The notes under the pieces: generated by a model
What the model was told of the DNA's origin: nothing
What the model saw: the letters and a program-made list of their open reading frames with translations, nothing else
The model's database searches: none
Program-made: the position numbers and the translations under genes
Shown here: positions 1 to 64,000 of the stretch, one piece after another
Numbering within the stretch: the stretch's first letter is position 1
Layout: each line of letters starts with the position of its first letter
From: Modicisalibacter tunisiensis
GTDB lineage: Bacteria > Pseudomonadota > Gammaproteobacteria > Pseudomonadales > Halomonadaceae
Direction: 5' to 3'
Length of the DNA stretch: 64,000 bases
Assembly (NCBI RefSeq): GCF_020148005.1
Contig: NZ_JAGXFD010000001.1
Coordinates: 2,073,739 to 2,137,738 of the forward strand

Positions 1-344
1 AGGCCGCGGGCGTCGGGGCGCTCGAGGACGTTGTCGCGTGAGTCGCGGGCCACCACCACGCCGCTGTCGTCGGCGGCCCGGCGCCAGACCACCCGGTCGC
101 CGGTGACCAGGCCCTCGAGGTTGGCGCGCAGGTGACAGCGATGCAGGCTCGCCCCGGTGTCGCCGCGAACGTCCAGCGTGCGGCCGAAGTGGGCGATCAC
201 GCGCCCGGGCTGTTCCGGACCGTATTCGCCGGCCTCCAGCGACCGGGTCTCGCGCTCGGCCTGGCGCTCGGCACGGGCCGCGCGTTCGGCCTGGATCTTC
301 TCGACGCGCCAGCGCTGCTGACGGGATAGCTTGCGTTTGCTCAT
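1..344 (-). CDS. rsgA: ribosome small subunit-dependent GTPase A, N-terminal part (cut by window edge)
   Basis: Reading the minus strand from the ATG at 342-344 gives a basic start ([18 protein letters not shown]) followed by a stretch that includes [16 protein letters not shown] and [11 protein letters not shown], the usual N-terminal tail and OB-fold of RsgA (YjeQ), a circularly permuted GTPase that helps mature the 30S subunit. About 114 residues are visible; the GTPase and zinc-finger parts lie beyond base 1. The neighbour, orn, is transcribed divergently, which is the E. coli arrangement. The identification is from memory of the family and of this locus; the catalytic domain cannot be checked here. 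Confidence 0.85.
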
Positions 345-361
345 GGGGCCTCGGCGAAGCG

Positions 362-380
362 TACAATGGCAGGCATTGTA
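362..380. promoter_or_regulatory. palindromic bidirectional -10 element between rsgA and orn
   Basis: TACAATG, 5 bases, CATTGTA is a perfect 7-bp inverted repeat. Each arm supplies a TACAAT -10-like hexamer, one reading towards orn and one towards rsgA, so both promoters may share this site. No good -35 is visible on either side. The spacing to the two start codons (18 bp to rsgA, about 70 bp to orn) suits a shared divergent promoter. Confidence 0.35.
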
Positions 381-451
381 ACCAGCCACGCCGCCGCTGT
401 CCGACCCCTTCGCCGGATCGGGCAGCGCCGCCACCGATCAAGGAGTCCCCG

Positions 452-1036
452 ATGGCCGACGCCGCCGCCCCGCGCAACGATTGCCTGGTATGGATCGATC
501 TCGAGATGACCGGGCTCGACCCCGATCGGGAGCGCATCATCGAGATCGCCACCCTGATCACCGACAACGAGCTGAACCCGATCGCCGAGGGGCCGGTGAT
601 CGCCGTCAGGCAGTCCGATGCCCTGCTGGCGGGCATGGATGACTGGAATACCAAGACCCACGGCGACTCGGGGCTGATCGACCGGGTCAAGGCCAGCACG
701 GTGGATACCGCCGAGGCCGAACGCCAGACGCTGGCCTTTCTCAAGCAGCACGTGGAAGCCAGCTCCTCGCCGATGTGCGGCAACAGCATCCATCAGGACC
801 GGCGCTTCCTGGAGCGGGAGATGCCCGAACTGCTGGCGTTCTTCCACTATCGCAACCTCGACGTCTCGACCCTCAAGGAACTGGCCAAGCGCTGGAATCC
901 GGCGGCGCTCAAGGGCTTCGAGAAGCGCGCCAGCCATCAGGCTATGGACGACATTCGCGAGTCGGTCGCCGAGCTGCGCCACTATCGGCGCACCTTCCTC
1001 AACCTCGAGGCGCCGAGGCACGACGAGGAGGAGTGA
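452..1036 (+). CDS. orn: oligoribonuclease (3'-5' exoribonuclease, DEDDh family)
   Basis: This 194-residue protein degrades 2-5 nt RNA fragments and pGpG, the last step of RNA turnover and of c-di-GMP breakdown. The DEDDh exonuclease motifs are visible: [10 protein letters not shown] near residue 16 (first D and E), [12 protein letters not shown] (second D) and [13 protein letters not shown] (H and last D). The length matches the family (about 180). An AAGGAG ribosome site sits just before the ATG. Its partner is the divergent rsgA, as in E. coli. Its substrate pGpG comes from c-di-GMP, the probable activator of the polysaccharide operon at 16.8-27 kb, though the genes are not linked. Confidence 0.97.
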
Positions 1037-1049
1037 GGGCTCAGGTGTC

Positions 1050-1185
1050 GCGGGAGTGCGTTTATTCGCGATGAGTCGACGGCGGAAACGCCGTTGTCGG
1101 GAATGAATCCCCTCCCACAAGGGCAAGGTGGCTACTGGCTGTCTCGGAGAGTCGATCCTTGTGTGGGAGCGACTTCAGTCGCGAC
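1050..1185. repeat. cluster of REP-like palindromic units after orn and queG
   Basis: Between the convergent ends of orn and queG lie related units. At 1162-1185 is a TGTGGGAGCGACTTCAGTCG unit followed by CGAC; at 1096-1120 the complement of a TGTGGGAGGGGATTCATTCC unit; and at about 1051-1070 a third shorter CGGGAG...TTCGCG unit. They follow the pattern of Pseudomonas-type REP sequences (GTGGGAGC, then a short palindrome ending in CGCGA), arranged in opposite orientation. Each can fold into a hairpin, so the cluster may end or stabilise transcripts arriving from both sides. Confidence 0.6.
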
Positions 1186-1194
1186 TGAGTGGAA

Positions 1195-2310
1195 TCAGCC
1201 GCTGGCGATCCGTGCCTGCCGCTTGTCGCGCTGGCGCGCGAGGGCCCAGCGCACATGCTCGCGAACCAGCTCCGAGGGGTAGGCGAGCCGGGCGCGCAGC
1301 GCGGCCTCGACGGCGCGGCTCCAGGGCGCGTTGCCCAGCCCCACGGCGAGGTTGCGCAGCCAGCGTTCATAGCCGATGCGGCGAATCGCGCTGCCCGCGG
1401 TCCTGTCGAGGAACTCCGCCTCGCTCCAGGCGAACAGGGTCAGCAGGTCGGCGCGGTCCAGGTCGTGGCGGGGGGCGAAGTCGCCCTCGCGGCTGACCCG
1501 GGTGAAGCGGGTGAAGGGGCAGACCAGCTGGCAGTCGTCGCAGCCGTAGACGCGATTGCCGATCGCCTCGCGGTACTGCTCGGGAATGCTGCCATGCAGT
1601 TCGATGGTCAGGTACGAGATGCAGCGCCGCGAGTCGACCACCTTGTCGTCGACGATCGCCCCGGTGGGGCAGGCCGTACGGCAGGCGCTGCAACTGCCGC
1701 AGTGCTCGCCCTCGAAGGGCGCATCCACCGGCAGCGGCAGGTCGGTGTAGAGCTCGCCGAGGAAGAACAGTGAGCCGGCCCGGGGGTTGAGCAGCATGGC
1801 GTTCTTGCCGAACCAGCCCAGCCCGGCCTTCTGGGCCAGGGCGCGCTCCATTACCGGCGCCGAGTCGACGAAGGCACGGTAGCCGAAGGCGCCGACCTCG
1901 GCCTCGATGCGTCTTGCCAGCTCGGCCAGGCGCTTGCGAATCAGCTTGTGGTAGTCGCGACCCAGCGCATAGCGCGAGACATAGGCCTTCTCGGGTCGGC
2001 CGAGCATCTTCGTCGTCTCGACCTCGGGCGGCAGGTAGTCCATGCGCGCGCTGATCACCCGCAGCGTGCCGGGCACCAGTTCGGCCGGGCGAGTGCGCTT
2101 GGTGCCGTGCCGGGCCATGTAGTCCATCTCGCCGTGATGGCCGGCGGCCAGCCAGCGCTCGAGATGGTGCTCGTGGCTTTCCAGGTCGGTGTCGGTGATA
2201 CCGACCTGCTGGAAACCCAGTTCGCGGCCCCATTGCTTGATGCGTGCGGCCAGATCGCTCGGGTCGGCCAGGTCGCGGGCGTCGGGCTGTCGGGGATGGC
2301 TGACGGTCAT
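1195..2310 (-). CDS. queG: epoxyqueuosine reductase
   Basis: QueG performs the last step of queuosine synthesis in tRNA, reducing epoxyqueuosine with a cobalamin and two [4Fe-4S] clusters. The 371-residue product has the expected cysteine pattern: CGSCSACRTACPTGAI for the first ferredoxin-like motif, then CISYLTIELHG and YGCDDCQLVCPFTRF for the second. The N-terminal cobalamin-binding part contains ALAQKAGLGWFGKN. The C-terminal region ends in short helical repeats (LVREHVRWALARQ). The gene diverges from nnr with 114 bp between them, an arrangement also seen in E. coli (yjeS/yjeF). Its 3' end meets the REP cluster. Confidence 0.95.
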   Translation of the reverse strand: MTVSHPRQPDARDLADPSDLAARIKQWGRELGFQQVGITDTDLESHEHHLERWLAAGHHGEMDYMARHGTKRTRPAELVPGTLRVISARMDYLPPEVETTKMLGRPEKAYVSRYALGRDYHKLIRKRLAELARRIEAEVGAFGYRAFVDSAPVMERALAQKAGLGWFGKNAMLLNPRAGSLFFLGELYTDLPLPVDAPFEGEHCGSCSACRTACPTGAIVDDKVVDSRRCISYLTIELHGSIPEQYREAIGNRVYGCDDCQLVCPFTRFTRVSREGDFAPRHDLDRADLLTLFAWSEAEFLDRTAGSAIRRIGYERWLRNLAVGLGNAPWSRAVEAALRARLAYPSELVREHVRWALARQRDKRQARIASG

Positions 2311-2424
2311 GAGTCCACGTCGGGTCGCTGGTGCTGCAGGAAGGCTGCAGGTGCAGGAAGAAAGAGCCGCAGCCTACACTATTCGCCAGATTCGCCAAAC
2401 CATGGTCCTACCGCGGAGGAGACA

Positions 2425-3927
2425 ATGTCGAGCCATTCCTGTCGTTCGCTCTATCTGGCCGATCAGGTGCGTGAAATCGATCGGCGGGTGATCGCTGCCA
2501 GCGCCGAGCCCGGTGATGACGCGGCGGGCTTCGCGTTGATGCGCCGGGCGGGGCAGGCCGCCTATGCCGAGCTGCGTCGCCGCTGGCCCGAGGCGCGACG
2601 GTTGAGCGTCCTCTGTGGTTCCGGCAACAACGCCGGCGACGGCTACGTGATCGCCGCGCTCGCCGCCTGCGAGGGGCTTTCGGTGCAGCTGCTCGCGGTG
2701 CGCGAGCCCGAGGCGCTCAAGGGCGAGGCGGCCCGCGCCCACGAGATGGCGGTGCTGGCCGGGCTGCGCGCCGAGCCGTGGCAGGCCGATACCTCGCTGG
2801 ACGGCGAGGTGGTGGTCGATGCCCTGCTCGGCACCGGGCTGGGCGGCGAGGTGCGCGAGCCCTATGCCGGGGTGATCGAAGCCATCAACGCCAGCGGCCG
2901 GGCGGTGATGGCCGTCGACATCCCCTCGGGGCTGGCGGCGGATAGCGGGGCGGTGCTGGGCTGCGCGGTGCGGGCCGATCTCACGGTCACCTTCATCGCC
3001 GACAAGCTGGGGCTGCACACCGGCCAGGCCGCGGATCAGGTCGGCGAGCTGGCCTTCCGCGATCTGGGCGTGCCGGCCGAGGCCCACGAGAATCTGACGC
3101 CGGCCGCCGAGTATCTGGGCGCCGGGATCGTCGGCGAGGCGCTGCCGCCGCGTGCGCGGGGCAGCCACAAGGGCGATTTCGGCCATGTGCTGGTCGTCGG
3201 CGGGGCGCCGGGCTTCGGCGGCGCCGCCCTGCTGGCCAGCCAGACCGCGGCCCGGCTGGGGGCCGGCAAGGTCAGCCTGGCCACCGCGCCCGAGCATGTT
3301 GCGGCCAGCCTAACCCGCACCCCGGAGGTGATGGCCCGGGGCGTGCGTGGCGTCAGCGATGCCCGCCCGCTGCTCGACGGCGCGGATGTGATCGTCGTCG
3401 GTCCCGGACTGGGGCAGGGCGCCTGGGGCCAGGGGTTGCTGCAGGCGGCGCTGGAGGTCGGCAAGCCACTGGTGGTGGATGCCGATGCGCTCAACCTGCT
3501 GGTGACGTGCTGGCCGGGCACGCGCCGCGACGACTGGCTGCTCACGCCGCACCCCGGCGAGGCCGGGCGCCTGCTGGACTGTTCGGGTGGCGAGGTGCAG
3601 GCCGACCGGCTGGCGGCGGTGAAGCGCCTGCAGGCCGAGCGCGGTGGCACGGTGATCCTGAAGGGCGCCGGCAGCCTGGTGGCCGGTCCTTCGGGGGTCG
3701 GGCTTTGCCCCTTCGGCAACCCTGGCATGGCCAGCGGCGGCATGGGCGATGTGCTTTCGGGACTGCTCGGGGCGCTGGTCGCCCAGGGGCTGACGCTGGA
3801 GTCGGCAGGGCGGGTCGGCGTGGTGCTGCATGCCCGCGCCGCCGACCGGGCGGCGGCCGGGCAGGGCGAGCGTGGCTTGCTGGCGGGTGATCTGGCATCC
3901 TATGCGCGAATCTTGGCGAATGGCTGA
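2425..3927 (+). CDS. nnr: bifunctional NAD(P)H-hydrate epimerase / ADP-dependent NAD(P)H-hydrate dehydratase
   Basis: This enzyme repairs damaged NADH and NADPH hydrates. The 500-residue protein has the YjeF_N epimerase domain (residues about 10-220, with CGSGNNAGDGYVIAALA) and the carbohydrate-kinase-like dehydratase (about 230-495, with GSHKGDFGHVLVVGGAPG and GMASGGMGDVLSGLLG). The ATG at 2425 was chosen because it begins MSSHSCRSLYLADQVREID, the family start, and follows GGAGGAGACA; the open frame extends further upstream but would overlap queG. It overlaps tsaE by 8 nt and heads the long plus-strand operon. Confidence 0.95.
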   Translation: MSSHSCRSLYLADQVREIDRRVIAASAEPGDDAAGFALMRRAGQAAYAELRRRWPEARRLSVLCGSGNNAGDGYVIAALAACEGLSVQLLAVREPEALKGEAARAHEMAVLAGLRAEPWQADTSLDGEVVVDALLGTGLGGEVREPYAGVIEAINASGRAVMAVDIPSGLAADSGAVLGCAVRADLTVTFIADKLGLHTGQAADQVGELAFRDLGVPAEAHENLTPAAEYLGAGIVGEALPPRARGSHKGDFGHVLVVGGAPGFGGAALLASQTAARLGAGKVSLATAPEHVAASLTRTPEVMARGVRGVSDARPLLDGADVIVVGPGLGQGAWGQGLLQAALEVGKPLVVDADALNLLVTCWPGTRRDDWLLTPHPGEAGRLLDCSGGEVQADRLAAVKRLQAERGGTVILKGAGSLVAGPSGVGLCPFGNPGMASGGMGDVLSGLLGALVAQGLTLESAGRVGVVLHARAADRAAAGQGERGLLAGDLASYARILANG

Positions 3928-4420
3928 ACCCGTGACGACGATGGATATCTCACTGCCCGATGAAGCCGCCCAGGTCGCCTTCGGCGAGGCCCTGGGGCGG
4001 GCCCTGGCCGGCCGGGGGCGCCTCTACCTGGAGGGTGAGCTGGGCGCCGGCAAGACCACCCTGACGCGGGGTATCCTGCGGGCCTACGGTCACCAGGGGG
4101 CGGTCAAGAGCCCCACCTATACCCTTGTGGAGCCCTACACGCTGCCCACGGCCCGGGTGAATCACTTCGACCTCTATCGCCTGGGCGATCCCGAGGAGCT
4201 GGAGTTCATCGGCGGGCGCGAGTTGCTCGACGACGCGGGTCTGAGCATCGTCGAGTGGCCGAGCCGGGGCGAGGGTTTCCTGCCCGTGGCGGATCTCGTC
4301 GTCACGCTGAGTGTGGTCGCGGCAGGGCGCCGAGCCCGGTTGCAGGCGGGCACCGAGCGCGGGAGGGCGGTGCTTGCCCGGCTCGGGGATGACGAGGTCG
4401 AGGGCCGGCAATCGTCATGA
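3920..4420 (+). CDS. tsaE: tRNA threonylcarbamoyladenosine biosynthesis ATPase TsaE
   Basis: TsaE (YjeE) is the P-loop ATPase that works with TsaB and TsaD to make t6A37 in ANN-decoding tRNAs. The Walker A motif GELGAGKTTLTRG lies near residue 40, and the family signatures VKSPTYTLVEPY, HFDLYRL and VEWPSRG follow. From ATG 3920 the product is 166 residues, normal for the family. ATG 3902 and ATG 3941 are alternatives in the same frame. It overlaps nnr by 8 nt and amiB by 4 nt, so translation is probably coupled. TsaB and TsaD are not in this window. Confidence 0.93.
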   Translation: MAEPVTTMDISLPDEAAQVAFGEALGRALAGRGRLYLEGELGAGKTTLTRGILRAYGHQGAVKSPTYTLVEPYTLPTARVNHFDLYRLGDPEELEFIGGRELLDDAGLSIVEWPSRGEGFLPVADLVVTLSVVAAGRRARLQAGTERGRAVLARLGDDEVEGRQSS

Positions 4421-5886
4421 GGGAGCGTGTCGCCACATTCCGTGCCCGCCTGTCTCGTCTGGCCATGACGCTGCTCGTCGGCGCCCTGGTGCTGGGCGCC
4501 ATGCCCGCCGAGGCCAACACGCTCGACAACCTGCGCCTGTGGGCGGCACCCGACCACGTGCGTCTGGTGTTCGACCTCAGTGCGAAGCCCGATGCCAACA
4601 TCTTCTCGCTCGACAACCCGCGGCGACTGGTCGTCGATCTGGATGACACCCGGCTGGCCTCGGGGGCGGGCACGCCCGACGTCAGCGACAGCGCCATCGA
4701 CGACATCCGTACCGGCGTCCGCCACGGCAAGGACCTGCGGGTCGTGCTGGATCTCAATCGTCGGGTCGAGCAGCGTCACTTCATACTGCCGCCCAACGAG
4801 CAGTATGGCCACCGTCTGGTGGTGGATCTCGAGTATCCCGGCGAGAGCGCGGTCAAGGATCCGATCGACCCCATCGAGGCGATGATCCGCGACCAGGAAA
4901 TCTCCGCCGGGCTGGCCAAGACCCAGGCCAAGGCACGGGGGCAGGAAGCCTCGCAGACGGTCAGCGCCCGTGAGAAGGCCAAGCCGCATCCCAAGCGCGA
5001 CATCATCATCGCCGTGGATGCCGGGCACGGCGGCGAGGACCCGGGGGCGATCGGCGCGGGGGGCACGCGCGAGAAGACCGTCACCCTGGCCATCGCCCGA
5101 CGGCTCAAGCAGATCATCGATGCCGCGCCGGGCTTCAAGGCGGTGCTGATCCGCGACGGCGACTACTACGTGGGGCTGCGCCAGCGCACCCTGCTGGCCC
5201 GCGAGCAGAAGGCGGACTTCTTCGTCTCGATCCACGCCGACGCCTTCAAGAGCCCGCGGCCCCACGGCAGCTCGGTCTTCGCCCTGTCGCAGAGCGGGGC
5301 GACCTCGGAGACCGCCAAGTGGCTGGCCGCCAGCGAGAACCGCTCCGATCTGATCGGCGGCGTCGACGGCAACCTCAACCTGGCCGACAAGGATCGCGTG
5401 CTGCGCGGCGTGCTGCTGGACCTGACGATGACCGCCACGCTCAATGACTCGCTGGCCGCCGGCAGCCAGGTGCTCGATCGGCTCGACCGCATCAACGACC
5501 TGCACAAGTCGCGGGTCGAGCAGGCCGGCTTCGTGGTGCTCAAGTCGCCGGACATCCCCTCGCTGCTGGTGGAGACCGGCTTCATCTCCAACCCGGGCGA
5601 GGCGCGGCGGCTGACCAGCGGCGCCTATCAGCGCAAGCTGGCGCAGGCGATCTTCACCGGGCTCGACGCGCACTTCCACCAGAATCCGCCGCCCAACAGC
5701 CTGCTGGCCTGGCAGCGTGACCAGCAGCGTGGCCGGCAGGCCAACGAGTATCGCATCCAGCCCGGCGACACGCTGTCCGAGATCGCCTCGCGCCACCAGG
5801 TGTCGCTCAGCGCCCTGCGCGAGGCCAACTCGCTGAAGGGCGACGCGATCCGGGTCGGGCAGGTGCTGCGGATTCCCCGGGGGTGA
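4417..5886 (+). CDS. amiB: N-acetylmuramoyl-L-alanine amidase AmiB (AMIN, amidase_3, LysM)
   Basis: A periplasmic zinc amidase that cleaves septal peptidoglycan at division. The 489-residue protein begins with a signal peptide (hydrophobic [15 protein letters not shown] around residues 18-35), then an AMIN domain (about 40-140), the amidase_3 catalytic domain (about 190-420; [23 protein letters not shown] and [13 protein letters not shown] carry the zinc and catalytic residues) and a C-terminal LysM repeat ([16 protein letters not shown] to [10 protein letters not shown]). The locus tsaE-amiB-mutL is the AmiB context of E. coli. Overlap with tsaE is 4 nt. Confidence 0.93.
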
Positions 5887-5893
5887 CGAGGCC

Positions 5894-7849
5894 ATGATGA
5901 CTGTCGAAACGCCACGACGCATACGGATTCTCGACCCGCGTCTGGCCAACCAGATCGCCGCCGGCGAGGTGGTCGAGCGGCCTGCCTCGGTGCTCAAGGA
6001 GCTGGTCGAGAACGCCATCGATGCGGGCAGTCGACGCATCGAGATCGAGCTCGAGGCCGGTGGCGCGCGGCTGATCAAGGTGCGCGACGATGGCGGCGGC
6101 ATCGCCGAGGACGACCTGCCGCTGGCGCTGTCGCGGCATGCCACCAGCAAGATTCTCTCTCTCGAGGAGCTCGAGGGGGTGGCCAGCCTCGGCTTCCGCG
6201 GCGAGGCGCTGGCCTCGATCAGTTCGGTGGCGCGCCTCGAGCTGGTGTCCAACGTCACCGACGACCCGCGCGGCGGCTGGCGGGTGGTCGCCGAAGGGCG
6301 GCAGATGGAGCCGCGGGTGTCGCCGGCACCGCACCCCCGCGGCACCTCGGTGACGGTCCGCGACCTGTTCTTCAACACTCCCGCACGGCGCAAGTTCCTG
6401 CGTACCGAGAAGACCGAGTTCGGCCATCTCGAGGAGACGTTCCGGCGCCTGGCGCTGTCGCGCTACGACATCGGCTGGGTGCTGCGCCACAACCAGAAGA
6501 CCGTGCATCAGCTGCGTCCCGCCGCCGACGGCGAGGCCGGCGAGCGGCGCGTGTCGGCGCTGCTGGGCGGCAAGTTCCTCGACAACGCCCTGCACCTGGA
6601 TATCGAGGCCTCGGGCATGCGCCTGTGGGGCTGGGTCGGCCTGCCCACCCATTCGCGGGCCCAGGCCGATCAGCAGTACTTCTTCGTCAACGGCCGGGTG
6701 GTGCGCGACCGACTGGTGGCCCATGCCATTCGTCAGGCCTACCGGGACGTGCTCTTTCACGGCCGCCACCCGGTGTTCGTCCTCTACCTGGAGCTCGATC
6801 CCGCGGTGGTCGACGTCAACGTCCACCCCACCAAGCACGAAGTGCGCTTCCGTGACGGTCGCCTGGTGCACGACTTCCTGTTCTCGAGCCTGCACCGGGC
6901 GCTGGGCGAGGTGCGTCCCGAGACCGCCGGCGAGGAGGGCGAGCCGGCGACCGCCGACGACCCAGGCGCCGCCACGGCGCCGGCGGCCGATACCCGTGGA
7001 CAGCCGGCCACCGAGCCGGCCTGGCGGCAGCAGCCCATGGCGCTGCGGGGCGCCGGCGAGCATGCCCGGGAGTCGCGCCCCGGGGCCGACCGGGTCCGCG
7101 AGTTCATGGCCGGCTACCGGGCGCTGCATCCCGACCACGAGGCGCAGCTGCTGACCCCGCAGGCCGAGCCGGAAGTGGGCGGGGCGGCGGCCGGCGTGGC
7201 GCTCGACGAGCGGCGTCAGGCCGCGGATGCCCGGCAGGCGCTGCCCGAGGACGACCCCACCGGAACGCCGCCGCTGGGCTACGCCGTCGCCCAGCTGCAC
7301 GGCGTCTATATCCTCTCGCAGACCACCCGCGGGCTGGTGGTGGTGGACATGCACGCCGCCCACGAGCGGATCACCTACGAGCGCATGAAGACTCAGGTGC
7401 ACGGCGGGGCCCTCGACGCCCAGCCGCTGCTGGTGCCGGTGTCGCTGGCGGTGAGTGCCAACGCGGTGGAAACCGCCGAGCAGTGCCACGAGGCCTTCCG
7501 GCGGCTGGGGGTGGAGCTCGACGTGGCCGGACCGGAAACCCTGCTGGTGCGCCAGGTGCCGGCCCTGCTGGCCCAGGCCGACGTCGAGCCGCTGGTCCGC
7601 GACATGCTCGGTGACCTGGAGCGCTACGGCCGCTCCGACCGTCTCGAGGCCCATATCAACGAGCTGCTGGCGACCATGGCCTGCCATGGCAGCGTGCGTG
7701 CCAACCGCCGGCTGACGGTCCCCGAGATGAATGCCCTGCTGCGCGACATGGAACGCACCGAACGCAGCGGCCAGTGCAACCACGGCCGGCCGACGTGGAC
7801 CGAGATGTCGATGCACGATCTGGACAAGCTGTTCTTGCGGGGACAATGA
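5894..7849 (+). CDS. mutL: DNA mismatch repair protein MutL with endonuclease motif
   Basis: MutL links MutS mismatch recognition to strand removal. The 651-residue protein has the GHKL ATPase fold at the N-terminus ([46 protein letters not shown]) up to about residue 330, a variable acidic linker, and a C-terminal dimerisation domain from about 450. The C-terminal part contains [12 protein letters not shown], which fits the DxHAx2Ex4E nuclease motif that E. coli MutL lacks; together with CNHGRPT near the end this points to an intrinsic nicking activity as in bacteria without MutH. It follows amiB by 7 nt and overlaps miaA by 4 nt. Confidence 0.96.
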
Positions 7850-8841
7850 CACGCATGCATGAGCCACACCCGGCGGTGGAGCGCCGCCCGACGGATCGCC
7901 GCCCGACGGAGCGCCGCCCGACGATCCTGCTGCTGATGGGGCCCACCGCCTCCGGCAAGACCGACCTGGCGATGGCGCTGCGTGAATGCCTCGATGCCGA
8001 GCTGGTCAGCGTCGATTCGGCGATGGTCTATCGCGGCATGGACATCGGCACCGCCAAGCCCTCGGCCGAGGAGCTGGAACGTGCCCCGCACCGGCTGATC
8101 GACATCCGCGACCCGGCCGACCCCTATTCGGCCGCCGAGTTCCGCGACGACGCCCGCCAGGCCATCGACGAGATCCTCGCCGCCGGCCGACTGCCGCTGC
8201 TGGTCGGCGGCACCATGCTCTACTTCCGCAGCCTGCTCGGCGGGATGGGCGAGCTGCCCGCCGCCGATCCGGCGGTGCGTGCCGAACTGGAGGCCTGGGC
8301 GGCGCGCGACGGGCTCGGGGCGCTGCATGCCGAGCTGGCGCGCGTCGATGCCGAGTCGGCGACACGCATCCACCCCAACGACCCGCAGCGCCTGCTGCGG
8401 GCGCTCGAGGTCCAGCGCCTGAGCGGGCGGCCGATGAGCGCGCTGTGGCGCGAGCAGCAGGCCGAACCGCTGCCCTGGCGCGTGATCCCCATCGGCCTGG
8501 CGCCCGCCGACCGGGCGGTGCTGCACCGGCGCATCGCGGCGCGCTTCGAGGCGATGCTCGCGGCCGGGTTCCTCGACGAGGTGCGTGCGCTGAAATGTCG
8601 CGGCGACCTGCATGCCGATCTTCCGGCGATCAAGAGTGTCGGCTATCGTCAGGCCTGGATGTATCTCGACGGCCGGCTGAGCGCCGCGGAGCTGCATCAC
8701 CGCGGGGTCGTGGCCACCCGCCAGCTGGCCAAGCGGCAGCTGACCTGGCTGCGCTCGTGGCCGGGGCTGCAGTGGATCGACGCCACGGCCGCCGACCCGC
8801 TCGGCGAGGCCTTGAAAATCGTGCGCCGGTGCAGCACTTAG
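7846..8841 (+). CDS. miaA: tRNA dimethylallyltransferase
   Basis: MiaA transfers a dimethylallyl group to A37 of UNN-reading tRNAs, the first step to ms2i6A. From the ATG at 7846 (ATGA overlap with the mutL stop) the product is 331 residues. The P-loop [35 protein letters not shown], and [15 protein letters not shown] are typical MiaA motifs. A short extra N-terminus made of three [10 protein letters not shown] repeats precedes the P-loop and is encoded by a 15-bp tandem repeat; it is not part of the conserved enzyme. ATG 7855 is an alternative start. Confidence 0.95.
7879..7923 (+). repeat. three tandem 15-bp repeats inside miaA
   Basis: The unit GAGCGCCGCCCGACG occurs three times in a row (the middle copy begins GAT). 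It stays in frame and encodes [15 protein letters not shown] just upstream of the MiaA P-loop. Copy number could vary by slippage without breaking the frame. Confidence 0.85.
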
Positions 8842-8951
8842 CGTAGTATGGAGGCTTGTTCTGATGCTGGCGGCGTGCCCATCGTCAGACGCCGGCCCCG
8901 CGAGGCCAACCATTAAAATGACATCAACGAGAGACAGTTAGGGAGAGCAAA

Positions 8952-9197
8952 ATGTCCAAAGGACAGTCCCTCCAGGATCCGTACCTGAACATCCTGCGCA
9001 AGGAGCGCATTCCGGTGTCCATCTTCCTGGTCAACGGCATCAAGCTGCAGGGCCAGATCGAATCCTTCGACCAGTTCGTCATCCTGCTGCGCAACACGGT
9101 CAGCCAGATGGTCTACAAGCATGCCATCTCTACCGTGGTGCCGTCGCGCAACGTACGCTTGCCGGCCCAGGATCCCAACGCGGCCCAGGAAAGCTGA
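8952..9197 (+). CDS. hfq: RNA chaperone Hfq
   Basis: Hfq is the hexameric Sm-like protein that pairs small RNAs with mRNAs. The 81-residue product has the Sm1 motif ([35 protein letters not shown]) and the Sm2 motif ([12 protein letters not shown]), with a short C-terminal tail ([12 protein letters not shown]). It is shorter than E. coli Hfq (102) but normal for Pseudomonas-like species. A GGGAGAGC ribosome site precedes the ATG. The 110 bp after miaA contains GTAGTATGG and a GC-rich palindromic stretch that could hold its own promoter, as known in E. coli. Confidence 0.98.
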
Positions 9198-9211
9198 TCG
9201 CGAGGCATTGA

Positions 9212-10540
9212 TTGTTTTTCGAACGTCCCGACGCCGGTGAAACGGCGGTACTCGTCCATATCGACTTCCAGGACGAACAGGAGCGCGAAGACCCGGGCGA
9301 GTTCCTGGAGCTGGTGCGTTCCGCGGGGGCCGAGCCGGCGACCCTCTTGCAGGGGAGCCGGCGGCGTCCCGACCCGCGTACCTTCATCGGCAGCGGCAAG
9401 GTGGAGGAGCTGCGCGAGCGGCTCGCGGTCCATCACGCCGAGCTGGTGATCTTCAACCATGGCCTGAGTCCCTCCCAGGAGCGCAACCTCGAGCGCGCCC
9501 TGAAGTGTCGCGTGCTCGATCGCACCGGCCTGATTCTGGATATCTTCGCCCAGCGCGCGCGGACCCACGAGGGCAAGCTGCAGGTCGAACTGGCCCAGCT
9601 GGAATACATGTCCACCCGCCTGGTGCGCGGCTGGACCCACCTCGAGCGCCAGAAGGGCGGCATCGGCCTGCGCGGGCCGGGCGAGACCCAGCTCGAGACC
9701 GACCGCCGCCTGCTGCGCGGTCGCATCAAGGCGATCCACAAGCGCCTGGACAAGGTGCGCAGCCAGCGCGAGCAGAACCGCCGTGCCCGCGCGCGTGCCG
9801 AGATTCCCAGTGTCTCGCTGGTGGGCTACACCAACGCCGGGAAGTCGACGCTGTTCAACGCCCTGACCGCCTCCGAGGTCTATGCCGCCGACCAGCTGTT
9901 CGCGACCCTGGACCCGACCCTGCGCCGGCTGGAGATTCCCGACGTGGGCCCGGTGGTGATGGCCGATACCGTGGGCTTCATCCGTCATCTGCCGCACAAG
10001 CTGGTCGAGGCCTTCCAGGCCACCCTTCAGGAGGCGGCCGAGGCGACGCTGCTGGTGCATGTCATCGACTGTGCCGATCCCGACCGCGAGCAGAACGTGG
10101 CCGAGGTCAACAAGGTGCTCGCCGAGATCGGCGCCGACCAGGTGCCCTGTCTGCGTGTCATGAACAAGGTCGATCTGTTCGACAGCGCGCCGCGCATCGA
10201 GCGCGACGGCCACGGCATGCCCGAGGAGGTCTGGCTGTCCGCCCGCGACGGTCAGGGCCTCGAGCTGTTCGCCCAGGCGCTGTCCGAACGCCTGGCCGAG
10301 GATCTGCTCGAGCTGGACCTGACGCTGGCGCCCGAACAGGGTAGGCTACGGGCGGGGCTGCACGCACTGGACGCGGTCCGGGAGGAGCGCTTCGACGAGC
10401 AGGGGCACACCCTGCTGTCGATTCGTCTGCCCCGGCGCGAGTTCCTGCAGCTGCTCGCCCGCCAGGGCGAGAACGCCGAGGATTACCTGCCACCGGAGGA
10501 GCTCGCGCCGCCGGCCTGGGCCGACGGCATCCGGGACTGA
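9212..10540 (+). CDS. hflX: ribosome-associated GTPase HflX (TTG start)
   Basis: HflX is a GTPase that splits stalled 70S ribosomes. The 442-residue product starts at a TTG codon (reading MFFERPDAGE), 14 nt after the hfq stop. The N-terminal HflX domain includes FIGSGKVEELRERLA; the subunit signature GGIGLRGPGETQLETDRR leads into the GTPase domain with G1 VGYTNAGKSTLFNAL, G3 DTVGFIRHLPH and G4 NKVD. Position between hfq and hflK is the classical hflA locus. The unusual start codon is supported by the conserved MFFER beginning, not by a strong ribosome site. Confidence 0.95.
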   Translation: MFFERPDAGETAVLVHIDFQDEQEREDPGEFLELVRSAGAEPATLLQGSRRRPDPRTFIGSGKVEELRERLAVHHAELVIFNHGLSPSQERNLERALKCRVLDRTGLILDIFAQRARTHEGKLQVELAQLEYMSTRLVRGWTHLERQKGGIGLRGPGETQLETDRRLLRGRIKAIHKRLDKVRSQREQNRRARARAEIPSVSLVGYTNAGKSTLFNALTASEVYAADQLFATLDPTLRRLEIPDVGPVVMADTVGFIRHLPHKLVEAFQATLQEAAEATLLVHVIDCADPDREQNVAEVNKVLAEIGADQVPCLRVMNKVDLFDSAPRIERDGHGMPEEVWLSARDGQGLELFAQALSERLAEDLLELDLTLAPEQGRLRAGLHALDAVREERFDEQGHTLLSIRLPRREFLQLLARQGENAEDYLPPEELAPPAWADGIRD

Positions 10541-10608
10541 TTCGATTGGGCGGCCGGAGCCGACCGACCATCGATGCCTATCGCAACCTTGCTTAGTGGA
10601 GACGACGT

Positions 10609-11832
10609 ATGGCTTGGAACGAGCCAGGTGGGGGCGGCAATCAGCATGACCCCTGGAGCGGTGGCGGCCGACGCGGAGGCGGCGGCGGCAACGGCAATGG
10701 CGGCAACAACCAGGGGCCGCCCGACCTCGACGAGGCGCTGAAGAAGTTTCAGGACAAGCTCAACCGCATGCTCGGCGGTCGCGGCAAGCGCGGTGGCAGT
10801 GGCAGTGGCGGGGGGGGCGGCGGCAAGCGCAGCACCTTCGCCCTGCCGGGCCTGCTGGCGGTGGTCGCACTGGCGATCTGGGCGGCCTCCGGCTTCTATC
10901 TGGTCGACCAGTCCGAACGTGGCGTGGTGCTGCGCTTCGGCAAGTTCCAGGACGTGGTCAATCCCGGCCTGCACTGGAACGCGCCGATCGTCGATGACGT
11001 GCGCATGGTCAACGTGACCCGGGTCCGCTCGATCTCCCAGACCAAGTCGATGCTCACCAAGGACGAGAACATCGTCCAGGTCGAGATCTCCGCCCAGTAC
11101 CAGGTAGCCAACCCGCGCGACTACCTCCTCAATGTGCGCACGCCGGAGCTGTCCATCGAGAACGCCCTCGATTCGGCGCTGCGTCACGTGGTCGGCGGCA
11201 CCGAGATGGACGATATCCTGACCTCGGGCCGCGAGCTGCTGGCGGACACCGTCTCCAGCCGGCTGCAGTCGTATCTCAACAACTACGGCATCGGCGTGCG
11301 CATCCAGGCGATCAACGTCGAGTCCACCTCGGCGCCGGATGCCGTCCAGGATGCCTTCGACGACGTGATCAAGGCGCGCGAGGATCGTCAGCGCATGATC
11401 AACGACGCCATTGGCTATGCCAATGCCATCATCCCCGAGGCTCAGGGCCAGGCCCAGCGCATGATCGAGCAGGCCCAGGGCTATCGCGAATCGGTGGTGG
11501 CCAAGGCGCAGGGCCAGACCAACCGCTTCAACTCGCTGCTCGGCGAATACCGCCAGGCGCCGCAGGTCATGCGCGATCGCCTGTACCTGGACACCATGTC
11601 CGAGGTGCTCTCGAAGACCAGCAAGGTGCTGGTGGACATCGACAAGGGCAGTCCGCTGATGGTGCTGCCGCTGGACAAGCTGGGACTCGACGGCGGCAAG
11701 GCGGCATCGAGCGATGCCAAGGTCGATGTCTCGCCGTCGCTGCTCGAGCAGATGCGCAATGACGACACCGGCAGCCGTTCGAGCCGCAGCACCACCACGC
11801 AGTCGCAGGGTATCCGCAGGGAGGGCCGCTGA
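10609..11832 (+). CDS. hflK: FtsH protease modulator HflK
   Basis: HflK is an SPFH/prohibitin-family inner-membrane protein that with HflC forms a large cage around FtsH. The 407-residue product has a glycine-rich, low-complexity N-terminus (residues 1-75), one membrane helix (about 84-105, LPGLLAVVALAIWAASGFYLV region), then the SPFH domain (VVLRFGKFQDVVNPGLHW onward) and a coiled-coil section with AQGQAQRMIEQAQGYRE. The start ATG follows GGAGACGACGT. It overlaps hflC by one base (TGATG). The glycine tract reaches six codons in a row in places. Confidence 0.96.
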   Translation: MAWNEPGGGGNQHDPWSGGGRRGGGGGNGNGGNNQGPPDLDEALKKFQDKLNRMLGGRGKRGGSGSGGGGGGKRSTFALPGLLAVVALAIWAASGFYLVDQSERGVVLRFGKFQDVVNPGLHWNAPIVDDVRMVNVTRVRSISQTKSMLTKDENIVQVEISAQYQVANPRDYLLNVRTPELSIENALDSALRHVVGGTEMDDILTSGRELLADTVSSRLQSYLNNYGIGVRIQAINVESTSAPDAVQDAFDDVIKAREDRQRMINDAIGYANAIIPEAQGQAQRMIEQAQGYRESVVAKAQGQTNRFNSLLGEYRQAPQVMRDRLYLDTMSEVLSKTSKVLVDIDKGSPLMVLPLDKLGLDGGKAASSDAKVDVSPSLLEQMRNDDTGSRSSRSTTTQSQGIRREGR

Positions 11833-12731
11833 TGATCAATAACCGTTCCCTGCTCATCGTCGCCGGCGTCGCCGTACTCGCCTGGGTGGGCAGCAACAGC
11901 CTCTACATCGTCGACGAGACCCAGCGGGCCATCAAGCTGCGCTTCGGCGAGATCGTCGAGGCCAACATCCAGCCGGGGCTGCATTTCAAGGTGCCGGTCA
12001 CCAACACGGTGCGCACCTTCGACGCCCGGGTGCTGACGCTGGACACCGACACCAGCCGCTACCTGACGCTGGAGAAGAAGGCGGTGATCGTCGACTCCTA
12101 CGTCAAGTGGAAGATTGTCGACCCGGCCCGCTACTATGAGGCGACCTCCGGCAACGAGCAGAGTGCCGAACGGCTGATTTCGCCGCGGGTCGACGAGGCG
12201 CTGCGCAACCAGTTCGGCAAGCTCGAGCTCCAGGAGATTATCGCCGAGAAGCGCGACCAGCTGATGTCGGAGCCCACCCACGAGCTTGACCAGATCATGC
12301 GCAAGGAGCTCGGGGTGGCGATCCTCGACATCCGTATCAAGCGCATCGACCTGCCCGACGAGGTGACCCAGGCGGTCTACGAGCGGATGCGTACCGAGCG
12401 CCACCGCGAGGCGCGCGAGTACCGCGCCCAGGGACAGGAGCAGGCCGAGAAGATCCGTGCCAATGCCGAGCGTCGCCGTCAGGTGTTGCTCGCCGAGGCA
12501 CAGTCCAAGGCCGAGACGCTGCGCGGTCAGGGCGATGCCGAGGCGGCGTCGATCTACGCCAAGGCCTATCAGCAGGACACCGAGTTCTTCCGCTTCTATC
12601 GCAGCCTCAACGCCTACAAGGACAGCTTCGATGGCAAGCAGGACCTGCTGGTGCTCGATCCGAACAGCGACTTCTTCCGCTACCTGAACAGCCCGACCCC
12701 GTCCGGGGCCGGGCAGGCCGGCGGTTCCTGA
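11832..12731 (+). CDS. hflC: FtsH protease modulator HflC
   Basis: Partner of HflK in the HflKC membrane complex. The 299-residue protein has an N-terminal membrane anchor (residues 5-22, SLLIVAGVAVLAWVG), the SPFH domain (IKLRFGEIVEANIQPGLHFK) and a C-terminal coiled coil (RAQGQEQAEKIRANAERRRQ). Start and hflK stop share one base, so translation is coupled. In E. coli the small membrane gene yjeT follows hflC; here nothing codes for it in the 108 bp before hisZ. Confidence 0.96.
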   Translation: MINNRSLLIVAGVAVLAWVGSNSLYIVDETQRAIKLRFGEIVEANIQPGLHFKVPVTNTVRTFDARVLTLDTDTSRYLTLEKKAVIVDSYVKWKIVDPARYYEATSGNEQSAERLISPRVDEALRNQFGKLELQEIIAEKRDQLMSEPTHELDQIMRKELGVAILDIRIKRIDLPDEVTQAVYERMRTERHREAREYRAQGQEQAEKIRANAERRRQVLLAEAQSKAETLRGQGDAEAASIYAKAYQQDTEFFRFYRSLNAYKDSFDGKQDLLVLDPNSDFFRYLNSPTPSGAGQAGGS

Positions 12732-12785
12732 GGCCGCGGCCGCCCCCCGGGGTACACCCGGGGGGCAAACATGGTAGAATCCATC

Positions 12786-12809
12786 AACCGGGCGTGGCCC
12801 GGTTTTTTT
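12786..12809 (+). terminator. Rho-independent terminator after hflC
   Basis: AACCGGG, loop CGTGG, CCCGGTT followed by seven T. It ends the nnr-to-hflC transcript. A second GC-rich palindrome (CCCCCCGGG...CCCGGGGGG, 12743-12766) lies just before it, and a TAGAAT hexamer at 12775 separates the two. Confidence 0.8.
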
Positions 12810-12839
12810 GTGGCCATTCATCTCTGGCAGGACAGGCAA

Positions 12840-15399
<2,560 letters not shown>

Positions 15400-15427
15400 A
15401 CTGCTCGACGAACCACGCGCGAGTCAT

Positions 15428-15459
15428 GAACCCGCCATCCTGCGATGGCGGGTTCTTTG
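15428..15459 (+). terminator. Rho-independent terminator after purA
   Basis: GAACCCGCCATC, loop CTGC, GATGGCGGGTTC then TTTGT. The stem is 12 bp and perfect. It also lies 24 bp past the stop of the convergent TerC gene and could serve both strands. Confidence 0.85.
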
Positions 15460-15482
15460 TATTCCGGAGCCCGGCGTCGGTG

Positions 15483-16481
15483 TCAGTCGCTGCCGCCCGC
15501 ACCGCGCCGTGAACGAATCAGGCTTGCCACGGTCGTGACCACCAGCGTCGTGACGATGATGGTCAGTGACAGCCAGATAGGCACTTCCGGCACTCCATGC
15601 AGCGGCTGCCCATCGTTGATGAAAATCAGCGTGTTTTCGTGCAGGGCGTCCAGAATCAGCTTGATCCCGATGAAGCCGAGAATCACCGACAGGCCCAGTC
15701 CCAGATAGACGAGGCGGTCGAGCAGGCCGCCGAGCAGGAAGTAGAGCTGCAGCAGGCCGAGCAGGGCGAAGGCGTTGGTGGTGAAGACGATGTAGGGTGC
15801 CTTGGTCAGCCCGTAGATGGCAGGGATCGAGTCCAGGGCAAACAGCAGGTCGGTGAAGCCCAGCGCCAGGACCGCGAAGAACAATGGCGTCACCACGGGC
15901 TTGTCCTCGACCCGGGCAAAGAGCCGATTTCCATGATACTCGCGAGTCGAGGGCAGGGTCTTGTGTGCCCAGCGCTCGAACCAGGTTTCGTGGTACTGGG
16001 GGGCGCCGCCCTGCGACTCGTCCTGGAAGCTCTCGCGGGCGAGCTTTGCTGCCGTGTAGAGCAGGAAGGCGCCAAACAGGTAGAACACCCAGCTGAACTG
16101 GGCGATGGCGGCGGCACCGAGGGCGATGAAGATACCGCGCATGACCAGGGCGATGGCGATGCCGATCAGCAATACCTTTTGCTGGTAGCGACGGGGTACC
16201 GAGAACTTGCTCATCAAGATGACAAACACGAAGAGGTTGTCGACCGACAGGCTCTTTTCGGTGATGAAACCGGCGAAGTACTCGGTGCCGTGCTGAGCGC
16301 CCCAGACGATCCACACACCACCGCCGAAGAGCAGGGCGATGGTGATGAAGAACAATGACCAGCCGGCCGCCTCCTTGAGCGTCGGTTCATGGGGCTTGCG
16401 GGCATGAAAGAGGAAGTCGAAGAAGAACAGGGCGATGATGCCGGCGATGGTCGCCAGCCAGACCCAGGTCGGGACGGACAT
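15483..16481 (-). CDS. TerC/Alx-family integral membrane protein, probable manganese exporter
   Basis: The 332-residue product is a polytopic membrane protein of the TerC family (as E. coli Alx and B. subtilis MeeF/MeeY), with about nine hydrophobic segments. The conserved acidic membrane motifs are present: EKSLSVDNLFVFVILMSKF in the N-terminal half and FALDSIPAIYGLTKAPYIV in the C-terminal half. Family members have been tied to Mn2+ export and metalation of secreted enzymes. The leader carries a probable Mn2+-sensing yybP-ykoY element, which supports a manganese role over tellurite resistance. Start ATG 16481 is preceded by GGAG. Monocistronic, convergent with purA. Confidence 0.9.
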   Translation of the reverse strand: MSVPTWVWLATIAGIIALFFFDFLFHARKPHEPTLKEAAGWSLFFITIALLFGGGVWIVWGAQHGTEYFAGFITEKSLSVDNLFVFVILMSKFSVPRRYQQKVLLIGIAIALVMRGIFIALGAAAIAQFSWVFYLFGAFLLYTAAKLARESFQDESQGGAPQYHETWFERWAHKTLPSTREYHGNRLFARVEDKPVVTPLFFAVLALGFTDLLFALDSIPAIYGLTKAPYIVFTTNAFALLGLLQLYFLLGGLLDRLVYLGLGLSVILGFIGIKLILDALHENTLIFINDGQPLHGVPEVPIWLSLTIIVTTLVVTTVASLIRSRRGAGGSD

Positions 16482-16514
16482 GTCGAGAGTCTCCGTATCG
16501 ATGCGATGACGTGA

Positions 16515-16680
16515 TCGAAGGTCTCTTCCGTCTCATTCCGGCCGCCCTTTTCAGGGGCGAGCGGGGGGCGAGAAGGCAGCGCCGGGGTGGCGTCATGCCC
16601 GGCCCGTGTTGACGACGCTACCGATGCGATCTGCCATGTAGCGGCAGACCCATCAGGAATACTCCCCTTCCGTTGGTTCA
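16515..16680 (-). promoter_or_regulatory. probable yybP-ykoY (Mn2+) riboswitch in the TerC leader
   Basis: On the minus strand, upstream of the TerC gene, the leader contains GGAAGGGGAGTATTCC, later GTCGTCAACACGGGCCGGGC, and finally CGGCCGGAATGAGACGGAAG with AGACC just behind. The GGGGAGTA box, the GTCGTCAACAC box and the closing GCGGCCGG...GAGACC are the hallmark segments of the yybP-ykoY motif, which commonly precedes TerC/alx and mntP genes and senses Mn2+. Order and spacing (about 160 nt) fit. Ends are approximate; the fold was not computed. Confidence 0.8.
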
Positions 16681-16734
16681 GCGAGTTTGACGGTGGAGAA
16701 AGCGACAAGCAAGACGGCGAGTTCGCTTCAAGAG

Positions 16735-16760
16735 AAAAACCGGGGCCACACGGCCCCGGT
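16735..16760 (-). terminator. terminator of the polysaccharide operon
   Basis: Read on the minus strand: ACCGGGGCC, loop GTGT, GGCCCCGGT followed by TTTTT. It lies 14 bp after the stop of the Sel1-repeat gene at 16775 and ends the six-gene operon. Confidence 0.85.
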
Positions 16761-16774
16761 AGGGAAAGGCCGGG

Positions 16775-19549
16775 TCAGCGCGGGGTGGGCGGGACCTTGC
16801 TGGCGGCCTGGGCGGCCTGGTCATTCTGCAGCAGGTCGCGCATGGTGCGCAGGGCGGCCTCGCCACGGCTCTCCAGGGTCTGGTCGAGCCACAGCAGGGC
16901 CTGATCCTGGTTGGCGTCTTCCAGCCCCTGCTGCCAGAGGTAGGCCTTGGCCAGCGCCAGCCGGGCCGTGGGGTGGCCCTGGCGCGCCGCGCGAAACAGG
17001 TATTCCGCGCCCTTGGCGGCATCCTTCTCGACGCCTTCGCCACGCAGATAGGCGCGTCCCAGGGCGGCCTGGGCGCCGGCGTGGCCCTGGTCCGCGGCCC
17101 GGGTCAGCAGCTTGATGCCCTTCTGTTCATCCTGGGTGAGGCCGTCGCGGCCATAGAGCAGCGCGCGCCCCAGGTTGGCCAGCGAGGAGAGGCTGCCGGC
17201 GTTGGCGGCGCGGGTCAGCCACTGCTTGGCCTCGGCCGGATCCTTGTCGACGCCGGTGCCGTTGAGGTATGCCTCGCCCAGCACCTGGGCGGCATAGGCG
17301 TTGCCCTGGCGCGCCGAGCGCTTGAGCAGGGCGATGCCCTTCTGCGGCTGGCGCGACACGCCCTTGCCCTGCAGGTAGGCCTGCCCCAGGGTCTGCATGG
17401 CACCCAGGTTGCCGCCGCGGATGGCCCGCTGGAGCAGCTGCACGCCCCGCTGCGGGTCGGCACTGACATGCTCGCCCCTGAGCAGCATGCCGCCGAGGTC
17501 GGCCATGGCGCCGGTGTGGCCGCGGGCGACGGCGGTCTTCAGGTAATCGAGCCCCTTGTCGACGTCCTTCGGGAAGGGGTTGCCCTTGATGTAGGCCCGT
17601 CCCAGGCTGGCGGCGGCACCGCCGTGGCCGGCGCGGCTGGCCTTGGACAGCCAGCGGTAGGCCTTCTGGACATCCATGGGCACGCCGTTGCTGCCATCGA
17701 GGTAGGCCCGCCCGAGGTCGGCCATTGCCGCGGGATCGCCGAGCCTGGCGGCGTGGATGATGGCGTCGATGTTGCCGGCGCCCTTGCCATGCTTGCGGTA
17801 GAGCCGGGCCAGTGCCAGTTCCGCGGAGTCATGCCCGGCATCGCGGGCTTTTTCCAGCCAGCGCTTGGCCTGACGAAAGTCCCGCGGTACGCCCGTGCCG
17901 TCGCGATAGGCGCGCCCCAGCACCACCATGGCGTAGTCGTCACCCTGGCTGGCGGCCCGGGTCAGCAGGGAAACCGCCTTCTCGCTCTGGCCGCGATCCG
18001 CCAGGGGCCCGTCGAGGTAGGCCTTGCCGAGCGCGGTCATGGCGGTGGTGTCACCGGCCACGACGGCCTTGCGCAGCCAGCGTTCGGCGGCGTCGGGGTT
18101 GGCGGGCAGGGTCTGGCCTTCCAGATAGGCCTCGCCGAGCAGACGGGCGGCGTAGTCCTGCCCCTGCTGTGCCGCCTGCTTCAGCAGCGATTCGGCCTTC
18201 CGGGCATCCGGTGCGACGCCGATGCCCTTGAGATAGGCCTCGCCGAGTTGCGCGGTGGCGTAGCTGCTGCCGGCCTGCTGGCCGCGCTTCAGGTAGTCGA
18301 TCGCCTTGCCGGGCTGGGCCGGGAAGTCCTCCTTGCCGTTCAGGTACAGGTCCCCCAGTACGGCCAGTGCCAGCGGGTCATTCTTCTGCGCGGCACCCTG
18401 CAGCAACTGGATGCCCTGTCGGCGCGCCGGGGGGAGAACGTCACCGGCGATGTAGGCGCGCCCCAGGGTGACGGTGGCGTTGGTCGAGCCCTGATCGGCG
18501 GCCTTCGCCAGCCAGGACTCGGCCTCCTTGGGACGGGGCGTGACCGCCTTGCCGTCGAGCAGCGCCGAGCCCAGGTGGTACATGGACTCGACATCGCCGG
18601 CCTTGGCGGCCTGCTCGAGCATGGCCAGGCCACGCTGAGTCTCGCCCTGCTCGAGCAGGGCCTCGCCGACCTTGCCCAGTGCATCCGGGTCGCCCGAGTC
18701 GGCGGCCTTCATCAGCCAGCGGCGCTGCTCCTCGGGCCGGTAGCCGAGCAGGCCGTCCCGGGCATAGAGGCTGGCCAGGTCGGTCATCGCGCCGACATCG
18801 CCCTTCTGGGCCAGGGCCCTGGCATACTCGGCATAGCGCTGGGCGTAACCCTTGGCCTTGGCCGGGGCGGCCTGATACCAGCCGCCGGGCCGGTAGGCGT
18901 CGGCCAGCTCGCGCAGGGCGCTGCCGTCGCCGGCCTCGACGGCCTTCTGGTAGAGCGCGACCGCACGCTGGGGGTTGCGCTTGATCCCTTCGCCCCGCGC
19001 CAGCATGCCGGCGAGCTTGGCGGCGGCCTGGTCGGCCTCGCCGGCTTCGATGGCCTGGCGATAGAGGTAGAAGGCCAGGGTGGGGTTGCGCTCGACACCG
19101 TCACCGTCGAGGTAGAGATCCCCCAGCTTCACGGAGGCATTGCCCAGCGACGAATTGGGCCGGTGCAGGGCCTTGGCGTAGTACTTGGCGGCCAGTGCCG
19201 GATCCCGGGGCACGCCCTGGCCCTTGTCGTAGAGCTTGCCCAGGTCGTAGTAGGCAGGCAGCATGCCCTCGCGTCCCAGGGCCTTGAAGCTGGCGATGGC
19301 CTTCTCGTACTGGCCCTTTTCGGCGGCCTGGCGGGCGAAGTCCATGCGTCCCCAGTCCATGCCGCCCATGTCGACGGGGCGGCCGCCGTCGAACCAGTCG
19401 ACGTAGGCGGCCGGCACCGGTGGTACCGCAGCGTCGCGCTGTACCTCGTGCGTGGCGCAGCCGGCCATCGCGAGCAGCAGCGGCGATACGCGCATCAGGT
19501 GCCGCCATGGGCTGGCCCGGCGATCTCGGCGAAGCGGATGTCCAAGCAT
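16775..19549 (-). CDS. AlgK-like outer-membrane lipoprotein made of Sel1 repeats (924 aa)
   Basis: The N-terminus has a basic region and a lipobox (LLLAMAGC), so the protein should be lipidated and face the periplasm. Nearly all the rest is a run of about 22-24 Sel1/TPR-like repeats of 36 residues with the pattern A..LG.AYL.G.GV..D...A..W...A. AlgK of alginate producers is a Sel1-repeat lipoprotein scaffold of about 475 residues, so this one is nearly twice as long. It is the last gene of the operon, 45 bp after the PL5 lyase. It probably scaffolds the secretion complex or recruits the lyases; this is inference. ATG 19495 (MRVSPLLLAMAGC) is an alternative start. Confidence 0.85.
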   Translation of the reverse strand: MLGHPLRRDRRASPWRHLMRVSPLLLAMAGCATHEVQRDAAVPPVPAAYVDWFDGGRPVDMGGMDWGRMDFARQAAEKGQYEKAIASFKALGREGMLPAYYDLGKLYDKGQGVPRDPALAAKYYAKALHRPNSSLGNASVKLGDLYLDGDGVERNPTLAFYLYRQAIEAGEADQAAAKLAGMLARGEGIKRNPQRAVALYQKAVEAGDGSALRELADAYRPGGWYQAAPAKAKGYAQRYAEYARALAQKGDVGAMTDLASLYARDGLLGYRPEEQRRWLMKAADSGDPDALGKVGEALLEQGETQRGLAMLEQAAKAGDVESMYHLGSALLDGKAVTPRPKEAESWLAKAADQGSTNATVTLGRAYIAGDVLPPARRQGIQLLQGAAQKNDPLALAVLGDLYLNGKEDFPAQPGKAIDYLKRGQQAGSSYATAQLGEAYLKGIGVAPDARKAESLLKQAAQQGQDYAARLLGEAYLEGQTLPANPDAAERWLRKAVVAGDTTAMTALGKAYLDGPLADRGQSEKAVSLLTRAASQGDDYAMVVLGRAYRDGTGVPRDFRQAKRWLEKARDAGHDSAELALARLYRKHGKGAGNIDAIIHAARLGDPAAMADLGRAYLDGSNGVPMDVQKAYRWLSKASRAGHGGAAASLGRAYIKGNPFPKDVDKGLDYLKTAVARGHTGAMADLGGMLLRGEHVSADPQRGVQLLQRAIRGGNLGAMQTLGQAYLQGKGVSRQPQKGIALLKRSARQGNAYAAQVLGEAYLNGTGVDKDPAEAKQWLTRAANAGSLSSLANLGRALLYGRDGLTQDEQKGIKLLTRAADQGHAGAQAALGRAYLRGEGVEKDAAKGAEYLFRAARQGHPTARLALAKAYLWQQGLEDANQDQALLWLDQTLESRGEAALRTMRDLLQNDQAAQAASKVPPTPR

Positions 19550-19594
19550 GTCAGATTCCTCCGTGATTATGGGCGTCGCGAGTTCGTCGGGACG

Positions 19595-20842
19595 TCATTC
19601 CTGGTCCCGGGACGCCCGGGCCCGGCGCTTCTGGGCGGCGGTGAACGCTTGTTGCTGGGCCGCGGGATCCATGAAGTACAGGGTCACGTAGCCGCCGGCG
19701 CCACGGTTTTCGATCGGGCGCATGGTGCGCAGAAACGGCTCCAGGCGCGGCTCGTCGAAGTGGCTGAGGTAAATCTCCATCCAGGCCAGGTACTGGTCGT
19801 CCTTCAGGAAGCCCTTGTACTGCTCGTGAGGCGCCAGATCGCCGAGCGCGTCGGGATCCTCGAGGATATCGATGGCGAAGTTCACGGCATCCTTGATGGT
19901 GTGGCCATCGACCTCGAGGTTGAAGACGTCGTAGCCCTGCCGCGAGACGATCTGCAGATTGGGGATCAGGTAGAGCAGGGCATAGTTCTGATAGTGGCTG
20001 GCGCGCCGGCCGCGCTTCATCTCCAGCGGCAGGGCGCCTTCCTTGGTCAGGTCATGCAGGGCCGAATAGATGGCGCTGACGCCGAAGCGAAACAGCTCGT
20101 CGTCGTCGGTCAGCACGCCGACCATCGAGGCATACAGGGCGCGTCGATAGAAGTGGTTGTTGCAGCAGCTGTTGTTGGGCTGACCGGGAATCGCCTTGTG
20201 CTTGTAGGCCAGGTCCTTGAGCCATTGGTCCACGCGCTGTTTTTCCGCGTCCATCCCCTTCACCGCCGGACGCACCACGGAGTAGGCCTCGGCCGCCGAG
20301 AAGATCATCGACTCGGTCGAGAACCAGGCCTGGGGCTGGGACGACTCGTAGTAGAAGTTCAGCAGGGCGTCGTGACGCGCCCACTTGTCGAGAAAGCGGA
20401 TCATGCACCGGCCATAGTAGACGTCACCGCTGGTGACGTAGGCCCCGGCCAGCTTGGCCACGGCCTTCTCGAACTGGAACAGCGGCCCCGAAATCTTCCG
20501 CCAGGCCTTGGGGCTGGGATAGAAGCCGGGGATGCGGATCTTGGTATCCAGCGGGGGAATGGCCAGCAGCTGCTGGCAGCTGGGCCCGGTGGAGAGCTCC
20601 TCCACCTGGGTCAGCAGCATGGGGTTTTCGGTCTGCTGCAGCAGCTTCATGCGCGCCGGGACGTCGAAATAGGAGGCGTTGGGATCATTGACCGTGTACT
20701 TCGACAGGTCGAGCTGGTTGCGCTCCTTGATCGACATGCCCATGGCGGGCAGGGCCAGGGCCGCGATCAGCAGGGCAGCGAGCGCCTGGCCGATGGCGCG
20801 GCGCAACCCGATGCCCGAGAGGATTCCGGTAATGTTGGTCAT
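19595..20842 (-). CDS. algL: periplasmic polysaccharide lyase, PL5 (AlgL-like) family
   Basis: The 415-residue protein begins with a signal peptide ([17 protein letters not shown] region, cleavage near residue 35) and is otherwise an all-alpha PL5/alginate_lyase fold. The catalytic neighbourhoods of AlgL can be matched: [13 protein letters not shown] for the Asn-His pair (NNHSYW in Pseudomonas) and [10 protein letters not shown] for the Arg-Tyr pair (RALAYHNYAL). PL5 includes alginate lyases, and members acting on poly-glucuronate are also known. In alginate producers AlgL clears polymer trapped in the periplasm. Here the operon carries ugd rather than algD, so glucuronan is a possible substrate. 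The gene symbol is by homology only. Confidence 0.82.
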
Positions 20843-20884
20843 GGCGACTCGTTCACGTGCAGTGGGCGGTCAGACGCCGGCCGG

Positions 20885-21778
20885 TCACGGCCGGTCGGCG
20901 TAGAAACGAAAGTCGGCGAAGTCGACGTGCTGGTCCTTCGGGGTGCGCCAGCTCTTGCCGTGCCCGCCGAAGAAGGTCGAGAACATCAGGCCGTCGGCGT
21001 AGACCGTCGGCAACTTGCGGTAGACGATGCCGCGCTGCTCAAGAATCGGCCGGCCGTCGACCCAGACGCGGGCGATGCCGTTGCGACGCTGCGGGTCGTT
21101 GAGCACGATTTCCTGCTCGATGGTGACCCACTTCCCGGTGGGGAAGTGCCAGAGACCGCGCCCCACGGACTTGCCGTATTGCTTCTTCTTGTTGACCACG
21201 TATTCATAGAGCTCGCCCTTGCCGTCGCGACGCCACATGAAGCGCATGGAGTAGCCGTCACCGGTGACGGCATCGCCGCCGCTGGGCGCGTCTCCCCCGT
21301 AGAGGCCGGGCAGCTTGCCGCCCTTGACGAAGTTGAAGCCCTCGGGAAAGCGAACCCGGTAGCTCAGGCAGGCCCGCTCGGCACCATGCAGTGCGGGAAT
21401 GGTGGCGTAGAAGCCGGCGCCCCCTTCCGCCTGGTCGCCGGGCGAGGAGGTGCCCGCGGGATAGGCGATGCGCATGCCGGTTTCGCCGATGCCGGTCTGG
21501 GCGGGAGAGAGAATGGTCACGTTCTTGTCGGTGGCCCAGTCGTCGTGGGTGCCGAAGGCCTGACGAATGGCTTCCTGGGTGTCGGCCAGCTGCGGCGGCG
21601 CGGGGTCGGCGACCTCGGTGTAGCGCTCGGAGCAGGGCGACAGCTGCGGGATCGGCAGGTCGGATTTGCCGGCCACGGCCTGGACCGCGAAGATGCTCAG
21701 GGATAGGCCGAGCGCCAGGCTCAGGCCGGTACGTTGCCGAGGATGGAATGCGGTCTTGCTGCTGTGATGTTCCAGCAT
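20885..21778 (-). CDS. secreted polysaccharide lyase, PL14-like
   Basis: The 297-residue product has a signal peptide (LALGLSLSIFAVQAVAG, cleavage near residue 37) and a beta-sandwich-type domain with KGGKLPGLYGGDAPSGGDAV, YSMRFMWRRDGKGELYEYV and MFSTFFGGHGKSW. These match my recollection of PL14-type lyases (virus vAL-1, marine alginate lyases), where a lysine- and glycine-rich KLPGL motif and a concluding FxDF(R/Y) strand are typical. Some PL14 enzymes cleave GlcA-GlcA bonds and others alginate. It sits between the alg44-like gene (61 bp) and the PL5 gene (42 bp). The family call is moderately sure; the substrate is unknown. Confidence 0.7.
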   Translation of the reverse strand: MLEHHSSKTAFHPRQRTGLSLALGLSLSIFAVQAVAGKSDLPIPQLSPCSERYTEVADPAPPQLADTQEAIRQAFGTHDDWATDKNVTILSPAQTGIGETGMRIAYPAGTSSPGDQAEGGAGFYATIPALHGAERACLSYRVRFPEGFNFVKGGKLPGLYGGDAPSGGDAVTGDGYSMRFMWRRDGKGELYEYVVNKKKQYGKSVGRGLWHFPTGKWVTIEQEIVLNDPQRRNGIARVWVDGRPILEQRGIVYRKLPTVYADGLMFSTFFGGHGKSWRTPKDQHVDFADFRFYADRP

Positions 21779-21839
21779 GAGAGGCTCTCCTGGCCCGGGC
21801 GCGCCGTGGCGGTGGCCCGGGCGTTGGCAATGGCTCGAT

Positions 21840-23420
21840 TCAGCTCGATGTCTGTGTGGCGGGCTGGCCGTTGGCGACGCTGCCGACCGGCTTGCCGGTC
21901 TCGGCGTCGTCGCCCGAACCGGTCACCGCGGCGAACAGGTCGGCGAATTCCTGGTATACCGCGCGGCCGCCCTGCCAGATCCATTCCACTGTGGTGTCGA
22001 TCACCGGGGCCTCGCTGAAGCGTACGTCCACGGGCACCCCCACGGCGCTGGCCGGCAGCGGCGACTCCGGCACCAACAGCACGCTGGCGACGTTCTGCTG
22101 CTGGCGCACCCACTTCGGGAAGCCGGCGCGCGGCTGGCGCTCGACGTCCAGCGAGACGCTGCGCACCTGGGCGGCGATCGGCTCGGAGGCGTTGGGCAGG
22201 GCGATGTAGGCGCGCTGGTGCGGCTCGATGCGGTCGATGTCGTCCATGTGCACCAGGGCTTCCACCATGACGTCGTTCTCACCGGTCTGGATGAGCGTCA
22301 TGATGCGTTCGCTCTGGTTGATGAAGGTCTCGCCGGCGCTGCTGCGGGCCCAGGCGACGAGACAGTTGCAAGGGCTGTAGATGGTGTTTTCCGACGCGCG
22401 CGCCTCGAGCGCATCGATACGCGAACGCTGGTAGTCGTTGGCAGTCTCGAACTGCTTCATGCGCACCCGCGCGACTTCCGGCGGCACGCTCTCGAAGTTG
22501 GTCGGCGTGCCGCTGGCGCCGCTGTCGCCGGACGGGATGTAGACCTCCTTGGTACCGGGCGCCTCGATGCGCTCCTTGAGGTTCTTGATCAGTTGGCTGT
22601 TGTAGTTCAGCGAGGCCTTGGCCAGGATCAGGTCGGTCTTGAGCTCGCTGTTCTTGACGCGGACCAGCTCCTGGTCGCGTTCGACACGGTCGCCGGCATG
22701 AAAACCGTGCTCGGCGAGAATGCCCGAGCCGGGCGCACGGATGTCGATGCGCGGGGCCGTCACCGCGGCGAAATCAGGCTCGATGAGCATGAAATTGCGG
22801 TAGGCGGTGGCGGCGACCACCGCCAGCAGGGTGAAGGCAGCCAGCGCCAGCGCGGCGTAGCGGCCCCAGGGGCGGCGTGTCTTGCTCTGCGCCTGGGGAG
22901 CGGTGGCAGCGGTCCGGCGCTTGCGGGGCGTCTGCGGGTCCTCGCTGCTGACCAGGCCTTCCACCGTGGCGTGGTTGCCGCTCAGGTAGGCGCGAATGAT
23001 CCGCCGCAGCAGCTCCCGGTGGCGCCGTTCGATGCGGGCGATCTCGAAGGCTACCTCGTGCTGGCGGCCGCCGCGCTCGCCATGGTCGCGCAGCACCTTG
23101 GCATCGACGGGCACGATCAGTTCGGCGGTGCCGGCCGAGAGCAGCAGCGAGACCGAGATCACCTGATCGGCCTGCATCGGGGTGTCGCTGTAGACCGAGA
23201 AGCCGCCCATGGAGAGGTCATGGCCGACCAGGGTCGTGCCGTCGGCGAAGCGTACCTCGAAGGGCACGTCGACGCGCACGTGGCGGCGCTCGTCACGGCG
23301 TTCGTGATGGAGCTGGTCGCCGGTGGCGGGGCGCGAGGCATCGTCGCGTCGCTCGTCGCGCGGGCGACCGGCGAGGGTCGGTTCGGTCCGGCCCGGGTCG
23401 TGATTGTCGTCGTGGCTCAT
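21840..23420 (-). CDS. alg44: Alg44-like c-di-GMP receptor and membrane co-polymerase (PilZ + HlyD)
   Basis: The protein (526 aa from the ATG at 23420) has an N-terminal PilZ domain with both c-di-GMP motifs: RRHVR (Arg45 and Arg49) and DLSMGG (Asp68, Ser70, Gly73). One membrane helix follows (about 188-207), then a periplasmic HlyD/membrane-fusion part with biotinyl-lipoyl-like APGSGILAEHGFHAGDRV and a coiled-coil insertion. This is the Alg44 plan, where c-di-GMP binding activates Alg8. Pseudomonas Alg44 is 389 residues, so this one has longer tails and a longer insertion. Start chosen by AAGGAGG at 23429-23435; the frame runs 10 codons further up. It follows alg8 by 36 bp. Confidence 0.88.
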   Translation of the reverse strand: MSHDDNHDPGRTEPTLAGRPRDERRDDASRPATGDQLHHERRDERRHVRVDVPFEVRFADGTTLVGHDLSMGGFSVYSDTPMQADQVISVSLLLSAGTAELIVPVDAKVLRDHGERGGRQHEVAFEIARIERRHRELLRRIIRAYLSGNHATVEGLVSSEDPQTPRKRRTAATAPQAQSKTRRPWGRYAALALAAFTLLAVVAATAYRNFMLIEPDFAAVTAPRIDIRAPGSGILAEHGFHAGDRVERDQELVRVKNSELKTDLILAKASLNYNSQLIKNLKERIEAPGTKEVYIPSGDSGASGTPTNFESVPPEVARVRMKQFETANDYQRSRIDALEARASENTIYSPCNCLVAWARSSAGETFINQSERIMTLIQTGENDVMVEALVHMDDIDRIEPHQRAYIALPNASEPIAAQVRSVSLDVERQPRAGFPKWVRQQQNVASVLLVPESPLPASAVGVPVDVRFSEAPVIDTTVEWIWQGGRAVYQEFADLFAAVTGSGDDAETGKPVGSVANGQPATQTSS

Positions 23421-23456
23421 TCGGGGATCCTCCTTGTCCTGTAGATCCATGTCCGG

Positions 23457-25397
23457 TTACTGGCGGCGCTCGGGAGAGGCGCGACGGACGTCCATATCGT
23501 CGAGGGTGACCGTGCCGGAGGCGGTGTCCAGGCGGCAGGGGTTGTCGCTGCGGCAGGTCAGTGTCCGGGTCTCGCTCAGGGTGTTGCCCTGGGCATCGTG
23601 AAGGCGGCCGGCCAGGCTGGTGTTGACATACCAGGTGGTGGGCCGTTTGCCGCCGTGGCCGCGGAAGGTCCGGGCGCGCACGTCGCCGACCTCGAAGAGC
23701 TTTTCGGTAAAGCGCTTGCCGACCCGCATGTTGCCCGCCGGCAGCTGTACGGTGCCGCCTTCGGGGGCGTCGGCCAGGGCCAGGGCAAGCCAGTAGCCGT
23801 CGTCGCGTTCGGGCCCGGGGCCGTCATCGGTCAGCATGGCACTCTGATTCTCGAGCACGGCGAAGGCCACGCGATCGGGCGGTGCCACCACGCCGACCAC
23901 CAGAGCCAGGGTGAGGATCAGCGAGCCGACATACACGGCATGCATGAAATGCCCCATGCGGCGTTGGCGACGGGCCGCCTTGGGGTCATTGGGCTCGCCT
24001 GCCGAGATCCCCTGGCGCGACCAGGACTGGCGGTTGAAACGGAAGCTGACGTAGGTCTTCAGCAGGGCGCCGCCCACCTGGTTGTAATACAGCATGGGAA
24101 TCCACAGCAGGCTGAACCGGCCGTGCTGCAGGGCCAGCACGGTAGCGGTGACACTGCGCGTGAAGAGGATCCACAGCAGATAGGCGAAGATGAACGAGGG
24201 GCGCACGAACAGCGTCAGCATGATCGCCACCGAGGGGCCGATCAGTGTGGTCCACATCGACAGGCGCTGGTCGACCAGGCTCCACCAGGTGAACAGCCCC
24301 ATGGTCTTGGGGCCCAGCGCAATGGCGCGTCCGCTGGTGCGCAGCATGTTGCCGTACCAGCGCTTCATCAGGTCGAGACTCGACGCGAAGAAGCGGTCCT
24401 TGTCGGGCAGCTCCTCGAATCCGGAGACATAGACGTCCGGAATGTAGAGCATCTTCCAGCCGTTCTTGAGCAGCCAGAACCAGGTCGACTTGTCGTCCCC
24501 GGAGAGGAACTTGAAGTTGCCGAAGCGCCAGTGCTCGATATGGTCGTTCTCGACCAGCTCGATGAAGCCCGGTTCGGTGGCCAGCTCGGCACGGAAAGCG
24601 CTGTAGCGGCCGGTCAGCACCAGCAGGCGCTCGGAAACCGACATCGAGCTCATCACCAGGTGACGCTGGGCATAGCGCAGGTCATACCATTCCTTGGTGA
24701 CGTCGCCGCCGTTGACGATGGCACTGTTGTTGGTGGTCAGCGCGCCCAGATCGTCCTTGGCGAAGAAGAATGACAGCGAGCGGGCGAGGGTACCGGGCTC
24801 GATGCGGATATCGCCGTCCATGGAGACCAGCAGCGAGCGATGGCTGGGCATGCGCCGCGAGATGGCGCGCAGCACTTCGGCCATCGCCGAGCGCTTGCCG
24901 TCGCCCTTCTGGAACATGTAGGTGATCTCGACGTTGGCGGGCCAGCCGTTTTCCGCCATGACGTGATCAATCACGTCGACGTCACTGCGATCGGAGATTG
25001 CCGCGAAGATGGTGGTGGGCACGCCGTAGTCGGCAGCGTCGCGGATCAGTGAATCATAGACGGCGAAGCTGACCTCGGGCTCGATGCGAAACGAGGTACA
25101 CAGCACATACAGGGCATCGGGCTTTTCGCGGGCGTCGGCGGCGTCGGCCTGCCGGCGCAGTCGAGGAAACACGCGGCGGTTGTACCACACGGAACGGATC
25201 GCGATGGTAAACCACCAAGAATAACGCCAGGCGCCGATGACCCCGATGGCGAGAATGAAGCTCTTGGAGCTGGGCGAGAAGACTTCCGGCGGCAGCTCGA
25301 AGACGAGAACGACGATCAGCGACAGCAGGAACAGCAGCGTCGTCAGCTCCGTGATCCGGCTGGCACGTGAGCCGCCGGTAAGCTCGTTCAGCGACAT
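23457..25397 (-). CDS. alg8: Alg8-like membrane glycosyltransferase (GT2) with C-terminal extension
   Basis: The catalytic subunit of a processive polysaccharide synthase. Two N-terminal helices (about 20-36 and 46-66) precede a cytoplasmic GT2 domain with SMDGD (Asp194/Asp196), ENDHIEHW, SGDDK (300-303) and KRWYGNML (345-352), then at least three more membrane segments (about 385-425 and 485-505). Residues 1-507 correspond to Pseudomonas Alg8 (494 aa). A further 139 residues follow, with ADAPEGGTVQLPAGNMRVG and CRSDNPC, probably periplasmic. Alg8 normally uses GDP-mannuronate; with ugd next door the donor may be UDP-glucuronate. The ATG follows AGGAAGG. Confidence 0.87.
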   Translation of the reverse strand: MSLNELTGGSRASRITELTTLLFLLSLIVVLVFELPPEVFSPSSKSFILAIGVIGAWRYSWWFTIAIRSVWYNRRVFPRLRRQADAADAREKPDALYVLCTSFRIEPEVSFAVYDSLIRDAADYGVPTTIFAAISDRSDVDVIDHVMAENGWPANVEITYMFQKGDGKRSAMAEVLRAISRRMPSHRSLLVSMDGDIRIEPGTLARSLSFFFAKDDLGALTTNNSAIVNGGDVTKEWYDLRYAQRHLVMSSMSVSERLLVLTGRYSAFRAELATEPGFIELVENDHIEHWRFGNFKFLSGDDKSTWFWLLKNGWKMLYIPDVYVSGFEELPDKDRFFASSLDLMKRWYGNMLRTSGRAIALGPKTMGLFTWWSLVDQRLSMWTTLIGPSVAIMLTLFVRPSFIFAYLLWILFTRSVTATVLALQHGRFSLLWIPMLYYNQVGGALLKTYVSFRFNRQSWSRQGISAGEPNDPKAARRQRRMGHFMHAVYVGSLILTLALVVGVVAPPDRVAFAVLENQSAMLTDDGPGPERDDGYWLALALADAPEGGTVQLPAGNMRVGKRFTEKLFEVGDVRARTFRGHGGKRPTTWYVNTSLAGRLHDAQGNTLSETRTLTCRSDNPCRLDTASGTVTLDDMDVRRASPERRQ

Positions 25398-25471
25398 GAC
25401 GAACCTTCCTCATCGAACGGTGGCGCGACGCGAGATGCCTGATGGTCTCGCGCGGCCCCGTTGTCTGATGG

Positions 25472-25542
25472 GGCGCCGCCGTGGCGGCGCCGTGACAACA
25501 TGTGATCATCCGCGGTGGGTTGCCGGCCGGTTAGGCCGGCAA
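25472..25542 (-). other. two perfect hairpins in the ugd-alg8 intergenic gap
   Basis: The 203-bp gap between ugd and the alg8-like gene is the longest in the operon. It contains two perfect 9-bp inverted repeats: GGCGCCGCC/GGCGGCGCC (25472-25491, 2-nt loop) and TTGCCGGCC/GGCCGGCAA (25520-25542, 5-nt loop). Neither has a T tract on the minus strand, so they look like processing or stability hairpins rather than a full terminator. They could lower synthase expression relative to Ugd. Confidence 0.5.
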
Positions 25543-25600
25543 GCGCGGGAAGACCGGGAGCGGCGGGCCACGCCATGCAGGGCCCGCCGAAGACGGCGGC

Positions 25601-26962
25601 TCAGGCGGCCGCGCGTCTTGCCTGTTGCCGGTTCAGGGATTCGCCGCGGCCGATGGCGTAGTAAAGCAGGCCGGCGTCCTTGACGATCTCGGGGTCGAAG
25701 AGGTTGCGCCCGTCGACGACCACCGGGGTACGCAGCGTCTGGCGCAGGTTGTCGAAGTCGATCGCGCGGAAGATCTTCCATTCCGTGCAGATGACCAGGG
25801 CGTCGGCGCCTTCCAGGGTGTCGTCACGCCGGTCGACCAGCACCAGATCGTCGCGTTCGCCATAGATGCGGCGGCACTCGCCGGCAGCCTCGGGGTCGAA
25901 GGCCTGAACCCGGGCACCGCTGTCCCACAGCGCTTCCATCAGCTCGCGGCTGGGCGCCTCGCGCATGTCGTCGGTGTTGGGCTTGAAGGCCAGGCCCCAC
26001 AGGGCGATGGTCTTGCCCTTGAGGTCGCCGTCGAAGGCCTGGTTGAGCTTTTCGAAGAGGCGGGTCTTCTGGCGCAGGTTGACGGACTCGACCGCGCCCA
26101 GCAGCTGGGCGTCATAGCCGATATTCGTGGCGGTCTGGGCGAGCGCCTTGACATCCTTGGGGAAGCAGGAGCCGCCGTAGCCGCAGCCGGGGTAGATGAA
26201 GTGATAGCCGATGCGCGGATCCGAGCCGATCCCGTGGCGCACATGCTCGATATCGGCCCCCAGGCGCTCGGCCAGGTTGGCGATCTCGTTCATGAAGCTG
26301 ATCTTGGTGGCGAGCATGGCGTTGGCGGCGTACTTGGTCAGCTCGGCGCTGCGCACGTCCATGAACATCAGCTTTTCATGGTTGCGGTTGTAGGGGGCGT
26401 AGCATTCACGCATCGCCTTGCGCACGGCTTCCGAGTCGGTACCGACGATGATGCGCGCCCCCTTCGAGAAGTCCTCGATCGCCGCGCCTTCCTTGAGGAA
26501 TTCCGGGTTGGAGCAGACATCGAAGTCGATGTCGGCGCCGCGGGCCTCGAGCGTGCGGCGCAGGGTGTCGCGGACCTTGTCGGCGGTACCCACCGGCACG
26601 GTGGACTTGTCGATCACCACCTTGTATTCGCCCATGTACTGGGCGATGGTTTCAGCGACCTTGAGTACGTACTTGAGGTCGGCGCTGCCGTCCTCGTCGG
26701 AAGGGGTGCCCACAGCGATGAACTGCAGCTTGCCGAAGCGAACCGCTTCCTCGGCATCGGTGGTGAAGCGCAGGCGCCCGGCGTCGCGATTCTCCGCGAT
26801 CATCGCGTCCAGGCCGGGTTCATAGATGGGAATCTCGCCGCGGTTCAGTCGCGCGATCTTGTCGGCGTCGACATCGACGCAGACGACGTCGTGGCCGACA
26901 TCGGCCAAACAGGTGCCGGTGACCAGGCCGACATAGCCTGATCCGAAGATGGTAATCCGCAT
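25601..26962 (-). CDS. ugd: UDP-glucose 6-dehydrogenase
   Basis: Oxidises UDP-glucose to UDP-glucuronate with two NAD+. The 453-residue protein starts with a Rossmann motif ([15 protein letters not shown]), has STVPVGTAD and [14 protein letters not shown], the catalytic cysteine motif [12 protein letters not shown], and a C-terminal [13 protein letters not shown]. These are the UDP-glucose dehydrogenase forms; GDP-mannose dehydrogenase (AlgD) has GFAFGGSCLPKD and lacks DGRN. It is the first gene of the operon and probably supplies its donor sugar. Start ATG follows GGAGAGGTGA. It diverges from the rrf2 gene with 418 bp between. Confidence 0.93.
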
Positions 26963-27224
26963 TGTTCACCTCTCCATGGTGGTTGTCTGGTATCACGTTC
27001 TGCAATGCGTCTGGCCACGAGGCCAAATGCCACACGAGCGTGCCGGGCTGCGACTGAAATCCATTCCTTGGGGCCCGGGGCGAGAGCGGCTGCCTGCCTG
27101 AGTCTCGCCGGTAGTCTGTCATTATCGGGCAGCATCGTTACCGGGGGGTGACATACTGCCGCGACCTGATGATCTTTTCTAAATTAGTAAGGTTAATTTA
27201 TGTAATCACCGGGTAACGCTGAAT

Positions 27225-27253
27225 AGCCTAGAGGCTCCATCGCCAAAGGTCAA
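27225..27253 (-). promoter_or_regulatory. candidate promoter of the ugd polysaccharide operon
   Basis: On the minus strand TTGACC (complement of 27248-27253) is followed after 17 bp by TAGGCT (27225-27230). The -35 is good, the -10 is weak, which would suit an activated promoter. No AlgU-type GAACTT/TCTGA pair is seen on this strand. Confidence 0.3.
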
Positions 27254-27319
27254 CCTGTCATCGGGTGAATTTTTGCACACTGTTTTCTTACTCGTCACCG
27301 ATGCCCGCGTCAAGGGAAC

Positions 27320-27355
27320 TTCACATGGCCGATATAGAGGACTAAAATGGTCCTC
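27320..27355 (+). promoter_or_regulatory. suf promoter with overlapping IscR-type operator
   Basis: A TTCACA -35 (27320-27325), 17-bp spacer and TAAAAT -10 (27343-27348) precede the Rrf2 gene. The -10 lies in the palindrome GAGGACTAAAATGGTCCTC (27337-27355), which keeps the GACTAAAAT(A/G)GTC core of the E. coli type-1 IscR site. The flanking bases differ. A regulator binding here would block RNA polymerase, so the Rrf2 protein encoded 26 bp downstream probably represses its own operon. Confidence 0.75.
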
Positions 27356-27380
27356 AATGCCGACAGGCTGGAGGTTCGCG

Positions 27381-27848
27381 ATGCTCAAGCTGTCCAAGCT
27401 GACCGATTACGCCGCCGTGGTGATGGCGCAGATCGCGCGTCATCCGGAGCGGGCGCATGCCGCGGCCGACCTGGCCGACGCCGTGCAGCTGCCGCATCCC
27501 ACCGTGAGCAAGACGCTGAAGATGCTGGTGAAGGCCGGGTTGCTGACGTCGCGGCGTGGCGCGCAGGGCGGGTATCGTCTGTCACGCGCGCCCAGCGAGA
27601 TTACCGCCAGCGACATCATCGCCGCCATCGAGGGCCCGGTTGCCATGACGGAGTGCAGCCAGGCCGACGGCGATTGCGACCTGGTCAGCAGCTGTGGCGT
27701 CGCCGACAACTGGCAGCGAGTGACGCTGGGCGTGCGCACCCTGCTCGACAGCGTGACCCTGGCGCACCTGGCGCGCGCCGAGCCGCTCAAGTTACCGGTG
27801 CAGTTACCCATACAAAGCGTGACCCTGGCCGCCATGGCCGAGGGCTGA
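27381..27848 (+). CDS. Rrf2-family Fe-S regulator of the SUF operon
   Basis: The 155-residue protein has the Rrf2 winged helix (LKLSKLTDYAAVVMAQIA, HPTVSKTLKMLVKAGLLTSR, GAQGGYRLSR) and the three-cysteine cluster motif CSQADGDCDLVSSC near residue 92, like IscR. It matches the SUF-system Rrf2 subgroup (often named SUF system Fe-S cluster assembly regulator). It heads the suf operon under an IscR-like operator and so probably senses Fe-S status. ATG 27381 was chosen because of GGAGG seven bases before it; the frame is open further upstream through the promoter. Confidence 0.9.
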   Translation: MLKLSKLTDYAAVVMAQIARHPERAHAAADLADAVQLPHPTVSKTLKMLVKAGLLTSRRGAQGGYRLSRAPSEITASDIIAAIEGPVAMTECSQADGDCDLVSSCGVADNWQRVTLGVRTLLDSVTLAHLARAEPLKLPVQLPIQSVTLAAMAEG

Positions 27849-27905
27849 GACGCCGACCAAGGCTTGATGACAGGGTGCAGTGCGATGCGCCCGGAGGGGA
27901 GGATC

Positions 27906-29348
<1,443 letters not shown>

Positions 29349-29377
29349 GGCGCTATTGCGCTCGGTCATCCTGCGTT

Positions 29378-29454
29378 GGAAACCTGGCTCGTGCGCGAGT
29401 CCGATCGACATGCTCATTGAGCAACAGTCAACTCCGCTGACTCGCCAGGTTTCC
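29378..29454. repeat. long inverted repeat between sufB and sufC
   Basis: GGAAACCTGGC (29378-29388) and GCCAGGTTTCC (29444-29454) form a perfect 11-bp inverted repeat around a 55-nt core. The core contains a further GCGAGTC/GACTCGC pair and the hairpin TGCTCA-T-TGAGCA. No T tract follows. The 214-bp gap has no ORF worth calling. It looks like a structured RNA element in the suf mRNA, possibly a processing site or a partial terminator setting the SufB:SufC ratio. Confidence 0.55.
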
Positions 29455-29562
29455 GCCTTGACTGACCATCGCTCATGACGCGCCTGACGCAGTGGAAAGG
29501 TGACAACGAATTCGTCGGAGGGCGCGATGGCGCCCTCGAATCCAGATTGAAGGTGGCAACAC

Positions 29563-30311
<749 letters not shown>

Positions 30312-30315
<4 letters not shown>

Positions 30316-31709
30316 GCGACAAGACCCAACCGAGTGCAGGACAGCGCTTTCTCGACCGCCTGAAGGCGCGCGATGCCGTGCGCGGGGCCGAGCCGACCTG
30401 GATCGCCGCGCGGCGTCAGGCGGCGGCGGCACGTTTCGAGGCGATCGGCTTTCCCGACAAGCGGGTCGAGCAGTGGAAGTACACCGATGTGCGGCGCATT
30501 CGTGACGGCGAGTTCGCGCTGGCCGACGACGCCGACTTCTCGCCGGCTCAGGCCGCCGCCCTGACCCTGCCGATCGAGGCGGTCCGCCTGAGCTTCGTCG
30601 ATGGCGTGTTTGCCCCGGAGCTCTCCGATACCGGCGCGCTGCCTGCCGGCGCGAGCGTCGAGCCGCTGACTCGCGCGCTGAGCGACAACCACGAGGCCGT
30701 GGGCGCCGTGCTGGGGCGCCTGACCGGCGTCGAGTTTTCACCGTTCGCCGCGCTCAACACCGCCTTCGCCGAGGAGGGGGCCATCATCCGCCTGGCGCCG
30801 GGCACCGTCGTCGAGACGCCGATCCTGCTGCAGTTTCTCTCCCGGGCCGGTGAGCAGCCGGTGATGAGTCATCCGCGGGTGTTGATTCAGGCCGGAGCGC
30901 GCAGCCAGGCCACGGTACTCGAGCATTACGTCGGTGAGCCGGCGGCCGCCAACTTCACCAACGTGGTGGCCGAGGCCGTGCTCGAGCGTGGCGCCCTGCT
31001 GACCCATTACACCCTGCAGGAATCGCCGCTCGACGACCTGCTGGTGCGCAGTCTGCAGGTCGAGCAGGGGCGCGACAGCCGCTTCACCTCGTTCACCGTC
31101 AACCTGGGCGGTGCCCTGGTACGCAACGACCTGGTGGCCGATCTCAACGCCCAGGGGGCCGAGGCCAACTACTACGGGCTGTTCTTCGCCCAGGGTCGCC
31201 AGCATGTCGACAACCACACCCTGGTCAACCACAACGCACCGCTGACGTTCTCCAACGAGAATTACAAGGGCGTGCTGGGCGATCGTGCCCGTGGCGTGTT
31301 CAACGGCAAGGTGGTGGTCAAGCGCGACAGCCAGAAGATCGAGGCGCATCAGAGCAATGCCAACCTGTTGCTGTCCGATCGCGCCGAGATCGACACCAAG
31401 CCGGAGCTGGAGATCTACGCCGATGACGTCAAGTGCTCCCACGGGGCGACCACCGGGCAGCTTGACGAGGATGCCGTGTTCGCGCTGCGTACGCGCGGCA
31501 TCGACGAGCAGACCGCGCGGGGCCTGTTGACCCTGGCTTTCGCCGGCGAGGTGATGGAGCAGGTGGGGCTGGATGCGGTGGCCGAGCGTGTCGAGCTCAC
31601 GGTGGCCGGCAAGCTGCCGGAACGCTTCAACCTCGGTGGGCTGGTCGAGGCGGCCCTGCTCGACGAGCAGGCATTCGAGGAGGTGCCGGGCCATGACCGC
31701 AATGACTGA
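30312..31709 (+). CDS. sufD: Fe-S cluster assembly protein SufD (GTG start)
   Basis: SufD is the SufB-like partner in the scaffold. The product (465 aa) contains HVDNHTLVNHNAPLTFSNEN, GVFNGKVVVKRDSQKIEAHQ and the conserved ELEIYADDVKCSHGATTGQL. The GTG at 30312 overlaps the sufC stop (GTGA) and has GGAGGAG at the right distance; an in-frame ATG at 30288 lies inside sufC and is less likely. The N-terminal third is variable, as usual. It overlaps sufS by 17 nt. Confidence 0.95.
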
Positions 31710-32934
31710 TCTGACCCTGGATGTCGTCAAGGTACGTCGCGACTTCCCGATCCTCGAGCGCCAGGTTCACGGCCATCCGCTGATCTATCTGGACAATGCC
31801 GCCACCAGCCAGACGCCGCGGCAGGTGATCGAGACGCTCGATCACTACTATCGGCACTACAACGCCAACATCCATCGCGGGCTGCACACCCTGGCGGACG
31901 AGGCGACGGTGGCCTACGAGACCACGCGCGAAACCGTGCGCGGCTTCATCGGCGCCCGCGAGACCCGCGAGATCGTCTTCACCCGCGGCACCACCGAGGC
32001 GATCAATCTGGTCGCCAACAGCTGGGGGCGGGCCAACCTGGGGCCGGGCGACGAAGTGCTGATCTCGCGGCTCGAGCACCACTCCAACATCGTGCCGTGG
32101 CAGCTGCTCGCCGCGGAGCGCGGCTTCACCATCCGGGTGATTCCGGTCGATGAGCGTGGCGCGCTGGACATGGCCGCCTATCGCGAGCTGATCAATGAGC
32201 GCACCCGGCTGGTGGCCGTCAATCACGTCTCCAATGCCTTCGGCACCATCAATCCGGTGGCCGAGATGGCGCGCATCGCCCACGAACACGGCGCCCTGAT
32301 CCTGGTCGACGGTGCCCAGGCCGCGCCGCATGAGATCGTCGATGTCACGGCCCTGGATGCCGACTTCTATGCCTTCTCGGGCCACAAGGTCTACGGCCCG
32401 ACGGGCGTCGGCGTGCTCTACGGCAAGGCGGCGCTGCTCGAGGCCATGCCGCCCTGGCAGGGTGGCGGCGAGATGATCCGCACGGTGTCCTTCGAGGCTG
32501 GCACCACCTATGCCGAGATTCCCCACAAGTTCGAGGCGGGCACGCCGGCCATCGCCGAGGTGATCGCTCTGGGGCGCGCTCTGGAGTGGGTGGGCGAGAT
32601 CGGCATCGGCCTGATCCGCGCCTGGGAGCACCGGCTGCTCGAGCACGCGCACCACGAGCTGGCCGCCATCGACGGGCTGCGCCTGCTGGGGACCGCGCCG
32701 CACAAGGCCGGGGTGGTCTCGTTCGTGGTGGAGGGCGCGCACGCTCAGGATATCGCGCTGCTGATCGACCAGCTGGGCGTGGCGATCCGTACCGGCAACC
32801 ATTGCGCGCAGCCGCTGCTCCAGCAGTTCGGCGTCGACGCCACCTGCCGAGCCTCGTTCGCCGCCTACAACACGCCCGAGGAGATCGACATCTTCGTCGC
32901 GGCACTCAAACGCGCCATCGAGATGGTTCGCTAG
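31693..32934 (+). CDS. sufS: cysteine desulfurase SufS
   Basis: A PLP enzyme (413 aa) that takes sulfur from cysteine for the SUF system. It has YLDNAATSQTPRQVIE at the N-terminus, SRLEHHSNIVPW, the lysine that binds PLP in FSGHKVYGPTGVGVLYGK, and the active cysteine loop TGNHCAQPLL. It overlaps sufD; the ATG at 31693 has GAGGAGG before it, and ATG 31702 is an alternative. SufS needs SufE or SufU as sulfur acceptor, but neither is encoded nearby. Confidence 0.96.
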   Translation: MTAMTDLTLDVVKVRRDFPILERQVHGHPLIYLDNAATSQTPRQVIETLDHYYRHYNANIHRGLHTLADEATVAYETTRETVRGFIGARETREIVFTRGTTEAINLVANSWGRANLGPGDEVLISRLEHHSNIVPWQLLAAERGFTIRVIPVDERGALDMAAYRELINERTRLVAVNHVSNAFGTINPVAEMARIAHEHGALILVDGAQAAPHEIVDVTALDADFYAFSGHKVYGPTGVGVLYGKAALLEAMPPWQGGGEMIRTVSFEAGTTYAEIPHKFEAGTPAIAEVIALGRALEWVGEIGIGLIRAWEHRLLEHAHHELAAIDGLRLLGTAPHKAGVVSFVVEGAHAQDIALLIDQLGVAIRTGNHCAQPLLQQFGVDATCRASFAAYNTPEEIDIFVAALKRAIEMVR

Positions 32935-32948
32935 GGGAGGGAGGACGC

Positions 32949-33518
32949 GTGTCGATGGAGCAACTGGAGAGTCTCTACAAGGGGCAGGAAATGCCCCTGC
33001 AGCGGGACGTGAACGCGATCTCGATTCCCTTCGGCAAGAGCGTCACTCTGGTCGAGGATTCAGTGGTCGGGGTGATGCAGGCCAAGGGCAGCACCGTCAG
33101 TGTCACCTACGAGGGGCGGCTGTACCTGATCGAGGGCAGTGACCTGGATGCGCTGGGCCTCGAGCCGCTGCCACGGCCGACCCTGCCGGAAGACGCCGAC
33201 GATGCCGCGCTCGAGCAGTTCGTCTGGGACCAGCTACGCACCTGCTTCGACCCCGAGATCCCCGTCAACATCGTCGATCTCGGCCTGGTCTACGGGTGTC
33301 GCATCGAGCACCTGCTCACCGGCGAGCGGGTGGTCACCGTGCGCATGACCCTGACCGCCCCCGGTTGTGGCATGGGGGATGTCATTGCCGAGGATGCGCG
33401 GCGCAAGATCCTCGGGGCGCCGCAGATCTCGCGGGTACATATCGAGATCGTCTTCGACCCGCCGTGGAGCCGCGAGATGATGACCGAGGAAGCCCGGCTC
33501 GAGCTGGGGCTGTTCTGA
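32949..33518 (+). CDS. sufT: Fe-S maturation factor SufT (MIP18/DUF59 family)
   Basis: The 189-residue protein has an N-terminal extension of about 80 residues followed by a DUF59/MIP18 domain (CFDPEIPVNIVDLGLVYGC and LTAPGCGMGDVIAEDAR with its cysteine). This two-part layout is typical of SufT, which helps maturing Fe-S proteins under high demand. It is the last gene of the suf operon, 14 bp after sufS. The GTG at 32949 and the ATG at 32955 (MEQLESLYKGQ) both fit the GGGAGGGAGG site; the choice is open. Confidence 0.9.
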   Translation: MSMEQLESLYKGQEMPLQRDVNAISIPFGKSVTLVEDSVVGVMQAKGSTVSVTYEGRLYLIEGSDLDALGLEPLPRPTLPEDADDAALEQFVWDQLRTCFDPEIPVNIVDLGLVYGCRIEHLLTGERVVTVRMTLTAPGCGMGDVIAEDARRKILGAPQISRVHIEIVFDPPWSREMMTEEARLELGLF

Positions 33519-33611
33519 GGCGCCCCCGGACGCCGGCGTCGTGCCCGCTTGAGGCGGGGGGAGCCCCCGGGTAGGATTCGTGCGCTGATGACTCCTTCGG
33601 ATGGAGAGACG

Positions 33612-34289
33612 ATGGCGCCGAGGCGTGCAAGGGGCTGGCTGAAACGTGCGACACTGCTGGGCGCGGTGCTGCTGCTGGTGGCGGCCGGCCTGGTGCTGGC
33701 CGCCAACCTTTGGGTGCTCGCCCGTACCCGCGATCGCATCCAGGAGGACCTGCTGCTGTGCCCCCCGGCGCCGATCGGCATCGTCTTCGGCACCTCCTAC
33801 TGGTCCCGCGACGGGGAGCGCAATCCGCACTATGCCGCCCGGCTGCACGCCGCGGCCCGACTGATGCGCCTGCACCGCGTTCGGCACCTGCTGCTGTCGG
33901 GCGACAATCGCACGCGCTACTACAACGAGCCCGTGACCATGTGGCGCGACCTGCGCCGTGCCAACATTCCCGATGCGGCCATGACGCTCGACTATGCGGG
34001 GTTCAGTACCTTCGACACCCTCGTGCGGGCGCACGAGGTCTTCGGGGTCGACCGGGCGCTGCTGATCACCCAGGACTGGCATCTGCCGCGGGCGCTGTAC
34101 CTGGCGCTGGCGGCGGGCATCGATGCGCGGGGATGCGTGGCGCCCTCGTCCCCGGTGGCGGGGGAGTGGCGGTTGCGGGTGCGTGAATGGCTGGCGCGGG
34201 TGGCGATGCTGGGGGATCTCTATCTCTGGCATCGCCAGCCGCACTTCCTCGGCCCGCGGGAGCCGATCCGCCTCGCCGGCGACGGCTGA
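33612..34289 (+). CDS. sanA: SanA-like membrane-anchored DUF218 protein
   Basis: The 225-residue product has one N-terminal membrane helix (about 10-32) and a periplasmic DUF218 domain. IGIVFGTSYWSRDGERN, LLLSGDNRTRYYNEPVTM, LDYAGFSTFDTLVRAHEVF and LGDLYLWHRQPHFLGPREPI match E. coli SanA closely. SanA affects envelope barrier function and vancomycin sensitivity at high temperature; its biochemical role is unsettled. ATG 33612 has GGAGAG five bases upstream and is preferred over ATG 33588. It is close to sufT but separated by 93 bp, so it may have its own promoter. Confidence 0.88.
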   Translation: MAPRRARGWLKRATLLGAVLLLVAAGLVLAANLWVLARTRDRIQEDLLLCPPAPIGIVFGTSYWSRDGERNPHYAARLHAAARLMRLHRVRHLLLSGDNRTRYYNEPVTMWRDLRRANIPDAAMTLDYAGFSTFDTLVRAHEVFGVDRALLITQDWHLPRALYLALAAGIDARGCVAPSSPVAGEWRLRVREWLARVAMLGDLYLWHRQPHFLGPREPIRLAGDG

Positions 34290-34292
34290 CGC

Positions 34293-34739
34293 TCAGCGCC
34301 GCGAGCGGGGCTTCTGCAGCTTGTAGAGTTCGCGGATCAGCGCCCGGCAACCCTTCCAGCAGCGCTCGATGACCGGCTCCATCTCGTCGGGCAGCGGATG
34401 GGTGTAGAGGGTCGACAGCGACTGCATGACCACGCGTTCCTGCTCGAGCAGTTCGCCGACCAGTACCTGGCTGTCGTCGCCGACGAAGCTCTTCAGTCGG
34501 CTCCACAGCCAGAGGTAGTCGTCGCGCTCGACGTCGGCGTCGCGCGGCAGGAGGTTGAGGTGCTGTTTGGCGAGTTTCTGAAGCTCGCGCATCGCCTCGC
34601 CCCGTTCCTCGTAATGGGGCTTCAGGGCGTCGCGCAGTGTGGGGCGCAGACGCTCGAGATTGTCCTGGAAGTAATCCAGGCTGTCGGCCAGCGCTTCCAG
34701 TACGTTGTCCATCGCCACCTGGCGATTATCGAGAAACAT
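34293..34739 (-). CDS. conserved hypothetical protein, helical, 148 aa
   Basis: I do not recognise this family. The protein is predicted to be soluble and mainly helical, with charged heptad-like stretches (LADSLDYFQDNLERLRPTL, YEERGEAMRELQKLAKQHL) and a basic end (KLQKPRSRR). The ATG has a strong AGGAGGTGA site with good spacing, and third-position GC is high, so it is a real gene. It ends 4 bp from the end of sanA (convergent) and lies 140 bp before the rimK stop on the same strand. Confidence 0.75.
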   Translation of the reverse strand: MFLDNRQVAMDNVLEALADSLDYFQDNLERLRPTLRDALKPHYEERGEAMRELQKLAKQHLNLLPRDADVERDDYLWLWSRLKSFVGDDSQVLVGELLEQERVVMQSLSTLYTHPLPDEMEPVIERCWKGCRALIRELYKLQKPRSRR

Positions 34740-34879
34740 GGGCGGTCACCTCCTCCGGTGACGCAGATTGTGCGGCTCGAAACAGTGTTTTGCCACCCCC
34801 GGGACGAAGAAATTGTGTGTTTCCATTCCCGGGGCGTGTCAGGGGTATCGGCCGGTCGCGGCGAGGCTTTAATCCGGCG

Positions 34880-35788
34880 TCAGCCCTTGGGCTTGGGCGG
34901 GGCCTTGCGCGGCGTGGCAGCGTGCTTCTCGAGGTGCTCGATGATCAGCCCGGCGATGTCGCGCCCGGTGGCCGTCTCGATTCCCTGCAGCCCCGGTGAC
35001 GAGTTGACTTCCATGATCACCGGCCCGTGGTTGGAGCGCAGCAGGTCGACGCCCGCCACCCGCAGGCCCATCGCCTTGGCGGCACGGATCGCCGTGGAGC
35101 GTTCCTCCGGCGTGATGCGGATCACGCTGGCGCTGCCGCCGCGATGCAGGTTGGAGCGAAACTCGCCGTCGGCGGCCTGGCGCTTCATGGACGCCACGAC
35201 CTTGTCGCCGATCACCAGACAGCGAATGTCGGCGCCGTTGGCCTCCTTGATGTACTCCTGGACCATGATGTTGGCCTTCATGCCCATGAAGGCCTGGATC
35301 ACGCTTTCCGCGGCCTGGTTGGTCTCGGCCAGCACCACGCCGATGCCCTGGGTGCCCTCCAGCAGCTTGATGACCAGCGGGGCGCCCTTGACCATGGTGA
35401 TCAGGTCGGGGATGTCGTCGGGGGAATGGGCGAAGCCGGTGATCGGCAACCCGAGGCCCTTGCGCGAGAGCAGCTGCAGCGAGCGCAGCTTGTCGCGTGA
35501 ACGCGTGATCGCCACGGAGTCGTTGAGCACATAGGTGCTCATCATCTCGAACTGACGCAGCACCGCACAGCCGTAGAAGGTGACCGAGGCGCCGATGCGC
35601 GGGATCACGGCGTCGAAGCGTTCGATCTCGCCGCCCTTGTAGTGGATCGACGGACGGTGCGAGGCGATGTTCATGTAGCAGCGCAGGGTGTCGATCACCC
35701 GTACCGAGTGCCCCCGGGCCTGTGCCGCCTCGATCAGGCGGCGGGTGGAGTACAGGTTGCGATTGCGCGAAAGCAGGGCGATATGCAT
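34880..35788 (-). CDS. rimK: ATP-grasp glutamate ligase RimK
   Basis: RimK adds glutamates to the C-terminus of ribosomal protein S6 and can make poly-glutamate. The 302-residue protein starts [18 protein letters not shown] and has [16 protein letters not shown] (P-loop-like lid), [19 protein letters not shown] and the Mg-binding end [15 protein letters not shown]. The length is the family norm. A GGAG site sits before the ATG. It is the last gene of the operon DUF3549-rimB-rimK; in Pseudomonas c-di-GMP and RimB control RimK, which is of interest given the c-di-GMP receptor elsewhere in the window. Confidence 0.95.
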
Positions 35789-35829
35789 GTCGGGACTCCG
35801 GAGCGGGCGAATGGGCAGGCGTGGCGGCT

Positions 35830-36267
35830 TCAGGGCTCGCCGTGGAGAAAGGCCGCGCCGGGCGCGACGAGCAGGCGACGCATGGCGCGCCGGCCCAGCA
35901 GCATCGGGTGGCGCATGTCGCTGCGGTCGGTCAGTGACAGTTCGACCGGATACTCGAGATCGCCGAGCCGCATGAGCGTGCGAATGACGTAACGCCACTC
36001 GGCATGGCCGTTGGAGCTGGTCACGCGGCGGCGATCGTGCAGGTGCAGACGGACCGCGTGCGGCGGGCTGTCGGGGCCGCTGCCGCGGGTCAGAAAGCTG
36101 ATCCAGACATGACCGTGTTCCTCGAAGGTCTCGATCTCCTCGGCATGCAGGGCGGAGGTGCGGGCCCCCGTGTCGGCCTTGCAGCACAGCGTCAGGCCGA
36201 CTTCCGGCAGGGTGACCATCTCGCGGCGGCCGATCACGGCCTTGGCATGGTAGGGCAACGCTTTCAT
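35830..36267 (-). CDS. rimB: RimB-like retropepsin-fold ATP-dependent zinc protease family protein
   Basis: The 145-residue protein belongs to the RimK-associated family annotated as ATP-dependent zinc protease. The motif [14 protein letters not shown] carries the Asp-Thr-Gly of retropepsin-like aspartic proteases, and [10 protein letters not shown] is the second conserved strand. In Pseudomonas RimB is described as a protease acting on glutamated S6. It lies 41 bp before rimK and 17 bp after the DUF3549 gene in transcription order, so the three are one operon. Confidence 0.85.
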
Positions 36268-36284
36268 GGGACGAACACCGGATC

Positions 36285-37325
36285 TCAGCGATGGAAGGCA
36301 TGCAGACGGCGCCCGATCGGCGACCCGGGGTCGGCCTGGCGCAGCGTCATCAGCAACGGTAACCGCAGTCGCGGGATCAGGGCCAGATCGCGGACCACTT
36401 TCATGAAGGGGCCGTCGCCCTGGCCGGCGAGCACCTCGAGAAAGCGTGGCAGGCGCTGGGCATCTTCCAGGTGCGCCCAGCCGCGGGCGGCGATCGCGGC
36501 GAGCAGGTCGGGCCCGGCGGCGGCCGCGTCGGCCAGCAGGGCATCGTACCAGGGCCCCACCTGATCCGTGTCGCCCTGGCCCACGGCGCGCACGCAGGCG
36601 CAGAAGGTTTCCAGATCACCCTGCCCGGCGGCCGTCTCGCCCCGGGCGATCAGGGCCGCGGTCAGCGCGGGTGCGGGCACGACATGCTCCAGAACATGGC
36701 ACAGCGGGCGCAGTGCCGCCACCGGCAGGGAGGGCACCCGGCGGGCAATCTGGCGCGCCTGCTCGGCATCATGGCGCACGCCGACGTCGGCGATCCCCTG
36801 CAGGCCCAGCGCCTGCCAGGCGTTGGCCGGCAGCTGGCCGGTCAGATAGGCCTCGGCGGTTTCGAAGTGCTCGCTGGCGCTCTGGTCGAGATCGGCGCTG
36901 GCGCGGGCGTGCAGCACGGCCCGCTGGGTGAGGTTCGGGGTGAACACCAGCGGGTTGTCCTGCATCAGGTTGTCGATACGCTCGCCGTCTCCCGTCTCGA
37001 GTCGGTCGGCGAGCCGCTCGGCGGTACGGCCCAGGGTCTCGAGAAGGCGTTGCAGGAAGGCATCCCGCGGCACCGGATCGATCCGGCCCTGTTCGTCGAG
37101 GGGCAGGGCCAGGAACCAGACCAGCGGGTCGCTGTCGGGGCTCAGCTGGAACACGCAGGCCAGCTGCGCCTGGCCGAGCCAGGGTTGCGGCCAGCCCTGC
37201 TCGCCGCTCTCGAAGGCGGCCAGGGTCTCGGCCGGGCAGGGCGCGACACGCCGGCCCATCGTGTAGAAATGCGTGCGTGCGCCGGTGCGCGTGAAGAAGT
37301 CGCTAAGCGTATGTATCGGCTGCAT
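36285..37325 (-). CDS. DUF3549 family protein
   Basis: A 346-residue, probably cytosolic protein with an N-terminal alpha/beta part ([40 protein letters not shown]) and a long helical C-terminal half ([20 protein letters not shown]). It looks like the DUF3549 proteins of Pseudomonas and Halomonas, whose function is unknown. It heads the operon with rimB and rimK, so a link to S6 modification or its turnover is conceivable but not shown. Confidence 0.75.
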
Positions 37326-37514
37326 GGCGTCCTCATGGTTGGCGGCGCACTGTAGCGCGTCGCGGCCTGGCTTTCCAGCCTTGCGCAGCGCGGTTGATCA
37401 TTCTTTGAACGATGCGCCGGAAACAGCATGAATCGGGCATCGGCGCGACTTTTCCCGCGGTTGTCCACAGGGTCTTTCAGGGCTTCTGTGCATTATCGCG
37501 ATGGCGGGGTTCGG

Positions 37515-37544
37515 TTGGCCCCTCGGGGGTACGCGGGCGATAAT
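37515..37544 (+). promoter_or_regulatory. candidate promoter of yqcC
   Basis: TTGGCC (37515-37520), an 18-bp spacer and GATAAT (37539-37544) precede the yqcC ATG by 27 bp. Both hexamers are close to the sigma-70 consensus. Confidence 0.5.
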
Positions 37545-37570
37545 GAGGTAGGTTTCACCACGGAGTTGTC

Positions 37571-37897
37571 ATGACCACCCATCAGGAACTCGAGCAGGCG
37601 CTCGAGAATCTCGAATCGACCCTGCGCAGCGTCGACCTCTGGAACACCGCCCGGCCCGAACCCGAAGCCTTCGACAGCCGCGAGCCGTTCTGCGTGGATA
37701 CCATGGCGCTGCCCCAGTGGCTGCGCTACGTCTTCATTCCGCGCCTGCAGGCGCTGGTCGATGCCCGGGCCGCCATGCCGGCGACCTGCCAGGTGGCGCC
37801 GGCCGCCGAGGCTTACCTCAAGGACTCGCGGACCAGCACGCGCGTGCTGGTCGTCTCGGCGATCGCCGAGGTGGACCGCGTCGTCACGGAGGGCTGA
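37571..37897 (+). CDS. yqcC: YqcC family protein (DUF446)
   Basis: A 108-residue helical protein with DSREPFCVDTMALPQWLRYV and FIPRLQALVDARAAMP, which is the conserved core of the YqcC/DUF446 family. In E. coli yqcC neighbours truC, and the function is unclear. Here it precedes the GGCT-like gene by 1 bp (TGAGATG), forming a two-gene unit. Confidence 0.88.
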   Translation: MTTHQELEQALENLESTLRSVDLWNTARPEPEAFDSREPFCVDTMALPQWLRYVFIPRLQALVDARAAMPATCQVAPAAEAYLKDSRTSTRVLVVSAIAEVDRVVTEG

Positions 37898-37898
37898 G

Positions 37899-38399
37899 AT
37901 GGCGTACTACTTTGCCTATGGCAGCAACATGAACGTGGCACGGGTGACCGCCCGGATCGGCGAGACGCGCCGGGCCTTGCCCGCGGTTCTCGAAGCGTAT
38001 GCCTTGCGCTTCGACAAGGCCTCGCGGATTCCCGGCATCGCCCATGCCAACGTGGCACCGTCACCGGAAGGACGGGTCGAGGGGGCGCTGTTCGAACTGT
38101 GCGAGCCCGGGCAGATCGAGCGCATGGATCCCTTCGAGGGGGTGCCGCACGACTATCGTCGCGAGCGCTGCATCGTGCAGACCGCCGAGGGGCCGATCGA
38201 GGCGTGGGTCTACATCGCCCGGCCGGAGCGCACGAAGCCGTCATTGAAGCCGGCCCGCGAATACCTCGATCACCTGCTGGCCGGCAGACCGTTCCTGTCC
38301 CGCGATTACCATGACCGGCTGGCTGCGGTGGAGGCCGTGGATGGGCTGTGCGAGGCGACGCTGGCAGTGCTTGGGCTGTCCCGGCGCTCGCCGCGCTGA
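37899..38399 (+). CDS. gamma-glutamylcyclotransferase-like protein
   Basis: The 166-residue protein has the GGCT fold signature YFAYGSNMNVARV at the N-terminus and a probable catalytic acid in DPFEGVPHDYRR. Enzymes of this superfamily turn gamma-glutamyl amino acids into 5-oxoproline and the free amino acid, but many bacterial members are uncharacterised. It starts right after the yqcC stop, so translation is probably coupled. A 12-bp stem terminator follows. Confidence 0.85.
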   Translation: MAYYFAYGSNMNVARVTARIGETRRALPAVLEAYALRFDKASRIPGIAHANVAPSPEGRVEGALFELCEPGQIERMDPFEGVPHDYRRERCIVQTAEGPIEAWVYIARPERTKPSLKPAREYLDHLLAGRPFLSRDYHDRLAAVEAVDGLCEATLAVLGLSRRSPR

Positions 38400-38418
38400 G
38401 CCGACCCCGTCAACGCAG

Positions 38419-38446
38419 AACGCCGGCCCCGCGAGGGGCCGGCGTT
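38419..38446. terminator. bidirectional terminator between the GGCT gene and ompW
   Basis: AACGCCGGCCCC, GCGA tetraloop, GGGGCCGGCGTT: a perfect 12-bp stem. It sits between convergent genes and can serve both, although the T tracts are short. Confidence 0.75.
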
Positions 38447-38480
38447 GTCGTTGCGTCAGGCTTGGGTTGCCGTGGCGGGA

Positions 38481-39065
38481 TCAGAAGTTGAGCGTCACGC
38501 CGCCGCCCACGATCACCGGGTCGGTGTCGAGCTCGCCGCTGTTGCCGGCGTAGCTGTAATCCGCATTGACATTGGCGTAGGACGCGAAACCGTTGAGCGA
38601 CAGGTTCTTGGTGACCACCAGGTCGACGCCCACTTCGCCCTTCGGTGCCCAGGTGTTGTCGACATTGAGGCCGCTGCTCTCCCCGGAGAAGCGCGTGTAG
38701 TTGACGCCCACCCCGGCGTAGGGCTGGACACGCGAGTTCAGGCCGCCCAGCGGGTAGTACTCGACCATCAGGTCGATCGGTTGGCTGTCGACGCTGGCAT
38801 CGAGGCCCGGGCCGGTCAGCGAGTGCTCGAACTTGTCGCTGCCGCCGAGGGTGACGCCGACCTTGTCGTGCAGCATGTAGCCGACGCTGCCCACGAAGGC
38901 GCTGTCGTCACCGATATCGACGCTGCCATTGTCGCTGTCGGTTTGGCTCTTGGCATAGCCGCCGCGGATCAGCACGTCACCGGCTTCATAGGCCAGGGCG
39001 GCCTGGGACGCGGCAACGAGACCACCGGCGAGCAGGATGGCGGAAAGCGATTTCAGCTGAGTCAT
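38481..39065 (-). CDS. ompW: OmpW-family outer-membrane beta-barrel protein
   Basis: The 194-residue precursor has a signal peptide (LSAILLAGGLVAASQAALA, then YEAGDVLIRGGY) and eight amphipathic strands, ending with the terminal phenylalanine (GGGVTLNF) required by the BAM complex. YYPLGGLNSRVQPYAGVGVNYTRF is the usual OmpW signature. OmpW proteins are small hydrophobic-molecule channels regulated by stress. A good promoter with direct repeats lies upstream. Confidence 0.92.
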   Translation of the reverse strand: MTQLKSLSAILLAGGLVAASQAALAYEAGDVLIRGGYAKSQTDSDNGSVDIGDDSAFVGSVGYMLHDKVGVTLGGSDKFEHSLTGPGLDASVDSQPIDLMVEYYPLGGLNSRVQPYAGVGVNYTRFSGESSGLNVDNTWAPKGEVGVDLVVTKNLSLNGFASYANVNADYSYAGNSGELDTDPVIVGGGVTLNF

Positions 39066-39128
39066 GGGAATCTCCTTCTTTGCTGGGTAGGCGACGTCCG
39101 GTGTCCGAGTCGCTGTCGGTTCGTAAGA

Positions 39129-39185
39129 AAACGCTGTTTCCTAACTGTGGGTCGCAGTATAGGAAACGCTGTTCGAAATTGTCAT
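39129..39185 (-). promoter_or_regulatory. ompW promoter with a pair of direct repeats
   Basis: On the minus strand ATGACA (39180-39185), a 17-bp spacer and TATACT (39157-39162) make a near-consensus sigma-70 promoter. The 10-bp sequence AACAGCGTTT (minus strand) occurs twice, at 39164-39173 inside the spacer and at 39129-39138 downstream of the start site, 35 bp apart. The pair looks like an operator for a repressor. Confidence 0.6.
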
Positions 39186-39311
39186 GTAAAAAAATGTATA
39201 TTTTTGAGCGAGTGATTTAACAGCGCCGCGAGTCACTACAGTGCCGCGGGCTGCTTGGCAAAAATCGCCCTGGAAGGCTTAACTGGAGGGGGAGGACAGG
39301 GGGAGAACCGC

Positions 39312-39590
39312 ATGGACAGGGCGATGTATCGTCAGCTGCCGCGATTGCTGGCGCTGGGCTGGGCCACGCTGATGGCACTGGTGCTGTTGTGGCATCCGGA
39401 GGTCATCCGGGGCGTCGAGATGCCGTGGCGGCTGCCGCTGTGGCTGCTGGGCGTGGCGGCGCTGGGCATCGGCTTCGCCCATGGGGCCGGGCTCACGGCC
39501 GGGCGCGCACGCGGGCCACGGTACCTGGCAAGTCGCGGCTGCTGGGTACTGCTCGCCGTGTTCTCGCTGCTGGTGCTGTGGCGGCTCTAG
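39312..39590 (+). CDS. small inner-membrane protein with three helices (YbgE-like?)
   Basis: From the ATG at 39312 the product has 92 residues and three hydrophobic segments (LALGWATLMALVLLWHP, LWLLGVAALGIGFAHGAG and CWVLLAVFSLLVLW). The pattern WHP...GIGFAHGAG faintly recalls the YbgE/cyd-operon proteins, but no cydAB is present and the likeness is weak. The ATG at 39255 is less likely because of a GGGGGAGAA site before 39312. It faces the terminator at 39637. Confidence 0.5.
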   Translation: MDRAMYRQLPRLLALGWATLMALVLLWHPEVIRGVEMPWRLPLWLLGVAALGIGFAHGAGLTAGRARGPRYLASRGCWVLLAVFSLLVLWRL

Positions 39591-39636
39591 GGCGGCCTGC
39601 AAGCGGTTTTCGTATCGCCAGGCGTATCACAACGGA

Positions 39637-39660
39637 AAAGGGCTCCCGGAGGAGCCCTTT
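39637..39660. terminator. terminator between the small membrane gene and putP
   Basis: AAAGGGCTCC, loop CGGA, GGAGCCCTTT: a perfect 10-bp stem, with A and T runs on both sides so it can act on both strands. It ends 30 bp from the putP stop. Confidence 0.85.
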
Positions 39661-39690
39661 CAGACCGCGTGGCGTCGTCAGACGCTGCCT

Positions 39691-41181
39691 TCAGCGAGGA
39701 ATCTGCTGATATTCTCCCGCGTCGGCCGTCACGCTGCTCACCACCAGAATGGCGAGGAAGGAAGCGATGAAGCCGGGGATGATCTCGTAGATGCCGGGGC
39801 CGCCCAGGAAGGAAGCGTCCCAGCCCAGGGAAATCCAGATCATGACGGTGACGGCGCCCACGATCATGCCGGCGATGGCGCCCGTGCCGTTGGTGCGTGA
39901 CCACATCAGCGACAGGATGATCAGCGGGCCGAAGGCGGCGCCGAAGCCGGCCCAGGCGTGACTGACCAGCCCCAGGACCTGAGAGTTCGGGTCGGAGGCG
40001 ATGATGACGGCGACCACGCCCACCAGCACGACGCTGATCCGGCCCACGGTGACGGTTTCCTTGTCCGTGGCGTCCTTGCGCAGGAACAGCCGGTAGAAAT
40101 CCTCGGTCAGCGAGGAGGAGGAGACCAGCAGCTGGCTGGAGATGGTGCTCATGATGGCCGCCAGCAGGGCGGCATAGAGGAAGCCGGTGATCAGCGGGTT
40201 GAACAGCAGGTCCGCGAGGATGATGAAGATCGTCTCGGGGTCTTCGACATTCATGCCGTTGCGGACCGCATAGGCCCGGCCGAAGATGCCCAGGGAGATT
40301 GCGCCGATCAGCGAAATGAGCATCCAGCTCATGCCGATGTTACGGGCTACCGGCACCTCCTTCAGGGTGCGGATGGCCATGAAGCGCACGATGATGTGCG
40401 GTTGCCCGAAATAGCCCAGCCCCCAGGTGACCGCCGAGAGCCAGCCGATAAAGGTCAGTCCCGAGGTCCACGAGAGCAGGTTGGGATCGACCTCGTTCAG
40501 GGTCTGCGAGGCCTGGGAGAACCCGCCGCCGCCTTCGCCGAAGAGGACGACCAGCGGCATGATCACCAGGGCCAGCATCATGATGCAGCCCTGCACGAAG
40601 TCCGTCATGCTCACGGCCAGGAAGCCGCCGACCACGGTATAGGCCAGCACCACGCCGAGGGTGAGGATGACGCCCGTCGCATAGTCGCTCAGGCCGCCGA
40701 TGTTGATGACCCCCGCGAACGCGCTTTCGAACAGCTTGCCGCCCGCTACCAGCCCAGAAGCCGTGTACACCGCGAAGAACACCACGATGACGATGGCGGA
40801 TACCGTGCGCAGCGACAGCGCCCGGGTCGGGAACCGGTTGGCGAGGAATTCCGGAATGGTAATGGCATTACCGTAGTGAACCGTCTGCTCGCGAAGGCGG
40901 GGGGCCACCAGGGTCCAGTTGAAGAAGGCCCCCACGAGCAGGCCGATGCCGATCCAGGCCGATCCCAGACCGGACACGAACAGCGCCCCGGGCAGGCCCA
41001 GCAGCAGCCAGCCGCTCATGTCCGAGGCGCCGGCCGACAGGGCCGCCACCTTGGGACTCAGGCCGCGGCCCCCGAGCATGTAATCTTCCGATGAAGAGGT
41101 CGCCTTGCGCATTGCATAGATGCCGATGGCAATCATGAGCACAAAGTAAGCAATTAGACTGATCCAAACACCAATAGCCAT
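39691..41181 (-). CDS. putP: sodium/proline symporter PutP
   Basis: A 496-residue sodium:solute symporter with about 13 membrane helices. The N-terminal ISLIAYFVLMIAIGIYAMRK, the GGRGLSPKVAALSAGASDMS loop, GWLSAVTWGLGYFGQPHI and TISSQLLVSSSSLTEDFYR are the PutP hallmarks (Na+ and proline contacts). It imports proline for catabolism and as an osmoprotectant. It lies downstream of putA on the same strand but is separated by 328 bp with its own promoter. Confidence 0.96.
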   Translation of the reverse strand: MAIGVWISLIAYFVLMIAIGIYAMRKATSSSEDYMLGGRGLSPKVAALSAGASDMSGWLLLGLPGALFVSGLGSAWIGIGLLVGAFFNWTLVAPRLREQTVHYGNAITIPEFLANRFPTRALSLRTVSAIVIVVFFAVYTASGLVAGGKLFESAFAGVINIGGLSDYATGVILTLGVVLAYTVVGGFLAVSMTDFVQGCIMMLALVIMPLVVLFGEGGGGFSQASQTLNEVDPNLLSWTSGLTFIGWLSAVTWGLGYFGQPHIIVRFMAIRTLKEVPVARNIGMSWMLISLIGAISLGIFGRAYAVRNGMNVEDPETIFIILADLLFNPLITGFLYAALLAAIMSTISSQLLVSSSSLTEDFYRLFLRKDATDKETVTVGRISVVLVGVVAVIIASDPNSQVLGLVSHAWAGFGAAFGPLIILSLMWSRTNGTGAIAGMIVGAVTVMIWISLGWDASFLGGPGIYEIIPGFIASFLAILVVSSVTADAGEYQQIPR

Positions 41182-41509
41182 GGAGCGTCTCCAGTTAATC
41201 AGGACGGACTAGCGTCGACCGGTCAGCGGGTTTCCCGTGCAGAATCCGGCAGTGGCAAGCATTGTTTCTTTAAGCCTTTTGCGATTCAAGACAGGCGATG
41301 ACGCCGGTCCGGTTTCACCGCCGGGAGGCGCATGGAGGTAGTGTCGGTAGTCAGCTTTTTTTTAACCATGGTGAGTCGTCCTTCTTCCGTTATTGTTGTC
41401 AAGCGCCGAAAGGATCCTGCGTTTCGGGAAGGCGATCGGCAAGACCTTTTCGCACGCCCCCGTCCAGCGGGCGAGGCACGGGGCCCCGCCCGACGGCCTG
41501 TCGCTCGGG
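41182..41509. other. 328-bp gap between putA and putP
   Basis: No gene is seen. On the minus strand TTGAAT (41284-41289), a 17-bp spacer and AACAAT (41261-41266) form a candidate putP promoter about 75 bp before its start. An eight-T run at 41354-41361 is the other notable element; no clear hairpin is next to it, so the end of the putA transcript is not located. Confidence 0.45.
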
Positions 41510-44500
41510 TCAGTCATCACCCAGCGCGAGCAGGGACGCATTGCCGCCCAGGGCGGCGGTATTGATGGTCAGCGCCTTTTCGGTGGCGAAGCGCAGCAGG
41601 TAATGCGGCCCGCCGGCCTTGGGGCCGGTTCCGGACAGCCCCTGCCCCCCGAAGGGCTGGACGCCGACCACGGCCCCGATGATATTACGGTTCACGTACA
41701 CATTGCCTACCCGAACCTTCTGCGCGATGGCTTCGGCGAAGGATTCGTTGCGGCTGTGCACCCCGAATGTCAGGCCGTACTGCTTGGCGTTGATCGATTC
41801 GATGACCCCTTCGATGTCGCTGGCCCGGTAGCGCACGATGTGCAGGATCGGGCCGAACTGCTCGCGCTCCAGCGCGTCGATGCCGTCGATCTCGAAGGCG
41901 GTCGGCGCGACGAAGGTGCCCTCGGCGGTCTTGGCCGGGTCCAGCTCGGTCTCGGCGATCAGCCGGTTCTCGCCCTTGAGCCGCTCGATGTGGGCCTGCA
42001 GCCCCTGGCGGGCGTCGTCGTCGATCACCGGGCCGACATCGGTGCCCAGGTGGCGGGGGTCGCCGACGTGCAGCTCGGCCATCGCGCCCTTGAGGATCTG
42101 GATCACCCGGTCGGCGATATCTTCCTGGAGGTAGAGCACGCGGAGCGCCGAGCAGCGCTGACCGGCGCTCTGGAACGCCGAGCGGATGACGTCGGCCACC
42201 ACCTGTTCGGGCAGGGCGGTGGAGTCGACGATCATGGCGTTGAGGCCCCCGGTCTCGGCGATCAGCGTGGGCAGCGGCGCGCCTTCACGGTCGGCCAGCG
42301 AGCGGTTGATGAGCTGCGCGGTATCGGTGCCGCCGGTGAAGGCCACGCCGGTGATGCGGGCATCCGAGGTCAGCACGCTGCCCACGGTGGGACCGTCGCC
42401 GGGGAGCAGCTGCACCACGTCGCGCGGCATGCCGGCTTCGTACAGCAGCTCGACGACGCGGTGGGCGACCAGCGAGGTCTGTTCGGCGGGCTTGGCCAGC
42501 ACGCTGTTGCCGGAAACCGCCGCGGCGACCATCTGGCCGCAGAAGATCGCCACCGGGAAGTTCCACGGGCTGATGCAGGCGAAGACCCCCTTGCCGCCCA
42601 TGATCAGCTGGTTGGATTCGCCGGTGGGGCCGGGCAGCGCCATGGGTTCGGCGAACAGCTCGCGGGCCCGGTTGGCGTAGTAGCGACAGAAATCCACCGC
42701 CTCGCGGATCTCGTCGACGCCGTCGGTGAGCAGCTTGCCCCCCTCGCGGGAACACAGCGTCATCAGCTCGGCGAGGTTGGCCTCCATCAGGTCGGCAAAG
42801 CGTTCGAGAATCTGCGCGCGCTCCTCGACCGGCGTGGCCTCCCAGCGCGGGAAGGCCGCCCAGGCGGCCTCCACGGCCTGCTTCGCCTGCTCGGCGGTGG
42901 TCCACTGCACGCTGCCCACCACCTGACGCCGATCGTAGGGGCTGAGTACCTCATGGCGCTGGGCATCGAGGGTATCGACCTCGAAGGCCAGCAGCGGCTT
43001 GACGTGGTACTGCGTGTCCATGAAGCCGTCCATGGCGCTGGTCAGCGGCCGGTAGTGGCTCCAGATATTGAGGTTCACGCCGTGGGAGTTGCGCCGGCCG
43101 GCGCCATAGATGTCCCTGGGCAGCGGAATGCGCGGGTTGGCATAGGTGTCGTACTGGCGCAGGCTTTCCACCGGATGCACGCACAGCGATTCGACAGGCA
43201 CCCGCGGGTCGACCAGCTGGTGAACGAACGAGGAGTTGGCGCCGTTTTCCAGCAGCCGGCGCACCAGGTAGGGCAGCAGGTCCTTGTGGGCACCGACCGG
43301 CGCGTAGATGCGGCAGTAGGTGCCCTTGGGGGCGCGTTTCAGGGCGGCGTCGTAGAGCGCCTCGCCCATGCCGTGCAGGCGCTGGAACTCGAAGGCGCGG
43401 TCGGCGTCGTTGGCCAGCTCCAGGATGGTGCTGATGGTGTGGGCATTGTGCGTGGCGAACTGCGGGAAGATCCGCCCGCGGGTGTTCTCCGAGAGCAGGA
43501 AGTGGGCACAGACCAGGTAGGCGACATCGGTGTTGGCCTTGCGGGTGTAGACCGGATAGCCGTCGATCCCCAGCTGCTGGGACTCCTTGACCTCGGTGTC
43601 CCAGTAGGCGCCCTTGACCAGGCGCAGCGGAATCTCGTCGCCCTGCTGGTCGGCGAGGCGGTTGATGTAGTGAAGCACCGGCAGCGCGCGCTTGGCGTAG
43701 CCCTGCACCACCAGGCCGAAGTGACCCCAGCCCTTGGCGGCGTCGCTCTCGTAGACGGCGCGGAAGACCTCCAGGGACAGCTCGAGGCGGTCCACTTCCT
43801 CGGCATCGATGGTGACCGCCACGTCACGCTCGCGGGCCATGGCGACCAGCTGCTTCACGCTGTCGACCAGCTCGACGAGGATCTGCTCGCGACGCCCGAA
43901 CTCGTAGCGTGGATGCAGCGCCGAGAGCTTGATCGAGATCGACGGCGCCGGCGTCCTGGCGTCGAGCTTCTGGCTGACCGCGCCGACGCGCTCGATCGCC
44001 TTGGCGTAGTCGTCGAAGTAGCGCCGGGCGTCGTCGCGGGTGCGCGCCGCCTCGCCGAGCATGTCGTAGGAGTAGGTGTAGCCCTTGTCGAACAGCGGCT
44101 GGGAGCGCTTGAGCGCCTCGTCGACGGTGCGACCGAGCACGAACTGGCGGCCCATGATCTTCATCGCCTCGACCATGGCGCGGCGGATCACCGGCTCGCC
44201 CATGCGATTGACCAGCTTGTTGATGAAGGTGGCCGGCTTGCCCTCGCGGGGCTTGTCGAGCTGGATCACCCGGCCGGTCATCAGCAGGCCCCAGGTAGAG
44301 GCGTTGACGAACCAGGACTCGCTCTGGCCGACGTAGGATTTCCAGTCGGCCGGCCCCAGCTTGTCCTCGATCAGGGCATCGGCGGTGGCCTTGTCGGGGA
44401 TGCGCAGCATGGCCTCGGCCAGGCACATCAGCATCAGCCCCTCGTGGGTGTCGAGGCTGTACTGCTGGAGGAGTTCGTCGATGGAGTCGACGGCGGTGTC

Positions 44501-44701
44501 CATCTCGCGGACTTCCCGAACCAGGTCGGCGGTCTTGTCGGCGATGCGCTGGAAATCCTCGTCATCGGCCTGGAGGAAGGCGACCAGCTCGCGCATGAAG
44601 GCGTCTTCGTCGACGATGTAATGCTCGCTCACTCGGTCGAGCAGCGCGTTCAGGTCCTGTTGCCAGGTCCGCTGGTCCAGCATGGTCTTGGCTTCGAGCA
44701 T
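41510..44701 (-). CDS. putA: bifunctional proline dehydrogenase / P5C dehydrogenase PutA (no DNA-binding domain)
   Basis: PutA oxidises proline to glutamate in two steps. The 1063-residue protein has an arm region at the start, a PRODH barrel (about 180-480; SIKLSALHPRYEFGRR, RLVKGAYWDTEVKESQQLG, YCRIYAPVGAHKDLLPYLVR) and a P5C dehydrogenase (about 560-1050; SPWNFPVAIFCGQ, LAKPAEQTSLVAH and the active cysteine in GQRCSALRVLYLQ). It lacks the 45-residue ribbon-helix-helix domain and the long C-terminal domain of E. coli PutA (1320 aa), so it cannot repress put itself. The AraC-type gene at 45035 is the probable regulator. Confidence 0.97.
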   Translation of the reverse strand: MLEAKTMLDQRTWQQDLNALLDRVSEHYIVDEDAFMRELVAFLQADDEDFQRIADKTADLVREVREMDTAVDSIDELLQQYSLDTHEGLMLMCLAEAMLRIPDKATADALIEDKLGPADWKSYVGQSESWFVNASTWGLLMTGRVIQLDKPREGKPATFINKLVNRMGEPVIRRAMVEAMKIMGRQFVLGRTVDEALKRSQPLFDKGYTYSYDMLGEAARTRDDARRYFDDYAKAIERVGAVSQKLDARTPAPSISIKLSALHPRYEFGRREQILVELVDSVKQLVAMARERDVAVTIDAEEVDRLELSLEVFRAVYESDAAKGWGHFGLVVQGYAKRALPVLHYINRLADQQGDEIPLRLVKGAYWDTEVKESQQLGIDGYPVYTRKANTDVAYLVCAHFLLSENTRGRIFPQFATHNAHTISTILELANDADRAFEFQRLHGMGEALYDAALKRAPKGTYCRIYAPVGAHKDLLPYLVRRLLENGANSSFVHQLVDPRVPVESLCVHPVESLRQYDTYANPRIPLPRDIYGAGRRNSHGVNLNIWSHYRPLTSAMDGFMDTQYHVKPLLAFEVDTLDAQRHEVLSPYDRRQVVGSVQWTTAEQAKQAVEAAWAAFPRWEATPVEERAQILERFADLMEANLAELMTLCSREGGKLLTDGVDEIREAVDFCRYYANRARELFAEPMALPGPTGESNQLIMGGKGVFACISPWNFPVAIFCGQMVAAAVSGNSVLAKPAEQTSLVAHRVVELLYEAGMPRDVVQLLPGDGPTVGSVLTSDARITGVAFTGGTDTAQLINRSLADREGAPLPTLIAETGGLNAMIVDSTALPEQVVADVIRSAFQSAGQRCSALRVLYLQEDIADRVIQILKGAMAELHVGDPRHLGTDVGPVIDDDARQGLQAHIERLKGENRLIAETELDPAKTAEGTFVAPTAFEIDGIDALEREQFGPILHIVRYRASDIEGVIESINAKQYGLTFGVHSRNESFAEAIAQKVRVGNVYVNRNIIGAVVGVQPFGGQGLSGTGPKAGGPHYLLRFATEKALTINTAALGGNASLLALGDD

Positions 44702-45034
44702 GAGAAGACCCCGTTATCAGGTAGTGACTCGGGCGCAGCCGGGCCCGACGGTGGCAATGCCGTTCCCCCGTCGTCCTTGACGAGCTCTGCAACGCCGGAA
44801 TCCCCGGCTGCGAACACCAGGGTGCGAGAAGCAATTCTGTAATGGCTTGAATTTAGAGTGGGAGAGATTGCGGCGTCTTGCCAATTTCTTGGCCGGCATT
44901 GTCAAAAAGCCGGAAAGTTTGTCCTGTTGCGGCTTTTTTTAGACCAAGGTCGAAGCTGATCGTGGCCGATCGCGCCGTATTCCCGACGGGAAGGGCCGGG
45001 GCCCGGGCACGGTGGCAGCGGCTTGCGCGGCGAC
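44702..45034. other. 333-bp gap upstream of putA
   Basis: No gene is seen. On the minus strand a TTGACA (44900-44905) is a perfect -35, but no matching -10 is found 16-18 bp on. The palindrome CCAATTTCTTGG (44881-44892) lies beside it and could be the binding site of the AraC-type regulator. The terminator at 44904-44940 closes the regulator gene. Confidence 0.45.
44904..44940. terminator. terminator after the AraC-type gene
   Basis: AAAAAGCCG and CGGCTTTTT form a 9-bp stem around a 17-nt loop, with T runs on both strands. It lies about 95 bp past the stop of the AraC-type gene and upstream of the putA promoter region. Confidence 0.65.
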
Positions 45035-45835
45035 TCAGCGGCTCAGCCGCCTGGGCGAGGTGGTGGCGACGCGGGTCAGGCGCTGATGCCGGCGCAGGCG
45101 CCCCGGCGGCTCGTTGAAGACGCGCCGAAAGGCGCGGGAGAGGGCGCTCTGGCTGGCGAAGCCCGTGCGGGCGGCAATCTCGTTCAGCGGCAGGGGCGAG
45201 TCGGTCAGCAGCGTCCGGGCGGCCTGAAGGCGCTGACGCAGTACATACTGGTAGGGGGTGACGCCGGTCTGCTCGCGGAAGCACTCGCTGAAGTGGGCCA
45301 CGCTCAGGCAGGCACGCTCGGCCAGATCGGCCACGGCGAGGCGCCGGTCGAGGTTGTGCTGGATGAAGGTATCGATGTCCGCCAGGTCGATGCGTCGCCG
45401 TGGCATGGGCACGGTGGCGGCTTCGGGGAGGCGGGCGCGCAGGCAGCCCAGGAAGGTCGCCGCCAGCAGGTCGCCCGGCGCCGGGCGGGGCTGCGTGAGT
45501 TCCTGGATCAGGAAGGTCAGGTAGGCGCGCAGGGGCTCGTCGAGCGCGAAGAAGCGCGGGGCGTCGAACAGCCGGGCGTGCTCGCGGTGGGCCCCGGACA
45601 GCGCCGGGGCATCGTCCGGCAGGTCGAGGATCAGCTGCCGGTTGGTGCCGATGCCCTCGTAGTAGTGCACGTAGTTGGCCGGCACGATGCAGCCGGAGAG
45701 TGCCTCGATGCGCCCGCCCAGGCCTTCGATCTCGAAGTCGGCGTGCCCGTCGAGGCCGATCACGATCTGGTGGAAGTCATGATCGTGATGCTTGATGGTG
45801 TTGTCGAGTGGCGTCAGTCGCAGCGTGCTGGTCAT
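45035..45835 (-). CDS. AraC-family regulator, probable activator of proline catabolism
   Basis: The 266-residue protein has an N-terminal cupin-like sensing domain (HHDHDFHQIVIGLDGHADFE) and a C-terminal double helix-turn-helix (RLAVADLAERACLSVAHFSE, then LPLNEIAARTGFASQSALSR with AFRRVF). In Pseudomonas the AraC-type PruR activates proline genes. The location directly upstream of putA on the same strand, plus a PutA without repressor domain, suggests the same here. ATG 45835 (MTSTLRLTP) is preferred; the frame extends to 45865. Confidence 0.85.
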   Translation of the reverse strand: MTSTLRLTPLDNTIKHHDHDFHQIVIGLDGHADFEIEGLGGRIEALSGCIVPANYVHYYEGIGTNRQLILDLPDDAPALSGAHREHARLFDAPRFFALDEPLRAYLTFLIQELTQPRPAPGDLLAATFLGCLRARLPEAATVPMPRRRIDLADIDTFIQHNLDRRLAVADLAERACLSVAHFSECFREQTGVTPYQYVLRQRLQAARTLLTDSPLPLNEIAARTGFASQSALSRAFRRVFNEPPGRLRRHQRLTRVATTSPRRLSR

Positions 45836-45895
45836 GGGCCGACCTCGTGACGACGGGAGTGCCATTGTAAGCGCTCGGCCGCGGCGACGGTAGGC

Positions 45896-46267
45896 TCAGA
45901 ACTCGCGGCGGCCCTCCTCGAGGGCCAGGCGGGCGGCCAGGTGGTCGCGCAGCGCGGTCAGCTCCTCGCGTCCGGTGCGCGACAGCAGCGAGCCGCCCTG
46001 CTGGGACCGCAGGGAGCGGCCGTGCTCTTCCATGATGCGCTGCGCGCTGCGGCGCACCCCCTCGAGATAGGCGTCGTGACGGATCGGATAGCCGACCACG
46101 GTATGCCATTCGGACTCGGAGGCCTGGCCGTTGAGCACGCGCTCGAACAGGCGCAGCAGGTGCTGCGGTTCGGTCCGGTAACGCGGAGTGCGCGCCAGCA
46201 TCAGCATGGCGATGCTGCCGCCGACGACGAGCAGGGTGACGAGGAAGATCAGCAAATATAGCGCCAT
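45896..46267 (-). CDS. hypothetical membrane-anchored protein, 123 aa
   Basis: The protein has an N-terminal membrane helix (LYLLIFLVTLLVVGGSIAML) and a soluble, charged tail (RLFERVLNGQASESEWHTVV, SLLSRTGREELTALRDHLAA). The family is not recognised. The ATG at 46267 follows a GGCC-rich leader without a strong ribosome site. The open frame runs upstream through the tRNA repeats and the tRNA itself, so the extension is not a real gene. It lies 20 bp from the end of the trailer repeats and may be cotranscribed with tRNA-Gly. Confidence 0.6.
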   Translation of the reverse strand: MALYLLIFLVTLLVVGGSIAMLMLARTPRYRTEPQHLLRLFERVLNGQASESEWHTVVGYPIRHDAYLEGVRRSAQRIMEEHGRSLRSQQGGSLLSRTGREELTALRDHLAARLALEEGRREF

Positions 46268-46286
46268 GGAGACAGGCCGAAAAGTT

Positions 46287-46454
46287 GAGAGCGGGCGACG
46301 GGAGTCGATCGGGTGGCGCACCACCGGGCTGGCGCACCAGATCGCGACCCTTGGGATTATGCAAGGAATCTGGAGCGGGCAACGAGATTCGATCGGATGG
46401 CGCACCACCGGGCTGGCGCACCAGATCGCGACCCTTGGGACTATGCAAGGAATC
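46287..46454 (-). repeat. two 84-bp tandem repeats derived from the tRNA-Gly 3' end
   Basis: Copies lie at 46371-46454 and 46287-46370. Each unit starts, on the minus strand side nearest the tRNA, with a linker and ends with a copy of the last 22 nt of the tRNA (TTCGAATCTCGTTGCCCGCT plus CC or CCA in the real gene). Copies 1 and 2 differ at only a few positions. The layout repeats the trailer repeats of E. coli tyrT (rtT RNA), in which each repeat also carries a tRNA 3' piece. Confidence 0.85.
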
Positions 46455-46530
46455 TGGAGCGGGCAACGAGATTCGAACTCGCGACCCTCAGCTTGGGAAG
46501 CTGATGCTCTACCAACTGAGCTATACCCGC
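46455..46530 (-). tRNA. tRNA-Gly (anticodon CCC)
   Basis: On the minus strand the gene reads GCGGGTATAGCTCAGTTGGT ... CAGC-TTCCCAA-GCTG ... GGTTCGA-type GAGTTCGAATC ... TGCCCGC-T-CCA. The acceptor stem pairs GCGGGTA with TGCCCGC (one G-T), the anticodon loop TTCCCAA gives CCC, the T loop is TTCGAAT, and CCA is encoded. Length is 76 nt including CCA. The CCC isoacceptor reads GGG glycine codons. The rest of the unit carries the trailer repeats. Confidence 0.95.
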
Positions 46531-46541
46531 TCGGCGGCTCG

Positions 46542-46571
46542 ATCATAATGAAAGTACGCCCGCCAAGGCAA
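46542..46571 (-). promoter_or_regulatory. tRNA-Gly promoter
   Basis: On the minus strand TTGCCT (46566-46571), an 18-bp spacer and TATGAT (46542-46547) lie 11 bp before the mature tRNA 5' end. A GC-rich discriminator (CGAGCCGCCGA) follows, as expected for a stringently controlled tRNA promoter. Confidence 0.7.
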
Positions 46572-46715
46572 GCCCCGGTCGTCATTGTTACATTGTGATA
46601 CAAAACAGTTCGTCCCGGGAGGGAGAAATCCGGCGAGGCTGTGGTCACAGGAATGAGCGCAATTTTCCAGCAGTCGCGGAAAATGGCGTCTTTGCTTACT
46701 TTATTCGATCCCTTG

Positions 46716-46748
46716 ACCGCCACATCATCCCGATGTGGCGGTTTTTTT
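46716..46748 (+). terminator. strong orphan terminator on the plus strand
   Basis: ACCGCCACATC, 5-nt loop, GATGTGGCGGT then seven T, all on the plus strand. The neighbouring genes run on the minus strand, and the minus strand has no T tract after the stem. So the terminator should belong to a plus-strand transcript starting between 46572 and 46716, for which no ORF is visible: a candidate small RNA. Confidence 0.8.
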
Positions 46749-46767
46749 CGCGAGGATGCTCGGCGGG

Positions 46768-47175
46768 TCAGTGGCCGCGCATCTGCAGGATGGCGCTGAC
46801 CACATCGCGCCGGGTCACGATCCCGACCAGCCGTTCGCCCTCGACGACCGGGTAGACCTTGGGCTTGGTGCCCAGCATCTCCTGGGCCAGGTCGGCGATG
46901 CTCTTGTTGGGCGTCACCGTCAGCACCTCGTGGCGCATGAGATCGCGTACCGGCGCGGGTTCATCGTCGAAGTAGGCACTGTCGAGCAGCTTGCCCATGA
47001 CGTCCATTTCCGAGATGAAGCCGATCAGGTGGTCGCGCTCGTCGACCACGGGGGCGCCGGGGAGCCGGTGCAGGGCCAGGCCGGCGACCAGGGTGGCCAC
47101 GGATGTGTTGCCGGTGACCCGGTAGCAGTCGCGGGACATGATGTCGCGCACGACGGTGGGTGCCTTGTTGCTCAT
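46768..47175 (-). CDS. CBS-domain pair protein
   Basis: The 135-residue protein consists of two CBS domains (VRDIMSRDCYRVTGNTSVAT with GFISEMDVMGKLL; VRDLMRHEVLTVTPNKSIAD with GIVTRRDVVSAIL). Such free-standing pairs bind adenine nucleotides and regulate partner proteins. It lies 86 bp after the flavoprotein gene on the same strand, with a short GGAGGC site before the ATG. The partner is unknown; the flavoprotein is one possibility by position. Confidence 0.85.
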   Translation of the reverse strand: MSNKAPTVVRDIMSRDCYRVTGNTSVATLVAGLALHRLPGAPVVDERDHLIGFISEMDVMGKLLDSAYFDDEPAPVRDLMRHEVLTVTPNKSIADLAQEMLGTKPKVYPVVEGERLVGIVTRRDVVSAILQMRGH

Positions 47176-47261
47176 GGCAAAGCCTCCTGCCGAGGGGGCC
47201 GTGGCCCCATGGCTGTATCCGGCCGGCAGTGGCGCCGGCCGGTGGAACCCGTGGGCCGGAC

Positions 47262-48731
47262 TCAGTCGCCCGGGCCGCATTCCATGCAGTGCTCGAGAAT
47301 CGCCGGACCCAGCTGCAGGTCGGCGTTGAGGTTGCGCAGGCCCGTGCGCAGACCCTCCTCGACCACCGGGTGATAGAACGGCATGTCGAGCATCTGCGAG
47401 ACCGTGAGCCGCTGCTGCAGCGACCAGGCCAGCAGGTGGGCGAGGTGTTCGGCACGCGGGCCGAAGATCTCGGCACCCAGGAACAGCCCGGAGCCATGCT
47501 CGGCATAGAGCCGCATCAGCCCCCGGTTGGCGCGCATGACCCGCGAGCGCCCCTGATTCTCGAAGGAAACCTCGCCGGTGGCCAGGCAGTCGCAGCCGCC
47601 GTGGCGCGTCTCGAGCTCGGCGTAGCTGGGGCCGACCGTGGCCATCTGCGGATCGCTGAACACGATGCTCAAGGGGGCTCGGCGGTGGCCGACGCGCACT
47701 TCGGGAAATCGCCCGGCATTGTCGCCGGCGATGCGCCCCTCGTCCGAGGCTTCGTGGAGCAGGGGCAGTTCCTGGTCGGCGTCGCCGGCGATGAACACGG
47801 GCGCGGGCTCGCCGTCGCTGATGCGGCACTGCATGGTGTAGCGGTTGAAGCGCGGGATGCCGCGCGAATCGAGCAGCAGGCCGGCATGCTCGAGCGCCAG
47901 GCGATCGGTGTTGGGGCGGCGTCCGGTGGCGGCCAGCAGGTAGTCGAAGCGTTCGATCAGGCGCTGACCGGTGTTGCGTTCGATGAAGGTCACCACGACC
48001 TGGTCACCGTCCCGGTCGACCCCCTCCACGGTGGCATCGGTGTCCACGTAGAGCGACTCGTTGAGGGTGCGCTCGGCATAGTCGCGAACCGCGGCATCCT
48101 GCAGGGGGCCGAGGGCGCCGCCGACCCCGAACAGGCGCATGCGCACGCCGAGCCGGTGCAGGGCCTGGCCGAGCTCCAGGCCGATCACTCCGGGGCCGAA
48201 GACCGCCACCGACTCGGGCAGCGTCTCCCACTCGAAGAGGTCGTCGCTGGTCACCAGCCGGTCGCCGGCGGCCTCGAAGAGGCCGGGATACTTCGGCCGG
48301 GAGCCGCTGGCGATGATGACTCGCCGCGCGATGACCCGGGTATGGTCGTCGACCTGCAGGGTGTCGGGAGCGACGAAGCGGGCATGGCCCCGCAGCCGGT
48401 CGGTGTCGGGGATGCCGTCGATCGATTCGATGACGAGGCCCACGAAGCGGTCGCGCTCGCGGCGGACCCGGTCCATCACCGCCCGGCCGTCGACCTGCAC
48501 CTCGCCGGTCACGTTGATGCCGAAGGGGGCGGTGTGACGGGCCTGATGGGCCGCCTCGGCGGCGGCGATCAGCAGCTTGGAGGGCATGCAGCCGACCCGC
48601 GCACAGGTGGTCCCGTAGGGGCCGCCCTCGATCAGCAGCACGGAATCGGTGTGGGCTCGGGCGGCGCGATAGGCGCCGAGGCCGGCACTGCCGGCCCCGA
48701 TGATGGCAACGTCGACGTGGCGTGTCTCCAT
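47262..48731 (-). CDS. dihydrolipoamide-dehydrogenase-like flavoprotein disulfide reductase
   Basis: The 489-residue protein has the FAD Rossmann motif (VDVAIIGAGSAGLGAYRAAR), the redox pair in TTCARVGCMPSK, a NAD(P) motif (VAVFGPGVIGLELGQAL), VFIAGDAD and a C-terminal FYHPVVEEGLRTGL giving the His-Glu dyad. The active-site loop differs from lipoamide dehydrogenase (CxNVGC), and no 2-oxo-acid dehydrogenase genes are nearby, so this is probably a paralogue of unknown substrate. A CBS gene follows. A Fur-box-like site lies upstream. Confidence 0.8.
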   Translation of the reverse strand: METRHVDVAIIGAGSAGLGAYRAARAHTDSVLLIEGGPYGTTCARVGCMPSKLLIAAAEAAHQARHTAPFGINVTGEVQVDGRAVMDRVRRERDRFVGLVIESIDGIPDTDRLRGHARFVAPDTLQVDDHTRVIARRVIIASGSRPKYPGLFEAAGDRLVTSDDLFEWETLPESVAVFGPGVIGLELGQALHRLGVRMRLFGVGGALGPLQDAAVRDYAERTLNESLYVDTDATVEGVDRDGDQVVVTFIERNTGQRLIERFDYLLAATGRRPNTDRLALEHAGLLLDSRGIPRFNRYTMQCRISDGEPAPVFIAGDADQELPLLHEASDEGRIAGDNAGRFPEVRVGHRRAPLSIVFSDPQMATVGPSYAELETRHGGCDCLATGEVSFENQGRSRVMRANRGLMRLYAEHGSGLFLGAEIFGPRAEHLAHLLAWSLQQRLTVSQMLDMPFYHPVVEEGLRTGLRNLNADLQLGPAILEHCMECGPGD

Positions 48732-48908
48732 GAGGCGTCATTCCTCCCATGTTCGATGACAAGATAGCGTGTTGTGGCCAGCAGTGCCGGTACGCCGGAC
48801 AGGCGAAGGGACACCCCCTTGTCTGCGCGATGTGCCGCCACCATTGTAGGTATCAGGCAAGGTCAGTATGTCGGGAGCACTGTCGCCAGGAAATTCGATT
48901 GATTGAAA

Positions 48909-48927
48909 ATTCCTGATAATCATTTTC
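48909..48927. promoter_or_regulatory. Fur-box-like site
   Basis: ATTCCTGATAATCATTTTC matches the 19-bp Fur consensus GATAATGATAATCATTATC at 14 positions, including the central TGATAATCATT. It sits in the divergent region between the flavoprotein gene (start 48731) and the small gene at 48976, and may control either. A matching GAAAAT/ATTTTC pair flanks it. Confidence 0.45.
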
Positions 48928-48975
48928 GATGGTTGGGGTGGTGACGCGAGGGCCATCCCGAAAGAGGAGGTCTCC

Positions 48976-49260
48976 ATGGATGCTCGAGAGTATCTCGCCA
49001 GGCAGGGCGTGAGCCTGGACCGCGAGGAGGATCGCCCCAATACCCTGGAGGAGCTGGCCTGGGAGCGGGCGCGCCAGGCCGGGGCGCAGCGGCCGCGTAC
49101 CGGCACGCCCCACGACTGGGAAGACTGGGAGCGTTACCATGACCAGCTGGCCGGCGACGCGGACCGGCTGGCCCGCAAGATCGACCCGGCGGCGCACGGG
49201 CGCGGCGCTCGCGATGCCGCGGCGCCCCGGGACGACGAGGGCACCGGCAACGGCGCCTGA
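48976..49260 (+). CDS. small hypothetical protein, 94 aa
   Basis: A charged, proline- and arginine-rich soluble protein (NTLEELAWERARQAGAQR, DWEDWERYHDQLAGDADRLA), with an unstructured end. I do not recognise it. AGAGGAGGTC before the ATG is a strong ribosome site, and the frame is closed by a stop 30 bp before the YqaE gene, so it is probably translated. Its function is unknown; it may be iron-responsive given the Fur-like site upstream. Confidence 0.65.
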   Translation: MDAREYLARQGVSLDREEDRPNTLEELAWERARQAGAQRPRTGTPHDWEDWERYHDQLAGDADRLARKIDPAAHGRGARDAAAPRDDEGTGNGA

Positions 49261-49290
49261 TCACCAAGGAAAGGAAACAGGGGAAAACGC

Positions 49291-49449
49291 ATGGACGTGA
49301 TTCGCATCATTCTGGCCATCATTCTGCCGCCGGTCGGGGTGTTCCTGCAGGTCGGTTTCGGTCTGCACTTCTGGCTGAACATCCTGCTGACGCTGCTGGG
49401 CTACATCCCCGGCATCGTGCATGCCGTCTGGATCATCGCCCGGCGCTGA
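49291..49449 (+). CDS. yqaE: YqaE/Pmp3-family membrane microprotein
   Basis: A 52-residue hydrophobic protein, MDVIRIILAIILPPVGVFLQ then VGFGLHFWLNILLTLLGYIP and GIVHAVWIIARR. The two helices around PPVGVFLQ and LGYIPGIVHAVW are the full Pmp3/YqaE signature. Members respond to salt, cold and membrane stress and modulate membrane potential, a natural fit for a halophile. AAGGAAACAGGGGAAAAC before the ATG supplies the ribosome site. It is cotranscribed with the 94-aa gene. Confidence 0.9.
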   Translation: MDVIRIILAIILPPVGVFLQVGFGLHFWLNILLTLLGYIPGIVHAVWIIARR

Positions 49450-49464
49450 CGGCCGGACAACGCA

Positions 49465-49494
49465 AGACCCCGGCGCCGCAAGGCACCGGGGTCT
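49465..49494. terminator. terminator between yqaE and the lipoprotein gene
   Basis: AGACCCCGG and CCGGGGTCT form a 9-bp stem with an inner GCC-GCAA-GGC hairpin. It sits between convergent genes 16 bp past the yqaE stop and 34 bp from the lipoprotein stop. T tracts are short. Confidence 0.65.
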
Positions 49495-49527
49495 GAATGG
49501 CGGATTCGACTCGACCTCGTGTCCGCG

Positions 49528-50001
49528 TCAGTAGGGCGCGACACTCATGCTGGAACCACTGCCGACCAGCTTGACCCGCTGACCGACCTGCCAGTTGCGG
49601 TCGGCCTTCTGGACCACCACGACCGTGTCGCCGCTGTCGCGCCGCACTTCCAGTTCGTAGGCATTGACCTGATTGGCGCGGTCCTCGATCTTCTTGCCGG
49701 CCACGCTGCCGCCGATCGCGCCGGCAGCGGTCGCGATCTGCTTGCCGGAGCCGCCACCGATCTGATTGCCGAGCAGGCCGCCAATGACCGCACCGCCGAC
49801 CCCGCCGATGAGACCGCTGCCCTGGTCGTCCGCCTGGATACGCACGGGGCGGACCGAGACGATGGTGCCGTAGGTGACGGTCTGGCCGGTCTTGGCCTGG
49901 CTGCCCCGATAGACGTCGCCGGAATAGAGGTCACTGTTGGCGCAGCCGCCCAGAGTCAGAAGGCCCAGCGCCAGTACAGGCAGGTAACGCGTCAGCTTCA
50001 T
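49528..50001 (-). CDS. glycine-zipper (SlyB/Pcp-type) outer-membrane lipoprotein
   Basis: The 157-residue precursor from ATG 50001 has a signal peptide with lipobox (LALGLLTLGGC). The body has the glycine-zipper 2TM motif (GLIGGVGGAVIGGLLGNQIG, GSGKQIATAAGAIGGSVAGK) and a beta C-terminal domain (NAYELEVRRDSGDTVVVVQ). This is the SlyB/Pcp family, a lipoprotein linked to envelope stress and BAM/LPS stability. ATG 50058 also lies in frame but would bury the signal. Separate transcription unit on the minus strand. Confidence 0.9.
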   Translation of the reverse strand: MKLTRYLPVLALGLLTLGGCANSDLYSGDVYRGSQAKTGQTVTYGTIVSVRPVRIQADDQGSGLIGGVGGAVIGGLLGNQIGGGSGKQIATAAGAIGGSVAGKKIEDRANQVNAYELEVRRDSGDTVVVVQKADRNWQVGQRVKLVGSGSSMSVAPY

Positions 50002-50136
50002 TGCCAGTTCTCCCTCTCGTTTTAAAAACACTGTTTGATAACCCAGTCTAGCCGACAACCGCGGGTTTGACCATGACGCCGGATGAGGGTTCAGCGTGTG
50101 ACCAGTGTAGCCGGGCGCCCGGGTGGCAACGCAAGC

Positions 50137-50160
50137 GCGGGGAGGCCGTGGCCTCCCCGC
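50137..50160 (-). terminator. hairpin after aceA
   Basis: GCGGGGAGGC, loop CGTG, GCCTCCCCGC: a perfect 10-bp stem 27 bp past the aceA stop. The T tract on the minus strand is weak, so it may act with Rho or as an end-protecting hairpin. Confidence 0.6.
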
Positions 50161-50187
50161 GGGGCATTGCGGTGCGCGGCGGTGCGA

Positions 50188-51786
50188 TCAGCCGAACTGG
50201 TTCATGGTATTGGCCTGGCCGCCGGCCTTCAGGGCCCCCTCGCCGGAGAAGTACTCCTTGTGGTCATCGCCGAGGTTGGAGCCGGCCATGTCCTGGTGCT
50301 TGACGCAGGCCAGGCCCTGGCGGATCTCCTGGCGCTGCACGCCGGTCACGTAGGCCAGCATACCCTCTTCGCCGAAATAGCCGCGCGCCAGGTTATCGGT
50401 GGACAGTGCCGCGGTGTGGTAGGTGGGCAGGGTGATCAGGTGATGGAAGATGCCGGCTTCCCGTGATCCCTTGCGCTGGAAGTCGCGGGTCCACTCGTCG
50501 GCCAGCTCGGCCAGCGGGGTGTCGTCGTACTCGGCACTCATCAGCTGGCCGCGATCGTAGGCCGAGAGGTCCTTGCCTTCCTGCTCCCAAGCGTCGAACA
50601 CTTGCTGGCGGAAGTTGAGCGTCCAGTTGAACGACGGCGAGTTGTTGTAGACCAGCTTGGCATCCGGCACCACCTCGCGGATACGCTCGACCATGCCCGC
50701 GATCTGGCCCACATGGGGTTTTTCGGTCTCGATCCACAGCAGGTCGGCGCCGTTTTGCAGGGCGGTGATGCAGTCGAGCACCACCCGGTCCTCGCCGGTG
50801 TCGGGGCGGAAACGATACAGGCCGTTGGCCAGTCGCAGCGGCTTGCGCAGTTCACCGTCGATCTTGATCACGGTGTCGCCCTCGTCGATATCCTCGGCGC
50901 TGGCCACCGGCACGGTGTTGAGGAAGCTGTTGTACTGCCAGGCTAGATCGCCGGGTTCCTGGCTGACCGGTATCTTCTGGGTCAGGCCGGCGCCCAGGGA
51001 GTCGGTACGGGCGACGATCACGCCGTCCTCCACGCCCAGTTCGAGGAAGGCATAGCGCACCGCATTGAGCTTGGCGATGAAGTCCTCGTGGGGCACCGTG
51101 ACCTTGCCGTCCTGGTGGCCGCACTGCTTGGCATCGGAGACCTGGTTCTCGATCTGGATGCAGCAGGCGCCGGCCTCGATCATGCGCCTGGCCAGCAGGT
51201 AGGTGGCCTCTTCATTGCCGAACCCGGCGTCGATATCGGCGATGATCGGCACCACGTGGGTCTCGAAGCTGTCGATGCGCTCCTGTGCGGCCTTGGCGGC
51301 GACCTCGTCGCCCTTGGCGCGGGCGGCATCGAGCTCGCGGAACAGATGACCGAGTTCGCGGGCGTCCGCCTGGCGCAGGAAGGTGTAGAGCTCCTCGATC
51401 AGTGCCGGCACGGCGGTCTTCTCGTGCATCGACTGGTCGGGCAGGGGGCCGAACTGGCTGCGCATGGCGGCGACCATCCAGCCCGAGAGGTAGAGGTAGC
51501 GCTTGGCGGTGGTGCCGTGGTGGCGCTTGACGGCGAGCATCTTCTGCTGGCCGATGAAGCCGTGCCAGCACCCCAGCGACTGGGTGTAGCGGCTGGGGTC
51601 GGCATCGTACTCGGCCATGTCGCGGCGCATGACGCCCGCCGTGTAGCGGGCGATGTCCAGCCCCGTGCGGAAGCGGTTCTGCAGCCGCATGCGGGTGGCG
51701 TACTCGGGGTTGATGTTGTCCCACTTGCCGCCCTGCTGGTCGCGCAGCTGGCTGAACGTGGTGAGCGTGTCCTGATAGCGGGTCAT
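50188..51786 (-). CDS. aceA: isocitrate lyase
   Basis: Cleaves isocitrate to succinate and glyoxylate, the entry of the glyoxylate shunt. The 532-residue protein is of the longer Pseudomonas type (AceA there about 531). The catalytic loop is DAKQCGHQDGKV (KxCGH), with QIENQVSDAKQ and VARTDSLGA around it, and NNSPSFNWTLNF with QVFDAWEQEGKDL near the C-terminus. Icd at 58.5 kb competes for the same substrate. The leader is 347 bp with two palindromic sites. Confidence 0.96.
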   Translation of the reverse strand: MTRYQDTLTTFSQLRDQQGGKWDNINPEYATRMRLQNRFRTGLDIARYTAGVMRRDMAEYDADPSRYTQSLGCWHGFIGQQKMLAVKRHHGTTAKRYLYLSGWMVAAMRSQFGPLPDQSMHEKTAVPALIEELYTFLRQADARELGHLFRELDAARAKGDEVAAKAAQERIDSFETHVVPIIADIDAGFGNEEATYLLARRMIEAGACCIQIENQVSDAKQCGHQDGKVTVPHEDFIAKLNAVRYAFLELGVEDGVIVARTDSLGAGLTQKIPVSQEPGDLAWQYNSFLNTVPVASAEDIDEGDTVIKIDGELRKPLRLANGLYRFRPDTGEDRVVLDCITALQNGADLLWIETEKPHVGQIAGMVERIREVVPDAKLVYNNSPSFNWTLNFRQQVFDAWEQEGKDLSAYDRGQLMSAEYDDTPLAELADEWTRDFQRKGSREAGIFHHLITLPTYHTAALSTDNLARGYFGEEGMLAYVTGVQRQEIRQGLACVKHQDMAGSNLGDDHKEYFSGEGALKAGGQANTMNQFG

Positions 51787-52133
51787 GGCGCATCCTCGTC
51801 AGTGGTGGCCTTGCGGCCTGTCGTGGTGAGTCGCGGTGGCGTCGGGGCCATATGCTGCAGTCGCGAGATTCGCAGTGGCTTTTCGGCGATGATGCCTTGC
51901 CGTGCTGGGAATCATGGCGGCGATTCACGACAGGATTTCGGTGACGATCGTTCACTACATGGTGGCTGTAAAACGATCGTTTTAACCCTGTCTTGCAATG
52001 CAATATGGCCCACAACCACGGGGCTCAACAATCATCACTTGGGGTAAGCGCGGGTTGTAGCATGACTACAGAATCGCGCGAATCGCACGATTTCTGTAGT
52101 CGATTTTCGCGGGTGGGGAAAACCGTCGTAAAA
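51787..52133. other. 347-bp control region between the GNAT gene and aceA
   Basis: No gene is seen. It contains a perfect 14-bp palindrome AAAACGATCGTTTT (51971-51984) and a long inverted repeat (52064-52101) close to the GNAT stop. Both the aceA transcript and any GNAT terminator fall here. Confidence 0.5.
52064..52101. repeat. inverted repeat near the GNAT gene end
   Basis: GACTACAGAATCG and CGATTTCTGTAGTC are inverted with one extra base, around an 11-nt loop. It may be a hairpin ending the GNAT message (no T tract on that strand) or an operator for aceA 280 bp downstream. Confidence 0.45.
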
Positions 52134-52568
52134 TCAGTCGCTCAGCACCAGGCGCATATTGCGGTGCAAAATGCCGGCGTCGAGGAAGGTGCCGCCGTAG
52201 GCCTCGAAACCCAGGCGGCGATAGAAGTCCAGCGCCTGGGTCTGGGCGGCGAGTTCGACGTGGGCATGGCCCTGGTCGCGGGCGGCGCGGATGGCCTCGC
52301 GCATCAGTGCCAGGCCGATGCCTCGCCCGCGGGCGTCGGGGAGCACGGCGACGCGCCCCACGTGGCCGTCGGGCAGCAGGCGGGCGGTGCCCACGGGCGT
52401 GCCGTCGAGCCGGGCGAGCAGGTGCAGGCACTCCGGGTCACGCCCGTCCCACTCCTCGTCCTCGGGCACCGCCTGCTCGTCGATGAACACCCGTCGGCGG
52501 ATGTCGCCGGCCGGTGGCCCCAGGCGCTGCCAGTCGCCGCGTTCGATATGCAGGGTCGGCTCGTTCAT
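52134..52568 (-). CDS. GNAT-family N-acetyltransferase
   Basis: The 144-residue protein has the acetyl-CoA motif VAVLPDARGRGIGLALM and YRRLGFEAYG, the GNAT core with the ElaA/YjcF-like subgroup signature FIDEQAVPEDEEWDG at the start. The substrate is unknown. It overlaps roxA by 4 nt (ATGA), so the two are translated together. Confidence 0.88.
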   Translation of the reverse strand: MNEPTLHIERGDWQRLGPPAGDIRRRVFIDEQAVPEDEEWDGRDPECLHLLARLDGTPVGTARLLPDGHVGRVAVLPDARGRGIGLALMREAIRAARDQGHAHVELAAQTQALDFYRRLGFEAYGGTFLDAGILHRNMRLVLSD

Positions 52569-53758
52569 GCGTCCTCCGCGTCGTCTGCCGCCTCGTCCGG
52601 CCAGACCAGGCTGCCGCGATCGAGCAGGCCGGTCACGATCCCGACCGCCTCGGGGAAGGCCAGCAGCTCAGCGTCGAGCGGGGCGTCGCCGGCGAGGTGG
52701 CGGGCCAGGCGGGCGTCGCAGGTGACGGCGTCGCCGTCGACGAACAGGGTGGCGCGGCCCGCGTCGTGGTCCCGGCAGGCGAAGCGCGAGCCCGGGGTGC
52801 GCTCGAGCGTGAGACCGGCGTGTAGTGCCGCGACAAGGGTGTCACCGTCCGCCGGTACCTCGGCGGCGATCGGGTGGTCCGGGTACTTGGGCTGGGTCAT
52901 CGCCCGGCCGAACCACTGAAGCAGCTGCGCCGGATCATCCAGGGTCTCGAGGATCAGGGTGCGCATGCGGGCCAGTGCCGCATCGTCGATCTCGCCGGGA
53001 TGGGCCGCCGGCGTCAGGTCCGGGTCCGCGTAGCGCAGCGAGTCGGGCAGCTGCTCGCCGAGATAGTCGGCGAACGAGGTAATCGACTCGTCGGCCGACA
53101 GCGCCCGGAAGCCCACCGAGTAGGTCATGCAGTCCGCGGATTCGCTGACCCCGTGGTGGGCGATGCCGGGGGGCAGGTAGAGCATGTCGCCGGGTTCCAG
53201 GCGCCAGTCCTGACCGGGCTCGACCGTGAAGCGCTCGAGGATCTTGAGGTCGATGCCCTCGAGGATCGGCGCGTCGTCGCCCGCCACGCCACCGAGCTGC
53301 CAGCGGCGGACCCCGCTACCCTGGAGCAGAAAGACGTCATACTGATCGACATGCGGGCCCACGCTGCCGCCGGGTGGGGCGTAGCTGACCATGACATCGT
53401 CGAGCCGCCAGCGCGGCAGAAAGTGGAACTGCGCGAGCAGGTCGTTGACCTCGGGCACGTAGTGATCCACCGCCTGCACCAGCAAGGTCCAGTCCCGCTC
53501 GGGAAGGCGGGCGAAGGTGGCGTCATCGAAGGGGCCGTGGCTGACCTGCCAGGGGCCGTCGGGGCCGTGCTCCTCGACCAGGCGTGACTCGACGCCTTCC
53601 TCGCAGGCCAGGCCGGCCAGTTCCTCGGGGGCGAGTGGCGAGACGAAGTCGGGCAGGGCGCCGCGAATCAGCAGCGGCTTCTTCTGCCAGTACTCGCGCA
53701 GGAAGTCGCGGGCCGAGCGGCCACCGAGCAGGGTGAGCGGAGTGTCGTCGGGGGACAT
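52565..53758 (-). CDS. roxA: ribosomal protein uL16 3-hydroxylase (2-oxoglutarate oxygenase)
   Basis: A JmjC-like cupin oxygenase (E. coli YcfD/RoxA) that hydroxylates an arginine of ribosomal protein uL16. The 397-residue protein has REYWQKKPLLIRGA at the start, the iron-binding GSVGPHVDQYDVFLLQGSG, then GIAHHGVS as the distal histidine, and a C-terminal winged-helix dimerisation part. The ATG at 53758 is supported by AGGTGG; the frame extends to 53884. It lies next to purB as in E. coli. Confidence 0.93.
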   Translation of the reverse strand: MSPDDTPLTLLGGRSARDFLREYWQKKPLLIRGALPDFVSPLAPEELAGLACEEGVESRLVEEHGPDGPWQVSHGPFDDATFARLPERDWTLLVQAVDHYVPEVNDLLAQFHFLPRWRLDDVMVSYAPPGGSVGPHVDQYDVFLLQGSGVRRWQLGGVAGDDAPILEGIDLKILERFTVEPGQDWRLEPGDMLYLPPGIAHHGVSESADCMTYSVGFRALSADESITSFADYLGEQLPDSLRYADPDLTPAAHPGEIDDAALARMRTLILETLDDPAQLLQWFGRAMTQPKYPDHPIAAEVPADGDTLVAALHAGLTLERTPGSRFACRDHDAGRATLFVDGDAVTCDARLARHLAGDAPLDAELLAFPEAVGIVTGLLDRGSLVWPDEAADDAEDA

Positions 53759-53834
53759 GGGTACCACCTCTTGACGAAATACTGAAGTCGCGGGACGGGA
53801 TTGGTGGCTTCGAGTCGCGGCTTTTCCGGCAACA

Positions 53835-53910
53835 GGCCTGTACGAGGGCGCTGTGAACCCTTCCTTGGGCGCTACTTTTTCCATCCTTGGAAAAAGACCC
53901 TCTTCAGGCC
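53835..53910. repeat. structured palindromic intergenic element
   Basis: A 76-bp element between purB and roxA. The outer arms GGCCTG-TAC-GAGGG and CCCTC-TT-CAGGCC pair, and two inner hairpins lie between them (CCC-TTCCTT-GGG and TTTTTCC-ATC-CTTGGAAAAA). The three-way-junction plan and the GCTGTGAACCC...GGGCGCTAC core look like a family of intergenic repeats I recall in Halomonas; that recollection is not checked. Second copies are not found in the window. Confidence 0.6.
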
Positions 53911-53947
53911 TATTCCCGGCGCCGCTTACCGTACTGGCGCTAGGCGC

Positions 53948-55375
<1,428 letters not shown>

Positions 55376-56014
55376 TCAGCGCCACTGCTCCAGGGCCTTG
55401 CGCATGGCGCCGCGCTGGAACAGCAGCTTCCAGCGGCGGCCGCCCTGCTGGTGCCAGAGCAGGGCGAAGCGGATGCCGGAGAGCAGGGCGGTGCGGACGC
55501 GCTCGGGCATCATCCGCTGCTGCAACAGGCTGGGCTCGCCCTGGACCACGATGCGCTGGCGGAAGGTCGAGATGGTGTCCTGATAGAGCTCGCCGAGGCT
55601 GGCCACCACGTTCTCGTGGGTCTCGCCGAAGTGCTCGGCCTGCCCCTGGATGCGGGTCAGCCGCTCGCCCAGGGTGTCTAGCATGGCGTCCTGCTGGCGC
55701 AGCTTCTGCATCAGCATCAGCAGCGTGAAGCCGTAGCGCAGCACGTTGGGGTCGGTGCGCTGGCGAGCGACGATGGCCTCGAGCACGTCCAGCCCCAGGC
55801 GCAGGTTGTTGGGGTGGCCGCCGTAGATGGCCTCGAAGGAGGCGGGGTTGGTATCCAGCGTGGCCCGCAGCTGGGTGTCCCAGGCCCGCGCGTCGCACTG
55901 CCCCTGACGGGCCAGCTGGTCGACCAGGGCGGCGGCCTGGAAGACCCCGGCCAGGGCCAGGGTCTGTCGTGACACGGGGTCGTCGGGGGCCGTGTGGATC
56001 GGGGTGGCGTTCAT
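55376..56014 (-). CDS. hflD: high-frequency lysogenization protein HflD homologue
   Basis: A 212-residue, all-helical membrane-associated protein (DUF489). [19 protein letters not shown] at the start and [33 protein letters not shown] later are family marks. HflD is best known for binding phage lambda CII; its housekeeping role is unclear. It overlaps mnmA by 4 nt and precedes purB, the same order as E. coli. Confidence 0.92.
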
Positions 56015-57138
56015 GCGGCCAGCGTCTCCCGTTGCCAGGTGTCGCGAATCACGCCGCCGCCGAGGCAGACGTCGTCGTCGTAGAGCACCAGCGACTGGCC
56101 CGGCGTCACCGCGCGCTGCGGCTCGTCGAAGTGAACCTCCACGCCGCCATCGTCGCGGGTGCGCATGCGGCAGGGCACGTCGGTCTGGCGGTAGCGGGTC
56201 TTGGCGGTGAGGCGTGCCTCGGCGGCCGGTGGCTGCCCGGCGATCCAGTCCATCGCCTCGGTGACCAGCGCATCGCTGTACAGCAGCGGATGGTGCTTGC
56301 CCTGGACCACGATCAGCACGTTGCGCTCGAGGTCCTTGTCGGCGACGTACCAGGGCGCGTCCGGATAGTCGGCCAGCCCGCCGATGCCCAGCCCCTGGCG
56401 CTGGCCGAGGGTGTAGTACATCAGCCCCATGTGCTCGCCGATGTCGTCGCCCTCGGGGGTCTCGATGCGTCCCGGCTGGGCCGGCAGGTACTGCTGCAGG
56501 AAGTCGCGGAAGCGGCGCTCGCCGATGAAGCAGATGCCGGTGGAATCCTTCTTGCGCGCGGTGACCAGGTCATGGCGCTCGGCGAGCTCGCGCACCCGGG
56601 GCTTTTCCAGCTCGCCGACCGGGAACAGGGTGCGGGCGATCGCGGCCTCGGGCACGGCGTGCAGGAAATAGCTCTGGTCCTTGTTGGCATCGAGTCCCTT
56701 GAGCAGGCGCGCCCGACCGTCGCGCTCGCCGCGGCGCACGTAGTGGCCGGTGGCGATCGCCTCGGCACCCAGCATCTCGGCGTATTCGAGAAACACCTTG
56801 AACTTGATCTCGCGGTTGCACAGCACATCCGGGTTGGGGGTGCGCCCGGCGCGATACTCGGCGAGGAAGTGCTCGAAGACGTTGTCCCAGTACTCGGCGG
56901 CGAAATTGGCGGTGTGCAGGGGGATGCCCAGCTTGTCGCACACCGCCTGGGCGTCCGCCAGGTCTTCCTTCGCGGTGCAGTATTCGGTGCCGTCGTCCTC
57001 GTCCCAGTTCTTCATGAACAGGCCCTCGACCCGATAGCCCTGTTCGAGCAGCAACAGGGCCGAGACGGAGGAGTCGACACCGCCGGACATGCCGACGATG
57101 ACCTTGCCGGTGGCTGAAGGCGCCGTAGCTTGGGGCAT
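56011..57138 (-). CDS. mnmA: tRNA 2-thiouridylase MnmA
   Basis: Transfers sulfur to U34 of tRNA Lys, Glu and Gln. The 375-residue protein has the PP-loop [19 protein letters not shown], the catalytic cysteines in [11 protein letters not shown] and [15 protein letters not shown], and the conserved [20 protein letters not shown]. The sulfur normally comes from IscS and the Tus relay; SufS at 31.7 kb is a possible donor here. It overlaps hflD by 4 nt. Confidence 0.97.
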
Positions 57139-57213
57139 AACGTCCCTCGAGTGGAACAGGGGTGAATCGCAGTGGCGCGGATTATACCCGAAACCGGACG
57201 CGGGCTTCGAGCG

Positions 57214-57663
57214 TCAGCCTTCGTGGATGACCGACAGCGGGAAGCGCCGCCCCGCGCGATAGTCGCGGATCCGGGTGAGCACCAGCGGGCTGCGCAGGCG
57301 CCCCTCCTGCGCCAGGGACTCGATCTCCTCGGGACGCAGCCAGTGCGCGCCGAGGATGCCGTGGTCGAGCGGTGTCGTGTGCGCGGCCCGGGGCCGGGCG
57401 ATGAAGCCGTGGCTGTGAAAGACCAGGCCGTCGGCGGCGGTGAAGATGTAAAGCCCCAGATAAGCGGTGATGGCCACGTCCCAGGCGGTTTCCTCGCGGG
57501 TCTCGCGACGTGCGGCCTCGATCAGGCGCTCGCCCGGCTCCAGGTGGCCGGCGGGCTGGTTGAACTGGCTGGCCGGGCCGCCGCGGTCCTCCTCCACCAG
57601 CAGGAAGCGGTCATCATGGGGGATCACCGTGGCGACGGTGACACGCGGGGACCAGCGGCTCAT
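57214..57663 (-). CDS. nudJ: NUDIX hydrolase NudJ
   Basis: A phosphatase for thiamine pyrophosphate precursors and nucleoside triphosphates. The 149-residue protein has a NUDIX box in [20 protein letters not shown] followed by TAW; the usual glycine after EE is replaced by threonine-alanine. [18 protein letters not shown] is the N-terminal strand. ATG 57663 fits the family length; the open frame reaches 57756 inside rluE. It overlaps rluE by 4 nt. Confidence 0.9.
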
Positions 57664-58274
57664 GAGCGCGACCTCCGGCGGCGTGTGCCCGGGGCACGCT
57701 TGCCCGGGGCACGCGACCGCGGCGCCGCCGGGGCATGCAGGACCTCCCGGCGCCACTGTCCCGGTGCCAGGCCGTCGAGCCGCCAGGGGCCGATCGCCAC
57801 GCGGATCAGGCGCAGGGTGGGGTGGCCGACATGGGCCGTCATGCGGCGGACCTGACGGTTGCGGCCTTCCTCGATGGTCAGTTCGAGCCAGTGGGTGGGG
57901 ATGCCGGCGCGATGGCGGATCGGCGGGTCGCGCGGTGGCACCTCCGGCGCGGCGAGCCGCTTCACCCGGGCCGGGCGCGTGGGGCCGTCATTGAGGGTCA
58001 CGCCGCGGCGCAGGGCCTCGAGGGCATCGTCGTCCGGCGTCCCCTCGACCTGGACCCAGTAGGTCTTGGGCTGCTTGTGGCGCGGGTGGCTGATGCGCTG
58101 GATCAGCGCGCCGTCGTCGGTGAGCAGCAGCAGGCCCTCGGAGTCGTAGTCGAGCCGGCCGGCGGCATAGATGCCGGGCACATCGATGGCCTCGGCCAGG
58201 GTCGCCCGGCCGCGCGCGTCGGTGAACTGCGAGAGCATGTGGTAGGGCTTGTGCAACAGGTAAAGATCGCTCAT
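57660..58274 (-). CDS. rluE: 23S rRNA pseudouridine synthase RluE
   Basis: Isomerises U2457 in 23S rRNA. The 204-residue protein has the RsuA-family catalytic motif [17 protein letters not shown] (the Asp of GRLD), and [20 protein letters not shown] as the second motif. The C-terminal 25 residues are a basic low-complexity tail ([19 protein letters not shown]), partly from a 15-bp duplication at 57686-57715. The order rluE-nudJ is as in E. coli, where icd is divergent from rluE, exactly as here. Confidence 0.93.
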
Positions 58275-58338
58275 GGCGGGGGCGGCTCGTTGCTCGGAGA
58301 TTGTCGACATTGTTCATGCGGACCCGGGCCGACGCTGT

Positions 58339-60784
<2,446 letters not shown>

Positions 60785-60810
60785 GTCTTCGCTGGCTGAG
60801 CATCCCGAAT

Positions 60811-60841
60811 CCCCGCTCGCTCGGCGAGCGGGGTTTTTTTG
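60811..60841 (+). terminator. Rho-independent terminator after icd
   Basis: CCCCGCTCGC, loop TCG, GCGAGCGGGG then seven T. It starts 27 bp past the icd stop. Confidence 0.92.
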
Positions 60842-60941
60842 TTGCCCCCCTTGCAAGGTGACGGTTGCGGACGCATCTTGCAGGGAACCCCGAAGCCGTG
60901 GCCGCGTCTCATGTTCATGGAGCACGCGCCCTGCTTTCGGC

Positions 60942-60970
60942 TTGTACAGATGGATTCTGGCTCTTATGTT
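60942..60970 (+). promoter_or_regulatory. candidate clpS-clpA promoter
   Basis: TTGTAC (60942-60947), 17-bp spacer, TATGTT (60965-60970). The start of transcription would be near 60977, upstream of the GTG chosen for clpS and downstream of the ATG at 60966. Confidence 0.5.
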
Positions 60971-61037
60971 CAATAGAGACGAGACAATGTCGATGACCGC
61001 GGTGGCGTCATGGCTCGCGACAGGAAAGGAGGGGCTT

Positions 61038-61400
61038 GTGCCGATCCCGGGAGCGGCGATTACCGCCGGGATGACGCGACCGCCGGGCCCCGAGGAGGAG
61101 GGCGAAGGCGAGCTCGCCACCCGCCCGGCGGAGCCGAAGCTCGAGGAGCCGCCGCGCTACAAGGTGGTGCTCCACAACGACGATTACACGCCCATGGAAT
61201 TCGTCGTCGAGGTGCTGCAGACCTTCTTCTACATGGACCATGAGAAAGCCGTGCAGATCATGATGGCGGTCCATACCCAGGGCAAGGCGACCTGCGGCAT
61301 CTATACCCGCGACATCGCGGAGACCAAGAGCCACCAGGTCAACGAATACGCGCGAGAATGCCAGCATCCACTGCTGTGCGACATCGACAGGGCCGACTGA
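61038..61400 (+). CDS. clpS: ATP-dependent Clp protease adaptor ClpS (GTG start)
   Basis: ClpS delivers N-degron substrates to ClpAP. The core [20 protein letters not shown] with [20 protein letters not shown] and [20 protein letters not shown] is intact. The GTG at 61038 has AAGGAGG five bases upstream and gives 120 residues with a longer, acidic flexible N-terminus than E. coli (106). ATG 61071 and upstream ATGs (60966, 60987) are alternatives. ClpA follows after 96 bp. No cspD gene is found on the divergent side. Confidence 0.92.
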
Positions 61401-61496
61401 CGCCTGGCAACGTGACAGTCAGGGGTTGCGAAAGACTCCAAAGTGCCCGATTGTGAAAGTGCCGACGATGCCCGAGGCGGCGAGAAGGGGACTGCC

Positions 61497-63761
61497 ATGC
61501 TGAGCAAAGAACTTGAACTCACCCTGAACACGGCCTTCACGGTGGCGCGCTCCAAGCGGCATGAATTCATGACCGTCGAGCATCTGCTGCTGGCCCTGCT
61601 GGACAATGCGTCGGCCGCCGATGTGCTGCGTGCCTGCGGCGCCAGCCTCGACAAGCTGCGTTCCGACCTGCAGGACTTCATCAACTCCACGACGCCGCTG
61701 ATTCCCGAGGATCAGGAGGATCGCGAGACCCAGCCGACCCTGGGGTTCCAGCGTGTGCTGCAGCGCGCCGTCTTCCACGTGCAGTCCTCCGGCAAGTCCG
61801 AGGTCACCGGCGCCAACGTGCTGGTGGCGATCTTCTCCGAGCAGGAAAGCCAGGCCGTCTATTTCCTGAAGCAGCAGAACGTGGCCCGCGTCGATGCGGT
61901 CAACTACATAGCCCATGGCATCTCCAAGGTGGCCGGCCACGGACAGAACCCGTCGCCGTCCCAGGAGGCCGAAGAGGGGGAAGAGGGTATGAGCGAAGGC
62001 AATGCCCACCCGTTGACCGGCTACGCGACCAACCTCAACGAGCAGGCGCGTCTCGGCAAGATCGACCCCCTGATCGGTCGCGATCACGAACTCGAGCGTA
62101 CCGTGCAGATCCTGGCGCGGCGGCGCAAGAACAACCCGCTGCTGGTCGGCGAGGCCGGGGTCGGCAAGACGGCGATCGCCGAGGGGCTGGCCAAGCGCAT
62201 CGTCGAGGAGGACGTGCCCGACGTCATCAGCGATGCCGTGGTCTATGCGCTGGACATGGGCGCGTTGCTGGCCGGCACCAAGTACCGTGGCGACTTCGAG
62301 AAGCGCCTCAAGGCGCTGCTCGCCGAGCTCAAGAAGCAGCCCAATGCCATCCTGTTCATCGACGAGATTCATACGGTGATTGGCGCCGGCGCGGCCTCCG
62401 GCGGCGTGATGGATGCCTCCAACCTGCTCAAGCCGCTGCTCTCCTCCGGCGAGCTGCGCTGCATCGGGTCGACCACCTTCCAGGAATTCCGCGGCATCTT
62501 CGAGAAGGATCGCGCCCTGGCGCGGCGGTTCCAGAAGGTCGATGTGCTCGAGCCCACGGTCGAGGACACCATCCGTATCCTCAAGGGGCTGCGCGGGCGC
62601 TTCGAGGAGCACCATCAGCTCAAGTACACCGACGGGGCGCTGGACAGCGCCGTGCGCCTGGCGGACCGCTACATCAACGATCGCCACCTGCCCGACAAGG
62701 CGATCGACGTGATCGACGAGGCCGGCGCACATCAGCGCCTGCTGCCGCCCGAGATGCGGGTCGCGACCATCGACACCGAGCAGGTCGAGGCGGTGGTGGC
62801 GTCGATCGCGCGGATTCCGCCGAAGAGCGTTTCCTCGTCGGATCGCAAGCTGCTCTCCAACCTGGACCGTGACCTGAAGATGCTGGTCTTCGGTCAGGAC
62901 GAGGCCATCGACAGCCTGGCGGCGGCGATCAAGCTCTCGCGGGCGGGGCTCAAGTCTCCCGACAAGCCGGTGGGCAGCTTCCTGTTCGCCGGGCCGACCG
63001 GGGTCGGCAAGACCGAGGTGGCCCGCCAGCTTGCCCAGCTGATGGGTATCTCGCTGGTGCGCTTCGACATGTCGGAGTACATGGAACGGCACACCGTGTC
63101 GCGGCTGATCGGTGCCCCTCCCGGCTACGTCGGCTACGATCAGGGCGGCCTGCTGACCGAGGCGGTCACCAAGCAGCCGCACTGCGTGCTGCTGCTCGAC
63201 GAGATCGAGAAGGCGCATCCCGAGGTCTTCAACCTGCTGCTGCAGGTGATGGACCATGGCCGCCTGACCGACAACAATGGCCGCGAGGCGGACTTCCGCC
63301 ACGTGATCCTGATCATGACCTCGAATGCCGGTGCCGAGCAGATTGCCCGTCGCTCGATCGGCTTCCAGACCCAGGATCACTCCACGGACGGCATGGAGAT
63401 GATTCGCAAGACCTTCACGCCGGAGTTCCGCAACCGCCTGGACGGCATCATCCAGTTCCACGGCCTGGCCCCGGATATCGTGCGCAACGTGGTCGACAAG
63501 TTCCTGGTCGAACTGCAGGCCCAGCTCGACGAGAAGCGTGTCCAGCTGGACGTGGACGATGCCGCCAAGGCCTGGCTGGCCGACAAGGGCTACGATCCCG
63601 AGATGGGGGCACGGCCGATGGCGCGCGTGATTCAGGAGAAGCTCAAGAAGCCGCTGGCGGAACTCATCCTGTTCGGCGAGCTGGCCGAGCACGGCGGTCT
63701 GGTGCACGTCACCGTGGAAGGCGACGAGCTGCATCTGGCCACGGAAGCCGAGGTCGCCTGA
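61497..63761 (+). CDS. clpA: ATP-dependent Clp protease ATP-binding subunit ClpA
   Basis: The unfoldase of ClpAP. The 754-residue protein has an N-terminal ClpS-binding domain ([20 protein letters not shown]), D1 with Walker [18 protein letters not shown] and [10 protein letters not shown], and D2 with [15 protein letters not shown] and [25 protein letters not shown] shows the pore loop. No ClpB-type middle domain is present. ATG 61497 fits the family ([11 protein letters not shown]); a GTG at 61443 is less likely. The IGF loop for ClpP contact is read as [10 protein letters not shown]. Confidence 0.97.
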
Positions 63762-63834
63762 CGGCGTCGGCTTCCGGCTTCCGGCATCCGGACTAGGGGC
63801 CGGCCCTCGGCCCCGGGCCCGCCTTCACGATCCG

Positions 63835-63861
63835 CGCCTCGTCTTCGGACGGGGCGTTTTT
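63835..63861 (+). terminator. terminator after clpA
   Basis: CGCCTCGTC, TTCG tetraloop, GACGGGGCG (one G-T pair), then TTTTT. It starts 74 bp past the clpA stop. Confidence 0.9.
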
Positions 63862-63880
63862 CATGGCGAGTCAGGCGGGG

Positions 63881-64000
63881 TCATGCATCGGTGTCGGAGA
63901 GAATGGCGTACACCGGGTCGCCAGTGCCGGCTGGCCGCGGTCGAGTGGAGTCAGACCACAGAGGCCTGTGGCGCCACGCTGCCGCGGCGACAAGGGGGCG
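63881..64000 (-). other. open frame at the window end, unresolved
   Basis: On the minus strand one frame ends at TGA 63881-63883 with GDPVYAILSDTDA and stays open to the edge; another ends at 63871-63873 and is also open. Both show similar GC at third positions, so I cannot tell which, if any, is coding. In related genomes infA or the aat/bpt genes often lie near clpA, but neither is recognised here. Confidence 0.2.

What the first reader, a model, noticed from the sequence alone, without database searches (positions are those of the whole stretch)
46287..46530. tRNA-Gly(CCC) followed by tandem repeats of its own 3' end
Two 84-bp repeats after the tRNA each hold a copy of the last about 22 nt of the gene, including the CCA region. 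The plan is like E. coli tyrT/rtT trailer repeats, which arose independently of this species as far as I know. They may act as tRNA trailer small RNAs, decoys for tRNA-processing enzymes, or as scars of integrations.
Basis: partly seen in the sequence, partly recalled or inferred. Interest (0 to 1): 0.6.

Follow-up and report, generated by a model that had tools for sequence, protein, structure and literature searches.

The report
tRNA-tail repeats with conserved folded core
Behind a glycine tRNA gene sit two short repeats that each end in a copy (one perfect, one decayed) of the tRNA's own tail; the same kind of unit, with a conserved folded core, follows glycine (and sometimes aspartate) tRNA genes in several families of marine and salt-loving bacteria and looks like a distant counterpart of the little-understood tRNA-linked repeats of E. 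coli.

Summary
The arrangement is real. On the minus strand, tRNA-Gly(CCC) (46530-46455) is followed by two 84-bp units; unit 1 ends in a 22/22 copy of the tRNA tail, unit 2 in a decayed 17/22 copy without CCA. A unit is a tRNA 3' part split in its T-loop by a hairpin module. Such units occur in 134 of 201 genomes of the family and 18 genomes of five other families of the order. Of 168 units, 157 lie 3' of tRNA-Gly on the same strand, 2 of tRNA-Asp with Asp-type tails. The core shows Watson-Crick covariation, including pairs crossing the hairpin, though a cautious tree simulation is only borderline. Integration scars are not supported. The plan matches E. coli tRNA-linked repeats (TLRs; PMC8144298): structured core plus tail of the upstream tRNA, with an unrelated core. 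Best reading: TLR-like trailer small RNAs released because the tail copy is a tRNA 3'-processing signal. Expression and function are untested; a neutral or selfish repeat remains a serious rival. New variant of a known, poorly understood kind.

The parts
46542..46571 (-). Promoter-like site (TTGCCT, 18 nt, TATGAT) upstream of the tRNA
   Evidence: 9 of 12 consensus; 1 found in the region, shuffles mean 0.2
46455..46530 (-). tRNA-Gly(CCC), CCA encoded
   Evidence: ARAGORN; Rfam RF00005 71.6 bits
46371..46454 (-). Unit 1 of the tRNA-tail repeat (84 nt)
   Evidence: there in a register two bases on; core model 37.3 bits
46371..46392 (-). Tail copy in unit 1, 22/22 identical to the tRNA-Gly(CCC) 3' end including CCA
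46405..46433 (-). Conserved core match in unit 1 (GGTCGCGA side plus first hairpin module); a second hairpin module follows, up to the tail
   Evidence: 37.3 bits, E 8.7e-7; alignment A2
46287..46370 (-). Unit 2 of the repeat, 94% identical to unit 1
46287..46308 (-). Degenerate tail copy in unit 2 (17/22, CTC instead of CCA)
   Evidence: sequence
46321..46349 (-). Conserved core match in unit 2
   Evidence: 37.3 bits
45896..46267 (-). 123-aa ORF (P0001) starting about 20 nt after unit 2; no terminator-like site between tRNA and ORF on this strand, so the units may lie in its 5' leader
   Evidence: (no Pfam family)

Best explanation
The two repeats belong to a family of trailer elements that work like the E. 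coli tRNA-linked repeats (TLRs). [quoted passage not shown] Transcribed with the tRNA, the tail copy would be cut and trimmed by the enzymes that make the tRNA 3' end (RNase E and 3' exonucleases), so each unit is released as a discrete small RNA of about 70-125 nt with a tRNA-like end. The tail is kept like its tRNA by gene conversion and/or selection for processing; the core is the active part and is selected for its fold. Shown: anatomy, distribution, same-strand position after tRNA-Gly or tRNA-Asp, tail tracking, core covariation. Inferred: transcription of the unit (strongest where a unit lies between two tRNAs of one cluster), processing at the tail, the small RNA itself. Not known: what the RNA binds.
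For: 157 of 168 units have tRNA-Gly as nearest upstream same-strand tRNA (154 GCC, 3 CCC), 2 have tRNA-Asp; 61 have a tRNA-Glu and 39 a tRNA-Cys within 400 nt downstream on the same strand, i.e. lie inside tRNA clusters. 155 of 168 end in CCA, and the six bases after it are as A/T-rich (0.62, 155 units) as after the tRNAs (0.65, 157). Tails track the local tRNA: TTGCCCGC after CCC genes, mostly TTTCCCGC after GCC genes, and where the tRNA T-stem reads TCTCC 12 of 14 units read TCTCC; Asp-type tails after tRNA-Asp. Core covariation: unit positions 13-22, 15-20, 18-27 and 24-28 co-change on the same branch in 2 of 2, 2 of 2, 3 of 3, 3 of 3 cases on the tree from all columns (random placement: means 0.09-0.30, maxima 1, 2, 2, 2), and in 15 of 15, 2 of 2, 7 of 7, 16 of 17 on a tree built without those columns (means 3.9, 0.14, 1.2, 5.3; maxima 9, 2, 5, 11), counted on the column with fewer changes. 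Presence in 134 of 201 family genomes and 18 genomes of five other families. E. coli TLRs show the same plan, and RrB, a TLR RNA, is a processed 173-nt transcript ending 3 nt past its tail copy, which its authors attribute to RNase E (PMC8144298).
Against: No RNA data for any of these loci. 67 of 201 family genomes lack a unit at E<=1e-8, so it is dispensable. Unit 2 in the window has lost its CCA, and it scores 28.6 bits with the 50-nt model, so decayed units like it fall below the 35-bit cut and are missing from my counts. The unit fold is not unusually stable against shuffles (z -1.55 and -1.72). Tree-simulated covariation is only borderline (E 0.035, 0.075, 0.20 for 13-22, 24-28, 18-27; 7.5 for 15-20; the tree used the same columns, which is conservative). 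In the named-structure count two of five measures do not beat shuffles (pairs with double change 61/500, further pair types 450/500). In a Saccharospirillum-type locus (L067) a terminator-like site lies between tRNA and unit (by eye also in L083 and L085), so only read-through would transcribe it. The hairpin module also sits in a dispersed MITE-like repeat, which a DNA-level explanation would predict. The tail-conservation figures are biased because the search model contains the tail.
Confidence: 0.55

Rival explanations
1. Non-functional or selfish DNA repeat. A tRNA 3' part was duplicated, a small palindromic module inserted into its T-loop, and unequal recombination plus gene conversion through the roughly 22-bp identity with the tRNA tail keeps the arrays expanding, shrinking and looking like the tRNA.
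For: Copy number varies from 1 to 7 per tRNA gene (units of 35 bits or more); decayed copies exist (window unit 2; by eye L029, L030 and L031); 67 of 201 family genomes lack it at E<=1e-8; the module is present in some and precisely absent in at least one other copy of a MITE-like repeat (compare L239 with L208); modules are themselves doubled or tripled (L008).
Against: Compensatory changes in the core, including pairs outside the simple hairpin; persistence across six or more families although such direct repeats should delete easily (inference); nearest upstream tRNA is Gly or Asp on the same strand in 159 of 168 units; none behind the other tRNAs of this genome.
Confidence: 0.3
2. Scars (attR-like remnants) of elements that integrated into the 3' end of tRNA-Gly.
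For: tRNA 3' ends are classical att sites (established knowledge); a 22-bp identity block resembles an att core; 2 of 93 unit loci (L031, L135), and L029 with a decayed trailer, do have an integrase-like frame in the fetched stretch.
Against: In all three of those loci the integrase frame lies beyond tRNA-Leu(TAA) at the far end of the Gly-Cys-Leu cluster, not at the unit between Gly and Cys. In the window's genome seven Phage_integrase hits, none within 340 kb of the three unit-bearing places. No exact pattern match in 2.9 million viral contigs; phage matches at chance level, E 0.6; among plasmids one real match, E 6e-7, on a 1.8-Mb Halomonas replicon that I did not inspect. Units contain a covarying core, recur in many families, and duplicate the T-stem 5' side too. 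Limits: flanks in relatives were mostly 1.5 kb and only two of the five query frames were the integrases themselves.
Confidence: 0.03
3. The T-loop module is a tiny mobile or copied hairpin whose structure matters in single-stranded DNA (replication or recombination), and the tRNA tails are one of its hosts; the covariation reflects ssDNA folding, not RNA.
For: Precise 16-nt presence/absence between MITE copies directly before TCGGAATCC, matching its place before TCGAATC in the tRNA-tail units; doubling and tripling of the module at that same spot (L008).
Against: Outside this genus I found the core only in tRNA-tail units, apart from two chance hits (exact pattern or E<=1e-4, so weaker copies would be missed; the loci were not all inspected); one orientation relative to the tRNA; no transposase was looked for.
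Confidence: 0.1

Closest known systems
E. coli tRNA-linked repeats (TLRs: rtT/RttR behind tyrTV, repeats behind Lys and Arg tRNA genes, RrA/RrB/RrF behind 5S; Egan & Landy 1978 and Rudd 1999 as cited in PMC8144298)
   Same: Located directly 3' of a stable-RNA gene in the same operon; end in an 18-22 bp copy of that gene's 3' end; a shared structured core with the tail switched to the local tRNA (Tyr, Lys and Arg in E. coli; Gly and Asp here); one to several copies per locus; some sit behind a first terminator (rrn T1/T2 in PMC8144298; L067 here).
   Different: The E. coli core (by eye: hairpins GTTGC..GCAAC and GCCC-GAA-GGGC, then GCGAAGC) has no detectable relation to the core here. Here the tail copy is 22 nt and is preceded by the T-stem 5' side, so the unit is a tRNA 3' part split in its T-loop. 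In the E. coli Tyr units I see only a 9-nt T-arm match before the insert, not above shuffles in a free local alignment. RrA/B/F homologues were found by their authors only in Enterobacteriales (PMC8144298).
3'ETS-leuZ sponge RNA of E. coli glyW-cysT-leuZ (described in the PMC8144298 Introduction)
   Same: Small RNA cut by RNase E from a tRNA precursor trailer; the same Gly-Cys-Leu cluster type carries units in this family.
   Different: 3'ETS-leuZ lies after leuZ and, as described there, base-pairs with RyhB and RybB; my scan of that region found no tail copy. Here the units lie between Gly and Cys.
REP/BIME and MITE palindromic repeats
   Same: GC-rich hairpin modules, tandem modules, dispersed copies; the module occurs in a MITE-like repeat of this genus.
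   Different: The tRNA-tail units are tied to tRNA genes in one orientation and carry a tRNA tail.

Membership tests
tRNA-linked repeat (TLR) in the E. coli sense | Located immediately downstream of a tRNA or rRNA gene in its transcription unit | tested here: met
   nearest upstream same-strand tRNA is Gly for 157 of 168 units and Asp for 2; 4 have Glu (one locus, Gly one gene further up) and 5 none, all five near contig ends; window units directly after tRNA-Gly(CCC), no terminator-like site between. Co-transcription itself is inferred.
tRNA-linked repeat (TLR) in the E. coli sense | 3' end identical over 18-19 bp to the 3' end of the gene upstream | tested here: met
   22/22 for window unit 1; the last 12 nt are identical to those of the upstream tRNA in 114 of 163 units that have one in the locus (111 TTTCCCGCTCCA, 3 TTGCCCGCTCCA), so not every unit meets it; window unit 2 is only 17/22
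tRNA-linked repeat (TLR) in the E. coli sense | One to five copies per locus, at several different stable-RNA genes with the tail switched accordingly | tested here: met
   1-7 per tRNA gene; Gly(GCC), Gly(CCC) and Asp(GTC) hosts with matching tails (one of the two Asp units of L087 has only part of the tail)
tRNA-linked repeat (TLR) in the E. coli sense | Homologous core sequence with E. coli TLRs (my criterion, for membership by descent) | tested here: not met
   core model R2 finds nothing better than E 0.63 in 11 E. coli tRNA regions, so filed as TLR-like, not as descended from E. coli TLRs
tRNA-linked repeat (TLR) in the E. coli sense | Transcribed and processed into a discrete RNA (shown for RrA/B/F) | not testable with these tools
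   no RNA data held
CsrA-titrating RNA (as RrB) | Conserved GGA at the hairpin loop | tested here: not met
   76 of 136 single-module units have GGA there, 52 have GGT
Rfam family (RtT or other) | Covariance-model match to the unit | tested here: not met
   only tRNA itself scores above its gathering threshold in window 46000-47000 and in seven relatives' loci
Integration scar at a tRNA gene | Integrase gene or element remnant next to the duplicated tRNA end | tested here: not met
   window genome: nearest integrase more than 340 kb away. Relatives: integrase-like frames in 2 of 93 unit loci, both beyond tRNA-Leu, not at the unit; short flanks, two true integrase queries

The most novel reading that the evidence does not exclude
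TLR-type trailer RNAs are a general, convergent class in gammaproteobacteria: different structured cores are plugged into a copied tRNA tail, which serves as a universal 'cut me out' signal, giving small RNAs whose level follows tRNA synthesis. In Oceanospirillales the core is a compact hairpin with crossing Watson-Crick pairs (pseudoknot-like), conserved over at least six families, transferable between tRNA-Gly and tRNA-Asp genes and shared with a MITE.
Probability: 0.35. Interest if true: 0.75.

Novelty: new variant of a known kind. Interest (0 to 1): 0.55.

Why it matters
E. coli tRNA-linked repeats were first described in 1978 and, as of the introduction of PMC8144298 (2021), had no known function; that paper itself proposes a role in CsrA tuning for RrA/B/F only. 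A second, sequence-unrelated family with the same plan in another order, with natural variation in copy number, host tRNA and core, turns the question 'what is the tail copy for, and what does the core do?' into a comparative and experimental problem. The covarying core gives concrete base pairs to probe and mutate, and the switch of tail from Gly to Asp predicts that the tail alone sets the processing.

Tried and rejected
Integration scars: not supported (limits stated under that rival). A T-arm-like fold of the unit (GCGAG/CTCGT kept as in tRNA): unlikely, because tail position T62 departs from the tRNA in 22% of units and left-side changes such as GTGAG next to CTCCT break the stem. The RNAalifold outer stem GGUCG/CGGUC: not supported, since its column 27 covaries with loop position 18 instead. 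A CsrA sponge as conserved role: GGA in only 76 of 136. Rfam: nothing but tRNA above threshold. Chance: two hits of the genome-wide pattern scan, Rhodococcus L108 and Thermoplasmata L141, show no tRNA near the match and are taken as chance.

Several listings were capped (for example 15 of 75 papers shown, 15 of 53, 10 of 47). No title or abstract shown is about such repeats in Halomonas or other Oceanospirillales; that is not proof that none is in print. PMC8144298 surfaced. Seen of it: Introduction, first of two parts of the Discussion, and passages. PMC12306157, PMC4606813 and PMC7661048: passages only. Egan & Landy 1978 and Rudd 1999: not seen, cited through PMC8144298.

Rows dropped: one search covered 93 of the 144 loci then held (left out: apparent duplicates and overlapping stretches, tRNA-Gly loci without a unit, the two chance hits). 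171 of its matches, those of 35 bits or more, were carried forward; three with identical surroundings were dropped, leaving 168. One search used 64 of 76 distinct 30-nt cores from units of 48-51 nt (12 off-register cores listed there). Searches used 66 distinct 50-nt units. One search used 34 hand-picked cores of the 64.

In one search I scanned 49 E. coli tRNA genes in 11 regions, chosen by remembered coordinates, not the whole genome; my 5S check there printed no tail copy, although PMC8144298 describes one behind rrfB.

Full report
OBSERVATION. tRNA-Gly(CCC) lies on the minus strand, 46530-46455, behind a promoter-like site. Two direct 84-bp repeats follow it, 94% identical. The one next to the tRNA ends in a perfect copy of the last 22 nt of the tRNA including CCA; the second has 17 of 22 and CTC instead of CCA (counted by me). 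With the 22-nt tail as query, 330 nt downstream of each of 62 tRNA genes of the genome were scanned. tRNA-Gly(CCC) and two tRNA-Gly(GCC) genes that share one unit score 22, a further tRNA-Gly(GCC) scores 18 (one-base indel), and the other 58 score 14 or less, within the range of shuffles. So the feature is real and in this genome confined to tRNA-Gly.

ANATOMY. Written 5' to 3' with the tRNA, a unit is a linker of about 20 nt or more, then AGGGTCGCGA (tRNA positions about 44-53), then one to three hairpin modules (stem such as GCTGG/CCAGC, loop NNCG, followed by CCGG), then TCGAATCTCG...CCA, the rest of the tRNA. The module is thus placed in the T-loop of a copied tRNA 3' part. Single-module units are about 50 nt long without the linker (A1), double-module ones 65 nt (A2). 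The window units have two modules, and unit 2 of the closest relative (L008) has three. Rfam knows none of this.

DISTRIBUTION. In the 14 held genomes of the genus, 12 have a unit at E<=1e-8, typically after tRNA-Gly(GCC) in Glu-Gly or Gly-Cys-Leu clusters; after tRNA-Gly(CCC), seen in all 14, only three have intact units (G000, G006, G004; by eye). A covariance model (R1) separates units (35 bits or more) from real tRNA-Gly bodies (33.8 or less); decayed units such as window unit 2 (28.6 bits) fall below that line. At E<=1e-8, 134 of 201 genomes and 14 of 24 genera of the family have a unit. In the order, 27 of 341 genomes do, 18 of them outside the family, in five other families. Across the class, 2 of 369 sampled genomes do, both in the family itself. 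A pattern scan of 84,980 species genomes gave 48 stretches: all but two are in Halomonas and related genera, Alcanivorax/Alloalcanivorax, Saccharospirillum, Natronospirillum, Thalassolituus, Aliikangiella, or MAGs named as Alcanivorax, Halomonadaceae, Gammaproteobacteria or Pseudomonadota. Six species looked up are all Oceanospirillales, from six families; that the other genera are Halomonadaceae is recalled. Contig lengths equal to Modicisalibacter coralii and M. muralis records suggest that the window's genus is Modicisalibacter rather than Halomonas in the narrow sense (inference).

CONTEXT. Of 168 units in 93 loci, the nearest upstream same-strand tRNA is Gly(GCC) for 154, Gly(CCC) for 3, Asp(GTC) for 2, Glu for 4 (one locus, with tRNA-Gly one gene further up), and none for 5 (all five within about 250 nt of a contig end). 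61 are followed within 400 nt by tRNA-Glu, 39 by tRNA-Cys. One tRNA gene is followed by 1 to 7 units; Aliikangiella marina has seven after one gene. 155 of 168 end in CCA, and the next six bases are as A/T-rich as those after the tRNAs. L083 and L085 look the same by eye, but the scan listed only a terminator after the unit in L085 (plus the unit's own hairpin) and none besides the unit's hairpin in L083.

TAIL TRACKING. The tail follows its own tRNA: TTGCCCGC after the three CCC-borne units, TTTCCCGC after most GCC genes; where the tRNA T-stem reads TCTCC, 12 of 14 units read TCTCC too. After tRNA-Asp the same core carries an Asp-type tail (G473 and G455; G273), complete in some of these units and partial in others. 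The left part tracks less well: GGTCGTGAG is the commonest form where the tRNA has GGGTCGGGA. Mismatch with the tRNA is 0.6% at the last two bases of CCA and highest at two T-arm positions (25% and 22%), which argues against a conserved T-stem. These rates are biased downward because the search model contains the tail.

CORE STRUCTURE. In 64 distinct cores the strongest mutual information is at core indices 21-25, 10-19 and 15-24 (unit positions 24-28, 13-22, 18-27). Pairs 13-22 and 15-20 are the hairpin; 18-27 joins the loop to the 3' flank and so crosses it, and 24-28 crosses 18-27. Between cores that otherwise differ by at most one base, 18-27 shows 39 double and no single changes, 24-28 shows 24 double and 18 single. 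On a tree from all columns, 2 of 2, 2 of 2, 3 of 3 and 3 of 3 changes coincide on the same branch (13-22, 15-20, 18-27, 24-28); on a tree without those columns 15 of 15, 2 of 2, 7 of 7 and 16 of 17. Random placement never reached these numbers except for 15-20, where it reached 2. Cross-combinations of the two crossing pairs (18-28, 24-27) coincide 0 or 1 times, so these two pairs mostly change on different branches. The cautious simulation gives E 0.035, 0.075 and 0.20 for 13-22, 24-28 and 18-27 and no support for 15-20 (7.5), on a tree that used the same columns. With the pairs named, 99.2% of cells pair against 89.1% in shuffles and the covariation score is 0.41 against 0.20 (0 of 500 shuffles), while two of the five measures do not beat shuffles (34 hand-picked cores). 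The three-dimensional arrangement is unresolved: a one-nucleotide linker seems too short for a classical pseudoknot with a full 5-bp stem, so part of the stem may open or the pairs may form between molecules (inference).

SECOND HOST OF THE MODULE. A core-only model (R2) finds, in the window's genome at E<=0.05, only the four core sites of the units. In relatives it also finds a dispersed repeat with imperfect terminal inverted repeats. A DNA search matches that repeat in 13 of 14 genomes of the genus, with 4 matches in the window's genome and up to 42 in one relative, partial matches included. The module is recognised in 16 of the 30 loci fetched there; one copy of the window's genome (L226) carries a variant module that the models missed, another (L239) lacks precisely these 16 nt. 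Whether the MITE took the module from the tRNA-tail units or the reverse is open; the wider spread of the tRNA-tail form favours the first.

KNOWN RELATIVES. E. [quoted passage not shown] three of them, RrA/B/F, are processed RNAs that interact with Hfq and CsrA, and the authors propose that the tail copy is an RNase E signal (PMC8144298). In 49 E. coli tRNA genes of 11 regions I find a tail copy after 11: 2 Tyr, 6 Lys (five in one cluster, and lysV) and 3 Arg. They share a core unlike the one here: R2 gives nothing better than E 0.63 there. So the likeness is one of plan and probably of working, not of descent. rtT has a 9-nt match to the T-arm 5' side before its insert, but a free local alignment is not above shuffles.

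INTEGRATION. No integrase within 340 kb of the three unit-bearing places of this genome. In relatives, two integrase frames of this genome were used as queries (with three other frames that proved not to be the integrases) over 93 unit loci, mostly with 1.5-kb flanks: L031 and L135 hold an integrase-like frame, as does L029 (decayed trailer, searched as an extra). In all three it lies beyond tRNA-Leu(TAA), the last gene of the Gly-Cys-Leu cluster, while the unit lies between Gly and Cys. That is what integration into tRNA-Leu would look like, not a scar at tRNA-Gly.

JUDGEMENT. The units are best read as TLR-like trailer small RNAs with a conserved, probably functional core. The decisive evidence, an RNA ending at the tail copy, is missing, and a selfish or neutral repeat kept in step with the tRNA by gene conversion remains a serious rival.

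Noticed in passing
L094, from 1182 and from 1288 to the tRNA at 1394; similar stretches in L068, L085 and L219 (Saccharospirillum-type genomes): Upstream of the real tRNA-Gly(GCC) lie one or two copies of a tRNA-Gly 5' part with an 8-nt anticodon loop (TTGACCGA or TTGTCCGA) and an insert in the variable region, lacking the 3' acceptor strand: a mirror image of the 3' units.
   Followed up: partly
L067, about 1589-1766: A full-length pseudo-tRNA-Gly that has the 8-nt anticodon loop, the variable-region insert and a T-loop hairpin together, interrupted in the acceptor strand; it may show what the 3' units derive from.
   Followed up: partly
L226 (G000:C1:435404-435563), L239 (G000:C1:3024816-3024906), L208-L215: Dispersed MITE-like repeat of this genus with imperfect terminal inverted repeats, with or without the 16-nt hairpin module of the tRNA-tail units; four matches in the window's genome, up to 42 in a relative.
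   Followed up: partly
L218 (G308:C32, about 1610200): An Asp-type unit (tail of tRNA-Asp) with no tRNA called in the roughly 1 kb around it: an orphan, perhaps after loss of the tRNA.
   Followed up: no
L029, L031, L135: An integrase-like frame lies beyond tRNA-Leu(TAA) at the end of the Gly-Cys-Leu cluster; in L029 and L031 the match reaches to within about 60 nt of that tRNA, and the trailer after tRNA-Gly is decayed in those two.
   Followed up: partly
window 45896-46267 (-): 123-aa ORF with an N-terminal hydrophobic stretch and no Pfam match, starting about 20 nt after unit 2, possibly co-transcribed with the tRNA.
   Followed up: partly
window 17169-17260 (+): ARAGORN calls a 92-nt tRNA-Ala(GGC) here, but the Rfam tRNA search of the genome does not list it; probably a false call.
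   Followed up: partly
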